64,000 nucleotides of DNA, taken from contig JAJPKK010000114.1 in the NCBI GenBank assembly GCA_021323775.1, positions 1 through 64,000 of the forward strand, read 5' to 3'. How positions within the stretch are numbered: position 1 is the first letter of the stretch; each line of letters opens with the position of its first letter. Below the pieces are notes generated by a model. It had not been told where the DNA came from and searched no databases. It worked only from the letters and a program-made list of their open reading frames with translations. A program made the position numbers and the translations under genes. The DNA is from Hyphomicrobiales bacterium. GTDB taxonomy: Bacteria; Pseudomonadota; Alphaproteobacteria; Rhizobiales; Xanthobacteraceae. Below are positions 1 through 64,000 of the stretch, piece after piece.

Positions 1-153
1 ACATCTCCAACGCAACCCGCTAACCGTCCCCCGAGTCAACTTGCCGCACCAAAATCGCCTCGCCAACCCGGCCCGACACGCGGAAAGGTCAAAATGAGAA
101 TTGCTGGGCTTACTCAAGGTTTGCTTAAGGTATCGATTCGGCGTGTTGGGGGT

Positions 154-1584
154 TTACCCCACCAGCACGTTCCGGAACTGCCACGGATCCGTGGGATCGA
201 TGTTCTCGGGAAATAGCCCGGGCCGGCCGGTCAGCGGCGTCCAGTCCGTGTAGGTGCCGATGACCGGGCCGAGATAGGGCCGCTGGATCTCAAGGCAACG
301 GCGGAAATCCATCTCGTCGGCCTCCACTATGCCGCGATCCGGATTTTCCAATGCCCAGACCATTCCGGCGAGCACCGCCGAAGTCACCTGCAGGCCGGTG
401 GCGTTCTGGTACGGCGCGAGCTTGCGGGTCTCCTCCACTGAAAGCTGGGAGCCGTACCAATAGGCGTTCTTGGCATGGCCGTAGAGAAGCACTCCGAGTT
501 CGTCGATCCCATCAACGATCTCGTGCTCGTCGAGAATGTGATGACTGTCCTGAATAACGCCGGCGCGCCCAAACAATTCATGCAGCGACAGCACCGCGTC
601 GTTGCACGGGTGATAGGCGTAGTGGCAGGTCGGCCGGTAGACGACCCTGCCCCCCTCGCGCAGCGTGAAATAGTCGGCGATCGAGATCGATTCGTTGTGG
701 GTGACCAGGAAGCCGTATTGCGCCCGTGGCGTCGGCGTCCATGACCGCACCCGGGTGTTGGCGCCGGGCTGCAGCATGTAGATGGCGGCATCACAGCCGC
801 TGGCGTGACGGCGGCCGTTGTCCGGCATCCATTTTTCGTGGGTGCCCCAGCCGAGTTCCGCCGGCTGCATGCCCTCCGACAGAAAACCCTCCACGGACCA
901 GGTGTTGACAAAGACGTTGGGCGCCTTCGGATGGCGGGCTCGCTGTGTATCGCGCTCGGCGATATGAATGCCCTTGACGCCGAGCCTCATGGCGAGTCGG
1001 CCCCAGTCCTCACGGGACTGAGGCCCGGCCGTCTCGACATTAAGATCGCGCGCAATATCAAGGAGCGCCTGTTTGACGAACCACGACACCATGCCGGGAT
1101 TGGCGCCGCAGCACGACACTGCCGTGATGCCGCCGGGGCTGCGCCGGCGCGCTTCGAGCAGTGTTTCGCGCAGCGCGTAGTTGGAGCGCGCCGCCGGTTC
1201 GAGCTTGGCGTCGAAATAGAGGCCCGGCCACGGCTCGATCACCGTGTCGATATAGAATGCCCCCACCTCGCGGGCGAGCTCCATGATGGCGATCGAGCTG
1301 GTGTCGACCGAAAGGTTGACGCAAAAACCGCGGCCGCTGCCCGCGGTCAGCAACGGCGTGAGGAATTCGCGATAGTTATCGCGGGTGACGGCCTGATGAA
1401 TGAACCGGATGCCGCGTGAATCGAGGATCTTGCGGTCGGAATCGTCGGGATCGATGACGACGAGCCTTGCAGGGTCGTACGAGAAATGCCGCTCGATCAG
1501 GGGAAGCGTGCCCTTGCCGATCGACCCGAAGCCGATCATCACGATGGGGCCTTCGATCCGGGCATGAACGGGCCAATCACTCAT
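154..1584 (-). CDS. hss: Homospermidine synthase
   Basis: ORF 154..1638; likely start at MSDWPVHARIEGPIVMIGFGSIGKGTLPL (Rossmann fold), overall homospermidine synthase-like; adjacent to a decarboxylase of the same pathway. The upstream 18 codons lie in a repeat. Confidence 0.9.
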   Translation of the reverse strand: MSDWPVHARIEGPIVMIGFGSIGKGTLPLIERHFSYDPARLVVIDPDDSDRKILDSRGIRFIHQAVTRDNYREFLTPLLTAGSGRGFCVNLSVDTSSIAIMELAREVGAFYIDTVIEPWPGLYFDAKLEPAARSNYALRETLLEARRRSPGGITAVSCCGANPGMVSWFVKQALLDIARDLNVETAGPQSREDWGRLAMRLGVKGIHIAERDTQRARHPKAPNVFVNTWSVEGFLSEGMQPAELGWGTHEKWMPDNGRRHASGCDAAIYMLQPGANTRVRSWTPTPRAQYGFLVTHNESISIADYFTLREGGRVVYRPTCHYAYHPCNDAVLSLHELFGRAGVIQDSHHILDEHEIVDGIDELGVLLYGHAKNAYWYGSQLSVEETRKLAPYQNATGLQVTSAVLAGMVWALENPDRGIVEADEMDFRRCLEIQRPYLGPVIGTYTDWTPLTGRPGLFPENIDPTDPWQFRNVLVG

Positions 1585-1605
1585 CGTGGACTCCGGAGAC
1601 AAGAC

Positions 1606-1668
1606 GACGGACGACAGATGACAGAGGTCGGACACCAATCTTCCGACGCCTGTCCTCTGTCGTCCGTC
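1606..1668. repeat. Intergenic inverted repeat (GACGGACGACAGA ... TCTGTCGTCCGTC)
   Basis: Perfect 13 bp arms at 1606-1618 and 1656-1668, with a further CCGTCCTCTGTC copy just after, between odc and hss. Confidence 0.7.
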
Positions 1669-1680
1669 AACCGTCCTCTG

Positions 1681-2811
1681 TCAAATATGAAACGCCTTCA
1701 ACGGTGCGAAGCCGTTGAACCCGACTGATGCGTAGGTCGCCGTATAGGCGCCGGTGCCCTCGATCAGGACTTTGTCGCCGATCTCCAGGCTGATCGGCAG
1801 CTCGTAGGGCGTTTTTTCGTACAGCACATCCATGGAGTCGCAGGTCGGACCCGCCAGTACACAAGGCCCCGCTTCGCCGCCGTCGCGCGAGGTGCGGATC
1901 GGATACCGGATCGACTCGTCCATCGTCTCGGCCAGGCCGCCGAACTTGCCGATGTCAAGGTAGACCCACCGGACGTTGTCGCTCTCGCTCTTCCTTGAGA
2001 CCAGCACGACTTCAGCCTCGATGACGCCGGCGTTGCCGACCATGCCGCGGCCGGGCTCGATAATGGTCTCCGGTATGGCGTTGCCGAAATGCTTGCGCAG
2101 CGCACGGAATATGGAATTTCCGTAGGCTTTCACGGTCGGCACCTCTTTGAGGTATCTGGTCGGGAAACCGCCCCCGAGGTTGACCATTGTGAGCTGGACG
2201 CCACGCTCGGCGCAGGCGCGGAAAATCGCCGCCGCCGACTTGAGCGCCTGGTCCCAAGCCTGCGTGCGACGCTGCTGGGAGCCGACATGGAACGACACCC
2301 CGTGGGCTTCGAGGCCGAGCCGATGGGCGTGTTCGAGCACATCGACCGCCATCGGCAGGTCGCAGCCGAACTTGCGCGACAGCGGCCACTCGGCGCCGGC
2401 GCAATCGAACAGAAAACGGCAGAACACCCGCGCGCCCGGCGCGGCGCGCGCAATCTTCTCGACCTCCGCTTTGGAGTCGACTGCAAACAGCCGGACCCCG
2501 AGCGCGAAGGCGCGTGCGATGTCCCGTTCCTTCTTGATCGTGTTTCCGAAAGAGATGCGGTCGGGCGTGGCGCCGGCGGCGAGCACGCTCTCGATCTCTG
2601 TAATCGAAGCGGTATCGAAACAGGAGCCGAGCCCAGCGAGCAGCGTCAACACTTCCGGCGACGGGTTCGCCTTGACGGCGTAGAATACCCGCGTGTCCGG
2701 CAGCGCGCTGGCGAACGCCCGGTAATTGTCGCGTACAACCTCAAGATCGACCACGAGGCACGGTCCGTCGTCCTCGCGGCGGCGCAGAAACTCATGGATG
2801 CGCTCCGTCAT
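1681..2811 (-). CDS. Ornithine/lysine decarboxylase, fold-III PLP enzyme
   Basis: 376 aa; VFYAVKANPSPEVLTLLAGLGSCFDTAS, HVGSQQ, CDSMDVLYE motifs typical of the alanine racemase-fold ODC/LDC family. Confidence 0.92.
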   Translation of the reverse strand: MTERIHEFLRRREDDGPCLVVDLEVVRDNYRAFASALPDTRVFYAVKANPSPEVLTLLAGLGSCFDTASITEIESVLAAGATPDRISFGNTIKKERDIARAFALGVRLFAVDSKAEVEKIARAAPGARVFCRFLFDCAGAEWPLSRKFGCDLPMAVDVLEHAHRLGLEAHGVSFHVGSQQRRTQAWDQALKSAAAIFRACAERGVQLTMVNLGGGFPTRYLKEVPTVKAYGNSIFRALRKHFGNAIPETIIEPGRGMVGNAGVIEAEVVLVSRKSESDNVRWVYLDIGKFGGLAETMDESIRYPIRTSRDGGEAGPCVLAGPTCDSMDVLYEKTPYELPISLEIGDKVLIEGTGAYTATYASVGFNGFAPLKAFHI

Positions 2812-2939
2812 GGCGCTCTCCCCGCAGGCGAAAGGGAGCGGCAGGCCGCTCGATATGGCGCCGGGCTTCGGGTCTCAGACGACGCGCGATGGGGACGCGC
2901 CGGCGAGAGGGCCAAAGACCCTGCAAGGCTGCCTTCGCT

Positions 2940-3235
2940 TGGATGGGGAAGATCCCCGATCCGCACGTGCGGCAATGATGAACAAGCCTCTTCGGTAGCC
3001 CGCGCCGGTTGGTGGAGGACCGGCAGAGACCAAAAAAGCCCGCTCCGTCGTTGCTTTAAGCCGCGTCCCCCGTGGAGAACGAGGTGCGCCGGTTTCGCCT
3101 CCGGCTGTCAATCAAGTGTTCGGAGCTCAAACGATCCGATGACCTTACGGTCATCGCGATCTCGCTCCGGGCGGCTGTCCGGCCTCTTGTCCGGATGCCC
3201 ACCGACTGACACACGGCCACAGGCACGTGCGAAAT
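2940..3235 (-). ncRNA. Candidate structured 5' leader of the decarboxylase mRNA (speF-leader-like)
   Basis: Long non-coding gap upstream of odc with several hairpins: GATGACC-TTAC-GGTCATC (3138-3155), GCCGGT..ACCGGC (3004-3024), CCGCACGTGCGG (2961-2972), GGGGAAGATCCCC (2945-2957). speF leader RNA is known upstream of ODC genes in alphaproteobacteria; the covariance model was not run. Confidence 0.5.
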
Positions 3236-3359
3236 TGGGCAATTTCGAAATAAGTGATTTTAAAAATTCGCGCAAGCTCTTTGCGCCGCCAGAGCCGCTG
3301 CAAACTCAAAAAAATTTTCGGAGTCGCTCGGACGCGTTCGAATGCCGCTTAACGGCGCA

Positions 3360-3614
3360 TCATCTTGCCGTCGTGAATGGCTCGACCCGCATCCCATTGC
3401 GCACGAACGCGACCATCACGGCGACGCCGATCAGAAAGAAGACGGCTTGAGCATAGACCGCGTAGTCGGCAAGGCCGAAAAGGCTGGCGAGCGCCCAGCC
3501 CCCAGCGAACGCGGCGCCAAACACCTCGGCGCTGATGAGCACTGCCGCACTGAGCACCGTGATGACGCTTTGCCAGACGATGCGGCGGGGTGCAGAAGAG
3601 GAGGGCTGCGACAT
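3360..3614 (-). CDS. Small membrane protein of unknown function
   Basis: Start at MSQPSSSAPRRIVWQSVITVLSAAVLISAEVFGAAFAGGWALA...; three hydrophobic segments. Confidence 0.65.
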   Translation of the reverse strand: MSQPSSSAPRRIVWQSVITVLSAAVLISAEVFGAAFAGGWALASLFGLADYAVYAQAVFFLIGVAVMVAFVRNGMRVEPFTTAR

Positions 3615-3818
3615 CTGTTGATCCTGTTTTTCGCGGGCAATTTCCACCAAATGGCTGGCCGGATCAAGACGCATCAGCAGCCAATGGTGGGCTAATTTGA
3701 TGCAGGATACGCCCCTTTTTCGGGCCTTTGCGACGTCCGCGCAGTCCGCAAGATTACAACCACATCCAAAACCATTTAAAGTGAACGATCAGAATCGCCA
3801 GCCCGAACCGGAAAACCA

Positions 3819-5903
3819 ATGCCATCGACTTCGTCGCCCTCTGCCCGCGATCGCGCCAACCCTCTCCTGGAAGCCTGGACGCCTCCTGACGAGACGCCGC
3901 CCTTCCCGGCGATCCGGCCGGAGCATTTCAGGCCCGCTTTTGACCGCGCCATGGCGGATCATATGGCTGAGATCGAGGCCATTGCCGCCTGCCCGGAACC
4001 GCCGAGCCTCGCCAACACAATCGTGGCGCTGGAACGGAGCGGGCGTGCGCTGGACCGGGTTTCGGCTGTGTTTCATGCGCTGACCGGCGCCCATACGAAT
4101 GATGCCTTGATGGCGCTTGAGCGCGAGATGTCGCCTTTGCTCGCGGCTCACCGCAATCGCATCCACCTTCACGACGGGCTTTATGCCCGCATCAAGGCGC
4201 TGTGGGACCAGCGCGACGCGCTTCATCTCACCCCCGAGGAGGCGCGGGTGCTGGAGCGCTACCACGTCACGTTCCGCCGCGCCGGCGCCGGACTGCCAGA
4301 GGATGCGAAGAGCCGGATTGCGGCGCTCGGCGAGCGGCTGGCCGCGCTCGGCACCGCCTTCAGCCAGAACGTGCTGGCCGATGAGCAGGCTTACGCGCTC
4401 GTGCTTGAGAGTGAAGAAGACCTCGCCGGCCTGAGCGAAAGCGCGCGCGCCGCGGCCCGCGCCGCCGCGGCGGAGCGCGGCGCGCCGGACAAGCATGCGA
4501 TCACGCTGGCGCGGTCCAGCGTTGAGGCCTTCCTGCGGTCCTCAACGCGGCGGGACCTGCGGGAGAAGGCCTACGAAGCTTGGGTCGCCCGCGGCAATAG
4601 CGGCGGCGCGACCGACAACAAGGCCATCATCGCTGAAACGATCGCGCTGCGCGCCGAACGGGCGCGGCTCCTCGGCTATCCGACCTTTGCGGATTATCGC
4701 CTCGATGACGCGATGGCAAAGACCCCGCAAGCGGTCGAGGCCTTGCTCGAACGCGTGTGGTCGCCTGCCCGGGCGCGCGCCATGGCGGACCGCGACGCCC
4801 TCCAGGAACTGATCCGGCAAGAGGGCGGCAACTTCGATCTTGCCGCGTGGGATTGGCGCTATTACGCGGAAAAACTGCGCAAAGCGCGCTGCGACATCGA
4901 TGCGGCCGAGATCGCGCCATACCTTCAGCTCGAAAACATGATCGCGGCGGCCTTTGACACCGCCCGCCGGCTGTTCGGCCTGACGTTCCGGGAGCGGCAG
5001 GACGTGCCGGTCTGGCACCCTGACGTGCGGGTGTGGGAGGTGTCCGGCCCACAGGCCAAGTTCCAGGGGCTGTTTTTCGGCGACTATTTCGCCCGCTCCT
5101 CCAAGCGCAGCGGCGCCTGGATGACGATGCTGCGCACCCAGCACAAGCTTGACGGCGAGGTGAGGCCGCTCGTTCTCAACGTGATGAATTTCGCCAAGGC
5201 GGGCGACGGCCAGCCGACGCTCCTTTCGTTCGACGACGCGCGGACTTTGTTCCACGAATTCGGCCATGCCCTCCACGCCCTGCTGTCGGACGTCACCTAC
5301 CCGATGATCGCCTGCACCCGGGTCGCAACCGATTTCGTCGAATTGCCGTCGCAGCTCTATGAACATTGGCTGGAACGGCCCGAAGTGCTGCGCCGCTTCG
5401 CGCTGCACTATCAGACCGGCGAACCGATGCCTGAGGACCTGCTGCGGCGCCTCCTCGCGGCGCGCACCTTCGACCAGGGGTTCGCCACCGTGGAATATGT
5501 GGCCTCGGCGCTGGTCGACCTTGCGTTCCACCAGGCTCCGGAGCCCGATAAAATCGACCCGGCAGCATTCGAGGCGGACGTCCTGGCTCGCATCGGGATG
5601 CCGGCGGAGATCGGCATGCGCCACCGCTCCCCCCATTTCCTGCATGTCTTCGCGGGCAACGGCTATGCGGCCGGCTATTACAGCTACATGTGGTCCGAGG
5701 TGCTGGACGCCGACGCCTTTGAGGCGTTCCGGGAAGCGGGCGACGTGTTCGATCCTGCGATCGCAGCGCGTCTGCGCGATGAGATCCTCTCAGCCGGCGG
5801 CTCGCGCGACCCCGGTGAAGCCTACCGGGCCTTCCGCGGCCGGCTGCCGGCCGTGGACGCCCTGTTGCGCAAGCGGGGTTTCGCCGACGCGGCGGCGGGG
5901 TGA
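3819..5903 (+). CDS. M3-family zinc oligopeptidase (PrlC/Dcp-like)
   Basis: 694 aa; FHEFGHALHALLSDV zinc-binding motif. Confidence 0.93.
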   Translation: MPSTSSPSARDRANPLLEAWTPPDETPPFPAIRPEHFRPAFDRAMADHMAEIEAIAACPEPPSLANTIVALERSGRALDRVSAVFHALTGAHTNDALMALEREMSPLLAAHRNRIHLHDGLYARIKALWDQRDALHLTPEEARVLERYHVTFRRAGAGLPEDAKSRIAALGERLAALGTAFSQNVLADEQAYALVLESEEDLAGLSESARAAARAAAAERGAPDKHAITLARSSVEAFLRSSTRRDLREKAYEAWVARGNSGGATDNKAIIAETIALRAERARLLGYPTFADYRLDDAMAKTPQAVEALLERVWSPARARAMADRDALQELIRQEGGNFDLAAWDWRYYAEKLRKARCDIDAAEIAPYLQLENMIAAAFDTARRLFGLTFRERQDVPVWHPDVRVWEVSGPQAKFQGLFFGDYFARSSKRSGAWMTMLRTQHKLDGEVRPLVLNVMNFAKAGDGQPTLLSFDDARTLFHEFGHALHALLSDVTYPMIACTRVATDFVELPSQLYEHWLERPEVLRRFALHYQTGEPMPEDLLRRLLAARTFDQGFATVEYVASALVDLAFHQAPEPDKIDPAAFEADVLARIGMPAEIGMRHRSPHFLHVFAGNGYAAGYYSYMWSEVLDADAFEAFREAGDVFDPAIAARLRDEILSAGGSRDPGEAYRAFRGRLPAVDALLRKRGFADAAAG

Positions 5904-5909
5904 GCATGG

Positions 5910-5941
5910 CTGTAGGGCGACCCGTGTGGTCGCCCCCTACA
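5910..5941. terminator. Hairpin between convergent genes (TGTAGGGCGACC-CGTGT-GGTCGCCCCCTACA)
   Basis: Long near-perfect inverted repeat between converging CDSs; possibly a dispersed repeat acting as a terminator. Confidence 0.45.
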
Positions 5942-5964
5942 TTTCCCTTGGGGAACATGCCAAC

Positions 5965-7776
5965 TCATCCCGGCACGATCGAGAACTCGTTCATGCTCTC
6001 CGCCGAGTCCCGCGAGAACCGCATCCGGTAAAAATGCGCGTAGCGGCCCGAGCGCGCCAGAAGCTCGGTGTGGCGCCCGGATTCCACGATCACGCCCTTT
6101 TCGACGACGTGGATCATGTCGGCCTGGGTGACGGTGTGCAGCCGGTGCGCGATCACCAGGGTGGTGCGGCCCTTGATCAATTCGCCCATGGCGTCCTGGA
6201 CGAAACGCTCGGACTCGGTGTCGAGCGCTGCGGTCGGCTCGTCCAGCAGGATGATGGGCGCATCGCGAATGAGCGCCCGGGCAATGGCAATGCGCTGGCG
6301 CTGGCCGCCGGAGAGCTGTGCGCCATGTTCCCCCACCATCGTGTCGTATCCGGCCGCAAATTGCGAGATGAACTCGTCGGCATGCGCCGCGCGCGCGGCC
6401 GCGATGATCTCGGCTTCGCTCGCGCCGGGCCGGCCCAGGCCGATGTTGTGGCGGATGGTGCCGTGGAACAGGAACACGTCCTGTCCCACAAAGGCGATGT
6501 GACGCCGTATGGATTCCTCGGATACAGCACCGTAATCCTGCCCATCGAGCCGGATGGTCCCGCTGTTCGGCGCATAAAGCGCCAGCACCAGATTGAAGAT
6601 CGTCGACTTGCCGCCGCCGGATGGCCCTACGAAAGCGGTCACCTCGCCGGGTTTGGCGACAAACGAGAGCTGGCGCAGCACCGGATTGCCGGGGCGGTAA
6701 GCGAATGAAACCTGGTCGAATTCGATCCCGCCGCGCGTAATTTTGATGTCGGGTCTCGGCCGCGCCGGCTCGCGATCCGGAATGTCGAGGATATCGAACA
6801 GCACCTGGACGCCGGTCAGCGCGTTGTGCAGATCGATGTTGAGCCGGGCGATGCGCTTTGCGGGCTCGTAGGCGAGCAAGAACGCCGTGATGAAGGAAAA
6901 TAATTCCCCCGGCGGCAGGTTGAGCACCAGGACGCGGTAGCCGCCGTAGATGAACACGCCGGCAATCGCGAAGCCGCCGAGCGCTTCCATCAGCGGCGTC
7001 GAGCGGTTAGCCACCCGTGCGAGCTTGTTGGAGGCGCGCTCGACCGCGGCGATGCTCTCATAGACCTGCTCGCGCACCACCGTTTCGAGATTGAAGGCCT
7101 TGATGATCTTAAATCCCTGGATGGTCTCCTGCATGGTCTTGAGGATGTCGGCGCCGCCCCCGAATTGCGTCAGGGTGATGGCGCGAACCCGCTTCATCAG
7201 CTTGCGCACCGTGAGGACCGCCGGCGGCATCACCATGAAGGCGAGAATGGCCATGAACGGCGCCTTCCACACCATCACGGCGACCAGGCCGATGAGGGAG
7301 AGGAGATCGCGCCCAAGCGCATTAATGACGAGGCTCAACACCTGTGCGGCTGAACCCGCCCCGAAGGTGATGCGGGCTGCGAATTCGGAGGAATGGCGGT
7401 CGGCATAAAAGCCGGCGTCTTGCCCCAGGAGCTTGTCGAACATGCGCCGCTGGTTGTCGGCGATGATCTCGTTGCCGACTCGCGCCAGCGTCACGGCCTG
7501 TCCGTAGGTTGAGAGCCCCTTGATGGTAAAGAGGACAATCATCGTGACGCCGACGAGGGCGACGCCCGCGAACCGGCGTTCAGTATAGGCCTCATCAATT
7601 CCGGGACCGACGATGAACGCCATTCCGGCCGTGCAGCCGGCGCCGACCGCCATCAAGGCGAAGGAGATCAGGTAGCGCCGCCAATGGCTGCTGCCATGCT
7701 CGACCAGGAGCCGGCGAATCAAAGCCGGCGAGCCGTTCGGGTCGGCAAACAGCTCGCGCCAGAAACGTGTGAGCAT
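5965..7776 (-). CDS. ABC transporter, fused permease/ATPase (MsbA-like)
   Basis: 603 aa; TM domain, Walker A GPSGGGKST, signature LSGGQRQRIAIARAL, Walker B IILLDEPTAALD. Confidence 0.93.
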   Translation of the reverse strand: MLTRFWRELFADPNGSPALIRRLLVEHGSSHWRRYLISFALMAVGAGCTAGMAFIVGPGIDEAYTERRFAGVALVGVTMIVLFTIKGLSTYGQAVTLARVGNEIIADNQRRMFDKLLGQDAGFYADRHSSEFAARITFGAGSAAQVLSLVINALGRDLLSLIGLVAVMVWKAPFMAILAFMVMPPAVLTVRKLMKRVRAITLTQFGGGADILKTMQETIQGFKIIKAFNLETVVREQVYESIAAVERASNKLARVANRSTPLMEALGGFAIAGVFIYGGYRVLVLNLPPGELFSFITAFLLAYEPAKRIARLNIDLHNALTGVQVLFDILDIPDREPARPRPDIKITRGGIEFDQVSFAYRPGNPVLRQLSFVAKPGEVTAFVGPSGGGKSTIFNLVLALYAPNSGTIRLDGQDYGAVSEESIRRHIAFVGQDVFLFHGTIRHNIGLGRPGASEAEIIAAARAAHADEFISQFAAGYDTMVGEHGAQLSGGQRQRIAIARALIRDAPIILLDEPTAALDTESERFVQDAMGELIKGRTTLVIAHRLHTVTQADMIHVVEKGVIVESGRHTELLARSGRYAHFYRMRFSRDSAESMNEFSIVPG

Positions 7777-8094
7777 CGGTACCGGTTCGATCCAGGCGGC
7801 GCCCCTGCGCCCTCAGGACTCAGGGCTGTAGCGGACCGGCGCGACATTGTCCACGCGTGGGCAGGGCCGGCGCAGGCCCAGCCATAATGTTGGAGGGGCG
7901 CCCCTGAACGGCCCTCGGGGGCAACAGCCGGGGCGGTCTTCATCGCGCCAATTTTGGCTTCGCCGAGAATGAGCGGCCGGATCGGGGCAGCTTGGCAATA
8001 GTCTTTAGCCTACCCTGCAAGCGGGAGGGAGCGCCGCGGCCTGAGTTAAGCTGGCGCCTCGGCTGGGCGGCCCACAAAAAGGCCGGCCAGCGTC

Positions 8095-9309
8095 TCAATC
8101 GGAACGCTCGAGCCCTTCGAGCATGCTCCGGGTCGGCAAACGAATGTTGAAGCGCCCGGCGAGGCGATCGAGACCGATCACGCTGCCGCGCGCTATGGCC
8201 GCGAGATCGAGCTTTTCGTCAAGGTCAATCGGGATGCCGCGCCAGATGACAAAGCCGCCCAGCCCGATCGCCAGCGCAATCATGGCGTAGACCAGGATCA
8301 ATGTGGCCGGCGTGGTGGCGGCGATGGCAGCTCCGGCGAAACCGCCGAGCCGCAGCGTCGACACCGCCGCGATCACGGCGAACATGGACACGGCGCCGCC
8401 CTGGCGGGTGGTGCGGGGGAATCCCAGAATGGCAAAAGCGATGAATCCGAATGCCAGCGGATAGAGCGGCGCGAAAACGCGTTCGTGAAACTCGACGCGG
8501 AACTGCGACGGTGAAAGCTTGAACACCGGATCGTCGGTGGCCGGAAATGCGAGTTCCCAGACGTATTTTTCGCGCAGGCCGACAGTGGCTTGCGGCGCCG
8601 GCGCGAGCCGGGAGAGATCGAATGCGTACTGATCGAATACCACGATGGTGGGGTCGCGTTCCTTGCTGCGGCGGCGCTGCACGTTGCCGTCGCGCATGAC
8701 CAGAAAGGCGTTGTCGTCCCGCTGCACGATCTGGCCGTATTCGGCCACAATGGTGACGCGCTCGTCGGCATCGCGCGTGTCGTCGATGAAGACCCCCTGA
8801 AACTGGTTCTCGCCGCGCCGCTCGCGAATATGAAATATCAGCCCGCGGTCGACCGAGGTGAAGGCTCCCGGCCGCACGATGTTTGAAACGACGTCGGTTC
8901 TGACCCTGGTAATCTCAGCGGCCATCTTTCGCTGCAGCCACGGGGCCAGATACGCCGAAAGGCAGGCAACGAAGATCGCGACAATGATGCATGACGCCAA
9001 TACAGGCCAAAATGCCCGTCGCGGCGAAACGCCGGCCGCGTTCATCACGACCAGTTCGGAATCGCCGTTGAGCTTGGTCAGCGCGTAGCATATCGCGATC
9101 ACGATCGCGATCGGGGCGATGACCAGCATCAGGATCGGCACCAGGAGGCCAGTGATGCGCAGGAATACCAGGATGGTCTGGCCCTGATTGGTGATGAGGT
9201 CGACCTCGCGCAGAATCTGGGTGATCCAGATCACCAGCGTGAGGTTGATCAGGATCAGCAGGAAGCCGGCGAAAATCGTGCGGAATATATAGCGATCGAT
9301 CGAAGCCAT
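8095..9309 (-). CDS. lptF: LptF/LptG-family permease (YjgP/YjgQ)
   Basis: Start at MASIDRYIFRTIFAGFLLILINLTLVIWITQILREVDLITNQG; LptF-like. Residues upstream of this Met come from a repeat. Confidence 0.85.
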   Translation of the reverse strand: MASIDRYIFRTIFAGFLLILINLTLVIWITQILREVDLITNQGQTILVFLRITGLLVPILMLVIAPIAIVIAICYALTKLNGDSELVVMNAAGVSPRRAFWPVLASCIIVAIFVACLSAYLAPWLQRKMAAEITRVRTDVVSNIVRPGAFTSVDRGLIFHIRERRGENQFQGVFIDDTRDADERVTIVAEYGQIVQRDDNAFLVMRDGNVQRRRSKERDPTIVVFDQYAFDLSRLAPAPQATVGLREKYVWELAFPATDDPVFKLSPSQFRVEFHERVFAPLYPLAFGFIAFAILGFPRTTRQGGAVSMFAVIAAVSTLRLGGFAGAAIAATTPATLILVYAMIALAIGLGGFVIWRGIPIDLDEKLDLAAIARGSVIGLDRLAGRFNIRLPTRSMLEGLERSD

Positions 9310-9353
9310 GATGCTCGTGTTTGGCTCACGCCCGCTGAGGCGAGCGCGCGAAT

Positions 9354-9451
9354 GCAGCCCGGACTGAGCGAAGCGAAATCCGGGATCCCGCCCGCGATGC
9401 GGGAGGCGCTCCGGATCGCTCCCGGGTTTCGCTTCGCTCACCCCGGGCTAC
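9354..9451. repeat. Palindromic intergenic repeat, family 1 copy a
   Basis: AGCCCGGACTGAGCGAAGCGAAATCCGGGATC ... GGGTTTCGCTTCGCTCACCCCGGGCTAC; inverted arms. Confidence 0.85.
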
Positions 9452-11073
9452 TTTACCATGCTTGCCCCTCTCACCGTATCTATTATCAGCCCCGCATCCC
9501 CCGGCGCGCTGTCGCCACGCCACGCCACGTGGCCGTCCGGCCGCACCAGGACCAGACGGCGTTCATAGAGTGCGGCTGCCTCCTCGTTGCGGATATCGTG
9601 GACCTTCAGAGGGATGCGCCGCTCGGCGGCGGCCTTTACAAGCGGCGCCGCGTCAGCCGGCGCCGTGCCGAAGCGCATCAGCACGAAGCCGCGGCCGAAC
9701 AGATCGAGCGTCGATCGCTCGGGCGCAAGCCAGAAGTGAGGCGCACGATGGCCAGGCCGTGCGGTCTGCACATAGGTCGCGACGTCATCGGGCGGCGCCC
9801 GACTGCCGTCGGGAACGCAGATCGGAGAGTTCTCATAGCGATAGCCGAGCTGGATGCCAAGGGTGAACCATTCCCGGCGCATGATGGCGGTGAATTTCGT
9901 CCCGAATGCGCGCCGGGCGGCATCGCCCGCAGGGCCAGGCTGGAAAATTTCCGGCGGCGGGGGATCCTCGCGCGTCGACAGCATGCGGGCGAGGTTGCCG
10001 GCGGCTTCCTCGACAATGCGCGCGGCGATCGGCCGCCGCTCCAGCTCGTAAGAGGCAAGCAGGGCCTCGCCGCCCCAGCCGGACAGGCGCGCCGCGAGCT
10101 TCCAGGCGAGATCGACCGCTTCCTGAATGCCGGTGTTCATGCCGAAACCCCCAGTCGGGGAAAGCTGATGTGCGCTGTCGCCAACGAGAAAGACGCGGTT
10201 CGTGCCGTAGCGATCGGCGTCCAGTTCGCGGCGCGTCCACGGCAGGATCGAGACGATGTCGAAATCGAACGCGCAGCCCACGGCGCGCTCAATAGCGGTG
10301 CGCAGTTCGGCTTCGCTGAGTTTCCGATATTTGCGGCTGCCGACCAGCGAAAACCGCCAGTGGTCGCGGCCGTCGATGGCGACGAGAGTCGCGAAGGTGC
10401 CCTCCGGTCCGATGAAGATGAAGCGATAGGCCGGCTTCATGTTGTGCAGTTTTTCGAGGCCTGCGCAGCGGAAGATGACGTTAGTGGTGTAGGTCAGCAC
10501 AGGATTGCCGGCGAGCGCGATGCCAAGTCGCTCGCGACATGGGCCGGCGGCCCCGTCGCAGGCGATCAGAAAGTCCGCCGCGATGGTTTCGCTTGCGCCG
10601 GCCGCATGATCGATCACTTGCGCTGTCACGCTATCGGGGTGTTCGGTAAAATCCACAAGCTCGGTTGAGTAGCGCCGCGTCACATGTGGAAACATGCCGG
10701 CGAACCGCGCCAGCACCGGGTCGAAGAAATTCTGCGGGCATCGCTCCCGCTTCTGCGGGCTCTGCGGCGGCGGCCTCTCCTCCCGTGGAGATGGGAACGG
10801 CTCGCGGCCGAGTTCGTAGCCGTTGGCGAGGCTCGTCACCCAGGCATTATCCTGGGGATAGTCGCGGTTATAACCGGCCGCCTCGACCCACGGCACGATG
10901 CCCCAGCGCCGGCAGAATTCCATCGTGCGGACATGGACCATGTCCATCCGAGGCTGGGTGATGCGGCCGTCAGTCTTTTCGATCAGCACGCAGGGGATGC
11001 CGCGCCAACCGAGATCGCCCGCCATCGCAAGCCCAACCGGACCGCCCCCCACAATCAAGACCGGCGTTTTCAT
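9448..11073 (-). CDS. FAD-dependent aromatic-ring monooxygenase (PheA/TfdB-like)
   Basis: 541 aa; VLIVGGGPVGLAMAGDL, YGTNRVFLVGDSAHQLSPTGGFGMNTGIQEAVDLAWKLAA. Confidence 0.92.
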   Translation of the reverse strand: MKTPVLIVGGGPVGLAMAGDLGWRGIPCVLIEKTDGRITQPRMDMVHVRTMEFCRRWGIVPWVEAAGYNRDYPQDNAWVTSLANGYELGREPFPSPREERPPPQSPQKRERCPQNFFDPVLARFAGMFPHVTRRYSTELVDFTEHPDSVTAQVIDHAAGASETIAADFLIACDGAAGPCRERLGIALAGNPVLTYTTNVIFRCAGLEKLHNMKPAYRFIFIGPEGTFATLVAIDGRDHWRFSLVGSRKYRKLSEAELRTAIERAVGCAFDFDIVSILPWTRRELDADRYGTNRVFLVGDSAHQLSPTGGFGMNTGIQEAVDLAWKLAARLSGWGGEALLASYELERRPIAARIVEEAAGNLARMLSTREDPPPPEIFQPGPAGDAARRAFGTKFTAIMRREWFTLGIQLGYRYENSPICVPDGSRAPPDDVATYVQTARPGHRAPHFWLAPERSTLDLFGRGFVLMRFGTAPADAAPLVKAAAERRIPLKVHDIRNEEAAALYERRLVLVRPDGHVAWRGDSAPGDAGLIIDTVRGASMVK

Positions 11074-11103
11074 GAGTTGAGATCGGGTGACATTGGGGCC
11101 AGT

Positions 11104-11262
11104 TCATTTTGCCGGCGGCCTGTGCCCGGCCAGCATGATATAGGCCGCAACCATGAACCAGAAGGCGTAGTCACTGACAAAAGGAATGTAGGCGAATACT
11201 GCAACGACGGCGAGGCCCGCGATAATGAGAGAAACGACATGTACGCTGAAAATATTGAACAT
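11104..11262 (-). CDS. Small membrane protein (52 aa)
   Basis: Below the ORF-track cutoff. Hand translation: MFNIFSVHVVSLIIAGLAVVAVFAYIPFVSDYAFWFMVAAYIMLAGHRPPAK*. Confidence 0.6.
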   Translation of the reverse strand: MFNIFSVHVVSLIIAGLAVVAVFAYIPFVSDYAFWFMVAAYIMLAGHRPPAK

Positions 11263-11351
11263 TGCTTATGCCTGTACAATTTTGCCTCATTTGAATCTTG
11301 CGCGGGTGAAGAAGCTTCAGGCCGGGCCCGCGGCCGCCGCCCTGGAAACGG

Positions 11352-11503
11352 CCTTGATCGCTTGGATGCACTCTTGCGGGCGGCGGCAGCCGCTCAAGGG
11401 CGCCTGGCGCGCGTTTAATCGCGCTGCCCAAGCGCCGCTTAAGCAGTCGAGACCCTTGACCGGCTGCCGCCGCCCGCCATAAAGAGCATCCAAGCGATCA
11501 GGG
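11352..11503. repeat. Large imperfect inverted repeat (about 50 bp arms, 52 bp loop)
   Basis: Left CCTTGATCGCTTGGATGC..GCGGGCGGCGGCAGCCGCTCAAGGG (11352-11400); right CCCTTGACCGGCTGCCGCCGCCCGC..GCATCCAAGCGATCAGGG (11453-11503). Confidence 0.85.
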
Positions 11504-11753
11504 CCGCGAGCGATCGCGGCGTCGCCGCGCAACACGTCCTGATCCACTCGAAATTCAAAGAGCCACAATTCTTGAGCCCCCTTCGATCTTTCTCGTTCAT
11601 AATCGGCAAAGCCGTCTCGTGTCTATTTGGTGCAGGGGGCTCTCTTAGGCTTTGAGAGCGGGGCCGGCGCCTTGACATCTCCGGCGTAGCTGCGCGGCGA
11701 TGATGCCTGAGATAGAACGCTGCGGATATGAACGCAAACGACGGCTGAGCCGG

Positions 11754-13172
11754 ATGGCGAACACGCAAGCACAGGACCGGCGCGGCCTGCCATCCGTCGA
11801 TGCGGTGATGCGCAGCGCCGCCGCACGGGCGGCGGCGGAGCGGTTCGGACGTTCCGCCGCTGTCGACGCGGTGCGGCAGGAGCTCGCGGAACTGCGCCGC
11901 AACGGCCTCGCGGTTGCCGAGGACGATGCTGCCGCCCTGGCGCTGGCCCGTCTTGAAGCCGCCGACGCTGCGCGCCTCAGGCGCGTCTACAATCTCACCG
12001 GCACTGTGCTGCATACGAATCTCGGCCGCGCCGTGGTCGCGGAGACCGCAATCGCGGCGGCGGCTGAGGCGATGCGCCACGCCGTTGCGCTCGAATATGA
12101 TCTTCGCGCAGGCAGGCGCGGCGACCGCGACGACGTTCTGCGTGATCTATTGCGCGAGCTGACCGGCGCCGCGGACGCCACCGTGGTGAACAACAACGCC
12201 GCCGCGGTGCTGCTGGTCCTCAACACGCTCGCCAAGGGCCGCGAGGCGATCGTGTCGCGCGGCGAGCTGATTGAGATCGGCGGCGCTTTCCGCATGCCCG
12301 AGATCATGAGCCGCGCGGGCGCCAGGCTCGTTGAGGTCGGCACCACCAACCGCACCCACCTCAAGGACTATGTTGATGCACTGGGGCCGAAGACCGGCGC
12401 GGTGCTGAAGGTTCATCCGTCGAACTATCGCATCGAAGGGTTTACGGCGCAGGTTGCGGCGGCTTCGCTCGCCCCTCTGACGCGCCGCCACGGCGTGCAG
12501 CTGATCGACGATCTCGGCTCCGGCACCCTCATCGATCTCGCTGGCTTCGGCCTTCCCCACGAGCCCACGGTCGCCCAGGCGGTCGCGGCGGCCGACCTTG
12601 TGACGTTCTCCGGCGACAAGCTCCTGGGAGGCCCGCAGGCGGGATTCATCGTCGGACGCGCGGATTTGGTGGCGCGGATCAACAAGAATCCGCTCAAGAG
12701 CGCGCTGCGCATCGACAAGGCGCGGCTTGCCGCGCTCGAAGCGACGCTCAAGCTCTATCGCGATCCCGACCGGCTGGCCTCTCGCCTGCCGACGCTCCGC
12801 CTGCTCACTCGCCGCCCCGATGACATTGCCGCGATGGCATCCCGGTTGCGGCCCGCGATGCAGGAAAGACTCGGCGACGGCTTCACGGTGGATGTCGTGA
12901 AATGCGAGAGCGAGATCGGCTCAGGCGCGCTGCCTCGCCAGACCATTCCGAGCGCCGGGCTTGCGATCCGACCCATCGCGGCGCGCGGCGCCGGCCGTCT
13001 ACTTGCCGGTCTCGCGGCATCGCTGCGCCGCCTGCCCGTGCCGGTGATCGGCCGCATCGCGAATGATGGCTTGATTCTCGATTTGAGATGTCTCGATGAA
13101 GAAGGGGCGTTCCTGGAAAATCTGGCGTCGCTGCGGGCGCCAGCGGCTTACAGCGTGTCCCGGTCGACCTGA
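11754..13172 (+). CDS. selA: L-seryl-tRNA(Sec) selenium transferase
   Basis: YNLTGTVLHTNLGRA, GAGLVEVGTTNRTH-type motif, VHPSNYRIEGFT, DLVTFSGDKLLGGPQAGFIVGR. Confidence 0.95.
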   Translation: MANTQAQDRRGLPSVDAVMRSAAARAAAERFGRSAAVDAVRQELAELRRNGLAVAEDDAAALALARLEAADAARLRRVYNLTGTVLHTNLGRAVVAETAIAAAAEAMRHAVALEYDLRAGRRGDRDDVLRDLLRELTGAADATVVNNNAAAVLLVLNTLAKGREAIVSRGELIEIGGAFRMPEIMSRAGARLVEVGTTNRTHLKDYVDALGPKTGAVLKVHPSNYRIEGFTAQVAAASLAPLTRRHGVQLIDDLGSGTLIDLAGFGLPHEPTVAQAVAAADLVTFSGDKLLGGPQAGFIVGRADLVARINKNPLKSALRIDKARLAALEATLKLYRDPDRLASRLPTLRLLTRRPDDIAAMASRLRPAMQERLGDGFTVDVVKCESEIGSGALPRQTIPSAGLAIRPIAARGAGRLLAGLAASLRRLPVPVIGRIANDGLILDLRCLDEEGAFLENLASLRAPAAYSVSRST

Positions 13173-13182
13173 GCCACTCGGT

Positions 13183-13278
13183 CGTCATGCGCGGGCCTGA
13201 CTTGGCTTGGCCCGCGCATCCAATGCCTTCGCGAAAGCTTATGCGAAGCGGATGGACCTGCAGGTCAAGCCCGCGGGT
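13183..13278. repeat. Degenerate palindromic intergenic repeat (GCGCGGGCCTGACTTGGCTTGGCCCGCGC-type)
   Basis: GCGCGGGCC..GGCCCGCGC inverted repeat and nearby GGTCAAGCCCGCGGGTGACGG between selA and the 93 aa ORF. Confidence 0.5.
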
Positions 13279-13405
13279 GACGGCAGTGGATGGGTGAGCG
13301 CCGATTCCAGTCGACCGGGCGCCGCTCCAGCCGATCGCTGCGGCCTGGCGCCAAAGAGGGCCGCCTCCTGCATCTGAGGTCAGAACCTTCAAGGCTACAT
13401 AGCCC

Positions 13406-13434
13406 TTGACCTATGAGAACAAAACAAGAACAAT
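13406..13434 (+). promoter_or_regulatory. Promoter with LexA-type operator GAAC-N7-GAAC
   Basis: TTGACC (13406-13411), GAACAAAACAAGAAC (13417-13431), AACAAT (13429-13434, 17 bp spacing); matches the alphaproteobacterial SOS box. Confidence 0.7.
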
Positions 13435-13462
13435 AAGCTGAGGTCAAGCAGGAGGCGTTGCG

Positions 13463-13744
13463 ATGAGCCGTCTGGGCCGTGCGAGGGGACGACTGCAAGC
13501 CGGCGCCTGTCCCTATCAAGTCGATCTCATCCCGCCGCTCGGCGGCTTTGATGACGCCGTCGAGGAAGAGATAATCCGGTTTCTGGAGCGACGCGCCGGA
13601 AGGTTCGAGGTGCGCGGGCAGATTGCAAATGGCGACGCTTTCATTCGGTATTGCTTCGCGCACCTGGCGGACGCGGAGGCCTTCCATGCTCAGTTTGCGC
13701 CAGTGGCCGAAAAGGCAATCCTCAGGAAAGCTGGAAAGCCTTAA
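13463..13744 (+). CDS. Conserved-looking small protein of unknown function, putatively SOS-regulated
   Basis: 93 aa ORF, perfect AGGAGG Shine-Dalgarno 7 nt before ATG, LexA-type box upstream. Confidence 0.65.
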   Translation: MSRLGRARGRLQAGACPYQVDLIPPLGGFDDAVEEEIIRFLERRAGRFEVRGQIANGDAFIRYCFAHLADAEAFHAQFAPVAEKAILRKAGKP

Positions 13745-13840
13745 GAGTTGATCCGAGGTTTCTTCTGCCGTTACTGGATTGCAGTCACGCGCCGGAGGCA
13801 GGCTAAGACTCTTTCGATCGCGTTCATATCGCTGCAAGAG

Positions 13841-13936
13841 GGAAGAGAAGCGTCCCCGGTGGGGCGTCCGGACTTCAAATCCGCGAAAGGGCCGCCTGCC
13901 GGTCCTTGGTGGGTTCGACTCCCACTCTCTTCCGCC
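13841..13936 (+). tRNA. selC: tRNA-Sec (anticodon UCA)
   Basis: 8 bp acceptor stem GGAAGAGA/TCTCTTCC, loop CTTCAAA with TCA anticodon, long variable arm, T arm GTGGG-TTCGACT-CCCAC; near selA. Confidence 0.95.
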
Positions 13937-14045
13937 CTCTCTGAATTCGAAAAAAGCATCGGCTCGAGCGCCGTTTGAACCCCCAAACGTCAGCAGAATG
14001 GATTATCAATGAAGGACGGAGCTGCATCGATTCAAGGAGCAAACT

Positions 14046-15149
14046 ATGGGCGACGGTCGGTTCTTTCGGTTCGCCATTATCGTCGTTCTCGCGCTGCTCG
14101 CCGCCTCGGTGGCGCAACCCTATGTTACGCGTCTGGTGTTAACCGACACCGCGCCGCGCCTGGTCGCGGCGCGCGGTAACCTCTCCGAGGCCGAGCAATC
14201 GATCACCGCATTGTTCGAGCAGGTGTCACCTTCGGTCGTGCAGGTCGTGGGGCGCCAGAGCGGAAACCCGTTTGAGGAGGAAAGTGCGGGCGTGCAATCC
14301 GGGACGGGATTTGTCTGGGACGGCGCTGGCGATATCGTGACCAACAACCATGTGGTGAGCGGTACGACAGACGTAGCAGTCCGGCTGGCTACGGGCGAGG
14401 CTGTCGCGGCTGATATCGTCGGCACGGCGCCAAACTATGATCTCGCGGTCGTCCGCCTCCGCAATTTCCAGGCGATGCCCAAGCCGGTCGCCATTGGCAG
14501 CTCCGCCGATCTCAAAGTCGGCCAATTCGCTTTCGCGATCGGCAATCCTTTCGGACTCGACCAAACGCTCACCTTCGGAGTGATCAGCGCGCTGCATCGC
14601 CGCTTGCCGACCAGTTCGGGCCATCAGATTTCCAATGTGATCCAGACCGACGCAGCGGTGAATCCAGGCAATTCCGGGGGCCCCCTGCTCGATTCGAGCG
14701 GGCGCGTGGTTGGCGTCAATACCGCCATCATATCGCCGTCCGGATCGAATGCCGGCATCGGATTCGCTATCCCGATCGACGTTGTCAACCGGGTCGTGCC
14801 TCAGCTCATCACCAATGGCCACGTGCCGACCCCGGGCATAGGGATCGTCGCCGTGAGTGAGCAGGCCGCGACGCGCCTTGGCGTCGAAGGCATTCCGATC
14901 CTGCGGACGCTTCCGAACTCCCCGGCCGAGCGCGCCGGCTTGCGCGGCGTCGACATGCGCACCGGCACCTTGGGCGACGTCATCGTCTCCGTGAACGACA
15001 AGCCGGTGCGGCGTCTCTCTGACCTGACAAGCGAACTGGACGAGGTCGGGGTCGGCCATGACGTGAAGCTTGGAATCATGCGCAACAATCGCCGCGAGGC
15101 GATCAACGTCGCGGTCGTCGACATTGGGCAAAGCCAATTGGGGCCGTGA
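14046..15149 (+). CDS. S1C serine protease with PDZ domain (DegP/HtrA-like)
   Basis: GAGDIVTNNHVVSG, NYDLAVVRL, TDAAVNPGNSGGPLLDSSGRVVGVNTAI plus C-terminal PDZ. Confidence 0.93.
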   Translation: MGDGRFFRFAIIVVLALLAASVAQPYVTRLVLTDTAPRLVAARGNLSEAEQSITALFEQVSPSVVQVVGRQSGNPFEEESAGVQSGTGFVWDGAGDIVTNNHVVSGTTDVAVRLATGEAVAADIVGTAPNYDLAVVRLRNFQAMPKPVAIGSSADLKVGQFAFAIGNPFGLDQTLTFGVISALHRRLPTSSGHQISNVIQTDAAVNPGNSGGPLLDSSGRVVGVNTAIISPSGSNAGIGFAIPIDVVNRVVPQLITNGHVPTPGIGIVAVSEQAATRLGVEGIPILRTLPNSPAERAGLRGVDMRTGTLGDVIVSVNDKPVRRLSDLTSELDEVGVGHDVKLGIMRNNRREAINVAVVDIGQSQLGP

Positions 15150-15177
15150 TTGCGTGCGATGTCCGATGCGCCGCAAG

Positions 15178-16158
15178 CTAATCGATGATCTCATCGGCGC
15201 GGGCGATCAGCCGCCGCGGCACCGGGATGCGCAAGGCGCTCGCGGTCTTGTTGTTGATGACCAGCTCGAACCTTGTCGGAAGCATGATCGGCAACTCGGC
15301 CGGCGTCGCACCCTTGAGAATCCGGCCCGCGTAAATGCCGGCCGCCCGGTACATGTCGTTGGTGACAGCGCCGTAACTCATCAGGCCGCCGAGCATCACA
15401 GCTCCTCGTGTGGGATAGATCGTGGCGAGCCTGGTCTGCGCCGCGAACGCAATGATCTGTTCCTGGCGGGCGGTCAGAAAGGGGTCGGGACTAATAATGA
15501 GCGCGCGAACGCGCTGGAGCGCCATCTGGGTGAACGCGGTCTCGATTTCCTGGTCGGTGCCGGCATCGAAAACAACCAGGTCCCGCCCCCTCAGACGGGC
15601 GGCGGTTGTCAGGTTTTCCACGTTGATTTCGAAGGTCGCCGACAAGCGCGAGTTGTCAAGATAGCCGACCAACGGCGCTCCGGGCCTTAGTTCGAGCAGC
15701 AATGCCAGGCGCTCGGATGCGGGTCCGGCCGAAGCGAAGTTCGCGCCCGTCATGCTGGCTTCTGGCCTGTTGAGGCCGTTCAGCACGCCGACTTCGACGG
15801 CATCGGACCCCAGCGCAAAAACAATCGGAGTTGACGAGGCGGCGTCCGCCAATGCCGGCATCGAAGCTCCGATCGCGACGATCACCGCGACGTGGCTGCG
15901 AACAAGATCGGCCGCGAGATCCGGCAATCGCTCGTACCGTCCGCCGGCGGCGCGGTATTCGATGGCGAAGTCTTGCCCTTCGACAAGGCCGGTTTCCTGT
16001 AATCCCCGTCGAATCGACGCAATCGCACTGGCGTATGGCCCTTCAAATGCGACGCCGTTGAGCAGGCCGACCACCGGCGTCCTCGGTTGCTGCGCGCGCG
16101 CCGCCAGCGGCCACATTGCCGCGGCGGTCAGTCCAGAGATGAACTCGCGTCGTCGCAT
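15178..16158 (-). CDS. ABC-type substrate-binding protein (ABC_sub_bind/TrpX-like), orphan
   Basis: Tat-like signal MRRREFISGLTAAAMWPLAARAQQ; PVVGLLNG...; no adjacent permease/ATPase. Confidence 0.88.
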   Translation of the reverse strand: MRRREFISGLTAAAMWPLAARAQQPRTPVVGLLNGVAFEGPYASAIASIRRGLQETGLVEGQDFAIEYRAAGGRYERLPDLAADLVRSHVAVIVAIGASMPALADAASSTPIVFALGSDAVEVGVLNGLNRPEASMTGANFASAGPASERLALLLELRPGAPLVGYLDNSRLSATFEINVENLTTAARLRGRDLVVFDAGTDQEIETAFTQMALQRVRALIISPDPFLTARQEQIIAFAAQTRLATIYPTRGAVMLGGLMSYGAVTNDMYRAAGIYAGRILKGATPAELPIMLPTRFELVINNKTASALRIPVPRRLIARADEIID

Positions 16159-16304
16159 TGTCGGCCTCTTCGATTGGTCCGATGCAGCTTATCGCCGCCG
16201 ATGCAGAAGGGGAACCGGATTCGCCGAAGAGTCTCGCGGGGCTGGCGTTCGCCGGGTGCAGTGGTACCCAGCGACCGAAACCGTCGCGCTTTACCACCGT
16301 CAAG

Positions 16305-17147
16305 TCATGGCCGAAACGCCGTTGCGGCTGCACGTGCACGCGACGGAAGCACCACCACCCTGGCGCCGACCGGCGTGCGCTGATAGAGGTCGATCACATC
16401 CTGATTGATCATGCGAATGCATCCGGATGAGACGCTCTTGCCGATCGTCCAGGGTTCGACCGTGCCGTGAATGCGGTAGAGCGTGTCCTTGTTGCCCTGC
16501 CAGAGATAGAGGGCGCGGGCGCCGAGCGGGTTGCCGGGACCGCCGTGCATGCCGATGCCGCTCTGCAGCTCGCTCATCACTTTTCTGAGCTCAGGCTGGC
16601 GGTCCAGCATCTCCTTGGGAGGATACCAGTCGGGCCATTCCTGCTTGTTGTGGACGGTCGCAACGCCCGACCATTCGAATCCGCTCCGGCCGACGCCCAC
16701 ACCATAGCGAATCGCGCGTCCCCCTCCCTCGACCAGGTAAAGAAAGTGCGCCTGTGGATCGATCACGATCGTGCCCGGCGGCTCGTCGGTGGGATAGTAA
16801 ACCGACTTACGGAGATAGGTCGGATCGACCTCCGACAACCGCAGGGCTGGAACCGGAAAAGGTTCGCCGCTCCTCGCCGCATAAATCGTCGAATATGAAA
16901 AGTCCCCGCCGCTGAAGGATGGCCGATTTGGCTCGCCTTGCCGATCGGGCGCGGGGGCGCCTTGCCAGCCGGGCTGCGCGCCCGGAGGGCAGAAAAACAG
17001 GAAACAGGTCTGGGCTTGGGCTGAGGCCCGTTCGGCGCCCAGCGCCGCGATGGCGGCGATGCAAAGCGTCATGCTGGCGCGCGGAAGGCTCAGCCTTCGT
17101 TGGCGAAGTACGATGGTCATTTCCGGCGGCTTCTGATGAGGTGGCAT
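16305..17147 (-). CDS. L,D-transpeptidase (ErfK/YbiS/YcfS/YnhG family)
   Basis: IVIDPQAHFLYLVE..., HGTVEPWTIGKSVSSGCIRMINQDVIDLY catalytic motif. Confidence 0.93.
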   Translation of the reverse strand: MPPHQKPPEMTIVLRQRRLSLPRASMTLCIAAIAALGAERASAQAQTCFLFFCPPGAQPGWQGAPAPDRQGEPNRPSFSGGDFSYSTIYAARSGEPFPVPALRLSEVDPTYLRKSVYYPTDEPPGTIVIDPQAHFLYLVEGGGRAIRYGVGVGRSGFEWSGVATVHNKQEWPDWYPPKEMLDRQPELRKVMSELQSGIGMHGGPGNPLGARALYLWQGNKDTLYRIHGTVEPWTIGKSVSSGCIRMINQDVIDLYQRTPVGARVVVLPSRARAAATAFRP

Positions 17148-17299
17148 TGGAGAACCCCAACCGGAGCGGATTGTTCCTCGCAGGGCTCTGCGAAAAACCT
17201 ATGTCCGATGCTTCACACAATGCTAATGGCAAAAGGGCGGCCAAAATTCGGCAGATCGCCATTCGATCGGCTTTAGGAGGTCGCTCAGAACAGGCGCGG

Positions 17300-17888
17300 A
17301 TTGCAGCGCGACGGTTGATTTCTTTGCCAGGCTCACCCCTGAAACGGCGGCGCAATTGTTGTCCGCCGCCGGCTGCCTGCCGCAGCGGGTCCGTTGTCCG
17401 GAGAAAGGCGATCAGATTCGCGAACGTCTTCCGATGGTGGTGGACGACCAACGGCTTCATTCGCGCAATGGAAGAGGTCATCGAACTCTACGAGCAGGCG
17501 CCGGTGCGCGCGGACGATCGCGTTCTGATCCACGGCGACGTCGGATTGCACAATCTGGCGCTCGATGCGGAATCCGGCGAAATCCGGTTGCGTCAGTGGC
17601 ATCTTCGACTACGACAATGCTGCGTGGGCAGACCGCGACTCGCGGTATCTGCTGTTTGATGTCGGGCGAGACGGCCGAGAAGACACGTTGGACGCCGCTC
17701 TCGCCATTTATGAGCCCGCGGTGGGCCGGTTTGTGGATCGCAATCGTATTCGACTATACAATGCGGCCTGTGCTATCAACTTCCTGGCGTTCAGAGCGGG
17801 CACCGTTGCAGAGCAGAAGCCGTGCGGGCGAACGCTTGCCGAAGATATTCGATGGGTGCGTGCAGCTCTCTCGAAGCTTGCGCCATGA
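17300..17888 (+). pseudogene. Frameshifted aminoglycoside/choline-type phosphotransferase
   Basis: LIHGDVGLHNLALD (HGDxxxxN) in one frame continues in another as SGIFDYDNAAWADRDSRYLLFDV...; N-terminal part apparently in a third frame. Confidence 0.7.
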
Positions 17889-17909
17889 AAGCATCAACAC
17901 GGAGGGGCC

Positions 17910-19238
17910 ATGCAGCGCACCGCACTCGCTCTCGCCATCGTTTTGGGCCTTGCCGTCAGTTCGGCCCGCGCACAGTCGAGCCCGCAGTTCATTGCATTTC
18001 AGGGCATCAGCAAGGGAGCGCTGTACAAGCCCGATTCCGGTCCGGCGCCGCATGTCGGCATTCTCGTCATGCACCGCACCGCGAACTTCCTCAATCATCG
18101 CGCATGCGCCGAGCTGTCGAGCCGCGGCTTCCTCTTGCTCTGCATGAACACGCGCTACGAAAACAACGAAGCGCTGGTCGATTTCGAGAAGCTGCCGCTT
18201 GACGTGAAAGCGGGCGTTGAATTCCTGCGCCGGCAGCCGCGCGTTACGAAGGTTGTGCTGTTCGCCCACAGCGTCGGCGGCCCCCTGATGTCGTTTTATC
18301 AGGCGGTCGCTGAGAACGGGCCGGCTTATTGCAAGGGCGCAAACAAGCTCACCCAATGTGCCGACGATCTCGCCGGCCTCATCCCGGCGGATGGCATCGT
18401 GTTCGCCGACGCGCATCCGGGCAACGCGATCAATCTGTTGCGCAGCCTCAATCCGGCGGTAGCGAACGAAAACAATCCCCCGGATGCGCCTCCGGTCGCC
18501 GCGCTCGACATGTTCGACCCGAAGAACGGCTTCAATCCCGACGGACCGTCTCACTATTCTGAAGAATTCCAGGCGCGCTATTTCAAGGCGCAGGCCGAGC
18601 GCATGAACCGGCTCATTGACATTGCCCGCGACAAGCTCGACCGCATCAAGCGCAATGCTTATCCATATCCGGACGACGACATCATGATCATCCCGCGCGG
18701 CGGCAATCCGGGCGCTGGCGCTGGCGCCGACGCGCGGCTATTCGTCGCCGAACCCGATATCGCCGCGATCAACAGCACATCGCGTCCGGTCAAGCTGCTG
18801 CGCAACGACGGGACGATAACAATGCAGATCGTCAAGAGCGTCTTTGTTGCTGACCCGAGCATAGCGCGCCGCAACCTTTCCTTCCGTTCCGGCACCAAGG
18901 TGTTCACGCTGCGCTCGTTCCTGAGCGCCCAGGCCGTACGAGCCGGAAATGCGGTCGATGACATCGATTATTGTTCGACCAACAATTCGACGATCTGTGC
19001 GGTCCAGTCGATCTCGGCCCCCGTGCTGTTCGCCGCGATGGGGGCGCACTATTTCATTCGCGACAATGAGCGCCAATACGACCTGGCGCACAGCAAAGAC
19101 AAGGATTTCGTCGTGATCGAGGGCGCCACCCATGGCTTCACGCCCTGCCAGGCCTGCGCCGCGAGCGCCGGTCAGTACTCCAACACAGTCAAGAATCTGT
19201 TCGACTACATTGCGGCCTGGATCAACGCACGCTTTTGA
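17910..19238 (+). CDS. Secreted alpha/beta-hydrolase-like protein
   Basis: Signal peptide; VVLFAHSVGGPLMSFY nucleophile-elbow-like; C-terminal GATHGFTPC. Confidence 0.75.
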   Translation: MQRTALALAIVLGLAVSSARAQSSPQFIAFQGISKGALYKPDSGPAPHVGILVMHRTANFLNHRACAELSSRGFLLLCMNTRYENNEALVDFEKLPLDVKAGVEFLRRQPRVTKVVLFAHSVGGPLMSFYQAVAENGPAYCKGANKLTQCADDLAGLIPADGIVFADAHPGNAINLLRSLNPAVANENNPPDAPPVAALDMFDPKNGFNPDGPSHYSEEFQARYFKAQAERMNRLIDIARDKLDRIKRNAYPYPDDDIMIIPRGGNPGAGAGADARLFVAEPDIAAINSTSRPVKLLRNDGTITMQIVKSVFVADPSIARRNLSFRSGTKVFTLRSFLSAQAVRAGNAVDDIDYCSTNNSTICAVQSISAPVLFAAMGAHYFIRDNERQYDLAHSKDKDFVVIEGATHGFTPCQACAASAGQYSNTVKNLFDYIAAWINARF

Positions 19239-19432
19239 AATTGTTCTACAATGGCCGCGTCCTCTCCGCGCCTCGTCCCGGCGACTGCCGGTTCCCATCC
19301 TCCCCGTTCGAGGAGGTAATAGGGGGCGGAAATAGTCGAGCTGGCCCGGACGACCCCGGTCACCACTACTGTAGTGAAGGCGCCAGGCGCTTTACCTGAG
19401 CGGAATCCGCTCTAATCGGCCGCAGGTCTCCG

Positions 19433-20221
19433 ATGATGCTGAAATTGCTCTTCGCGGTGATCGTCCTCTACGGCGGGTTCGTCGTGCTGCTGTATGTGAC
19501 TCAGCGCTCGCTTCAATATTTCCCCGAACCCCAGCGGACGACACCGGCAGCGGCGGGCCTGCCGGAGGCGGACGAGGCGGTGCTCGACACCACAGATGGG
19601 GAGCGCGTGATCGTCTGGCACGTGGCCCCGCAAGAGGGCCGGCCCGTCTTTCTTTATCTGCACGGAAACGGCGGCTCGCTGGGCTGGCGCGTCGAGCGCT
19701 TTCGCGCGCTCAATGCCGATGGCAGCGGGCTTGTCGCACTGAGCTATCGCGGCTACGGCGGCTCAAGCGGGCAGCCGACCGAGGCGGGCCTTGCTGCGGA
19801 TGCCGCGGCAGCCTATTCGTTCGCCGCCGCGCGCTATGGAGCCGGGCGCATCATCCTCTGGGGCGAATCGCTCGGCTCAGCACTCGCGATCAGGCTGGCA
19901 GCCGAAAAACCGGTCGGGCGCGTGGTGCTTGAAGCTCCATTCACATCGGCTGCCGCTGTCGCAGCATGGCACTACTGGTTCGTGCCAGTGCGGCTCTTGA
20001 TGAAGGACCAGTTCCGGTCGGACCTGCGCATCGGCAAAGTCACGGCGCCGGTGCTCATCGTACACGGCGACAACGATGTTATCGTTCCCGTGACGCTCGG
20101 CGAGCGCCTCTATGGACTGATCCGGGCGCCAAAACGTTTCGTGCGCATTGTCGGCGGCGGGCACGAGGATCTCGGCGCGAGGGCGGTCGCGGCAGCGAAA
20201 CAGTTCATCAATGAGGAGTGA
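19433..20221 (+). CDS. Alpha/beta hydrolase (BEM46-like), membrane anchored
   Basis: N-terminal TM; FLYLHGNGGSLGWR; LWGESLGSALAIRLA; HGDNDVIVP. Confidence 0.88.
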   Translation: MMLKLLFAVIVLYGGFVVLLYVTQRSLQYFPEPQRTTPAAAGLPEADEAVLDTTDGERVIVWHVAPQEGRPVFLYLHGNGGSLGWRVERFRALNADGSGLVALSYRGYGGSSGQPTEAGLAADAAAAYSFAAARYGAGRIILWGESLGSALAIRLAAEKPVGRVVLEAPFTSAAAVAAWHYWFVPVRLLMKDQFRSDLRIGKVTAPVLIVHGDNDVIVPVTLGERLYGLIRAPKRFVRIVGGGHEDLGARAVAAAKQFINEE

Positions 20222-20239
20222 CCGACGCTATCCCTCTGT

Positions 20240-21196
20240 TCAGAAGTCCGGCGTGGCCGCTGTGGGCATCGCGGCGTCCATGCCGAAAAAATATGGGTTC
20301 TCGGCGCACATTGCTTCCGGCCAAGTGCCGATGAGACGCCGATAGGTGACGCGTCCTGACCAGGGCGTGGTGAAGACTCCTTCGTCCTCCACCGTGAAAT
20401 CGACTTGGAGCCCCTTCTTCGCAGGATCCGGGTCGATGGGGCCGCGCCCGTAAGGGGGAGTGGGCCGGTATATGGCGCCGTGTTTGCGCTGGGCTTCCGC
20501 GGCGGCCTCGCCGTCGATCAGGCGGTAGCGCTCGACGACGTGCAGCGCCTTGGTGTGGGGAGTGCCAAAAGCATCGACCATCGAGAGCGGCGCGACCTTG
20601 ATGCCGACCGTATCGATCACCAGCGTGTCGCCCTCATACCAGCCGACCGAGTGGCCCTGCCAGCTAGGCGTCAGGTTGTCGGGATGTTGCGCGTTCAGGC
20701 GGACGTGGCGCACGGTATTGTGCAGCAGGTAGACCAGCGTCACCTCGTCCCGGAGCTGTAGAATCTGCATCCCGAAATGCAGCCCCATGACATAGGGCGG
20801 GGGCTCGGGCCAGCAGGTGTTATGTGCATCCGGCGTGACCGTGCCCTCAAGGGACAGGTCGCCGAGCTTCTTGACGGCCGCTGCGGCCTCGGGTTTCAGG
20901 ATCGGGTTGGTGTGATCGCCAAGCCACCGCTGCACAATGGTACAGCATGGGTCCCGCACAGTGATGGCGCCGTCGGGCTTACGGTCAGCCCTGACAACAG
21001 GGCCGGGTCCGGAGGAAGGCGGTTCGAAAAACAGCATGTCCCGTCCCCATTGGCCCAGGAGATCCGGAATGCCAGAACCGGCCTCCGCGGCCATAGCAGG
21101 GGCAGCAAATGCCCCAGCCGCAGCAAAGACGAACAGGATGACGCTGGCAGAGAACCGACGCGGAGAACGCACAGACCGCACAGACCGACTGCACAT
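20240..21196 (-). CDS. Secreted protein of unknown function
   Basis: 318 aa with signal peptide (ILFVFAAAGAFAAPAMAAEA) and coherent coding frame. Confidence 0.75.
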   Translation of the reverse strand: MCSRSVRSVRSPRRFSASVILFVFAAAGAFAAPAMAAEAGSGIPDLLGQWGRDMLFFEPPSSGPGPVVRADRKPDGAITVRDPCCTIVQRWLGDHTNPILKPEAAAAVKKLGDLSLEGTVTPDAHNTCWPEPPPYVMGLHFGMQILQLRDEVTLVYLLHNTVRHVRLNAQHPDNLTPSWQGHSVGWYEGDTLVIDTVGIKVAPLSMVDAFGTPHTKALHVVERYRLIDGEAAAEAQRKHGAIYRPTPPYGRGPIDPDPAKKGLQVDFTVEDEGVFTTPWSGRVTYRRLIGTWPEAMCAENPYFFGMDAAMPTAATPDF

Positions 21197-21220
21197 GAGT
21201 CCCTCCCTTTGTTGGACCGG

Positions 21221-22123
21221 TCATGACAGCAACGATCGCTGGATGTCGAATCTGCTTTCCGGCGAGAGCCGAGCAAGCTCAAACCCCTCCGCCGCGAGCA
21301 GCGCCGCAAACTGCTCGCCGCCGAAGAACGCATGCTCGCGCTCGCGCATGGCGGTAAACGCATCGAGCCGCCGCAATTCGGCGTCCACGAAGCCCGGATG
21401 GCACATCACCAAACCGCCATCGGGCAGACCCTGCAGAAACGATCGGAACAGCGCATCGAAAGCGGTGTTGCGCCTGAAATCGTAGGTGCCGGCGAATGCC
21501 GGATTGGTATGCACGCCGGATGCCGCGCAGCGCCTGCGCAGGCGAACGCTCAGAAAATCGAGCACGAGTCCCTTGGGGTCGCCGAAGCGCCGCCACAGCG
21601 GCGCCGCGCGTCCGCATTGCCGGATCCACGCTCCGGGCGCCGTCCGCTTTATCGCGGCGAGCACCGCATCGCTTACCTGCGGCAACAGGTGGACGTGCTG
21701 GTGGCCGTCGACGAAATCCGGCGAGCGCCCGAAGGCCGCCCGGAACGCCGCGAACTGGTGCTCGACTTCAGCCGTGAGCGCATCAGGATCGAGCCGCCGC
21801 CCTAATCCCAGCGCGAATGTGCCGACGAGGCTAAGAAAAGCGCCGTCTCTCGCGAGCGGGCGGTAGGTGCGCGCCGCCGGCCGGAACGGCGCCGTCAGGG
21901 TAAAGTGCAGCCCGATGGCGGCGCGGTTCGATCCGGCAAAATCGGAAAGTTCTTGCGCTGCGGAGGCCGAAAAGGCCGGCGTCGTCACCATGACGGAGGC
22001 GGCGTTGATCCGGCCCCGCCCGATGAGATCGAGGATCGCGCGATTGACGGCGGGTGAGATGCCGTAGTCATCGGCACATAACCACAATTTGCGCAGCCGC
22101 CGCGCCGGCTTCAGCGCTGTCAT
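21221..22123 (-). CDS. ChbG/HpnK-family deacetylase (YdjC-like)
   Basis: LWLCADDYGISPAVNRAILDLI; FVDGHQHVHLLPQV. Confidence 0.9.
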   Translation of the reverse strand: MTALKPARRLRKLWLCADDYGISPAVNRAILDLIGRGRINAASVMVTTPAFSASAAQELSDFAGSNRAAIGLHFTLTAPFRPAARTYRPLARDGAFLSLVGTFALGLGRRLDPDALTAEVEHQFAAFRAAFGRSPDFVDGHQHVHLLPQVSDAVLAAIKRTAPGAWIRQCGRAAPLWRRFGDPKGLVLDFLSVRLRRRCAASGVHTNPAFAGTYDFRRNTAFDALFRSFLQGLPDGGLVMCHPGFVDAELRRLDAFTAMREREHAFFGGEQFAALLAAEGFELARLSPESRFDIQRSLLS

Positions 22124-22138
22124 CGTCTTCCCCTGAAG

Positions 22139-23218
22139 CTATTCGGCGGCATTGCGCGCTTCATCAACTGTGCTGCTCTCGTCCTCGGCGCGTTTGACGC
22201 TGTGTTCAGCGACGAAATACACCGGCCGGCGTTTGATCTCCGAAAGCACCTTGCCGATATATTCGCCCATCACGCCGATCATCAGGAGCTGAACGCCGCC
22301 GATGACCATGATCCCGATGATGATCGAGGGATAGCCCGGCACGGTGCGCTCGTAGACGAACGTCTCGATCAAAATCCAGGCGCTGAAGACGAGGGCGGCG
22401 CCGGCCAACAGGCTGCCAAGCAGACTCGCAAGACGCAGCGGCGCCACCGAGAAGGAGGTCAGGCCCTCGACCGAAAGCCCGACAAGCGACCCCACGCTCC
22501 AGCTTGTGCGTCCATGGATGCGCGGCGCAGGCTCGTAGTCGACGCGGAACTGGCGGAACCCGATCCAGCTCGCGAGGCCTTTGAAGAAGCGATTACGTTC
22601 GGGCATCTGGCGCAACGCCGCGGCGGCCCGCGGCGACAGCAGGCGGAAGTCGCCGGCGTTCTCGGGGATCTTCTGGCGTGCGCCCCAGTTGATGAGCGAG
22701 TAGAAGCCTTTGACGGCGAGCCGCAGCAGCGTCGGCTCGTTTTCGCGATGCGCCTTGGCGGTGTAAACGACATCGTACCCGCCGTCGAGCCAATGTCCGA
22801 CGAGCTTTTCAATCATCGCCGGCGGGTGTTGTCCATCGGCGTCCATGAACAAAACGGCCCCGCGGGAGGCGTGGTCGAGGCCCGCGAGCAATGCTGCTTC
22901 CTTGCCGAAATTGCGCGACAGCGACACCACCTGGACATCGGCGGCGGTGGCGGGCAGGCCCAGCGCCACATCAAGTGACGTGTCGCGACTGCCATCGTCC
23001 ACATACACGATTTCGCACGCAAGTCCGCGCCGGTCGCGCAGCGCGGCGGCGACCGCGGTGATCCGGGCGTGAAGTTGCGCCAGTCCGGCCGCCTCGTTAT
23101 ATACCGGCACCACAATGGAAAGCCCCGCGCCAGCGCCTCCCGCCGGGCTGCGGTGCCTCGAAGTCGCTATATTATGTCGCCCCAGGGAGTCGTATTGGTC
23201 AGGTTTCATTGGTTTCAC
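22139..23218 (-). CDS. Family 2 glycosyltransferase (polyprenyl-phosphate type, ArnC/DPM-like)
   Basis: LSIVVPVYNEAAGLAQL, YVDDGSRDTSL, FMDADGQHPP; two C-terminal TMs. Confidence 0.92.
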   Translation of the reverse strand: MKPMKPDQYDSLGRHNIATSRHRSPAGGAGAGLSIVVPVYNEAAGLAQLHARITAVAAALRDRRGLACEIVYVDDGSRDTSLDVALGLPATAADVQVVSLSRNFGKEAALLAGLDHASRGAVLFMDADGQHPPAMIEKLVGHWLDGGYDVVYTAKAHRENEPTLLRLAVKGFYSLINWGARQKIPENAGDFRLLSPRAAAALRQMPERNRFFKGLASWIGFRQFRVDYEPAPRIHGRTSWSVGSLVGLSVEGLTSFSVAPLRLASLLGSLLAGAALVFSAWILIETFVYERTVPGYPSIIIGIMVIGGVQLLMIGVMGEYIGKVLSEIKRRPVYFVAEHSVKRAEDESSTVDEARNAAE

Positions 23219-23412
23219 GTCGTCTCTGCCCCTAGCCTACCCCCTTGCAAGCCGGCGAGAGTAGGGCATCGGGGGGCGGCTCATCGACAAACCATCATAG
23301 CCTATGGGCGGCGCGATGTCGTCGCGCGCTTGTCGGCGCCCGTGGCGCCTCCCTTCCCGCGCCGCGGGCGGAGGAGGGAGGGGACAGGGGCCAGGCTGCG
23401 AGGCGGGGGTGC

Positions 23413-23934
23413 ATGATTCCGATTGATCGCCTCCGGGCCAGCTTCCCTCGCGCCGCCGCATTGGTTGAGCCGCATTTCGACGTGCTGCGCAAAGCTATCA
23501 GCTTCGCGCTGATCGGCGTCATCAACGTTGTTGTGGATGCAAGCGTATTCTTTCTGACCTACTCGTACTTGCGTTCAGATGCGGCCGCGCTGCGTTCCCT
23601 CGACGCCGCGGCACAATGGTGCGCCTGCGCCAGCCGCGACACGCTGGTGCTGGTTACTGCCAATGTCACCGCATGGGTGGTGGCCGTGTCCGGCTCCTAT
23701 GTGATGAATTCCTTTATCACCTTTGCGGCCGAGTCCGGCCGCCGGCTGCGCTGGTGGGACTATGGAGCGTTCGTGGCCTCGGGGGTCCTTGGCGCCATCG
23801 CGAACACCACAGCGCTGGTCATTGCGGCGCATTTCATGCCGGTGCTGCCGGCGAAGGGCTGCGCCATCCTGACGGCCTTTATGGTTAATTTTTCGATGTC
23901 GCATTTCGTTGTATTCCGCCCGCGGCGTAAGTAG
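23413..23934 (+). CDS. GtrA-family membrane protein
   Basis: LRKAISFALIGVINVVVDASVFFL...; four hydrophobic segments; divergent from the glycosyltransferase. Confidence 0.85.
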   Translation: MIPIDRLRASFPRAAALVEPHFDVLRKAISFALIGVINVVVDASVFFLTYSYLRSDAAALRSLDAAAQWCACASRDTLVLVTANVTAWVVAVSGSYVMNSFITFAAESGRRLRWWDYGAFVASGVLGAIANTTALVIAAHFMPVLPAKGCAILTAFMVNFSMSHFVVFRPRRK

Positions 23935-24002
23935 CGCCCGGGCGGTGACGGCGCGCTCGGACGACCCACGGGTCCGGCCTCCGGCCGGCCCGATGATAAA
24001 CG

Positions 24003-24074
24003 CCGCGAAATCGGGGATCGCCCTCGCCTGCGGCCGCCGGCGCCGGGTTTCCGCTTGCGCTCAATCGGGGCTAC
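24003..24074. repeat. Palindromic intergenic repeat, family 1 copy b (degenerate)
   Basis: CGCGAAATCGGGGATC ... CCGGGTTTCCGCTTGCGCTCAATCGGGGCTAC; overlaps the hisG stop codon. Confidence 0.65.
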
Positions 24075-25044
24075 AGACGGCCGCCGCCAATTTGGCAAAC
24101 AGCGGGTTGTGGCGGCTGAACACGTAGTCGATCTGGCCTACGATGACGGTATCGGCGCCATGCTCGCGCAAGAAGCTTGCGAGATCATGAACCCTGTCGG
24201 GCGGGCAGTGCAGCGTCAGCATGCCCGGCGACGCCGGGGAGCCGAACGGCGTCAGCACGCCGAACATGTCCTTGGCGAGAGCGAGCAGCGCGTCGTTGCA
24301 GCCGGCAAACCGCGGCGTCCGCACTTCACGAAACTGCTGCGCTCGTGCGTGCGCTGCGATCCGATCAAGGACAAGCCGAGCCACTTCAAGCTGCGTCTTG
24401 CCCCACGGGGCGCCGCGCGCGGCGACAAGATTTGCCTGTGACCGCAATATCATGCCATCGTCGAGCACTTTGAGGCCGTTGGCCGCAAGGGTCGCTCCAG
24501 TGGTGGTGATATCGACGATGAGTTCGGCGGTGCCGGCGGCTGGTGCACCCTCCGTCGCCCCGGCGCTCTCGACGATGCGATAGTCGACGATGCCGTGGCG
24601 GGAGAAAAAAACCCGGGTCAGATGGATGTATTTGGTGGCAACGCGGAGACGGCGGTCGTGTCTCATGCGGAACGAGATCGCCACGTCGTCAAGGTCCGCC
24701 ATATCGCGCACGTCGATCCATGCCTCCGGCACGGCGACGACAACGTTGGCGTAGCCGAACCCGAGCCCTTCCACGAGCACGACCTTGCGGTCGGCGTCCG
24801 GGATCATCTCCCGCACCAGATCCTCACCCGTGATGCCGAAATGGACTGCGCCGGCGGCGAGCTGATCGGTGATTTCCGAGGCTGAAAGGAACGCCACCTC
24901 GACGCCGTCGACGCCTTTAATGCCGCCGCGATAGTCGCGCGCTCCGCGCGGCTTGATGAGTTCAAGCCCGGCGCGGGCGAAAAACGCCTCAGCGTTCTGC
25001 TGCAAGCGACCCTTGGCCGGAACCGCGAAGACGAGCACGCTCAC
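24061..25044 (-). CDS. hisG: ATP phosphoribosyltransferase
   Basis: [64 protein letters not shown] start overlaps the hisZ stop. Confidence 0.93.
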
Positions 25045-26195
25045 CGCTCCTTCTCGATATCTGCCGCCAATGCTGCCAGCCGTTCGATCCACGCCGCAAA
25101 CCCGACCGCCGCGACAGGCTGGGGGCTGCCGAGCCTTGAGAGCAGGCCGTCATAACGCCCCCCGGCGACCAGTTGACCGTCGACGCGGCCGGCCCGGTCG
25201 TATAGCTCAAACACGAAGCCGGTGTAGTAATCGACCCCGCGACCGAACGCCGTGGCGAACCGAATGCGATCCACGTCCACGCCACGGCGAGCCAGCAGCA
25301 CGATACGGCTTTCAAACAGCTCCAGGGCCGGCGCCAGCGAGATGCCGGCTTCTGCCGCAAGCCCCCGCAGGGCCGCTGCGCCCTCGGACGGCGTGCCCTC
25401 AACGGCAAGGAAGCGTGCAAGCAGGGCGCAGGTTTCCTCCGGCAAAGCATTCGAGGCGCCGAGCTCAGCTTGTTCCACGAAGCGGTCAGCGATCTCCCCA
25501 ATGCTGCGTCCGCCGACCGCGCTTTTGCCGGCTATCGACAAGAGGTCCGTGACCAGCGCGTGGGCAGCCTTCGGATGTGCGTTGGCGAGCGCCGCGAGGA
25601 CGCCCTGGTACTCATTTCGCTTCTGACGACTGGTGGGCGTCAAGCGTTCGAGGTCCTGGGCGAGCGTCGCCTTGCGGTTGAAATCCTTGAGCAGCCGGCG
25701 CTTCCAGGCTGGCGGAAGATCGAGCGCGGCGATCAGGGCCGCAAACAGCGCCACATCGCCGATCACGATCCCGGGCGTGGCCAGGCCGTATTGGGCAGTG
25801 GCCTCGATGCCAAGGGCGAGCGCCTCGGCGTCGGCGGCCGCTCTGTCGGCGTGGCCAAACGATTCAATGCCGGCTTGCAGGAACTCGCCCGACCCCGCGC
25901 CGCTGTCGCGAAACACCGGCCCCAGATAGCAAAACTTCGCTGGCTGGGGAGCTCGCGAAGAGGCAAGGTAATCGCGTGCCACCGGGATGGTGAGGTCCGG
26001 CCGCAGACAGAATTCGCGTCCCGCCGTGTCGGTGACGAGATACATGTGCCGGCGCATGTCCTCGCCGGACAGGTCGAAGAAAGGCTCGGCGGGCTGCAGG
26101 ATCGCGGGCGACACCCGCGCATAGCCGGCGTCCACAAACGCACCGATCAGGCCGTCAGCGCGCGTCTGGGCGTCAATGGATGGCGTGCGGTTCAT
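25041..26195 (-). CDS. hisZ: ATP phosphoribosyltransferase regulatory subunit
   Basis: HisRS-like: [58 protein letters not shown]. Confidence 0.93.
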
Positions 26196-26551
26196 CGCTT
26201 CCGGCGGCATTCTGAATGGGTGGGGTGCGCAAAGGTGCGCCCCGTCCCCCTTCCCTATCCTCCCCGGCAAGCGGGGAGGGAGGGCAGCGGCGGGCGCGCT
26301 TCTCGTTACCACCCTACAATCTACAATCGCTTAGCACGGCCAAGTTAAGGTTTCGATGGCTGACCACGGCCGGACCAATCTTGGGCGGCCTGCCGTCGGA
26401 CACACGATATCGTGAAGCCCGGACAAGTTTGCCACGATTGATGGAAGCGCATAATTAATAATTAAATAAAGAGAACCGATCCGAAACGGGTCGAAAACGA
26501 TGGGCAAACGCGCATCCGGCGTACTGCTCGTCGCCAGAAAAGGAAGTCGCT

Positions 26552-27889
26552 ATGTCGTGGTTTCGCAAGATTGTAGTCGGGGCGGCTACGGGCGCCGCTT
26601 TGCTCGCGTTTGGTCTCGGTCCGGGATTTCCCCAGGGCGGGCCGCGCGGGACGACGGTGAGCGCTGAGACCAGCCGGCAGCTCGAAGTGCTCGGCAAAGT
26701 GCTGGACATCGTGCGTTCCGACTACGTCGACAAGCCTGACGACCAAAAGCTCCTCACCGCAGCGATTGACGGAATTGTCAAGTCGCTGGACCCGCATTCG
26801 AGCTACATGGATGCGAAGAGCTATCGCGATATGCAGGCGACGACCAGCGGCCAATTCGGCGGCCTGGGCATGCAGGTCAACATGGAGGACGGTGTCCTCA
26901 AGGTGGTGTCTCCGATTGACGATACGCCCGCCGCGAGGGCTGGAATTCTGGCGGGCGACGTCATCAACCAGGTCGACGGCGCGCCGGTCAAAGGTATGAC
27001 CTTGACCCAGGCGGTGGAGAAGATGCGGGGCAACCCCGGCACCGAGGTTCGCCTGGAAATCATACGCAAGGGCAAGGATGCGCCGCTCAATTTGACCCTG
27101 GTGCGCGAAATCATCAAGGTCAGCGCGGTCCGCCAGCAGGTCGAAGGAAATGACGTCGGCTACATCCGCCTCACCCAGTTTACCGGTCGTGTCGCGGACG
27201 ATCTCAAGCAGGCGGTGCAGGCCATCCAGGCGAAGATCCCGCCGGACCAGCTCAAGGGCTACATCCTCGACCTGCGCAACAATCCGGGCGGCCTGCTGGA
27301 TCAGGCGGTGCGGGTGGCGGGAGCGTTTCTGGAGAGCGGCGAGATCGTCTCGATCCGCGGACGCGATTCCGACCATGTGCAGCGGTTCAATGCTGTGCCC
27401 GGCGATCTTGTCGACGGCAAGCCGCTGATCGTGCTGATCAACGGCGGGTCGGCATCCGCCTCGGAAATCGTTGCCGGCGCTTTGCAGGACCAGAAGCGCG
27501 CGACCATCGTCGGGTCGCGAACATTCGGCAAGGCGTCGGTGCAGACCATCATCCCGCTGGGCCCGGGCAACGGCGCGCTGCGGCTGACCACGGCTCGCTA
27601 TTACACGCCGTCAGGACGCTCGATACAGGCGCAGGGCATCGCGCCGGACATCGAGGTGCTCCAGGATGTGCCGAAAGAGGTCACGGACCGGCAGCCGCAA
27701 ACCCGCAGTGAAGCCAGTCTGCCTGGCCACCTCAAGGCGGAGGGCGAGGAGCAGACCGGCTCGCAGTCCTACGTTCCGCGGGACGAGAAGGACGACAAGG
27801 CGCTGCAGACCGCCCTCGCGCTCCTTCGCGGCACCGAGACCAACCCGGCCTTCCCGCCGAACGCGAAGCAGGCGGCGTCGGTGCATTGA
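26552..27889 (+). CDS. ctpA: C-terminal processing protease, S41 family
   Basis: PDZ domain; YILDLRNNPGGLLDQAV; NGGSASASEIVAGALQDQKRATIVGSRTFGKASVQ. Confidence 0.95.
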   Translation: MSWFRKIVVGAATGAALLAFGLGPGFPQGGPRGTTVSAETSRQLEVLGKVLDIVRSDYVDKPDDQKLLTAAIDGIVKSLDPHSSYMDAKSYRDMQATTSGQFGGLGMQVNMEDGVLKVVSPIDDTPAARAGILAGDVINQVDGAPVKGMTLTQAVEKMRGNPGTEVRLEIIRKGKDAPLNLTLVREIIKVSAVRQQVEGNDVGYIRLTQFTGRVADDLKQAVQAIQAKIPPDQLKGYILDLRNNPGGLLDQAVRVAGAFLESGEIVSIRGRDSDHVQRFNAVPGDLVDGKPLIVLINGGSASASEIVAGALQDQKRATIVGSRTFGKASVQTIIPLGPGNGALRLTTARYYTPSGRSIQAQGIAPDIEVLQDVPKEVTDRQPQTRSEASLPGHLKAEGEEQTGSQSYVPRDEKDDKALQTALALLRGTETNPAFPPNAKQAASVH

Positions 27890-27897
27890 GGTTTGTT

Positions 27898-27935
27898 AAT
27901 CCAAAGACGGCGCATTCACTCGTCGTCTTTGGATT
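27898..27935. terminator. Putative bidirectional terminator hairpin
   Basis: AATCCAAAGACG ... CGTCTTTGGATT between converging ctpA and hepT-like genes; overlaps the HepT C-terminal codons. Confidence 0.6.
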
Positions 27936-28299
27936 GTGTGCGTCCAGGCGGGCCCAAGCGTGCGAGCTCAAATTCGACAGCCGCCAACAACGCGGGAAAG
28001 CGCCTGTGCACGGTGCCCCACACGAGGCGTTGTTGCACGTCCTCGTAATCGTGGCGATAGACGTTCCCTGCCCCAGCCATCTCCACCCATGGGATGCCCG
28101 GGTGACGAGCCTTCATGTCATCCGGGAGCCGCCGCGACGCCTCAGAGATAATTTCGAGACAGCGAGTGACTGCGTAAAAAACCAGATCATTGTCGCGAAA
28201 CGCCTCATAATCGAGCCCCTCTACGAACTTGCGGGCAAGGTGGATATTATCGCGGATATGTAGAAGCCGTTTCTCCGGGGCCGAGAACTTAGAAGGCAT
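27916..28299 (-). CDS. HepT-like (DUF86) toxin-family protein
   Basis: RDNDLVFYAVTRCLEIISEASRRLPDDMKARHPGIPWVEMAGAGNVYRHDYEDV; overlaps an MNT-type gene. Confidence 0.88.
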   Translation of the reverse strand: MPSKFSAPEKRLLHIRDNIHLARKFVEGLDYEAFRDNDLVFYAVTRCLEIISEASRRLPDDMKARHPGIPWVEMAGAGNVYRHDYEDVQQRLVWGTVHRRFPALLAAVEFELARLGPPGRTQSKDDE

Positions 28300-28582
28300 A
28301 CAAGGCGTCGTCTGCGGGGGGCCGCACATAAGGCTTGAGCGCGTTGCGATCGACCACGTCGACAGGACCCGGAAAGAGTGCAGCAACAAAACTTTTCAAC
28401 CTCACGTAGTCATATATATCCTGCACGATCTCCGGCGCGATCTCAACCATAAGGTCGATGTCGCTGTCAGGCCGGTTATCGCCGCGCGCGCGAGAGCCAA
28501 ACAAGGCAACGTGAGTTACACCGCGTGCTCGCAGCGCCGCTTCGTTTTCGCGGAGACGGTCGAGGATTTCCTGGCTATCCAT
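28289..28582 (-). CDS. MntA-like nucleotidyltransferase antitoxin
   Basis: FGSRARGDNRPDSDIDLMVE matches GSX10DXD. Confidence 0.9.
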   Translation of the reverse strand: MDSQEILDRLRENEAALRARGVTHVALFGSRARGDNRPDSDIDLMVEIAPEIVQDIYDYVRLKSFVAALFPGPVDVVDRNALKPYVRPPADDALYAF

Positions 28583-28680
28583 ATTTTGCCGTATATCACA
28601 ATGATCGTCTCGCTTTGAAGGATCCACAAGGATCCGAGGACCTTGGCTCGTTCCGCCCCACTGTCCACATCGGCTAAACC

Positions 28681-30177
28681 GTGGCCCTGACCCTTTCCGA
28701 CCTCATCGAACAGGCCCGCCTTGCCGCGCGCTCCGTCATGGAATACGGCGAGGGCCTGATCAATCCCACGGTGCGGCTGGGCATTACCGGCCTGTCGCGG
28801 GCCGGGAAAACAGTCTTCATCACCGCGTTGGTGCATGGGCTGGTGCGCAGCGGGCGTTTCCCAGTTTTCGAGGCGCTGTCGGAGGGGCGTATCGCGCGGG
28901 CGCGGCTCGCGCCCCAGCCGGACGACGCTGTGCCGCGTTTCGACTATGAGAGCCACGTTCAGGCCCTGGTGGCGGATCGGGTGTGGCCCGAATCGACCCG
29001 CCAGATCAGCGAATTGCGTCTTGTCATTGAGTATCAGTCACGGTCCGGCGCCATGCGTGAGCTTACGCTCGACATGGTTGACTACCCGGGCGAATGGCTG
29101 CTCGACTTGCCGCTGCTCTCGAAAAGCTTCGAGACGTGGTCGGCTGAGACCCTGGAGCTGTCACGCCGCGCGCCGCGCGCGCAACTCGCCAAGCCGTGGC
29201 TCGCGCATTTGGCGACGCTTGATGTGACGGGCCAGGCAGAGGAGGGCGCAGCCATCGACGCGGCGCGGCTGTTCACCGAATACCTCGCCGCCTGCCGCCA
29301 AGAACGCTACGGCATGACCATGTTGCCGCCGGGCCGTTTCCTCATGCCGGGCGATCTCGCCGGGTCCCCGGCGCTGACGTTCGCCCCGCTGGACGTCGCG
29401 CCCAACGATGCCCCGCCTGCCGGCTCGTTATGGGCGATGATGCGGCGACGCTACGAGGCTTATAAAGACTTCGTGGTGCGGCCGTTCTTCCGCGACCATT
29501 TCGCCCGGCTTGACCGCCAGATCGTCCTTATCGACGCTCTCGCCGCTTTCAACGCCGGGCCAGAAGCGGTGAGCGAACTCCAGGATACATTCCGGTCGCT
29601 GCTCGATTGCTTCGAGGCCGGGCGTCGGAACTTCTTGAGTGCTCTGCTTCGGCCGCGCGCCGACCGCATCCTGTTCGCTGCCACCAAAGCGGATCACCTT
29701 CACCATACGAGCCATGACCGGCTGGAAGCCATCCTTCGCCGCATGGTCGAGCGCGCCATCGCGCGCGCCTACGTGGCCGGCGCCGACGTGGATGTGATTG
29801 CGCTGGCGGCGGTGCGGGCCACGCGCGAAGCGCAGGTGCGGCGGGGCGGCGCAGCGCTTCCCTGCATTGTCGGGGTTCCGATGCCTGACGGGGATTCGGC
29901 CGGCGGCAACCGCAACGGCCCCGACGGCAAGATGCTCGACCGGATGACCGAGGTTGCCGTGTTTCCGGGCGAGCTTCCGAGCGATCCGGAGGCCCTTTTC
30001 GCGCCTGGCGCCGCGCCCTTCCGCGGCCTCGCGGCGGCGCGCGCGGAAGAAGCCGATTTCCGCTTCGTGGCCTTTCGTCCGCCGCCGCTTGAAACAACGG
30101 GTGACGGCGTGCCCGCGTTGCCCCATATTCGGCTTGACCGTGCGCTACAATTCTTGATCGGAGACCGGCTCACATGA
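28681..30177 (+). CDS. YcjX-family (DUF463) GTPase-like protein
   Basis: GTG start; LGITGLSRAGKTVFITALVHGL; LDMVDYPGEWLLDLPLL. Confidence 0.9.
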   Translation: MALTLSDLIEQARLAARSVMEYGEGLINPTVRLGITGLSRAGKTVFITALVHGLVRSGRFPVFEALSEGRIARARLAPQPDDAVPRFDYESHVQALVADRVWPESTRQISELRLVIEYQSRSGAMRELTLDMVDYPGEWLLDLPLLSKSFETWSAETLELSRRAPRAQLAKPWLAHLATLDVTGQAEEGAAIDAARLFTEYLAACRQERYGMTMLPPGRFLMPGDLAGSPALTFAPLDVAPNDAPPAGSLWAMMRRRYEAYKDFVVRPFFRDHFARLDRQIVLIDALAAFNAGPEAVSELQDTFRSLLDCFEAGRRNFLSALLRPRADRILFAATKADHLHHTSHDRLEAILRRMVERAIARAYVAGADVDVIALAAVRATREAQVRRGGAALPCIVGVPMPDGDSAGGNRNGPDGKMLDRMTEVAVFPGELPSDPEALFAPGAAPFRGLAAARAEEADFRFVAFRPPPLETTGDGVPALPHIRLDRALQFLIGDRLT

Positions 30178-31292
30178 ACCGTCCCCACAAGCCTGCGGTA
30201 TTCCGGCTCGACGATCCCGGCATTGTCGTGACGCCGTCGGAGGCGCCGCGCCGCATCGCGGCGCCTTCACCCCACCCTCCTGCTTCCCTCACCCGTCCCT
30301 CCCCCGCAAGCGGGGGAGGGTTAGCGAGGGGGGCGGGGGATGGTGGGGCGGCGGCCGCGCCGGCAACCGAGACTGAGCGCCTGCCCCTTGTGCCGCCGCA
30401 ACGCCGGCGCCTGCCGTGGGCCGGCATGTTCTGGGTGTCGGCTGCGGGCCTCCTGTTGCTGGCGACCGGCCTCGGGATTGCGAACCTGGTCGAGGATCTC
30501 CTCAATCGCGCGGCGTGGCTCGGCGGCATTGGCGCCGCGCTGGCCGCCGTTGCGGCCGTGGCGCTTCTCGCAATCGTGACGCGGGAAGCTCTCAGCCTCT
30601 TGAGGCTTGCCACCATCGACACCTTGCGGCAGCGCGCCGCCGCAATCCTCGTAAGCGACGATCGCGCGGCCGGCCGTGCGCTCGGTCGTGACCTCATTGC
30701 GTTAACACGGCGCATGCCGCGCCTGGCCCGCGCCCGGGCGCGGCTCGAAAGCCATCTCGGCGACATTATCGACGGCCGCGACCTCATTCGCCTGAGCGAG
30801 CGCGAACTGATGGCGCCAATTGACGCCGAGGCAAGGCGTCTGGTCGCCGCCGCGGCCAAGCGCGTGTCGGTCGTGACCGCCTTGAGCCCGCGCGCGGCCG
30901 TCGACATGCTCTTCGTTTTGCTGACCGCTCTTGGGCTGGTGCGGCGGCTGGCCCTCCTCTACGGCGGGCGTCCGGGCACGCTCGGGCTCATCAAGGTGAT
31001 GCGCCATGCCGTGTCGCACATCGCGCTGACGGGCGGCATGGCGGCAAGCGACAGCCTGATCCAGCAGATGATCGGCCACGGCGTCGCCGCCAAGCTCTCA
31101 GCCCGGCTCGGCGAGGGCGTGCTCAATGGCCTGCTGACGGCGCGGCTCGGCCTTGCCGCTATTGAAGCCACGCGGCCGCTTCCGTTCACGGCACTGCGTC
31201 AGCCGGCGCTGAGCGATATTGCGGGTTCGCTGTTGCGGGGCAGCGCAAGTCGCGGCGCCGAGGAAGCTTTGCAGGATCAGAGATCGCCATGA
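30174..31292 (+). CDS. YcjF-like (DUF697/TIGR01620) membrane protein
   Basis: ATGA overlap with ycjX; two N-terminal TMs and C-terminal YcjF-like region. Confidence 0.85.
   Translation: MNRPHKPAVFRLDDPGIVVTPSEAPRRIAAPSPHPPASLTRPSPASGGGLARGAGDGGAAAAPATETERLPLVPPQRRRLPWAGMFWVSAAGLLLLATGLGIANLVEDLLNRAAWLGGIGAALAAVAAVALLAIVTREALSLLRLATIDTLRQRAAAILVSDDRAAGRALGRDLIALTRRMPRLARARARLESHLGDIIDGRDLIRLSERELMAPIDAEARRLVAAAAKRVSVVTALSPRAAVDMLFVLLTALGLVRRLALLYGGRPGTLGLIKVMRHAVSHIALTGGMAASDSLIQQMIGHGVAAKLSARLGEGVLNGLLTARLGLAAIEATRPLPFTALRQPALSDIAGSLLRGSASRGAEEALQDQRSP
30268..30352. repeat. Palindromic repeat within the ycjF-like CDS
   Basis: CCCTCCCCCGCAAGCGGGGGAGGG in frame, encoding PHPPASLTRPSPASGGGLARGAGDGG. 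Confidence 0.75.
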
Positions 31293-32317
31293 GCATAGCT
31301 GCGGTGCGAAATCGGACAGTGCGGCCCGCTCGGGCCGCCGTCCAGGGGAAGGTGACCGGCTCGTTTTTCGCTGCCATAGTCGCGGTATTGGCGTGGAGCG
31401 TTGTCTCCCCCGCCGAGGCCGCGTGGCCGGAGCGGTCGATCACGCTGATCGTGCCCTTTGCTCCGGGCGGGCCGACCGACATCATCGCCCGCATCCTGGC
31501 GACCTCGCTGCACATGTCGCTTGGCCAGCCCATTATCATCGACAACCGCGCGGGCGCTGCCGGCAATACCGGCATGGGCGTGGCCGCGCATGCAGCGCCG
31601 GACGGCTACACCCTGCTGCTGACGTCCACGTCGATTGCGGTCAATCCGGCGCTGTTCAAGAATCTGCCCTACGACCCGTTCCGCGACTTCGCGCCGATCT
31701 CAGAACTCGTCAACGCTCCCAATGTCCTGATCGTGAAGTCGAGTTCGACCATCAAGACTCTTGCCGATCTGGTCGCGCAGGCGAAGGCAAAGCCCGACCA
31801 GTTCAATTACTCGAGCCCTGGCGCCGGGACCAAGTCGCATCTGACGGGCGAACTGCTCAAGCTGCGCGCCGGCATCCAGATGGTGCACGTGCCGTATCGC
31901 GGCGCTGGCCCTGCAACGCTCGCGGTGCTGGAAGGCACCGCGCAGGTTGGCTCAGTCGCGTTGCCGCCGGCAGAGCCGCTGATCAAGGACGGCCAATTGC
32001 GCGCGCTCGCGGTCACCGGCGCACAGCGCTGGTTCTCGTTGCCGGACGTGCCGACGATGATCGAATCCGGGTATCCGAATTTCGTGTCCGACACATTCAA
32101 TGCGCTTTTCGCACCGGCCGGAACGCCTCCCGACATCGTGGCGAGACTCGTTAAGGAAAGCCGTGCCGCATTCGCCAATCCGCAAGCGCGCGAGCAGGCG
32201 CGCAAGGCCGGCTTCGAAATCGTCGCCGGTACGCCCGAGGAGCTGGGCGCACGGGTTGCGGCAGAAGTGCCGGCCGTGCGCGAGCTGGTGGCGAGAGCCG
32301 GGATCAAGGCGGAGTGA
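31289..32317 (+). CDS. Tripartite tricarboxylate transporter substrate-binding protein (Bug/TctC), orphan
   Basis: WPERSITLIVPFAPGGPTDIIARILA; IIDNRAGAAGNTGMGVAA; no TctAB nearby. Confidence 0.92.
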   Translation: MSIAAVRNRTVRPARAAVQGKVTGSFFAAIVAVLAWSVVSPAEAAWPERSITLIVPFAPGGPTDIIARILATSLHMSLGQPIIIDNRAGAAGNTGMGVAAHAAPDGYTLLLTSTSIAVNPALFKNLPYDPFRDFAPISELVNAPNVLIVKSSSTIKTLADLVAQAKAKPDQFNYSSPGAGTKSHLTGELLKLRAGIQMVHVPYRGAGPATLAVLEGTAQVGSVALPPAEPLIKDGQLRALAVTGAQRWFSLPDVPTMIESGYPNFVSDTFNALFAPAGTPPDIVARLVKESRAAFANPQAREQARKAGFEIVAGTPEELGARVAAEVPAVRELVARAGIKAE

Positions 32318-32542
32318 TGTGGGCCGCTCAGACGTTTGCAGGGGCGACCCTCACAGGCGTTAGGTTAAGCGGTGGCCGAACTCTCGCCGCTCCCTCCTCC
32401 GCAAAGAGGAGAGGAGGAGTCCGTCGCAACGTCGATCCTTAATCTCACCTGACGCCTTTGCAACGACCCTTGCGGTCGCCCCTTCGGGTGGCCCGCCTGT
32501 CGTCCTACATTTATTCCCCTTTGGAGTGGACAGCGAAGTCCA

Positions 32543-33160
32543 TTATCCGACAGGGTCGGGATGGACTTTCGCAAAGGGCGCCGGGATCGGCACAGTTGCG
32601 TGCGCCTCATGCCCTCCCTTAAGTCGCTCCGCAATCGCGTGCAGGTTGGAATCCCGGCAGCCTTGCGCCTCGATTTCCGCAATAGTGGACAAAACGTAAT
32701 CTAGATTCGCCCCGGATCGGCCATGTCCCTGACGTACCAGATGAACCTGATGCTCAATGCTGAGGCGTCCGGCATATTGGGGATGGCTGCGGTCGACCAG
32801 AAAGACGAGGGCAGTCACGTCGCGCGGCGGCGAAGCTGCGAGCGTGATGCGACGCAGCGCTTCAAGGTAAACGGAGGTGACCTGTTCGCGGTCCCGCAAA
32901 TACGCAAGGGTGGCGCCGCGGTCCACTGCCGACACCCGATAGGCGATGCCGCGGCAGGCGCCGCCACGATCGAGGCCAAGCACGAGGCCGGGCTTCTCAG
33001 GCGTGCCGCGATGAACGAGCGAGTACACGCACAGCGCCCGGTGCAAGCCGATGAGGCGCGCCGGGACACGTTCAAGGTACGGGAAATCCGGCCGCCACAT
33101 GAGCGATCCGTAACCAAACACCCAAAGATCTTCATTGGCGGGAGACTGAGGAAGGTGCAT
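32543..33160 (-). CDS. Gamma-glutamylcyclotransferase, ChaC family
   Basis: VFGYGSLMWRPDFPYLE..; GLDRGGACRGIAYRV. Confidence 0.9.
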   Translation of the reverse strand: MHLPQSPANEDLWVFGYGSLMWRPDFPYLERVPARLIGLHRALCVYSLVHRGTPEKPGLVLGLDRGGACRGIAYRVSAVDRGATLAYLRDREQVTSVYLEALRRITLAASPPRDVTALVFLVDRSHPQYAGRLSIEHQVHLVRQGHGRSGANLDYVLSTIAEIEAQGCRDSNLHAIAERLKGGHEAHATVPIPAPFAKVHPDPVG

Positions 33161-33259
33161 GACTGGCGGCTGTGATATGGCAAGGCGGGTTCGCTAACAG
33201 GCGGAGAGGGGCGACGCAAGATCCGATTAGAACATCTGTGACGGCAGCGAGGAGATAGC

Positions 33260-34447
33260 GTGAAGACGCAGGACGGTTCCTCAAAGTCGCGGTCATGGCT
33301 GATTGCCCTGCCTACCGCGATACTCGTTCTCTTAGGCCTCATTTGGTCAGCCTTCTGGTACTGGTCAACGACCGCGGCCGAAGCCACCATGACGGCGTGG
33401 CGCGCGCGCGAGGCCGATGCCGGGCGCGTTTACGGCTGCGCTACAACGAAATTTGGCGGTTACCCGTTCCGCATCGAGGTCGAATGCGCGGAGCCTTCCG
33501 TGGATGATCGCGCGACGGCGCTTTCGATCCGGGCGCACAATATCGCGGCAGTCGCGCAAGTATGGGACCCGACTCTTGTGATCGGAGAAATCGTCGGTCC
33601 GCTCACCGTGGCGCCGCTCGGCGGTTCGCCGGCCGCGACGGCCGATTGGACGCTCGCACAGGCAAGCCTGCGCGGGACGCCGGGCGCCCCCGAGCGTCTT
33701 TCAATCGTCATCGACAAGCCAAACCTTGCAACGGCGCCCACGGGAGGCTCGCTCGCCGCCGCTGAGCATTTGGAATTCCACGGTCGCTTTGCGCCAGAAT
33801 CGACCCCTGGGCATCCGGCGCTCGATCTCGCGCTCGACCTCAGGAGCGCGACCGCGCCGGCGCTCGTGTCTGCGCTCGGAACTTTCGGGCCGCTGGTTTC
33901 GGCTTCCACTGATCTGTCTATCGTTGCGGTGCTGCGCGGGGCCTCCGACCTTGCGCCGAAGCCTTGGGAGCAGCGACTTCGCGAAATTCAGGCCGCCGGC
34001 GGCCGGCTCGAGATCACCAATGCCCGGCTGCAGCAAGGCGATCTGATCGCCACCGCAACAGGCGCGCTGAGCCTCACCGCGCACGGCGCGCTAACCGGCG
34101 ACGTGCGGCTGACCGTGGTCAATTTCACCAAGATCATTCCGTGGCTGGGCATCGACCGCGCGTTTGCCCAAGCCGTGCGGCCAGACACCCTCAACCGCTT
34201 TGCCCCGGCGCTCGACCGGTTGATTCCCGGGCTCGGCAACGTTTTGCGCGGCCGCGATAACGCTGCCAGCACGGCGTCCGCCGACGGCGCAAAACCCGAT
34301 GTGAACGCGGCGCTCGCCGCCGCCGCGCTGGGCGGCCAGCAAGCGGAGCTTGAAGGCCAGCGCGCCGTCACTCTCACCCTCCGCTTCGATGACGGTGCGG
34401 CGTTCCTCGGGCCTCTCAAGGTCGGGCAGGTGCCGCCCCTGTATTGA
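33260..34447 (+). CDS. DUF2125-like protein
   Basis: 395 aa; N-terminal TM, YGCATTKFGGYPFRIEVECAEPSV. Confidence 0.8.
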   Translation: MKTQDGSSKSRSWLIALPTAILVLLGLIWSAFWYWSTTAAEATMTAWRAREADAGRVYGCATTKFGGYPFRIEVECAEPSVDDRATALSIRAHNIAAVAQVWDPTLVIGEIVGPLTVAPLGGSPAATADWTLAQASLRGTPGAPERLSIVIDKPNLATAPTGGSLAAAEHLEFHGRFAPESTPGHPALDLALDLRSATAPALVSALGTFGPLVSASTDLSIVAVLRGASDLAPKPWEQRLREIQAAGGRLEITNARLQQGDLIATATGALSLTAHGALTGDVRLTVVNFTKIIPWLGIDRAFAQAVRPDTLNRFAPALDRLIPGLGNVLRGRDNAASTASADGAKPDVNAALAAAALGGQQAELEGQRAVTLTLRFDDGAAFLGPLKVGQVPPLY

Positions 34448-34700
34448 ATTGAGCCGGCGGCGAGACATGCTGTGGCAGCAAGAACAATCGCGATGCAACC
34501 GCGGCTCTGCGGTTGACGCAGCATTTTGGAGAGTTGTTCTGGGAATTTGCCGGGGTGGTACGACGCCCCCTTGAGCGGCGGGCGAGCCATTCTGTGAGGC
34601 CGCAGCCAGACAAGCCCTCCGGCGAGAGTTGCCTGGAGAGTTTGTCCGGCCGCACATGGTTGCTGTCCGCTCAGCAGCGCGCCAGCAATATTTCCGGCCC

Positions 34701-34955
34701 TCAGCGCGTCATCCGCTTTTGCGTCGGGTGCGCTTTGAGGGTCGCTTGCCCGCGAGGTCCACCGGGAGGCCCGCAAAGTTGCACAGTCTGCGTCCCCCAA
34801 TTCTGAGTGTCCACGGTCAGCGTCTCGCACACCTGCTTTGGTATTGCCACCGTGATCTTCCTTTTTTGTTGAGCGGATGCGCTCATCGTTGTTGCGACCG
34901 AGACAATCGCTACGGCGGCCACTCCGATCATCATCTTGCCTATCATGGTGCTCAT
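34701..34955 (-). CDS. Small secreted protein of unknown function
   Basis: 84 aa with signal peptide MIGVAAVAIVSVATTMSASAQQ. Confidence 0.55.
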   Translation of the reverse strand: MSTMIGKMMIGVAAVAIVSVATTMSASAQQKRKITVAIPKQVCETLTVDTQNWGTQTVQLCGPPGGPRGQATLKAHPTQKRMTR

Positions 34956-35077
34956 TCCAGTGTCAGGACACGCACCCCAGCCATGTCAAACATGAAACTC
35001 AATACCGCCGATACAGTTGCCCGCGTGCGGCAGTACCGCGCGGCATTGCTTGAAGATCACGCCTGCGCCAGACCAGA

Positions 35078-35345
35078 TTAATAAATGTTCAGCAAGCACT
35101 CGATTTGCAGCGATTTCCGCTCATATAGAACCATTTCGGAGTCAGTGCCGGGCTTGCCTGGCTTGTCCCCCATCCACGTTGCTTCCTGATCGGCCGAAAG
35201 AAAGACCGCGGACGCCCGCGACAAGCGACGGCAAGCGCGGACAACATGACGACAACGGGGCGATTCGATCACAACGGAACATGCTGCTGTGGAGTTCGAG
35301 CGGCGGCCTGAACGCTCCGCCGAAGGGCGGCGAAGTTCCTCGTGC
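35078..35345 (-). pseudogene. Degenerate, interrupted partial duplicate of the 3' end of the TIGR02302-like gene
   Basis: 35294-35342 matches 35641-35690 (GTTCGAG..GAACGCT.CGCCGAAG..CGGCGAAGTTC.TCG); TTCAGCAAGC.CTCGAT near 35090 matches 35615-35630. Confidence 0.6.
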
Positions 35346-35347
35346 AA

Positions 35348-35568
35348 TCAAGGTTTCAGCGGATAGATGCGGTCGTATTTAATCGTGTGCGCGGCGCCGT
35401 TGCTCTCGCGATATGCCCGCCGCGTTCGATCACAAACCCGCCCTTGCCTGATTGCGCGGTCGGGCAGTCCTGCGCATCTGCGGGCGCTGGCGGCCGTGCA
35501 TAAACGGCCGCCCCCGCGAGCGCCGCCGAAAGTGCGCACGATCGTACAGATAAGCGGCTGCGGTGCAT
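35348..35568 (-). pseudogene. Truncated/frameshifted secreted protein remnant
   Basis: Signal-peptide ORF ..DCPTAQSGKGGFVIERGGHIARATAPRT; an overlapping frame ends ..AAHTIKYDRIYPLKP, suggesting a frameshift. Confidence 0.4.
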
Positions 35569-35605
35569 GGCGGCGCTCCCCCCAAAGCGCTGCGTGCTCT
35601 GGCGC

Positions 35606-38221
35606 TCAATAATCCTTCAGCAAGCGCTCGATGTAGTCGAGTTCGAGCTGTGGCCGGAACGCTTCGCCGAAGCGACGGCGAAGTTCTTCGAGGATCCGGC
35701 GTGCGCGCTGGGCATCGATCTCGCCCGGCACCTTGACGGTGGTGTCGTCGCCGTAATCGCGTCCTCGCAGAGGCCGGCCGAGCGGATCGGTCTCCTGTTC
35801 GGCGCGATTTGCCGGACCAAGGCGGCCGGGCTGGCCGTAGGGTCCCGGCCCTTGCCCCATCTGCTGCTGAAGCTGCTGCGCCAACCCCTGCGCGCCCCTG
35901 CGCATGGCGTCGATGGCGCGGCCCTGGCCGTCGATGGCGCGGTCCGAATTGCCCTCGCCGAGCGCATTTTCCGCATCGCCCATCGCGCCGTCGGCATCAG
36001 CCAGATCGTCGCCATCCTGACCCTGCTGACCCTGCTGACCTGGCTGGCCGCCCTGTTGTCCCTCCTGACCCTTCTGGTTCTGGCCAAGGCCGCGCTTCTT
36101 CATCTCTTCGAGGAACTTTCTCAATTGCTCGCGAAGCGCCTGCTGGCTCTCGCGCAGCTCGCTGAAGGCGTTCGGATCGCCCTGTTGTTGCCCTTGCTGA
36201 CCCTGCTGACCGCGCTGTCCTCGCTGACCGCGGCGCTGGTCCTGGCCCTGACGGAAGGTCTTGTCGCGCAACTGCTGCTGCTTGCGGATCATGTCGCCGA
36301 GCTCATCGAGCATCGACATCATGTCGTTATCCATATCCTGGCCATTCTGCCCCGGCCGCGCCATCTGCAGGTTCTGCATCATCTGCGCGAGCTGATCGAG
36401 GAGCTGCCGGGCGGCGTCGCGATTGCCGGACTTGGCGAGCTGCTCCATGCGGTCGAGCAGGCTCTTGAGGTCCTGAGACCGCAGCATGCGCGTATTGGGA
36501 TCGAGCGGGCGCGCCATCTGCGGGTTCTTGCGCATCTCTTCGGCGAGCGCCTGGAGGAACTGGTTCATGGCGGCGCGCAACTCGTCCATGAGCCGCTTGA
36601 GCTCCTCGTCGCTGGCGCCGCGTTCGAGCGCGTTGCGCAGCGCTTCCTCGGCGTTGCGCAGGCGCGCCGCAGCGTCCGACATGTTGCCGTCCTCAAGCAT
36701 GGTGGCGTAGGCCCACATCTCCTTCACCACCTCGCGCAGATCGTCGTCGCTCTTGGCTTGCGCCAACTGCCAGTACAGCGCCCGCAGACCCAGGTATTGA
36801 CCAAGCTCCGGCATGAATTTTTCCGGCGCCATGGCGAGCGCGTCGAGGGCGATCAGCACGCGGTCCCGGTTCTCGGCGTCCATCGCCAGCTCGCGCCGCT
36901 GCTCGATGACGGCGCGCGCAAGCTGCTTGACGAACGGACGCTCCGGCAAACGGAAGGTATGCGGCGCGCTGGTCCCTTCGTTGTTGGCCTCGTCGCGCGC
37001 CGTGAGCGTCATCGTGACCTCGGCGCCGGCCCAGGGGTGATCGCTCAGATCCTTGGTGGTCTGACCGACGCCGTTCTTGACCCGCGCTTGCGGGAGAACC
37101 AACTGCATCTCGGGCGGGTCGAAAAGCGGGTGCGGTCCCGGGGCATTGCCGCCGTTCGCAGCATCGGCCGCGTTCTTAAGGGCGAACAATGCCTTGGCTT
37201 CGACCACGCCGTAATCGTCTTCCATCTTGTAGTTAAGCTGCAGGGATCCGCTCGGCTGGGACTCCGGATCCTTGGTGAGCGCGATCGCCGGCGGCTTGTC
37301 GGGTATGGCGTTGAACGCATAGGTGAGGTCTTCATTGCCCAAGCCGCGCACGGTCGCAGTGCCGCGCTCATTGATGAGGTAGCGGTGTTCCTCAGTGCCG
37401 CTCGGCGCCTGCGGACGCTGCTCGGCGGGTACCTCAGCAACCCCGCCGGTCGTCGCCACGTTGAATTGGACCTTGCCGCTTGCCCGGATTACCAGGACGC
37501 TCCCGGCCGGGACTGAGACGGCGGCGACCGAGGTTTCGGCGCGTTCGCCTGGCCGCAAACCGGGCAGAATGACAGGAGGCTTTGCGGTGTAGGTCGGCGG
37601 CGACACCCAGGCATCGAGCCGGAAATTCGCCGGCACCACGACGCCATGCCAATCGAACGCCGCCGCGATGCGGCGCCAGCGGTCGCCTCCGGCCGCAATG
37701 AAGGTCGTCACTACAAGCATCAGCACGAGGGCGCGTACGGCGACCGGATCGAACAGGTCGAGGCGAGGCGCCGGCCGGCCGGCTCTGAGGGTGCGCGCCG
37801 CCAGCAGGGCGCGCTCGACATGGGCGCGCCAGAGCGCCGTTGACCAGGGGTCAGACTTCGGCGTCGCAAGTTCGTCCCCGATCGTCGTTGCCAGGCGATG
37901 GGGCAGACCAGCGTTACGGTCGAGCCTGCGCAGGCCGTCATAGCGAGAGGGAAAGCGCACGCGGACCAGCGGCACGCACGCGACCGCAGCCAGCACAACG
38001 AAGCCGCACAGCGCGACGGCGCGCCCCGTCGCCGGCAGCCACAGCCAGAGGCCGAGCCACGAAACGGCAAGGAAAATTCCGGCCGCGGTGGCGAGCGTCG
38101 CAATCGGCGGCCAGAGCCGCTCCCAGAAGATCGTCCATCGAGCCCGGCGGAGCGCGCGCTCCAGAACATCGCCTGCATCCGGCAGGCGCGACGCATTATG
38201 GACGCTGCTGGCCTCAGTCAC
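35606..38221 (-). CDS. TIGR02302-like large membrane protein
   Basis: 871 aa; N-terminal TMs, Gln/Gly-rich C-terminal region, ends LELDYIERLLKDY; next to lysA. Confidence 0.85.
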   Translation of the reverse strand: MTEASSVHNASRLPDAGDVLERALRRARWTIFWERLWPPIATLATAAGIFLAVSWLGLWLWLPATGRAVALCGFVVLAAVACVPLVRVRFPSRYDGLRRLDRNAGLPHRLATTIGDELATPKSDPWSTALWRAHVERALLAARTLRAGRPAPRLDLFDPVAVRALVLMLVVTTFIAAGGDRWRRIAAAFDWHGVVVPANFRLDAWVSPPTYTAKPPVILPGLRPGERAETSVAAVSVPAGSVLVIRASGKVQFNVATTGGVAEVPAEQRPQAPSGTEEHRYLINERGTATVRGLGNEDLTYAFNAIPDKPPAIALTKDPESQPSGSLQLNYKMEDDYGVVEAKALFALKNAADAANGGNAPGPHPLFDPPEMQLVLPQARVKNGVGQTTKDLSDHPWAGAEVTMTLTARDEANNEGTSAPHTFRLPERPFVKQLARAVIEQRRELAMDAENRDRVLIALDALAMAPEKFMPELGQYLGLRALYWQLAQAKSDDDLREVVKEMWAYATMLEDGNMSDAAARLRNAEEALRNALERGASDEELKRLMDELRAAMNQFLQALAEEMRKNPQMARPLDPNTRMLRSQDLKSLLDRMEQLAKSGNRDAARQLLDQLAQMMQNLQMARPGQNGQDMDNDMMSMLDELGDMIRKQQQLRDKTFRQGQDQRRGQRGQRGQQGQQGQQQGDPNAFSELRESQQALREQLRKFLEEMKKRGLGQNQKGQEGQQGGQPGQQGQQGQDGDDLADADGAMGDAENALGEGNSDRAIDGQGRAIDAMRRGAQGLAQQLQQQMGQGPGPYGQPGRLGPANRAEQETDPLGRPLRGRDYGDDTTVKVPGEIDAQRARRILEELRRRFGEAFRPQLELDYIERLLKDY

Positions 38222-38404
38222 GCGATGTCTCCCAGATCTGTCAAGAGTTCAACGAATATCCTCACACAGAACAACGCCAACACAAAGACTAATATAGCAC
38301 GGCTGCGGGCAAAGTTCCGGTCAATTGATCGGCAACCGCGTCAAATCATCGATAAACGCGCAGTGAATCCCGCAGATCGCCTAAAGTTGTGGCTTAACCG
38401 ACGG

Positions 38405-39676
38405 TTAAGGCTGGTCCCAATCCGGTATGCGATCGCGGCTAATGAGCTCTGCGGCTTCGACGCGGGGCCGCACGACGGCAAAACGGTCGCCCTTTACCAT
38501 AATTTCGGGGATCAGCGGCCGCGTATTGTAGGTCCCGGCCTGCACAGCCCCGTAGGCGCCCGCCGTCATCACGGCGAGGAGATCGCCTGGCGCCGGCTCG
38601 ACCATTTCGCGGTCCAGCGCGAGAAAATCCCCGGACTCGCACACTGGCCCGACCACGTCTGCGACGACGCGCGAAGCATCCGCCGCCGGCTCCGTGACCG
38701 GAATGATGTCGTGATGGGCGTCATAGAGAGTGGGCCTGATGAGATCGTTCATGGCGGCGTCAACGATGATGAAGGTCTTGGCCTCGCCGCGCTTCACGTA
38801 GAGCACCCGCGTCACCATGATTCCGGCATTGCCGACGATCAGGCGGCCCGGCTCGAAAATAAGCGTGCAGTCAAGCGAACGCGTCGCCCGTTTGACGACC
38901 TCTGCATAGGCGGCAGGGTCCGGCGGCGGCTCGTTGTCGTGACGATATGGAATGCCGAGGCCGCCGCCGAGATCGACATGTTCAATCCGGTGCCCGTCGG
39001 CGCGAAGCGTGCGCACGAACTCGGATAACAGCACAAAGGCGTCGTCGAAAGGCTGCAGTTCCGTGATCTGGCTGCCGATATGCATGTCGACGCCAGTGAC
39101 CCGCACGCCCGGCAGTTTGGCCGCATGAGCATAGATCTCGCGGGCGCGGCTGATTGGAATGCCGAACTTGTTTTCCGATTTGCCGGTCGCGATCTTGGCG
39201 TGGGTTCTGGCGTCCACATCCGGATTGACCCGCAGCGAAATGGCGGCCCGCCGGCCTTTCCGGGCGGCGACCCGCGAGAGCAATTCGAGTTCGGGTTCGG
39301 ATTCGACGTTCACGCACAGGATATCGGCGTCGACGGCTGCAGCAAGTTCGCGCTCGCTCTTCCCGATGCCGGAGAACATGATCTTATCCGGGGGGATGCC
39401 CGCCGCGAGAGCCCGCGCCAATTCCCCGCCCGAGACCACATCGGCTCCGGCGCCGAGCCTTGCCAGCGTTGCGACCACTGCCTGGTTGGAATTCGCCTTC
39501 ATGGCGTAGCACACGAGCGCCCGCACGTCCGTGAAAGCGCCGGCGAAAACCTTATAGTGCCGCGTCAGGGTTGCGGTGGAATAACAGTAGAACGGCGTGC
39601 CGACATCAGCGGCAATGCGGTCGAGGGAGACATCTTCGGCGTGAAGCACGCGGGCCCGGTAGGTGAAGTGGTGCAT
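38405..39676 (-). CDS. lysA: Diaminopimelate decarboxylase
   Basis: VCYAMKANSNQAVVATLARLGAGADVVSGGELARAL; HIGSQITEL; VGPVCESGDFLALDR. Confidence 0.95.
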   Translation of the reverse strand: MHHFTYRARVLHAEDVSLDRIAADVGTPFYCYSTATLTRHYKVFAGAFTDVRALVCYAMKANSNQAVVATLARLGAGADVVSGGELARALAAGIPPDKIMFSGIGKSERELAAAVDADILCVNVESEPELELLSRVAARKGRRAAISLRVNPDVDARTHAKIATGKSENKFGIPISRAREIYAHAAKLPGVRVTGVDMHIGSQITELQPFDDAFVLLSEFVRTLRADGHRIEHVDLGGGLGIPYRHDNEPPPDPAAYAEVVKRATRSLDCTLIFEPGRLIVGNAGIMVTRVLYVKRGEAKTFIIVDAAMNDLIRPTLYDAHHDIIPVTEPAADASRVVADVVGPVCESGDFLALDREMVEPAPGDLLAVMTAGAYGAVQAGTYNTRPLIPEIMVKGDRFAVVRPRVEAAELISRDRIPDWDQP

Positions 39677-39813
39677 GGTGCAGCGCAGGACGACGATATC
39701 AGCGGTCCGTATAGCACGAGATTTGAAAGAGCATTTGCAAAACGCAGCTAACTCCGCGGCGGTCGCGCGCAGCGCCGGCCTCAGCTATAGATCGGCATTC
39801 GCGAACCAGGGGA

Positions 39814-40665
39814 GTGACGCCGATGCCTCGTGCCAAATCGCCTCATACCAAGTCGTCTCGTGCCGCGTCCATCTATTTTGCGACGCTTCTTCTTGCTGTG
39901 GCCATTAGCATCAATGCGCCCTCGATCGCGAATGCCGCCAGTGACCTCGACCGCGCCTATCGGACGATCGCAGGAAAGAGACTCGTTGATCTCACCCACA
40001 GTTTTGGTCCCGACACGCCGGTCTGGTCAGGCTTCGGTCAGGCCAAAATGACGCCGGCGGCCGATCCGAAGACCCATGAGCCCTATACGATCCCGAAGGA
40101 CGGCTTCCGCGCCACCTTCTACGAAATGGTCGGCCAGTACGGTACCCATGTGGACCCGCCGGCGCATTTCGCCGAGAACGGCATCACCATGGATAAGATC
40201 CCCCTGAAGGAGATGATCCTGCCGCTCGTCGTGCTGGACGACACGCGCTTTCTCGCCAAAGACCCGAACCACGCCTTCTCGGTCGCCGACCTTCTCGCCT
40301 GGGAAAAAGCTCACGGACGGGTCCCCAAGGGCGCCTTCGCGGCGCTGCGCACCGACATGTACAAGGACTGGGACGCCAATCCGGAGCGCTTCAAGCGCAG
40401 CGAATTCCCGGCCTGGTCGCTGGAAACCGTGAAGTTCCTGATCGAGAAGCGCGGCGTCACGGCGATCGGTCATGAGTCTATGGACACCGACACCACCGAG
40501 AAGATGGAGTCGGAAACCTATATCCTGCAGCATGGCCATTTCCAGATCGAGGTCATGGCGAATCTCGACCAGGTGCCGGCCCGGGGCGCGCTCATCGTGG
40601 TGACATGGCCGAAGGTGAAGGACGGCCTCGGTTTTCCGGCGCGGGCCTTTGCGATACTGCCGTGA
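39814..40665 (+). CDS. Cyclase-family metal hydrolase (kynurenine formamidase-like), exported
   Basis: LVDLTHSFGPDTPVW; GQYGTHVDPPAHF; signal peptide. Confidence 0.9.
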   Translation: MTPMPRAKSPHTKSSRAASIYFATLLLAVAISINAPSIANAASDLDRAYRTIAGKRLVDLTHSFGPDTPVWSGFGQAKMTPAADPKTHEPYTIPKDGFRATFYEMVGQYGTHVDPPAHFAENGITMDKIPLKEMILPLVVLDDTRFLAKDPNHAFSVADLLAWEKAHGRVPKGAFAALRTDMYKDWDANPERFKRSEFPAWSLETVKFLIEKRGVTAIGHESMDTDTTEKMESETYILQHGHFQIEVMANLDQVPARGALIVVTWPKVKDGLGFPARAFAILP

Positions 40666-40683
40666 CGCTGGCGAGACCCGGCC

Positions 40684-41196
40684 TTAGTGCTGCCTGCCCT
40701 CGCCGCTGACGCGATCCGCGATTGCGAGAAGCAGCATGGTGAGTGCGAAGCTCAGCAGAATTGCCACCACCCATACGAGCTTCGCGCTGTCGGCCTGCCG
40801 GTCGATGTCGGCAAACCATTCCAGCACGTTGACCGCCGCGATCGCGACGATCGAGCCGAGCAGCTTCTGCTTGAGTCCCGCGAATCCGATACGCACCAGA
40901 CCGGGCGGCCAGCCTGGGTGTTCGGTGTAGTCGATCGGCGCGACGAAGTTTTCATAGCTCGAGCAGATGACGATCACGACCAGGTTCGCGGTGAGGGTGA
41001 GATCGACGAGACCGAGAAGGCCGGTAATTGTCTCCGTCGAGTCAGCGGCCTGGACGTGGAGCGCGAATTCGACGAGCTTCATGGCGAATTTGAAGATGAG
41101 GGCGGCGAGCCCGGCGATCAGGCCGAACAGGAACGGTACGACCAGCCACCGGCTGCCGAAGGCAATCAGTTCGATCAAACGGGCGATCTTGTTCAT
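40684..41196 (-). CDS. UPF0114/YqhA-family membrane protein
   Basis: 170 aa with multiple TMs; LLGLVDLTLTANLVVIVICSSYENFV. Confidence 0.85.
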   Translation of the reverse strand: MNKIARLIELIAFGSRWLVVPFLFGLIAGLAALIFKFAMKLVEFALHVQAADSTETITGLLGLVDLTLTANLVVIVICSSYENFVAPIDYTEHPGWPPGLVRIGFAGLKQKLLGSIVAIAAVNVLEWFADIDRQADSAKLVWVVAILLSFALTMLLLAIADRVSGEGRQH

Positions 41197-41244
41197 TTAG
41201 GGCATGGCTCGCAGTCGGATGGGAAAGGCAGAGGTTGCTCGCGG

Positions 41245-41892
41245 TCAGAGATACAATTGCGCGGCGGCGATCTCCGCCACCACGAGGGCCGTGTCAGGCG
41301 GCGCGCCATTGCCAATATGCCATACCGCTGAAAGCCCGGCCCACGCCAGAACCCACCTTAGCAGCCGCTTGCGTTCAAGTCCCGCAGCGTCAGCCACGAC
41401 CTCAATCTGCCGGGCAAGCCGGCTTGGCGCCCTCGCAGTCTCATGGTCGGGATTGCAGAAAAGGTTGGCATAGTCGAAACAGCGCTCACCTATGAGCCCC
41501 TTCGGGTCGATTGCGAGCCACCCGTGCTCTCCGAAATTGAGGATGTTGCCGTGGGGAACGTCCCCAGGCAGCACCGCAAGCTCTTGCTTCGTGGCGAGCA
41601 GGTCGCGCGCCGTCGCGGCCGAAAGAGCGAGGATGCCGCCTTGCGCCGAAGCGGCCGGCTTCAATTCCTCGAACCATCGCCCAAGCGGAAGCCCACGCCG
41701 GGTCGGATACGGTCTCTGCTGATCGCGACGCAGATACGGTTCACCATGTCGGATGGCGCTTCCCTCACCAAACAGGCCCCAGCCAAGACTTTCACACCCT
41801 GGCCCTTCCCATCCGGCCGGCGCTGGCTTACTTTCATGGGACAGGGCGGCGAGAAAAGCCGCCCCGGCGGTACGAAAAAACCATAAAAGCAA
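41245..41892 (-). pseudogene. Truncated APH(6)-type aminoglycoside kinase remnant
   Basis: Only C-terminal half recognisable: LAVLPGDVPHGNILNFGEHGWLAIDPKGLIGERCFDYANLFCNPD; catalytic HGD reads PGD. Confidence 0.65.
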
Positions 41893-41991
41893 TTAGCAGC
41901 GCGTCACGACCACCCAGTGTTTGTTGATACCGCAATCGAATCGCCCCGGCGCCCCTGACGCCGCGGGCGACCGAATCAAGGAGGGAACACC

Positions 41992-43839
41992 ATGACCCAT
42001 GTGCGAGGTCTATTGCTGGCCAGCGTTGCGGGCCTTCTCCTGGTTGGGGGCATCGGCAGCGCCTCGGCCGACCAGTTGTTGACCGGCTCGATCACCTCAG
42101 CTTCCGGCCAGAAGCTCGAAGGCGTGCTGGTTTCCGCCAAAAAGGAAGGCTCGACCATCACGACCAGCGTCTACACGGACCAGAACGGCGAGTATTTCTT
42201 CCCCGCGATGGCGGACGGAAAATATCAGGTCTGGGCGCAGACGCTGGGCTTCAAGACCGCCAAGGGCGCGGTCGATCTCACCGCCGCCAGGCACCAGGAC
42301 TTCCAGCTCGCCGCGATCACCGATCCTGAGGAGCGCATTCGCCAGATGCCTCCCGAGATGCTGGCCGCAGCCTTGCCGGAGGAAACCGAGGCCGACGCCA
42401 ACATCAAGCGCATCTTCCACAATCAGTGCACCGGCTGCCACACGCCGGGCTATATCCTGCAATTCAAGTTTGACGAGGCCGGATGGAACAAAGTCATCAA
42501 CCTGATGAAGTTCATCCCCAACTATCCGAGCCCCGACCGCAAGCCGAACGCCATCATCAACTTCAATCAGAAAGAACTCGCAGCCTATCTCGCCCGCGCG
42601 CGCGGCCCCGGCGAAACCTCGATGAAGTTCAAGGACCGACCGCGGCCCACCGGCGAAGCCGCGCGTGTCGTATGGAAGACTTATGAGGTCCCGCTCAACC
42701 CCGATACCGGGATCGCCACGCATGGCGTCAAATACAACCCCAATGACGGTTCCGATTGGAGCCAAGGCGTCACTTCCAGGATCGGTCAGCTGCCCCATGA
42801 CGGCGCCATGGATTTCGACGGCAACCTTTACTACACCGTCAACGCTCCCAATAAGGTGGTCACGATCGGCAAGGTTGACGGCAAGACCGGCGAAGTCAAA
42901 TACCTCAAGGTCGAAAAGCGGGACAGCTCGGGCGCCGCGACCGCCCACGGCATTACCCGCGACGCCAATGGCGACCTTTGGTTCGACATCAATCCGGGCC
43001 GCCGCAGCCTCGGCAAGCTTGAGACCAAGACTGAGAAGATCAGCGTCTATGAAACGCCGCCTCCGATGTCGCCGCTCGGCGGCGCCGTAACCATGGACGT
43101 CGACGGCAAGGGCAAGATCTGGGCCTCGGCTCCGGACGGCGTGGTGATGTTCGATCCGGTGACCGAAAAGTTCACCGACTTCAAGTCGAAGACTCCGTTC
43201 CGGAACGCCAAAGGCACCAACAGCACTTATGGCGCCGCGGGCGACCGCGATGGCAATGGCTGGTGGGCGCAGATGGCCTTCGATACCATCGGCCGGGCCG
43301 AAGTCGCTACCCACTCGACCTCGGAAGTCACGCTGCCCTCGCTCAAGGATGAGGTCGCCCGCCTTCCGGCATCGTCCAAGGCGTTCTATGACAGCTTTGA
43401 CCAGCTCACCAACGGCAACCCGCTGCCGTGGTCGCAAGGTCCGCGGCGCATGGGCACCGACAAGAACGCCGACGTGCTGTGGGTCGGCAATTCCTGGGGC
43501 GCCAGTCTCGCGAGGATCGACACCAAGACCTTGCAGACAACCATCATCCCGTTCCCGGATCCGTCATATCAGCCCTATCACATCGCGGTGGACCAGCATC
43601 ACAATGTGTGGAGCAATATGTGGACGACCGATCGGCTCGCCCGGTACAATCCGGAGAAGTCCGAGTGGACGTTCTTCGACTACCCGCTCCGCGGGACGGA
43701 AGTTCGCCACGTGTCGCTGCTTGAGCGCGACGGCGTGACCAAGGTGATCGTGCCGCTCTATCGGGACAGCCAGATGGGCGCGATGACGCTGCGCAGCGAG
43801 GCCGAGATCGCCGCCCTCAAGGCGCAGGTCGCCCGCTGA
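41992..43839 (+). CDS. Secreted carboxypeptidase-regulatory-like / c-type haem (CxxCH) / Vgb-like beta-propeller fusion
   Basis: 615 aa; LTGSITSASGQKLEGVLVSAKKEGS...; FHNQCTGCHTPG; repeated propeller-type blades. Confidence 0.88.
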   Translation: MTHVRGLLLASVAGLLLVGGIGSASADQLLTGSITSASGQKLEGVLVSAKKEGSTITTSVYTDQNGEYFFPAMADGKYQVWAQTLGFKTAKGAVDLTAARHQDFQLAAITDPEERIRQMPPEMLAAALPEETEADANIKRIFHNQCTGCHTPGYILQFKFDEAGWNKVINLMKFIPNYPSPDRKPNAIINFNQKELAAYLARARGPGETSMKFKDRPRPTGEAARVVWKTYEVPLNPDTGIATHGVKYNPNDGSDWSQGVTSRIGQLPHDGAMDFDGNLYYTVNAPNKVVTIGKVDGKTGEVKYLKVEKRDSSGAATAHGITRDANGDLWFDINPGRRSLGKLETKTEKISVYETPPPMSPLGGAVTMDVDGKGKIWASAPDGVVMFDPVTEKFTDFKSKTPFRNAKGTNSTYGAAGDRDGNGWWAQMAFDTIGRAEVATHSTSEVTLPSLKDEVARLPASSKAFYDSFDQLTNGNPLPWSQGPRRMGTDKNADVLWVGNSWGASLARIDTKTLQTTIIPFPDPSYQPYHIAVDQHHNVWSNMWTTDRLARYNPEKSEWTFFDYPLRGTEVRHVSLLERDGVTKVIVPLYRDSQMGAMTLRSEAEIAALKAQVAR

Positions 43840-43870
43840 GCCGCAGAACCATTCTGCCCCGGTGAAACAG

Positions 43871-43900
43871 TCCGAGCCCCGGACGGGGCTCGGATTTTTT
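43871..43900 (+). terminator. Rho-independent terminator
   Basis: CCGAGCCCC-GGAC-GGGGCTCGG followed by ATTTTTT, just after the 615 aa CDS. Confidence 0.9.
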
Positions 43901-44033
43901 GTGTGCCTTCGCGTTGCGGGAGCTGGTTTTGAGGGGGCCACGCCCTCCCGCAGCCTCACAAAGCGGCAATTTTGGACTTATCTATGCCGCCGAACGAGTT
44001 CCGCTCGCTTTCCGAGACGAGGGACGACCTGGC

Positions 44034-44729
44034 ATGTCAAACTTCAATATCGGCTTTGTCATCTTCCGCGATCTGACGCAGCTTGACTTTACAGGCCCTT
44101 TGCAGGTCCTCGCCAGACTGCCGGGAGCCGCGACTCGCATCGTCGCAAAATCGATGGCTCCCGTGCCCAGCGATTGCGGGCTCAGCCTCGTGCCGACGCA
44201 CACTTTCGCGGATTGTCCGCCCCTTGATCTGATCTGCATTCCCGGAGGAGTGAGCGGCGTCGTTGGGGCGATCGGCGACCGCGAGACCCTCGATTTCGTG
44301 CGCCTGCGGGCGAGTAGCGCAAAGTATGTCACCTCCGTTTGCACCGGCGCGTTCGTTCTTGGCGCTGCCGGCCTGCTCCAAGGCCGACGAGTAGCGACTC
44401 ATTGGGCCTACACAGATCTCTTGTCTCTTTTCGGAGCCACATACGAGAAGGCAAGGATTGTAAGAGACGGCAACTTGATCACCGCAGGAGGCGTCACGGC
44501 AGGCATCGATTTCGGGCTGAGCGTCGCAGCGGAAATTGCCGGCGAGGAAGCGGCCCGCACGATCCAGCTCGGCCTCGAGTATGATCCCGAGCCCCCATTC
44601 GATTCGGGCCACCCCGATCGAGCGCCGAAAGCGGTCAAAACGGCCTTGTTCGGCCGCTATGAGAAGGCCCGGTCGGCCCTTCGGGCCGCCATCCGGCAAA
44701 CGGCAAACCAAAGCGAGGGAGCCCAATGA
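44034..44729 (+). CDS. DJ-1/PfpI family protein (isonitrile hydratase-like)
   Basis: DLICIPGGVSGVVGAIGD; VTSVCTGAFVLGAAGLLQGRRVATHW. Confidence 0.9.
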   Translation: MSNFNIGFVIFRDLTQLDFTGPLQVLARLPGAATRIVAKSMAPVPSDCGLSLVPTHTFADCPPLDLICIPGGVSGVVGAIGDRETLDFVRLRASSAKYVTSVCTGAFVLGAAGLLQGRRVATHWAYTDLLSLFGATYEKARIVRDGNLITAGGVTAGIDFGLSVAAEIAGEEAARTIQLGLEYDPEPPFDSGHPDRAPKAVKTALFGRYEKARSALRAAIRQTANQSEGAQ

Positions 44730-45238
44730 TCACTCCCGCCTATTGCCGCACGATGGCGGCCTACAACAGCGAGATGAACCGCCGGATCTACGCCGCTGCA
44801 AGCCGCCTCTCGGACGCCGAGCGGCGCGCCCCCCGCGGTGCGTTCTGGAGCTCGATCCACGGCACGCTGGCGCACATCCTGTGGGGCGACAGTCAATGGA
44901 TGTCGCGCTTCGATGGCTGGCCGCGGCCCGAAACGCCGATCAGGCAAAGCGCCCAAATGATCGAGGACTTCGGCGAATTGTGCGCCGTCCGAACGCAGCG
45001 CGACGCCGATATCGAGCGCTGGGCGGGACGGATCGACGATGCGTGGCTGAGCAGCCACCTGACCTGGTTCAGCGGCGCCGCCAACCGCGAGCTGAGGGCG
45101 CCGAAGCGGCTCCTCGTCACCCATTTCTTCAATCACCAGACCCACCATCGAGGTCAGGCGCACGCCATGCTGACCGCCGCCGGCGAGAAGACCGGGGACA
45201 CTGACCTGTTCCTGGTCGTGCCGGGGATTATCGAGTAG
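44726..45238 (+). CDS. DinB-family protein
   Basis: HGTLAHILWGDSQWMSRF; THFFNHQTHHRGQAHAMLTAAG. Confidence 0.9.
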   Translation: MITPAYCRTMAAYNSEMNRRIYAAASRLSDAERRAPRGAFWSSIHGTLAHILWGDSQWMSRFDGWPRPETPIRQSAQMIEDFGELCAVRTQRDADIERWAGRIDDAWLSSHLTWFSGAANRELRAPKRLLVTHFFNHQTHHRGQAHAMLTAAGEKTGDTDLFLVVPGIIE

Positions 45239-45265
45239 CGTTGGCCGTCGGTGCGAAAGGCGAGT

Positions 45266-45844
45266 TTACCCCAACCCCAGCGCCCGGAAAGCCTCCTCAT
45301 GGTGGCGGGCAGCGTCGCGGTTGAAGCAGCAGAACACGATGTGCCGCACGCTGCTCGCCTTGTCCAATTCCTGCTTGACCGTCCCGACCGCTATGCGCGC
45401 CGCGCGATCGGCCGGAAACGCATAGACGCCCGTGGAGATGGCCGGGAAGGCAATCGACGCAATCCCGTGCTGGGCCGCAAGCGCCAGTGAAGTCCGGTAG
45501 CACGAAGCAAGGAGTTGATCGCATTCGTGCTCGCGCGTGCGGCTCCACACCGGCCCGACCGCATGAATGACATGGCGTGCGGGCAGCCGGTAACCCCGGG
45601 TGATCTTTGCGTCGCCGGTGTTGCAGCCGTTGAGCGCGCGGCACTCAGCGAGCAGCTCCGGGCCGGCCGCGCGGTGGATCGCGCCGTCGACGCCCCCGCC
45701 GCCAAGCAGCGAGGCGTTTGCGGCGTTGACGATGGCGTCGACCTCAAGCGTGGTGATGTCGGCAACCACGATATCGAGCCCAACGCCGCGGTAGCTGACG
45801 GACTGCAACGTCATCGGCTCTGCGGCATTAGAAGGCATCCGCAC
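45266..45844 (-). CDS. Macro-domain protein (O-acetyl-ADP-ribose deacetylase-like)
   Basis: [40 protein letters not shown]. Confidence 0.93.
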
Positions 45845-46627
45845 TCATTCCGCCGTCCAGCCGCCGTCAATGGGAAGATTGGCGCCGGTAATCTGCGCAG
45901 CGGCATCCGAGCACAGGTAGACAGCAAGCGCGGCGACCTGTTCAACCGTCACGAATTGCTTGGTCGGCTGCGCCGCCAGCAGCACATCGCGCTTGACCTC
46001 TTCCTCGGTCATGTGGCGCGCTTTCATCGTGTCCGGGATCTGCTTGGCCACCAGCGGCGTCCACACATAGCCCGGGCTGATGCAGTTGACCGTGACTCCG
46101 AAGGTCGCAAGCTCAAGCGCGACGGTCTTGGTGAAACCCGCGATCCCGTGCTTCGCCGAAACGTAAGCGACCTTGAAGGGCGAGGCCACCAGCGAATGGG
46201 CCGAAGCGGTTGAGACAATGCGTCCCCATCGGCGGGCCTTCATGCCGGGCACTGCGGCGCGCGTGGCATGGAACGCGGACGAAAGATTAATGGCGATGAT
46301 CTGGTCCCATTTCTCGATGGGGAATTCCTCGATCGGCGCGACATGCTGAATGCCGGCATTGTTCACCAAAATGTCAACAGACCCAAGCGTGGTCTCGGCG
46401 GTCTTGATCATTGCCGCAATTTCGCCGGGTTTGGTCATATCGGCCGGCGAATAGATGGCCTTGACGCCGAACTCCTTTTCGATTGCGGCGCGTTCCTTCT
46501 CGATCTCGGCCGGCGTGCCGAAACCGTTGATCATGAGGTTGGCGCCGTCCTGCGCGAGAGCGCGGGCAATGGCGAGGCCGATACCGGAGGTCGAGCCGGT
46601 GACGACTGCATTCTTCCCTTTCAGCAT
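45845..46627 (-). CDS. bdhA: D-3-hydroxybutyrate dehydrogenase (SDR)
   Basis: VTGSTSGIGLAIARALAQDGANLMINGFG; YVSAKHGIAGFTKTVALE; VNCISPGYVWTPLV. Confidence 0.88.
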   Translation of the reverse strand: MLKGKNAVVTGSTSGIGLAIARALAQDGANLMINGFGTPAEIEKERAAIEKEFGVKAIYSPADMTKPGEIAAMIKTAETTLGSVDILVNNAGIQHVAPIEEFPIEKWDQIIAINLSSAFHATRAAVPGMKARRWGRIVSTASAHSLVASPFKVAYVSAKHGIAGFTKTVALELATFGVTVNCISPGYVWTPLVAKQIPDTMKARHMTEEEVKRDVLLAAQPTKQFVTVEQVAALAVYLCSDAAAQITGANLPIDGGWTAE

Positions 46628-46708
46628 GATCTGGTCCTGTCTCGTTTCCCCGGCGCACATGTTGCGGCGCAACATCTATGCCCGAGTGCCGGTGCATTCA
46701 AGGCGACA

Positions 46709-47749
46709 TCAGCCTTCGGAAAGCTCTCGCCATAACGTAATCAGCACGGCAAGCAGCGTCGGTCCCAAGAACAGCCCCAACAGGCCGAAGCTCTCGATGC
46801 CGCCCAGGATGCCGAGCAAGACCCAGATGAAAGGCAGCCGGATCGTGCCGCCGATGAGGATCGGACGAACGAAATGATCTGCGATGAAGACCACAGTCGA
46901 GCCGAAGGTTAGGAGACCGATCGCCGCGATCGTCGCGGACTGCGTGAGGAGCCATACGGACGCACCGATAAAGACCAGCGGCGAGGCGAACGGTATCGCC
47001 GATAACAGGCCGGTCAACGCGCCGAGCAGAACGGCGTGCGGCACGCCGCTGACCGCATAGGCAGCGCCGATCAGCACTGCCTCGCCGATGCCGATCAGCA
47101 GCAATCCGTCGATCGTGCCGCGCACCGCGGCGGCTGCGACGCTCGCGAGGCGCTGCGCCGGCTCGCCGAGCAGGCGCGCCCCGACCACTCGAAACTGCCG
47201 CAACAGCGCATCGCTCTCGCGAAACATGAAGAAGACGATGAGGAGCGCGAACAGGAGCGTGGTGATGCGCCGCAGCGCCTGGCGGCCGATAATCTGCCCC
47301 CATTCGGTAAGCGACTGCACCTCGGCGCCCGAAAGGGGACTGCGTTCGTCCTGAAGATGCGCATTCAGCCAGTCAGCCACCCAGGGGCCGATCATCGGCA
47401 GGCTTGAGAGCCATTCCGGCGCTTCGAACCCTTGCTTGCGAGCTTCGATATACCACTGGATGAAGCCGCTAATCTCCTGAGCCCCTTCGACGACGGCGAC
47501 CGCGAGCGGCGCCAGCACCGCCACCGCAACCAGCGCGGTGATGAGCGCTGCTGCCTGTGTCGGCCCGCTATGACGGCGAACGGCGACGAACAACGGCCAT
47601 GTGGCGATCGTGAGTATGGTCGCCCAGGCCAGTGCGGGCAGAAAGGTCGACAGCATCCAGATCGCGATGGCGAGCAGGCCGAGGCCCGCCGCAATGCCCG
47701 AGAGCCGCTGCGCTCTGGTTTCCAGCTCTGGCTTTTGCACGGCGTTCAT
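46709..47749 (-). CDS. AI-2E family transporter (PerM/YdiK-like)
   Basis: 346 aa polytopic protein; [36 protein letters not shown]. Confidence 0.9.
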
Positions 47750-48023
47750 GATTTCGAATGATTATTGTGGCGATGCGGATGGGCTTCCGCGGAAGGGCGG
47801 CATTGTAGCCCGATTCCGAAGGCCCCGGCTCGCTCTGCGAAATTTTTCTCCTTCAAGCGATCTCGTGTGCAGCCGGTTCAGGCCAAGTTTGAGGCTGAGA
47901 TGGCGGGCTCCATGCGGGTTAACGCCACCCTACGTCCCTGCGGCTGCTCTTTCTGCCGAACGTATTGTCGCGGCTCGCCTCCTGGCATATGTGTGGAGCG
48001 CCAGATTGCCCACGGAGAACGTG

Positions 48024-49289
48024 ATGAACGTCGCTGCTGCTGATATCGCCGCTCCGCTGCCGCGTCACAAAACCGTGCCGGTTAAAGTCGGCAATATCAC
48101 AGTCGGAGGCGGCGCTCCGATCGTGGTCCAGTCCATGACCAACACCGACACGGCGGACGTGGAATCGACCGCCCAGCAGGTTGCCGCATTGGCCCGGGCC
48201 GGATCCGAGATCGTGCGCATTACGGTCGATCGCGACGAGGCGGCCGCGGCGGTGCCGCACATCAAGGAACGCCTGCTGCGCATGGGCGTGACGGCGCCGA
48301 TCGTCGGCGACTTCCATTATATCGGCCATAAGCTCTTGACCGATCACCCGGCCTGCGCGGAGGCGCTCGACAAGTACCGCATCAATCCAGGCAATGTGGG
48401 GTTCAAGGAAAAGAAGGACCGGCAGTTCGGCGCCATCATCGAAATGGCGCTCAAACACGGCAAGCCGGTCCGCATCGGCGCCAACTGGGGGTCTCTCGAT
48501 CAGGCCTTGTTGACGCATTTGATGGACGAGAACGCGAAGCTCGCGAAGCCGGCCGACATGCGCGCTGTCACCCGCGAAGCGATGGTGCAGTCAACGCTGA
48601 TGTCGGCCGCGCGGGCTGAGGAGATGGGCATGCCGCGCTCGCGCATCATCCTGTCCGCCAAGGTGTCTGCCGTGCAGGACCTGATCGCGGTCTATATCGA
48701 ACTGGCGAGGCGTTCCGATTACGCCATCCATCTCGGCCTCACCGAGGCCGGCATGGGCTCGAAAGGCATTGTGGCGTCGTCCGCAGCGATGGGCATCCTG
48801 TTGCAGCAGGGTATCGGCGACACGGTGCGGGTTTCGCTGACACCGGAGCCCGGCGGCGACCGCACCCTGGAGGTCAAGGTGGCGCAGGAGCTTTTGCAGA
48901 CCATGGGGTTCCGGGTGTTTGTGCCGCTGGTGGCGGCCTGCCCGGGCTGCGGACGCACCACCTCCACGACGTTCCAGGAACTTGCCCGGGAAATCCAGGA
49001 TTTCATCCATGCCTCGATGCCAGAGTGGAAGACGCGCTATCCGGGCGTGGAATCCCTCAACGTCGCCGTGATGGGTTGCATCGTCAACGGACCGGGCGAG
49101 TCCAAGCACGCCGATATCGGTATTTCCCTCCCCGGCACCGGTGAGCAGCCCGCCGCTCCGGTATTCATCGACGGCAAGAAGGCGATGACGCTGCGCGGCC
49201 CAACCGTCGCGGCCGACTTCAAGAACATCGTGGTCGACTATATCGAGCGGCGCTACGGTATGGGTGGCGGCAGAACCGCGGCAGAGTAG
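48024..49289 (+). CDS. ispG: 4-hydroxy-3-methylbut-2-en-1-yl diphosphate synthase
   Basis: [68 protein letters not shown]. Confidence 0.96.
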
Positions 49290-49733
49290 CCTGCCGCACA
49301 CTCCGCTCCCTCTCCCCGCTTACCCCCGCTTACTGGGAGAGGGCCAAACGCGCAAATTCCGACCTCCTGAGCTTATCGAAGACCCGCCGGCAGAGATAAA
49401 GGCCACGCCGCATACAATTAATCCGGGCTTGCGGGATAGGGGCGAGGTCCCACCGGTACCTGGGTGTCGTCAAAGCCAATCGACGGTTGACAAGCTCTGT
49501 CGTCGGGACGACACTGATTGCGTGGGAGATGAAGCCACCGATGCAGGTGGGTCGCTGCAGCTACCGCTGAGGCTGGTGTTCGGGCTTCAGAGAGCGGCTC
49601 CTGGTTTGCGCATAGTTGCATCGGAAACGGTTGCCTCACTCGACCGACGAGAGCATCTCCGGGCGCGTGCTTGGGTTGGCGTTTGATTGGTCTTCGCTGC
49701 GAACGCACCGCATTTTTTTGAGACGTAAGCCAG

Positions 49734-50264
49734 TTGCGCGCCTGGGTGCTTTGCTCCGTTTGCCGGCAGGGAGACGCGAGCAGAGAAATTTACTGCGATG
49801 GCATGAGAGCGTGCGACTTCATGATTCGCATGAAACGAAGGGTCTTCAGGAGGACCAACGTCAGGCCAACCCTCAGGCCGACCGCGCTGGTGGTGGATGC
49901 CGATGCGCAGCAGCGCGAGTTGATCGGCATCCTGCTGGAAGAGCGCGGCCTTGACATCATCCGAGCGGCCTCATCGGAAGAGGCCGTCAATGTCCTGCGC
50001 GTCAGCGCCCGCCAGGTCGTTCTGATCGTTACAGCAATGAACCTGCCAAGCTTCATGGACGGTGCGCGTCTGGCGATTTATGCGCAACAATGGCCGTGGA
50101 TCCGGGTGGTGGTCACCTCGCAAGATGAGGACGCCATGGAAGAATTGCCGCACCCCGCGGTGATCATGCACAAACCGTGGCTGCCTTTGAACATGCTCGT
50201 CCAAGCCGAGAAGGCAATGGCGACTGCACACCACGATCTGGTAGGTCGCGGGCCAAGGCGGTAG
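49734..50264 (+). CDS. Stand-alone response-regulator receiver-like protein
   Basis: TALVVDADAQQRELIGILLEERGLDIIRAASSEEAVNVL; receiver-like length; N-terminal boundary uncertain. Confidence 0.65.
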   Translation: MRAWVLCSVCRQGDASREIYCDGMRACDFMIRMKRRVFRRTNVRPTLRPTALVVDADAQQRELIGILLEERGLDIIRAASSEEAVNVLRVSARQVVLIVTAMNLPSFMDGARLAIYAQQWPWIRVVVTSQDEDAMEELPHPAVIMHKPWLPLNMLVQAEKAMATAHHDLVGRGPRR

Positions 50265-50280
50265 TTGGATGGGTCCCAAT

Positions 50281-50351
50281 AGCCCGGATGAGCGAAGCGA
50301 AATCACGGAATCAGCCGCTGCCGGATGTCGCTTTCGCTCCATCCGGGCTAC
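50281..50351. repeat. Palindromic intergenic repeat, family 1 copy c
   Basis: AGCCCGGATGAGCGAAGCGAAATCACGG ... TCGCTTTCGCTCCATCCGGGCTAC. Confidence 0.85.
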
Positions 50352-50361
50352 GGTCCCGGCC

Positions 50362-51279
50362 CTAGGGCGCGGCCAGACCACATTGCTTCAAAAACGCCAG
50401 AGTCAACTGCGCGCACGCGTCCGGCTTTTCGATCTGCAGCATGTGGCCCGTCCCGGGCACGAAGCTGTAATCGTAGCCGTTCTCATTGCCCAGCGCCCAA
50501 TTGGCGCGGCCGGTCGGCGATCCGCCCCCAAGTTCGGGGTCAGCGCCGACGAGTTTCACGGGCCCGGCGAAATCCTTTGCGCGCGGCCACAGGTTCATCC
50601 TCAAAGCTTCCGCATAGATGCCGCCTTCGTTCGCGGGATCGCACGTCAACACGAAGCCGCTGCCTTCCGGGTTTTTCCGCAGCACCGAACGCGCCATCAG
50701 CTCATGCACGCCCGGCACCCAGGCCTGGCCGACACGTGACTTTGCGAAGTCCGAGGCCAGCTCTTCGACAGTCGCGAAGTGCGTGCGGCGGCTCTTTGTG
50801 AATGCGACGAGTCTCGCCTCGAAAGCCTCCATGGCCGCAAAGGCCGGATGGTCGGGCGGCGGCACGTTGGGCGGATCGAACAGGACGAGGGCATCGAAGC
50901 GGAAGCCGATCTCGAGCGCGTGCTTCATCGCGGTGCGGCCCGACATCGAATGGAAGATTCCGGCCGTCCTTCGGACACCGAGTTTTCCCATCACATGCTG
51001 AAAGACCCGCTCAAGGTCACGGCTGAGCTGGCCATAGGTGTGGTTGGCGGGCGTCGCCGGCTCATTCTCGCCGTGATTGCGAAAATCGAAAACGATGAGA
51101 TCGAAGCGGTCCAGAAAATGCTGCCAGTAGGGCAGGTAGCCGTTGATGGCGTAGCCGTTGCCGTGGCTGAGGAAAAGCCGCACGCCGTCCGGATTGCCAT
51201 GACGGCGGACGCGAATGCGCGCGCCGTCATCCAGCGGAACATCGAAGGTCAAGTGCGGCCTGGGAATTTCGAGCGGCAT
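50362..51279 (-). CDS. Alpha/beta hydrolase
   Basis: RLFLSHGNGYAINGYLPYW; GIFHSMSGRTAMKHAL; VPGTGHMLQIEKPDA. Confidence 0.9.
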   Translation of the reverse strand: MPLEIPRPHLTFDVPLDDGARIRVRRHGNPDGVRLFLSHGNGYAINGYLPYWQHFLDRFDLIVFDFRNHGENEPATPANHTYGQLSRDLERVFQHVMGKLGVRRTAGIFHSMSGRTAMKHALEIGFRFDALVLFDPPNVPPPDHPAFAAMEAFEARLVAFTKSRRTHFATVEELASDFAKSRVGQAWVPGVHELMARSVLRKNPEGSGFVLTCDPANEGGIYAEALRMNLWPRAKDFAGPVKLVGADPELGGGSPTGRANWALGNENGYDYSFVPGTGHMLQIEKPDACAQLTLAFLKQCGLAAP

Positions 51280-51316
51280 TGGCGCTATCCTTGAAAAGCT
51301 TACGTTGGGAGGCGTT

Positions 51317-51391
51317 ATAGCCCGCAAGGAACGAAGCGTAATGCGGAGACCGCCGGATCCGCATCACGATTCGCTCCCTGCGGCTTGCGAG
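51317..51391. repeat. Palindromic intergenic repeat, family 1-like copy d (divergent)
   Basis: TAGCCCGCAAGGAACGAAGCGTAATGCGG ... CCGCATCACGATTCGCTCCCTGCGGCTTGCGAG. Confidence 0.65.
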
Positions 51392-51398
51392 CCACGAG

Positions 51399-52919
51399 CT
51401 ACCGCAGCGGCTTCAACCCGAATTCGGCCCAGCGCTGCGCCACAGCGGCGATATCGGCCTCACTGGGCCAGACCTTCGGCGGGAAGCGCGCGCCGCCGAG
51501 ATCGGGGTCCGGGTCGTAATCGAGGTTCATGGTGGCGTCGATCAAGACCCGGTTCCACTTGCCGGTGCCGAACAGCGCCGGATTGCGGTCACGACGGCGC
51601 GTCGAGGGATCGAGGCCGGCCCCGAAGGTCGACGGCATCACCACAATGTCATCCTCGCCGGCATTGACCCGGTAGGCGATGGCCCAATCGACCGCGGCAT
51701 AGTCGTGGATGTCGATATCGTCATCAACCACGATGATGTGCTTGTAGCGCACGTGCGCGGCCGAGGAGCCCCAGATGGCGTTGGCGGCCTGCTTGGCCTG
51801 CCCGCGATAGGTCTGCTTCATCTGAATGAGCAGGTTGATGCCGGCGTGGACCGGCGGGCACCAGACGTCAGTGATGCCGGGCACGCCGGCGCGTTCCAGC
51901 ACGCTCCAGGCCGTCGCGGCGCGCATGATGGAGGAGCAGATCGCGTTTTCCGAGAAGCTGCCGGGCAACGACCCCTCAATGCAGCCGCGCAGGATCGGAT
52001 CATGCCGGTGCGTGATGGCGGTGACCCGGATCGTCGGCTTGGGAGACTTGTCGCCGGCAAGGTAGCCGGTGAACTCCGCGAATGGCCCTTCCATCCGGTA
52101 TTTCGCCGGGTCGAGTTGAAGATAGCCCTCGATGACGATTTCGGCGCTCGCCGGAACATACAGGTCGACAGTCTCGCATTTGACGAGTTCCACCGGCGCG
52201 CCGCGGATCGAGCCCATGACGTCGTATTCGCAGACGCCCTTCGGCACCGGTGCGCCGCCCGTGAAGCCGAGCGAAGGCTCCCAGCCGATCGCCACCGCGA
52301 TCGGCATCTCTTTGTGCCCGGCGCGCTCCCAGGAGGTGGCGTGCTGACCGATATGCTGGGCGCGCCACATCAGAATCGGGATTTCGTTCTTGCTTGCCAC
52401 CATGCCGCGATAAATGCCGACATTCATCACGCCGGTGTCGTGTTCCTTGGTGACGCAGCCTCCATAGGTGAGGAGATAGCGTCCGCCGTCGAGCCGGTTC
52501 CACCACGGCGACGGCAGCTCATAAAGGTCGATATCGTCGCCGGTAACGATATTCTCCTTCACCGGACCCGTATCGACGATCTTCGGCGGAATGCTGCCGT
52601 TGAGCACGGTGCGGCCGAGCTTGACGAGTTCGCGCGGATGGGTGTCGGGGGCGACGCCGAGCATCATGGCAACGCGGCGATAGCTTGCGAGCCCGCAGCC
52701 GAACACGCGGCGGCAGCGCGCATTCGCCCCATAATCCTTGATGTTGTTGAACATCAGGGCCGGACCGTTGCCCGCCCCCTGAGCGAGCCGCATCACGGTG
52801 CCGATCTCGATGTTCCAGTCGACCTCGGCGTTGATCTCCCGGATCTCGCCGGCCGCGTGCAGCGCTTTGATCCAGCCGCGTAGATCGCCGTACGCGACGG
52901 GCTTGCGTTCGATGTTCAT
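51399..52919 (-). CDS. UbiD-family decarboxylase
   Basis: 506 aa; DLRGWIKALHAAGEIREI; EIVIEGYL; MEGPFAEFTGYLAG. Confidence 0.9.
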   Translation of the reverse strand: MNIERKPVAYGDLRGWIKALHAAGEIREINAEVDWNIEIGTVMRLAQGAGNGPALMFNNIKDYGANARCRRVFGCGLASYRRVAMMLGVAPDTHPRELVKLGRTVLNGSIPPKIVDTGPVKENIVTGDDIDLYELPSPWWNRLDGGRYLLTYGGCVTKEHDTGVMNVGIYRGMVASKNEIPILMWRAQHIGQHATSWERAGHKEMPIAVAIGWEPSLGFTGGAPVPKGVCEYDVMGSIRGAPVELVKCETVDLYVPASAEIVIEGYLQLDPAKYRMEGPFAEFTGYLAGDKSPKPTIRVTAITHRHDPILRGCIEGSLPGSFSENAICSSIMRAATAWSVLERAGVPGITDVWCPPVHAGINLLIQMKQTYRGQAKQAANAIWGSSAAHVRYKHIIVVDDDIDIHDYAAVDWAIAYRVNAGEDDIVVMPSTFGAGLDPSTRRRDRNPALFGTGKWNRVLIDATMNLDYDPDPDLGGARFPPKVWPSEADIAAVAQRWAEFGLKPLR

Positions 52920-53100
52920 TGAGCGTTCCTTGACCTGTTCGTTGCCACGTTGCCGCGCAATGGTTTGGAGTTATGCTCGCACCGGCGCGCGACTTCAACG
53001 GTCAGCGGGAGCGCGAATGGCAGACTTGTCGATTTCTGAGTTGTCATTCCCTGCGAAAGCAGGGCATCCAATAAGCGCGGGTGCAGGTTGGGGCGTAGCA

Positions 53101-53189
53101 TGTAGGATGGGTTGAGCGCAGCGAAGCCCATCGGGGCGGCGTTCCGCGGGCAAAGCGGCGAGGGGTTTCGCTGCGCTCAACCCATCCCA
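53101..53189. repeat. Palindromic intergenic repeat, family 1-like copy e
   Basis: TGTAGGATGGGTTGAGCGCAGCGAAGCCCATC ... GGGTTTCGCTGCGCTCAACCCATCC. Confidence 0.8.
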
Positions 53190-53254
53190 CGCTCAGGGGG
53201 AACCGCTTTGGCGGAGCATGACACGGGAGGAGCCATCGACCATGCCTCGGCATC

Positions 53255-55681
53255 ATGAATGTCCGGTCGCAATCGAGCGGTGATTTCTTGTCGCAAGCCC
53301 TCGGCATTCCGCTCGTTCGCAAGGAAGACCCGGCCCTCCTCTCGGGGCGCGGGCGCTATGCGGACGATCTTCCGGTCGCAAGCGGTACGTTGCATGCCCA
53401 TGTGATCCGCTCGCCCCATGCCCACGCGAAAATCCTCAAGATCGATGCCGCGGCGGCCCTGGCCCTGCCCGGCGTCGCCGCGGTGATCACTGGCGAAGAT
53501 GTGCGCCAGCTCACGGATCCGTTCCTGATCGCGTTAAAGGCGCCGGTGCATCAATGGTCGCTCGCGGTCGAGCAGGTGCGTTATGTGGGCGAGGCGGTGG
53601 CGCTGGTGGTGGCCGAGAGCCGCTATGTCGCGGAAGATGCAGCCGAGCTGGTGCAGGTGGATTACGACCCGATGGAAGCGGTGACCGATCCGCTCGCCGC
53701 CTGTGATAAGTCCGCGCCGCTCTTGCATCCCGCCTGCAAGACCAACGAGATTTCAGTGCGGAAATTCGCCTATGGAGACACGGCCGCGGCGTTCGCCGCC
53801 GCGGATCGCGTTATCGCCCTCACGGTCGACTATCCGCGGCTCTCCTTCACGCCGATGGAATGCTACGTGGTCGTCGCCGAATATCGGCCACACGACGGCA
53901 GCTACGACGTGCTGGCGAATTTCCAGGGACCGTTCAGCACCCACCCGGTGATGGCCAAGGCGTTGCGCGTCCCCGGCACCAGGTTGCGGCTGCGCATTCC
54001 GCCCGACTCGGGCGGCAGCTTCGGCATCAAGCTCTCGGTGTCTCCCTATGTCGTGCTGGCCGCGATCGCCGCAAAGATCACGGGGCGCCCTGTGAAATGG
54101 GTCGAAGATCGCGCCGAGCACCTCGCGGCCGCGAGTTCGGGACCCAATCGCATCACCCGGATCGAGGCGGCCGCCACCCTCGACGGCCGTATCCTGGGGC
54201 TGCGGCTCGATCAGCTCGAAGACTACGGGGCGTTCCTTCGCGCCCCGATGCCGGGACCGCTGTACCGGATGCAAGGTTCCGTGACGGGCGCCTATGACAT
54301 TCCCAACGTGGAGGTGACAAACCGCATCGTCCTCACCAACAAGATGCCCGCGAGCCTGATCCGCGGCTTTGGCGGGCCGCAGCTCTACCTTGCCATCGAG
54401 CGGCTGGTGCAGCGTATTGCGGTAGAGCTCGGACTTGACCACCTCGACGTGATCCGGCGCAACCTCATTCCGGCCGAGAAATTTCCTTACCGCACCGCGG
54501 CGGGCGCGCTCTATGACTCGGGCGATTATGCCCGCGCCGTCGCGACCGCGATCGGGGACGGCCGCCTCGACGATCTCAAGCGCCGCCGCGACACGGCGCG
54601 CGCTGCCGGCAAGCTCTACGGCATTGGCTTTGCCGCCGTGGTCGAGCCGGGCATGTCGAATATGGGCTATCTCTCGACGCTGCTGACGGCGGACGCGCGG
54701 GAGCGCGCGGGGCCGAAGAACGGCGCGGTCTCCATGGCGACCGTCAACATCGACCCGCTCGGGGGCGTGTCAGTGAGCGCCGATGTGACGGTCCAAGGCC
54801 AGGGGCATCAGACGGTGCTGTCGCAGATCGTTGCCGATCGGCTGGGGCTTGATCCCGCCGATATCAAGGTCACGCTGGAACTCGACACCGCCAAGGACGC
54901 CTGGTCGATCGCGGCCGGCACCTATTCGTGCCGGTTTTCGCCAGGCACCGCGGTCGCGGCCCACATCGCGGCGACGCGCATCCGCGGCAGGCTTGCGGGC
55001 ATTGCGGCAAACCAGCTCAACGTCTTGCCGGACGACATCGAGTTTGCTGACGGCCAGGTGCGCAGCCGCTCGAACCCGGACAACGCCCTCCCGTTCGGCC
55101 GCGTCGCCGGCACTGCGCATTGGTCGCCCGTGATGTTGCCGGACGGCATGGCGCCCGGCTTGTCGGAAACCGGCGTGTGGTCGCCGCCTGAGCTTGAACC
55201 GCCCACAAGCGATGACCGCATCAACACGTCGCTCACCTACGGATTCATTTTCGACATGTGCGGCGTCGAGGTCGATCCGGTGACATTTTCGGTGCGGGTT
55301 GATCGATACGTTTCCATGCACGACGCCGGCACGCTGCTCAATCCGCTGATCGCGGACGGGCAGGTCCATGGCGCCTTCGCGCAAGGGATAGCGGCGGCCC
55401 TCTACGAGGAGTTCGTCTACGACGAGAATGGAAACTTCCTGTCCGGCAGTTTCGCCGATTACCTGGTGCCGACCGTGAGCGAAATCCCGCCGCTCGAAAT
55501 CCTGCACCAGGAGACGCCGTCGCCTCTGACGCCGCTCGGGGCCAAGGGCATGGCGGAGGGCAATTGCATGAGCACGCCCGCTTGCATTGCGAATGCGGTC
55601 GCGGACGCGCTCGGCGTCAAGGATGTCTCCCTGCCGCTGACGCCGCTGCGGCTGCACGCGCTGATGGCGGGCAAGCCATGA
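53255..55681 (+). CDS. Xanthine dehydrogenase-family molybdenum hydroxylase, large subunit
   Basis: 808 aa; LSGRGRYADDL, LIRGFGGPQLYLAIE, TVQGQGHQTVLSQIVADRLGL, GAKGMAEGNCMSTPACIANAVADAL. Confidence 0.92.
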   Translation: MNVRSQSSGDFLSQALGIPLVRKEDPALLSGRGRYADDLPVASGTLHAHVIRSPHAHAKILKIDAAAALALPGVAAVITGEDVRQLTDPFLIALKAPVHQWSLAVEQVRYVGEAVALVVAESRYVAEDAAELVQVDYDPMEAVTDPLAACDKSAPLLHPACKTNEISVRKFAYGDTAAAFAAADRVIALTVDYPRLSFTPMECYVVVAEYRPHDGSYDVLANFQGPFSTHPVMAKALRVPGTRLRLRIPPDSGGSFGIKLSVSPYVVLAAIAAKITGRPVKWVEDRAEHLAAASSGPNRITRIEAAATLDGRILGLRLDQLEDYGAFLRAPMPGPLYRMQGSVTGAYDIPNVEVTNRIVLTNKMPASLIRGFGGPQLYLAIERLVQRIAVELGLDHLDVIRRNLIPAEKFPYRTAAGALYDSGDYARAVATAIGDGRLDDLKRRRDTARAAGKLYGIGFAAVVEPGMSNMGYLSTLLTADARERAGPKNGAVSMATVNIDPLGGVSVSADVTVQGQGHQTVLSQIVADRLGLDPADIKVTLELDTAKDAWSIAAGTYSCRFSPGTAVAAHIAATRIRGRLAGIAANQLNVLPDDIEFADGQVRSRSNPDNALPFGRVAGTAHWSPVMLPDGMAPGLSETGVWSPPELEPPTSDDRINTSLTYGFIFDMCGVEVDPVTFSVRVDRYVSMHDAGTLLNPLIADGQVHGAFAQGIAAALYEEFVYDENGNFLSGSFADYLVPTVSEIPPLEILHQETPSPLTPLGAKGMAEGNCMSTPACIANAVADALGVKDVSLPLTPLRLHALMAGKP

Positions 55682-56505
55682 AGCCGCGCCGGTTCGATTA
55701 TGTGCGCCCCGACAGCGCGGAGGAGGCGGTTGCAGTGCTGGCCGAATATGGCGATGCTGCGAGCGTCCTGGCGGGCGGCCAGTCGCTGATGGCCATGCTC
55801 AATCTGCGCGTTGCCGAGCCCGCCGTGCTCGTCGATATCGCGCGTCTCAAGGAACTGGATTACATCCGCGTCGCCAATGGCAAAGTCGAGGTCGGCGCTG
55901 CCGTCACCCAGAACCAGCTCAAGGACTGGCCGGAGCTCGGCGGCAGACTGCCGCTGCTCGCGGCCGCGCTGCCTTTCGTCGGCCATTTCCAGACGCGCAA
56001 CAGGGGCACCGTATGCGGCTCGATTGCGCACGCCGATCCGTCGTCGGAAATCCCCTTGGTGCTGGCGGCATTGGGCGGCGAAGTGGTGTTGCGGTCGCAG
56101 CGAGGCACGCGCGTCCTCGCCGCGGCGGATTTCCAGCGCGGCGTCATGACCACGGCCCGCGCACCCGACGAATTGATCGTGGCGGCTCGTTTCCCGACGC
56201 AATGGACGCGTGGCGTCGCATTCCGGGAAGTGGCGCGTCGCCACGGCGATTTTGCCATCATTGCGGTGGCGGCCTGTGTCGAGGACCGCAATACGCTGCG
56301 GATCGGCATCGGCGGCGTTGCCGATCGCCCGGCAGTGCAGCACGCCCCGATCAGCGTGGCTGCCGACGCCAAGGACATGTTCGAGAAGCTCGCTCAAGAG
56401 CTTGAAGGCTATGACGATCTGCACGCGTCCGCACGGCTTCGTCGCGATCTGTTGCGCCGGGTTGGCCCCGTCGTGGTGGAAGAGGCTTTGCGATGCGCCG
56501 CGTGA
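55678..56505 (+). CDS. Molybdenum hydroxylase FAD-binding subunit
   Basis: MKPRRFDYVRPDSAEEAVAVLAEYGDAASVLAGGQSLMAMLNLRVAEPAVLVDI; 4 bp overlap with the large subunit. Confidence 0.93.
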   Translation: MKPRRFDYVRPDSAEEAVAVLAEYGDAASVLAGGQSLMAMLNLRVAEPAVLVDIARLKELDYIRVANGKVEVGAAVTQNQLKDWPELGGRLPLLAAALPFVGHFQTRNRGTVCGSIAHADPSSEIPLVLAALGGEVVLRSQRGTRVLAAADFQRGVMTTARAPDELIVAARFPTQWTRGVAFREVARRHGDFAIIAVAACVEDRNTLRIGIGGVADRPAVQHAPISVAADAKDMFEKLAQELEGYDDLHASARLRRDLLRRVGPVVVEEALRCAA

Positions 56506-56996
56506 ACAAGGATGAGCGGACCCGGATCAGCTTCACGCTCAACGGCCGCGCCGTGTCGGGCGAGGCGGAATCCCGCATGCTGCTGACGGATTTCCTGCGC
56601 CATGTGATCGGGGCGACCGGAACCCATGTGGGGTGCGAGCACGGCGTGTGCGGCTGCTGCACCGTGCTGATCGACGGGGTGGCGGCGCGCAGTTGTCTGA
56701 CGCTCGCCGTGCAGGCGGAGGGTCGCGCGGTGACAACGGTCGAAGGGCTGGCGGCGCCGGACGGCGCCCTTAACGCGCTGCAGCAGGCCTTTCAGCGGCA
56801 TCATGCGCTGCAGTGCGGCTTCTGTACGCCCGGTATCCTGATGTCATTCACGGATTATCTTGCGCGAAATCCGCATCCGACCGAGGATGAAATTCGCGAC
56901 GTATTGAGCGGCCATCTTTGCCGGTGCACGGGCTATGCCGGCATCGTGGCGGCGGTGCGGGCCGTATCGGCTGGCAACTCCAAGCAGCCGTCCTGA
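56493..56996 (+). CDS. Molybdenum hydroxylase 2Fe-2S subunit
   Basis: GCEHGVCGCCTVLIDGVAARSCL; LQCGFCTPGILMS; LCRCTGYAGIV. Confidence 0.96.
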   Translation: MRRVNKDERTRISFTLNGRAVSGEAESRMLLTDFLRHVIGATGTHVGCEHGVCGCCTVLIDGVAARSCLTLAVQAEGRAVTTVEGLAAPDGALNALQQAFQRHHALQCGFCTPGILMSFTDYLARNPHPTEDEIRDVLSGHLCRCTGYAGIVAAVRAVSAGNSKQPS

Positions 56997-57019
56997 ATTT
57001 TCGAAAGCCGGAGCCAACC

Positions 57020-57487
57020 ATGCCCAAAGAACTCTTACGCGAACTGGTGACCATCAACGGCAAGAACGTCGTGCTCGCCCACAAACAATCGCCGGTCAGC
57101 AATGCCGGCGTGCTGGAGAACGCCGACCTCTTGCGGATGATCAACATTTTCGCTGAAAAATTCAGCCCAACCAATATCGACAAGGCGGACGGCACGCCCC
57201 TGCGTCTCTACACCTCCGACCGCGTCAAGATCGACGTCTCCAAGCGCCGCAAGCATGACATGAGCTTCTGGCATCGCAACATCGATGCGCACGAGATCAT
57301 CTTCTGCGTCAAGGGCGCGCTGAAATGGGAAACCGAAATGGGCGTCAAGGTCATGCATCCCGGCGATATGCTGCTGATCCCCAAGGGTATCGGTCATCGC
57401 TCGATGCTGTGCGAAGTTTCCACCGACGAGAATGTGCTGATCGAGCTGAAGATTGCCGATGAGCTGACCTATGTGGGGGAAAAATAG
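57020..57487 (+). CDS. Cupin-fold protein
   Basis: HRNIDAHEIIFCVKGALKWETEMGVKVMHPGDMLLIPKGIGHR. Confidence 0.85.
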   Translation: MPKELLRELVTINGKNVVLAHKQSPVSNAGVLENADLLRMINIFAEKFSPTNIDKADGTPLRLYTSDRVKIDVSKRRKHDMSFWHRNIDAHEIIFCVKGALKWETEMGVKVMHPGDMLLIPKGIGHRSMLCEVSTDENVLIELKIADELTYVGEK

Positions 57488-57492
57488 CGCCC

Positions 57493-58902
57493 GTGCAATC
57501 CGTCGATCTCATCATTGCCGACATCGGCTGGCTGATCACCATGGACCCCGGGCGCCGCGTCATTCGCGACGCCGCGGTTGCGATTGACGGCGGCAAGATC
57601 GTCGCAGTCGGCAAATCGGCCGACGTAATGGCGCGCTACGCCGGAAGGAGCGGCGTGGACGGCCGCAACACGGTGGCGGCGCCCGGCTTCATCGATTGCC
57701 ATCTGCATTCTTCCTTTCAGCTGTCGCGCGGCCTCGCGGACGAAGCCAATGCCCAGTCGTTCCTGTTTGACCGCATGTATCCCTATGAAGCCGCCCTTGA
57801 GGCCGATGACGTGCGGGTATCGGCGATGCTTGCAGCGACCGAGCTGCTGCGGCACGGCGTCACCTGCTTTGTCGATCCCGGCAATTATTACCCCGATGCC
57901 TCGGTTGAAGGGGTGATGGCGACCGGCATCCGCATGATCGTGTCGCGTTCGTCGTTCGACATGACGAAATCCGTGCTCGGCATCCTGCCCGAGCGCATGA
58001 TCGAGAACACCGCCGTCGCAATCGAGCGCGCCGAGGCGGTGCTCGAACGCTACGCCGATCCAGGACGGGCGTCAGGAAATCCGCGGCTTGGCGCCAGCGC
58101 TTCGTTCCGCGGCCTCAACAATGCATCGGACGATCTCATCATCGGCCTCAAGAAGCTTGCCGACCGCTACGGCACGCTGCTGCAGACCCACGCGTGCTTT
58201 TCCTATTCGACGCATGACTCGAGCGTCGCCCGCACCGGCCTCGCCGAGATCGAGCGGCTGGAATCGCTCGGCGTCATCGACGAGCGCATGCTGATCGTCC
58301 ATTCCGGCTGGCTCGAACCGCAGGAAGTCGAGATTCTGGCGCGCCGCAAGCCGTCCCTGGTATGTGCGCCAAGCTCCAGCCTGCACAACGGCTACGGCAA
58401 CTTTCTGTTCGGCAAGCTGCCCGAGCTTATTGCGCTCGGCGTCAACGTGGCGGTCGGCTCCGACCATGCAAGTTCCGGAATCGTCGACATGGCGCAGGAA
58501 ATCCGCCTCGCCTGCTGCTGCTACAAGGAGACCCGCATCAATCCCCGCGTGATGCCGCCTGAAACCGGCCTCGAAATGGCGACCATCAACGGCGCCAAGG
58601 CGGCGCTCATGAGCGGCCGCATCGGCAGCATCGAAGTCGGCAAGGAGGCCGACATCGTGCTGTTCGACACCAATCGTCCCGAATGGCAGCCGCTGATCAA
58701 TCCGGTGTCGAACCTCGTCTACGGCGCAACCGGCGACTCGGTGCGCGATGTCTTTGTTATGGGCGAGCGGGTCGTGTCCGGCGGACGTCTGACCAGGATC
58801 GACGAGGCGAAACTGCTCGCGGAGCTCCCGCTCGCGGTTGCCCGCTTCCAGAAGCACCTCAAATTCGACCAGATGGTGCAGCTCAAATGGCCGCTGGAGT
58901 GA
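57493..58902 (+). CDS. Amidohydrolase-superfamily metal hydrolase (TrzA/AtzB/SsnA-like)
   Basis: APGFIDCHLHSSFQLSRG; LQTHACFSYSTHD; GSDHASSGIVDMAQEIRLA; IEVGKEADIVLFD. Confidence 0.92.
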   Translation: MQSVDLIIADIGWLITMDPGRRVIRDAAVAIDGGKIVAVGKSADVMARYAGRSGVDGRNTVAAPGFIDCHLHSSFQLSRGLADEANAQSFLFDRMYPYEAALEADDVRVSAMLAATELLRHGVTCFVDPGNYYPDASVEGVMATGIRMIVSRSSFDMTKSVLGILPERMIENTAVAIERAEAVLERYADPGRASGNPRLGASASFRGLNNASDDLIIGLKKLADRYGTLLQTHACFSYSTHDSSVARTGLAEIERLESLGVIDERMLIVHSGWLEPQEVEILARRKPSLVCAPSSSLHNGYGNFLFGKLPELIALGVNVAVGSDHASSGIVDMAQEIRLACCCYKETRINPRVMPPETGLEMATINGAKAALMSGRIGSIEVGKEADIVLFDTNRPEWQPLINPVSNLVYGATGDSVRDVFVMGERVVSGGRLTRIDEAKLLAELPLAVARFQKHLKFDQMVQLKWPLE

Positions 58903-60716
58903 TGATAACGATGAGCGGCGTATTCGGCGATCATGTTCCAAGCATTCCGTATCGCCCCATCGCGGAGTTGTTCGCTCACTACCGTGACCGCGATCCGGGC
59001 AAGACGGCGATCATCGACGTGGATTCTGGGGCCGCGATCACGTTTGGCGAACTCGACCGCATTACCAACGAAATCGCATGGCTCCTTAAAAGCCGCGGCG
59101 TGACCAAGGGCAGCCGCGTGCTGCTGCTCGCTGATGAAAGCCTGGAAAAGCTGCTGCTGTGGTTCGCCATATGGCGTCTCGGCGCAGTGGTGTCCCCGCT
59201 TAACATCGAGATCAACGAGAAGGTGCTGGCGGACCTCGTCGCCGCAGTGAACCCGGTGCTGGTCCTGTGGCGCAGGGGGCTTGATATCGACGCTTTGGTG
59301 GGCAGTTGCGATGCGCCTCGCATCTGCTTCGGCGTATGGTCGGCAGAAGGCGATCCGCAGGACGAATTGTTTTCACGGCTGTCGAAGTGCGACGCGGCGG
59401 ATTTGCCCGAGCGCAACCACGCGGAAGACCTCGCGTGCATTTTTTGCACGTCAGGAACAACCAGCCGGCCGAAGATCGTCGTCTACGACCACTGCGCGTA
59501 CTGGCTCAACGGCTTGTCCACCCTTGAATTCTTAGGGTTAACCGAGAACGACCGTACGCTGGAATATCGCTCCTTCGGCTGGAACTCCGCGCAAGTGCTG
59601 AGCCTGATGCCGTTCCTGCAGAAGGGGCTCACGATGCACATCGCCAGGCGTTTCTCCCACAGCCGCTTTTTCGAATGGATCGAGCGATACGGCATTACGT
59701 TTGCGGCCGGCGTGCCGACTGTCCTCAACATGCTCCTGAACAAGCCGCTGCCCCGCCCTCCGCTGAAGGGAGAGGGTCGGATTGGCGAAGGCAGTGCCAA
59801 AACCTCCTCCCCTCCCCCTTGTGGGGAGGGGTTGGGGGTGGGGGTCGAGCCAGTCGGCACCGCCGTGCCCCGCGGCCCGACCCCCCGCCCCGACCCTCCC
59901 CCAGCCGAAACCGCGTATACGCGGGTTTCGGCCACTCAACAAAGTGATCGAAATCGGCAACAGCCGATTTCGATTGGGGGGAGGGAGCCAGAGAGGGCGA
60001 AGCACCCGACGACATTGCGGCTGATGAGTTGCTCGACCGCGCCGCTCACGACCGAGCAATGGCTCCAGTTCGAGGAGATGTACGGCATCAAGCTTTTACA
60101 GATGTACGGCATGTCGGAAGCTGGCTGGGTGTGCGGCAACCGCACCTACAAGAACCGCGTCGGCACGGTCGGCATTCCGGCGCTGCACCAGGAATTCGCC
60201 ATCGTCGACGCCGACGGCAAACAATGCCCGCCGGGAGTCGAAGGCGAAGTGACGGCGGGCGGGCCGCACACGGCGATCGGCTATCTGCTGGACGACGGCA
60301 CGATCGAACCTATTCGCCCCAACCGCATCAAGACCGGCGACCTCGCCATCGAGGACGCGGATGGATTCATTCGCCTTACCGGCCGCACCAAGGATTTGAT
60401 CATCCGGGGCGGCGTGAACATTGCGCCCGCCGAGATCGATGAGGTCCTGCTGAAACACGCAGGAGTTCTCGAAGCGGCCGCCATCGGCGTGCCGGATAAA
60501 ATTTATGGGGAGGAAGTCGTATGCTACGTCGTCGCCAAGCCAGGCATCAGCCTCACCGAAGCGTCGGTGAGCCGGCATTGCGCAGCCTTTCTGCCGCCGC
60601 CGAAAATGCCGAAGCAGGTTTTCATCGTTGCCGATCTGCCCAAGAGCGACCGCGGCAAGGTATTGCGCGACCGCCTGCGGGAGGACTGGAACGCGCGCAT
60701 GAAGGTGTCGGCGTGA
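58902..60716 (+). CDS. AMP-forming acyl-CoA synthetase (ANL family) with an in-frame repeat-derived insertion
   Basis: CIFCTSGTTSRPKIVVYDH; LLQMYGMSEAGWVCG; KTGDLAIEDADGFIRLTGRTKDLIIRGGVNIAPAEID; start at 58902 or 58911. Confidence 0.9.
   Translation: MITMSGVFGDHVPSIPYRPIAELFAHYRDRDPGKTAIIDVDSGAAITFGELDRITNEIAWLLKSRGVTKGSRVLLLADESLEKLLLWFAIWRLGAVVSPLNIEINEKVLADLVAAVNPVLVLWRRGLDIDALVGSCDAPRICFGVWSAEGDPQDELFSRLSKCDAADLPERNHAEDLACIFCTSGTTSRPKIVVYDHCAYWLNGLSTLEFLGLTENDRTLEYRSFGWNSAQVLSLMPFLQKGLTMHIARRFSHSRFFEWIERYGITFAAGVPTVLNMLLNKPLPRPPLKGEGRIGEGSAKTSSPPPCGEGLGVGVEPVGTAVPRGPTPRPDPPPAETAYTRVSATQQSDRNRQQPISIGGREPERAKHPTTLRLMSCSTAPLTTEQWLQFEEMYGIKLLQMYGMSEAGWVCGNRTYKNRVGTVGIPALHQEFAIVDADGKQCPPGVEGEVTAGGPHTAIGYLLDDGTIEPIRPNRIKTGDLAIEDADGFIRLTGRTKDLIIRGGVNIAPAEIDEVLLKHAGVLEAAAIGVPDKIYGEEVVCYVVAKPGISLTEASVSRHCAAFLPPPKMPKQVFIVADLPKSDRGKVLRDRLREDWNARMKVSA
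59751..60003. repeat. Palindromic repeat block inserted in frame in the CoA ligase CDS
   Basis: CCCCTCCCCCTTGTGGGGAGGGG, CCGAAACC-GCGTATACGC-GGGTTTCGG, CGAAATCGGC-AACA-GCCGATTTCG. Confidence 0.85.
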
Positions 60717-61687
60717 GCATCAAACTTGGCGCCTTCCTCGCCGCCATCGCGTTCGCCCTCCTGTCTGCAACGACCCTTCAAGCAGAAGACCTCTGGCGTC
60801 ACGGCACTCTCGTGCCAAAGGGAGATGCCGGCTTTATCTACATGGCCGCGGAAGGCGGGTTCGCCAAGGCCGAAGGCCTCGATCTGAAGATGCTGGCTTT
60901 CCAGAACGACACGCTGATGATGAAGGCGCTGATCGCCGGCGAACTCGACAGCTATGAAGGCAGCCCGATCAGCCCGCTGATCGCCGGGAGCAAGGGCGCC
61001 GACGTAAAAATCCTCGGCTGCACCTGGCCGAAGCTCACCTACTCGCTGTTCTCCCATGACGGCATCGGCTCGATCGCCGCGCTTAAGGGAAAGAAAGTCG
61101 GCATCTCGGCGCCCGGCTCGCTTCCCGATCTGGTGGCGCGCGCCCTGCTCAAGCAGGCCGGCGTCGCGCCGTCGGAGGTGAGTTTCGTTGCGGCCGGCAG
61201 CGATCCGGAGCGGGTGCGGGCCCTGATGGCGAAGACCATTGATGCCGCGATCTCCACAAGCGATTTCGCGGCGCAGCCCGAACTCAAGCTAAAGACGCTC
61301 GCCGTCGCGAGCGAAGCGCTGCCGCAATTCATGCGCCAGTGCGTCATCACGCGCGGAGAGCTTGTCCGCTCCAAGCGCCCGCAGCTCGTGGCATTCATTG
61401 CGAGCGAAATGAAGGCCTACGGATTTGCGCTCGCGCATCGCGACAGGGTGGTTGCCCTGACGCGGCGTGTTGCCGGCCTGCCGCCCGGCGACCCGGTTGC
61501 GGAGGTCAGTTATCGGGAGGTCGTCGAGCGCCGCGCTGCGTCGCCCGCCGTCGAAATCGACCTGGATAAATTGCGCTGGCTGCGCGATCTTTTGGCCGAG
61601 GATGGCCGCATGGCGGCAAAATTCGATCCTGCTTCCCTGACCGACACGTCGATTCGCGAGGCGGCGCTGATGCGGGTCAACAAATAG
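60713..61687 (+). CDS. NMT1/THI5-SsuA-like periplasmic binding protein, orphan
   Basis: GTG start overlapping the ligase stop; signal peptide; KGDAGFIYMAAEGGFAKAEGLDLKML; ELDSYEGSPISPLIAGSKGADVKILG. Confidence 0.88.
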   Translation: MSIKLGAFLAAIAFALLSATTLQAEDLWRHGTLVPKGDAGFIYMAAEGGFAKAEGLDLKMLAFQNDTLMMKALIAGELDSYEGSPISPLIAGSKGADVKILGCTWPKLTYSLFSHDGIGSIAALKGKKVGISAPGSLPDLVARALLKQAGVAPSEVSFVAAGSDPERVRALMAKTIDAAISTSDFAAQPELKLKTLAVASEALPQFMRQCVITRGELVRSKRPQLVAFIASEMKAYGFALAHRDRVVALTRRVAGLPPGDPVAEVSYREVVERRAASPAVEIDLDKLRWLRDLLAEDGRMAAKFDPASLTDTSIREAALMRVNK

Positions 61688-61696
61688 CGCGTACTA

Positions 61697-61786
61697 GTAG
61701 CCCGGGTTGAGCGCAACGAAACCCGGGATCGGCGTTGCCGCATGGATAGGGTGGCCCCGGATTTCGCTGCGCTCAATCCGGGCTAC
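61697..61786. repeat. Palindromic intergenic repeat, family 1 copy f
   Basis: GTAGCCCGGGTTGAGCGCAACGAAACCCGGGATC ... CCCCGGATTTCGCTGCGCTCAATCCGGGCTAC. Confidence 0.88.
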
Positions 61787-61828
61787 TATCCTACAGCTTC
61801 GGCTGGCTAGATAGGACCGGGACACATA

Positions 61829-63499
61829 ATGGATGCGACCACCGAGCCAAAACGCGAAGCGGCGCCGACCTCCGCCGCTTTGCCGCGCGGTTATCCGGAC
61901 TTGCACGATCACATCCGCTCGCTTGCTGACGCGGGCCTGCTCGTCACCGTCGAGCGGCCGATCAATAAGGACACTGAAATGCACCCGCTGGTGCGGTGGC
62001 AGTTCCGCGGCGGCATCGAGGAGAAGGACCGCAAGGCGTTCCTGTTCACGAATGTGGTCGACAGCAAAGGCCGCAAATACGATATTCCGGTCGCGGTGGG
62101 TGCGCTCGCCGCGAACCGCGAAATCTATCGCATCGGCATCGGCTGCCGCCTCGATGAAATCGACGAGCGCTGGGTCAAGGCGGCGCAGAACCCGATCCCG
62201 CCGCGTATTGTCGAAGAGGCGCCGTGCCACGACGTCGTCATCGCCGGCAAGGCGCTGGACAAGCCCGGCAGCGGGCTTGACGGAATTCCGCTGCCGATCT
62301 CGACCCCCGGCTGGGACATCGCGCCCTATGCGACGCTGTCGCAATACATCACCAAGGATCCGGACACCGGTATCCAGAATGTCGGCAACTATCGCGGCCA
62401 GGTGAAGGCGCCGCGCCGGCTTGGCATGAACCCGTCGCTGGAGCTGCGCCCTGGCATTTACAATCACTGGGAGAAACTGCGCCAGCGCGGCATCAAGAAG
62501 CTTCCCTGTGCGGTGGTGCTCGGCGCGCCGCCCTGCATCACGTTTGCGTCCGTGCAGAAGCTGCCGGAGAGCGTCGACGAACTCTACGTGGCGGGCGCGC
62601 TCGTTGGCTCGCCCATCAACGTGGTGAAAGCGAAGAGTGTCGATCTCCTGGTGCCGGCGGAAGCCGAGATCGTGATCGAAGGCTTCATCGACACCGAATA
62701 TCTGGAGCCGGAAGCGCCGTTCGGGGAGTCCCACGGCCACGTCAACCTGCAGGAGTTCAACGCCTATATGGACGTGACCTGCATCACCCGCCGGCGCGAC
62801 GCCATCTTAACGTCGATCATCTCGCAGGTGACGCCCAGCGAATCGAGCCTGATCAAGCGCATCGGCATGGAGCCGCTGTTCCTCAATTTCCTGCGCAACA
62901 CGCTCGGGATCAAAGGCGTCAAACGCGTCTCAATGCATGAGCCGCTGACCAACATCCGCAAGGTGATCGCGCTCGTAGTCGAGCGCGACATTGCGCCGAC
63001 CGAGCTGTGGCGCGCGCTCTATGGCGCTGCGATTTTCCATCGCGCTGCCGGAAAATACGTGATCGCCGTCAATGACGACATCGACCCGGAAAACGCCGAC
63101 GCCATTCTGTGGGCGATGTCGTATCGGGCCAATCCGACGCTCGACATGCATGTGCTGCCCCATCGCGACCAAGGTCACGGTCCGCGCAGCAAGCGCAACA
63201 ACGGCGAGGACGCTTCGGTGTTGATCGACGCGACGCTGAAAGAGGATTTTCCGCCGATTTCATTGCCCAAGCGCGAGTACATGGAGAACGCGAGGAAGAT
63301 CTGGGAAGAACTCGGGCTGCCCAGGCTGAAGCCGGAGCAGCCCTGGTTCGGCTATTCGCTCGGCGAGTGGTCGGGAGACCTCGACGCCGCGGCAGAGCGC
63401 GCCACGAGGGGCGACTATTTCGCTACCGGCAAGGAAATCGCCAAACGCCGCCGCAAGGACGTGCGCATGAATACGGAAGTGCGGAATGTGAAGGAGTGA
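61829..63499 (+). CDS. UbiD-family decarboxylase (second copy in the locus)
   Basis: 556 aa; AEIVIEGFIDTEYLEPEAPFGESHGHVNLQEFNAYMDVTCITRRRDAIL; NDDIDPENADAILWAMSYRANP. Confidence 0.9.
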   Translation: MDATTEPKREAAPTSAALPRGYPDLHDHIRSLADAGLLVTVERPINKDTEMHPLVRWQFRGGIEEKDRKAFLFTNVVDSKGRKYDIPVAVGALAANREIYRIGIGCRLDEIDERWVKAAQNPIPPRIVEEAPCHDVVIAGKALDKPGSGLDGIPLPISTPGWDIAPYATLSQYITKDPDTGIQNVGNYRGQVKAPRRLGMNPSLELRPGIYNHWEKLRQRGIKKLPCAVVLGAPPCITFASVQKLPESVDELYVAGALVGSPINVVKAKSVDLLVPAEAEIVIEGFIDTEYLEPEAPFGESHGHVNLQEFNAYMDVTCITRRRDAILTSIISQVTPSESSLIKRIGMEPLFLNFLRNTLGIKGVKRVSMHEPLTNIRKVIALVVERDIAPTELWRALYGAAIFHRAAGKYVIAVNDDIDPENADAILWAMSYRANPTLDMHVLPHRDQGHGPRSKRNNGEDASVLIDATLKEDFPPISLPKREYMENARKIWEELGLPRLKPEQPWFGYSLGEWSGDLDAAAERATRGDYFATGKEIAKRRRKDVRMNTEVRNVKE

Positions 63500-63574
63500 A
63501 TGGGGCGGGACGCCTGAATGCACGGACGCCTTTTCAATGTTCTTTGCATTCAAGAATATAAGGTGTGGCACGAC

Positions 63575-63603
63575 GGCGGTTCGGATTTGGAGTCTGAACC
63601 GCC
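63575..63603. other. Strong hairpin downstream of the second ubiD gene
   Basis: GGCGGTTCGGA-TTTGGAG-TCTGAACCGCC: 11 bp stem (one G-T), 7 nt loop, no T-tract. Confidence 0.6.
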
Positions 63604-63683
63604 GCCGCTTCGCACGGCAGATGCTAGCAATCTACCGCATGGTCCACGAGGGGGCGACGCCTTGACGCCTTGAGCACCAAAAC

Positions 63684-63869
63684 CAGGGCAACGAGTCGAG
63701 GTTAACAAAATCAGCTTTGGCATCCGTGGATAGATTCCGGCAGTTGCATCCCGCGACAGCCGGACTCGCAGCGCGTGCAGCTTCCACTCGTATTTGCCCT
63801 CTCTGGAGGTACCTGATTCCGCAATTGATGGGCTAGAATGGCCGACGTTAACCTCAACTCGTTGCCCTG
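63684..63869. repeat. Inverted-repeat pair (23 bp arms, one mismatch) bounding about 140 bp
   Basis: CAGGGCAACGAGTCGAGGTTAAC (63684-63706) and GTTAACCTCAACTCGTTGCCCTG (63847-63869). Confidence 0.8.
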
Positions 63870-63886
63870 ACCAAAACAACCTAAAG

Positions 63887-63914
63887 TTGACAAAACCCAG
63901 ACGGGGCATATAAT
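63887..63914 (+). promoter_or_regulatory. Consensus sigma70-type promoter TTGACA-N16-TATAAT
   Basis: TTGACA at 63887-63892, TATAAT at 63909-63914, exact hexamers, 16 bp spacer. Confidence 0.65.
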
Positions 63915-64000
63915 AATGAGTTCAGTTATCATGGTTATCAGGAGATAAGTAAGAGCACCGGAACAGCCTCAGATTTTCGAAATTCCCTGTTATTTTCCCT

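Follow-up and report, generated by a model that had tools for sequence, protein, structure and literature searches.

The window analyzed here, a stretch of 64,000 nucleotides of Hyphomicrobiales DNA from a soil bacterium, contains a 93-residue open reading frame (13463 (ATG) to 13744 (stop), forward strand) located between selA and the tRNA-Sec gene. The upstream neighbor selA (11700–13172, forward strand; TIGR00474, E 1.5e-166) lies outside the unit, and tRNA-Sec (selC; 13841–13936, forward strand) follows downstream. The elements preceding the ORF are all on the forward strand. An AGGAGG Shine-Dalgarno sequence (13450–13455) is placed 7 nt before the ATG and, like the −35 hexamer TTGACC (13406–13411), was read directly from the sequence; with AACAAT (13429–13434) read as the −10 hexamer, the pair has a 17-bp spacer and matches 9 of 12 consensus bases. 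An earlier, sequence-only reading had proposed this promoter, ribosome-binding site, and 93-codon frame, as well as their place between selA and tRNA-Sec, and all of these were recovered at the same positions. A LexA-type operator, GAACAAAACAAGAAC (13417–13431), with an exact GAAC-N7-GAAC match, sits inside the −35/−10 spacer and overlaps the −10 hexamer.

A perfect 8-bp inverted repeat (CTTGACCT, 13405–13412; AGGTCAAG, 13441–13448) flanks the box, and a similar TTGAC ... GTCAA arrangement recurs in several close homologs. Nothing unusual was seen in the RNA structure of the 5′ leader or of the region before tRNA-Sec. No terminator-like site was found between the ORF and tRNA-Sec (13745–13840), so read-through from one into the other is possible. 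The selA/tRNA-Sec setting was observed in the window alone, the relatives examined having other neighbors. Elsewhere in the window (2877–3240, minus strand), an Rfam speF leader lies beside the alphaproteobacterial sRNA ar45.

Taken alone, a GAAC-N7-GAAC match proves nothing. The exact match claimed in the sequence-only reading is present, but the generic pattern is no more frequent than chance, both in the window (2 vs. 1.8 expected) and in the genome (156 vs. 184 for a reversed control; genome-wide box scoring was done with patterns). The case for a real box in the window comes from conservation. The A-rich form GAACRWANNNNGAAC is enriched in the genome, although its ratio of 18 vs. 3 is descriptive, the form having been picked after the sites were seen. 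A-rich boxes also occur near ORFs at L101, L104/L117, and L102, taken by eye to encode RmuC, a DnaE-type polymerase, and a Cas9-like protein.

Close homologs were collected by searches of genomes and GTDB contigs, from entries titled Xanthobacteraceae, Hyphomicrobiaceae, and Hyphomicrobiales MAGs. Once duplicates were removed, the set comprised 22 genes, including the window gene and a paralog in the same genome. An exact GAAC-N7-GAAC lies 46–102 nt upstream of every one of them (0.003 expected per 125 nt); absence of the box in front of orthologs had been named beforehand as grounds for rejecting the idea, and the box is kept in 22/22. Among other ORFs in the sampled loci, 8/269 have a box within 120 nt upstream, several of these being frames that overlap or face a family gene. 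In the aligned close promoters, the box is mostly preceded by TTGAC or TTTAC and followed by A-A-T. Because the 22 genes are kin, and hence do not represent 22 independent events, more weight falls on the window gene, its paralog, and L002, whose promoter flanks have clearly diverged around invariant half-sites; as a sign of a functional operator, this pattern is stronger evidence than the count itself. Nine gene pairs tested gave dN/dS values of 0.03–0.28, indicating purifying selection on the protein. Two family members also lie close together in one locus (L072, L073, L074, and L059), which suggests local duplication.

The paralog (contig C285) is 49% identical to the window protein and is preceded by the identical 15-mer GAACAAAACAAGAAC (G000:C285:7928–7942) at the same 46-nt distance before the start. 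Boxes of the same form are found upstream of the lexA (TIGR00498; GAACACATATGGAAC) and recA (TIGR02012; GAACATCTTGCGAAC) genes of this genome, which thus encodes both LexA and RecA under window-type boxes. A further box, GAACAAATAGGGAAC, also lies 46 nt upstream of an ORF that was judged by eye to be imuA-like. A third exact copy of GAACAAAACAAGAAC (L096, G000:C70:1015–1029) lies upstream of an ORF that, again by eye, presumably encodes a glycosyltransferase. An in-frame TGA in the match to the paralog raised the idea of a selenoprotein, which was dropped, as the 92-residue frame is open from GTG to stop.

No Pfam or NCBIfam family reaches cut-off for the window ORF, and the wider superfamily has no Pfam, NCBIfam, or PHROG assignment. 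The initial failure to recognize a family is thereby borne out, and by sequence comparison the ORF belongs to a family undescribed in the libraries searched. A Pfam match to luteovirus replicase, below cut-off, and weak NCBIfam and PHROG matches were taken as chance, and a sequence search of the PDB found nothing. Members are roughly 80–110 residues long, and their core is conserved as P-[HY]-x-V ... C-F ... A-x-x-F-x-x-x-F. Because the profile that initially gathered the distant set contained one distant member, HMMs of the close and distant sets were also built separately; these find each other reciprocally, and hhalign links the two branches at 98.9% probability (E 3e-17). In the distant branch, a box lies within 300 nt upstream in 12/36 members (0.3 expected); of the remaining two thirds or so, some are located within operons or at the ends of contigs.

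The family has a scattered distribution in Hyphomicrobiales, with members in 35/399 genomes of the same family and 8/398 of the same order, and occurs also on plasmids of Rhizobium, Sinorhizobium, Mesorhizobium, Shinella, Pelagibacterium, and Aminobacter. These plasmid matches come from distant relatives; the window protein by itself gave none. The member on plasmid pRetNXC12d of Rhizobium etli, a cultivated species, has a box 25 nt upstream and lies two genes before a Ref-family nuclease gene. A phage origin is unsupported, a viral-contig scan and phage tblastn having returned no relatives.

The window gene and its paralog have no adjacent repair gene; DNA-repair neighborhoods are a feature of their relatives. 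SRAP homologs occur in about 16 distant loci, a few of the matches being weak or partial; of eight SRAP proteins tested against Pfam, seven were confirmed, and that of L124 fell below the threshold used. Three loci (L080, L086, and L125) are tight operons in which between a few and 13 nt separate the end of the small gene from the SRAP gene downstream, and in L002 the box is followed by the small gene, umuD, and umuC in one tightly ordered operon. Near 13/19 close loci there is a ligD gene (LigD and Ku models matched in the neighborhood scan), but it is convergent with the small gene, so this link may be mere synteny. SRAP has been described in association with UmuDC, ImuAB-DnaE2, DinB, Ku, and ligase (PMC3765255), and the repair contexts of the present family fall within that network.

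Retention of the predicted operator by relatives, together with the frequent position of relatives beside DNA-repair genes, makes the window gene a probable, so far overlooked member of the SOS response. Control by LexA is well supported by comparison. The earlier suggestion of an undescribed SOS-regulon member gains support from the 22/22 boxes, the shared 15-mer at the paralog, and the repair-gene contexts. The gene is probably repressed by LexA as part of the SOS regulon, and its product, from an undescribed family, is probably an accessory factor in tolerating or repairing lesions. LexA bound at 13417–13431 would cover the −10 hexamer and the spacer upstream of it and so block transcription; upon DNA damage, LexA would be cleaved and the 93-residue protein made. 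The protein would then most likely play a non-enzymatic, accessory part alongside SRAP/YedK-type abasic-site proteins and Y-family polymerases. Weighing against this reading are the lack of repair genes next to the window gene and its paralog, the distant members with no box within 300 nt, the possible synteny of ligD, and a fold of moderate confidence with no significant Foldseek match. Members also differ widely in net charge (pI 4.5 to 9.8), so a mechanism based on charge would not be common to them.

A different role for an SOS-regulated product would be to modulate the SOS signal itself, as a functional equivalent of DinI or ImpC whose target is the RecA filament or UmuD processing. ImpC of the impCAB operon is described as DinI-like (PMC12211044). 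The window protein is likewise small and predicted to be SOS-controlled, and the small gene comes first in the L002 operon, in the order of impCAB. However, neither the window protein nor any of five relatives matched DinI in Pfam scans, and the 50 best hits in each of two PDB fold searches, run with models of moderate quality, include no DinI structure. DinI is an acidic protein, whereas charge is not conserved in the present family. A DinI-like role is considered unlikely. A bolder version, in which the family is an unrecognized regulator of the mutagenic SOS arm in Hyphomicrobiales that replaces DinI/ImpC via RecA-, UmuD-, or SRAP-dependent steps, and in which, given the lack of a terminator-like site before tRNA-Sec, transcription from the LexA-controlled promoter in the window might increase tRNA-Sec as well once DNA is damaged, is a long shot.

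AlphaFold2 models of the window protein (mean pLDDT 76.3) and of a homolog (75.7) were obtained, the former with β-α-β-β-α-β topology, which suggests, with moderate confidence, a ferredoxin-like fold. The best Foldseek matches, although weak, are RRM domains, and with the topology they raise the idea of binding to RNA or single-stranded DNA via an RRM-like ferredoxin fold, independently of SRAP or polymerases. This seems rather improbable, given that the best match has an E-value of 0.019, most TM-scores are around or below 0.5, the second model matches a mixture of PII-like, RRM, and ribosomal proteins, and the fold is very common. Against PDB and BFVD, no Foldseek match reaches E 0.001, and no solved homolog was identified.

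Some small LexA-controlled proteins inhibit cell division, and the gene might accordingly be induced by SOS to make a toxin or division inhibitor comparable to SidA or SulA; this is very unlikely, since inspection by eye shows no hydrophobic membrane segment, the predicted fold is a globular α/β one, and relatives share operons with SRAP and umuDC, without division genes or an antitoxin. A box arising by chance, with the gene outside LexA control, would agree with the unenriched generic pattern in window and genome, but is highly improbable in view of the position and promoter frame conserved throughout the close set, the 15-mer repeated at the paralog, and the enriched A-rich form.

As a LexA-repressed accessory factor, the window protein would bring an apparently undescribed family into the SOS network of a large order that includes rhizobia. 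The tight operons with SRAP and umuDC point to likely partners, and the family bears on bacterial abasic-site handling and on the choice of mutagenic repair.

Among known systems, SRAP (YedK-HMCES, PF02586) is likewise an SOS-network gene and often adjoins superfamily members, sometimes a few nucleotides apart. It is, however, a 220–260-residue domain and a proposed DNA-associated autopeptidase, with no sequence match to the much shorter window family; a Pfam scan found PF02586 in neighbors of relatives and not in the window ORF. The small standalone ImuB-C domain is similar in size (about 80 residues) and occurs alongside SRAP, Ku, ligase, and Y-family polymerases (PMC3765255), but it is described as mainly β with a conserved C-terminal Trp, unlike the β-α-β-β-α-β topology predicted for the present family. 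DinI and ImpC resemble the family in small size, in SOS control (predicted here), and in the impCAB-like gene order of L002; on the other side, no DinI profile matched, DinI was absent from the best fold matches, and charge is not conserved. While the window gene was not found as a listed LexA-regulon member in the literature searched, the box type is that of the alphaproteobacterial LexA regulon (GTTC-N7-GTTC), reported in Caulobacter as GTTCN7GTTC (PMC12700426), and the operator has the same placement, overlapping the promoter and conserved ahead of orthologs.
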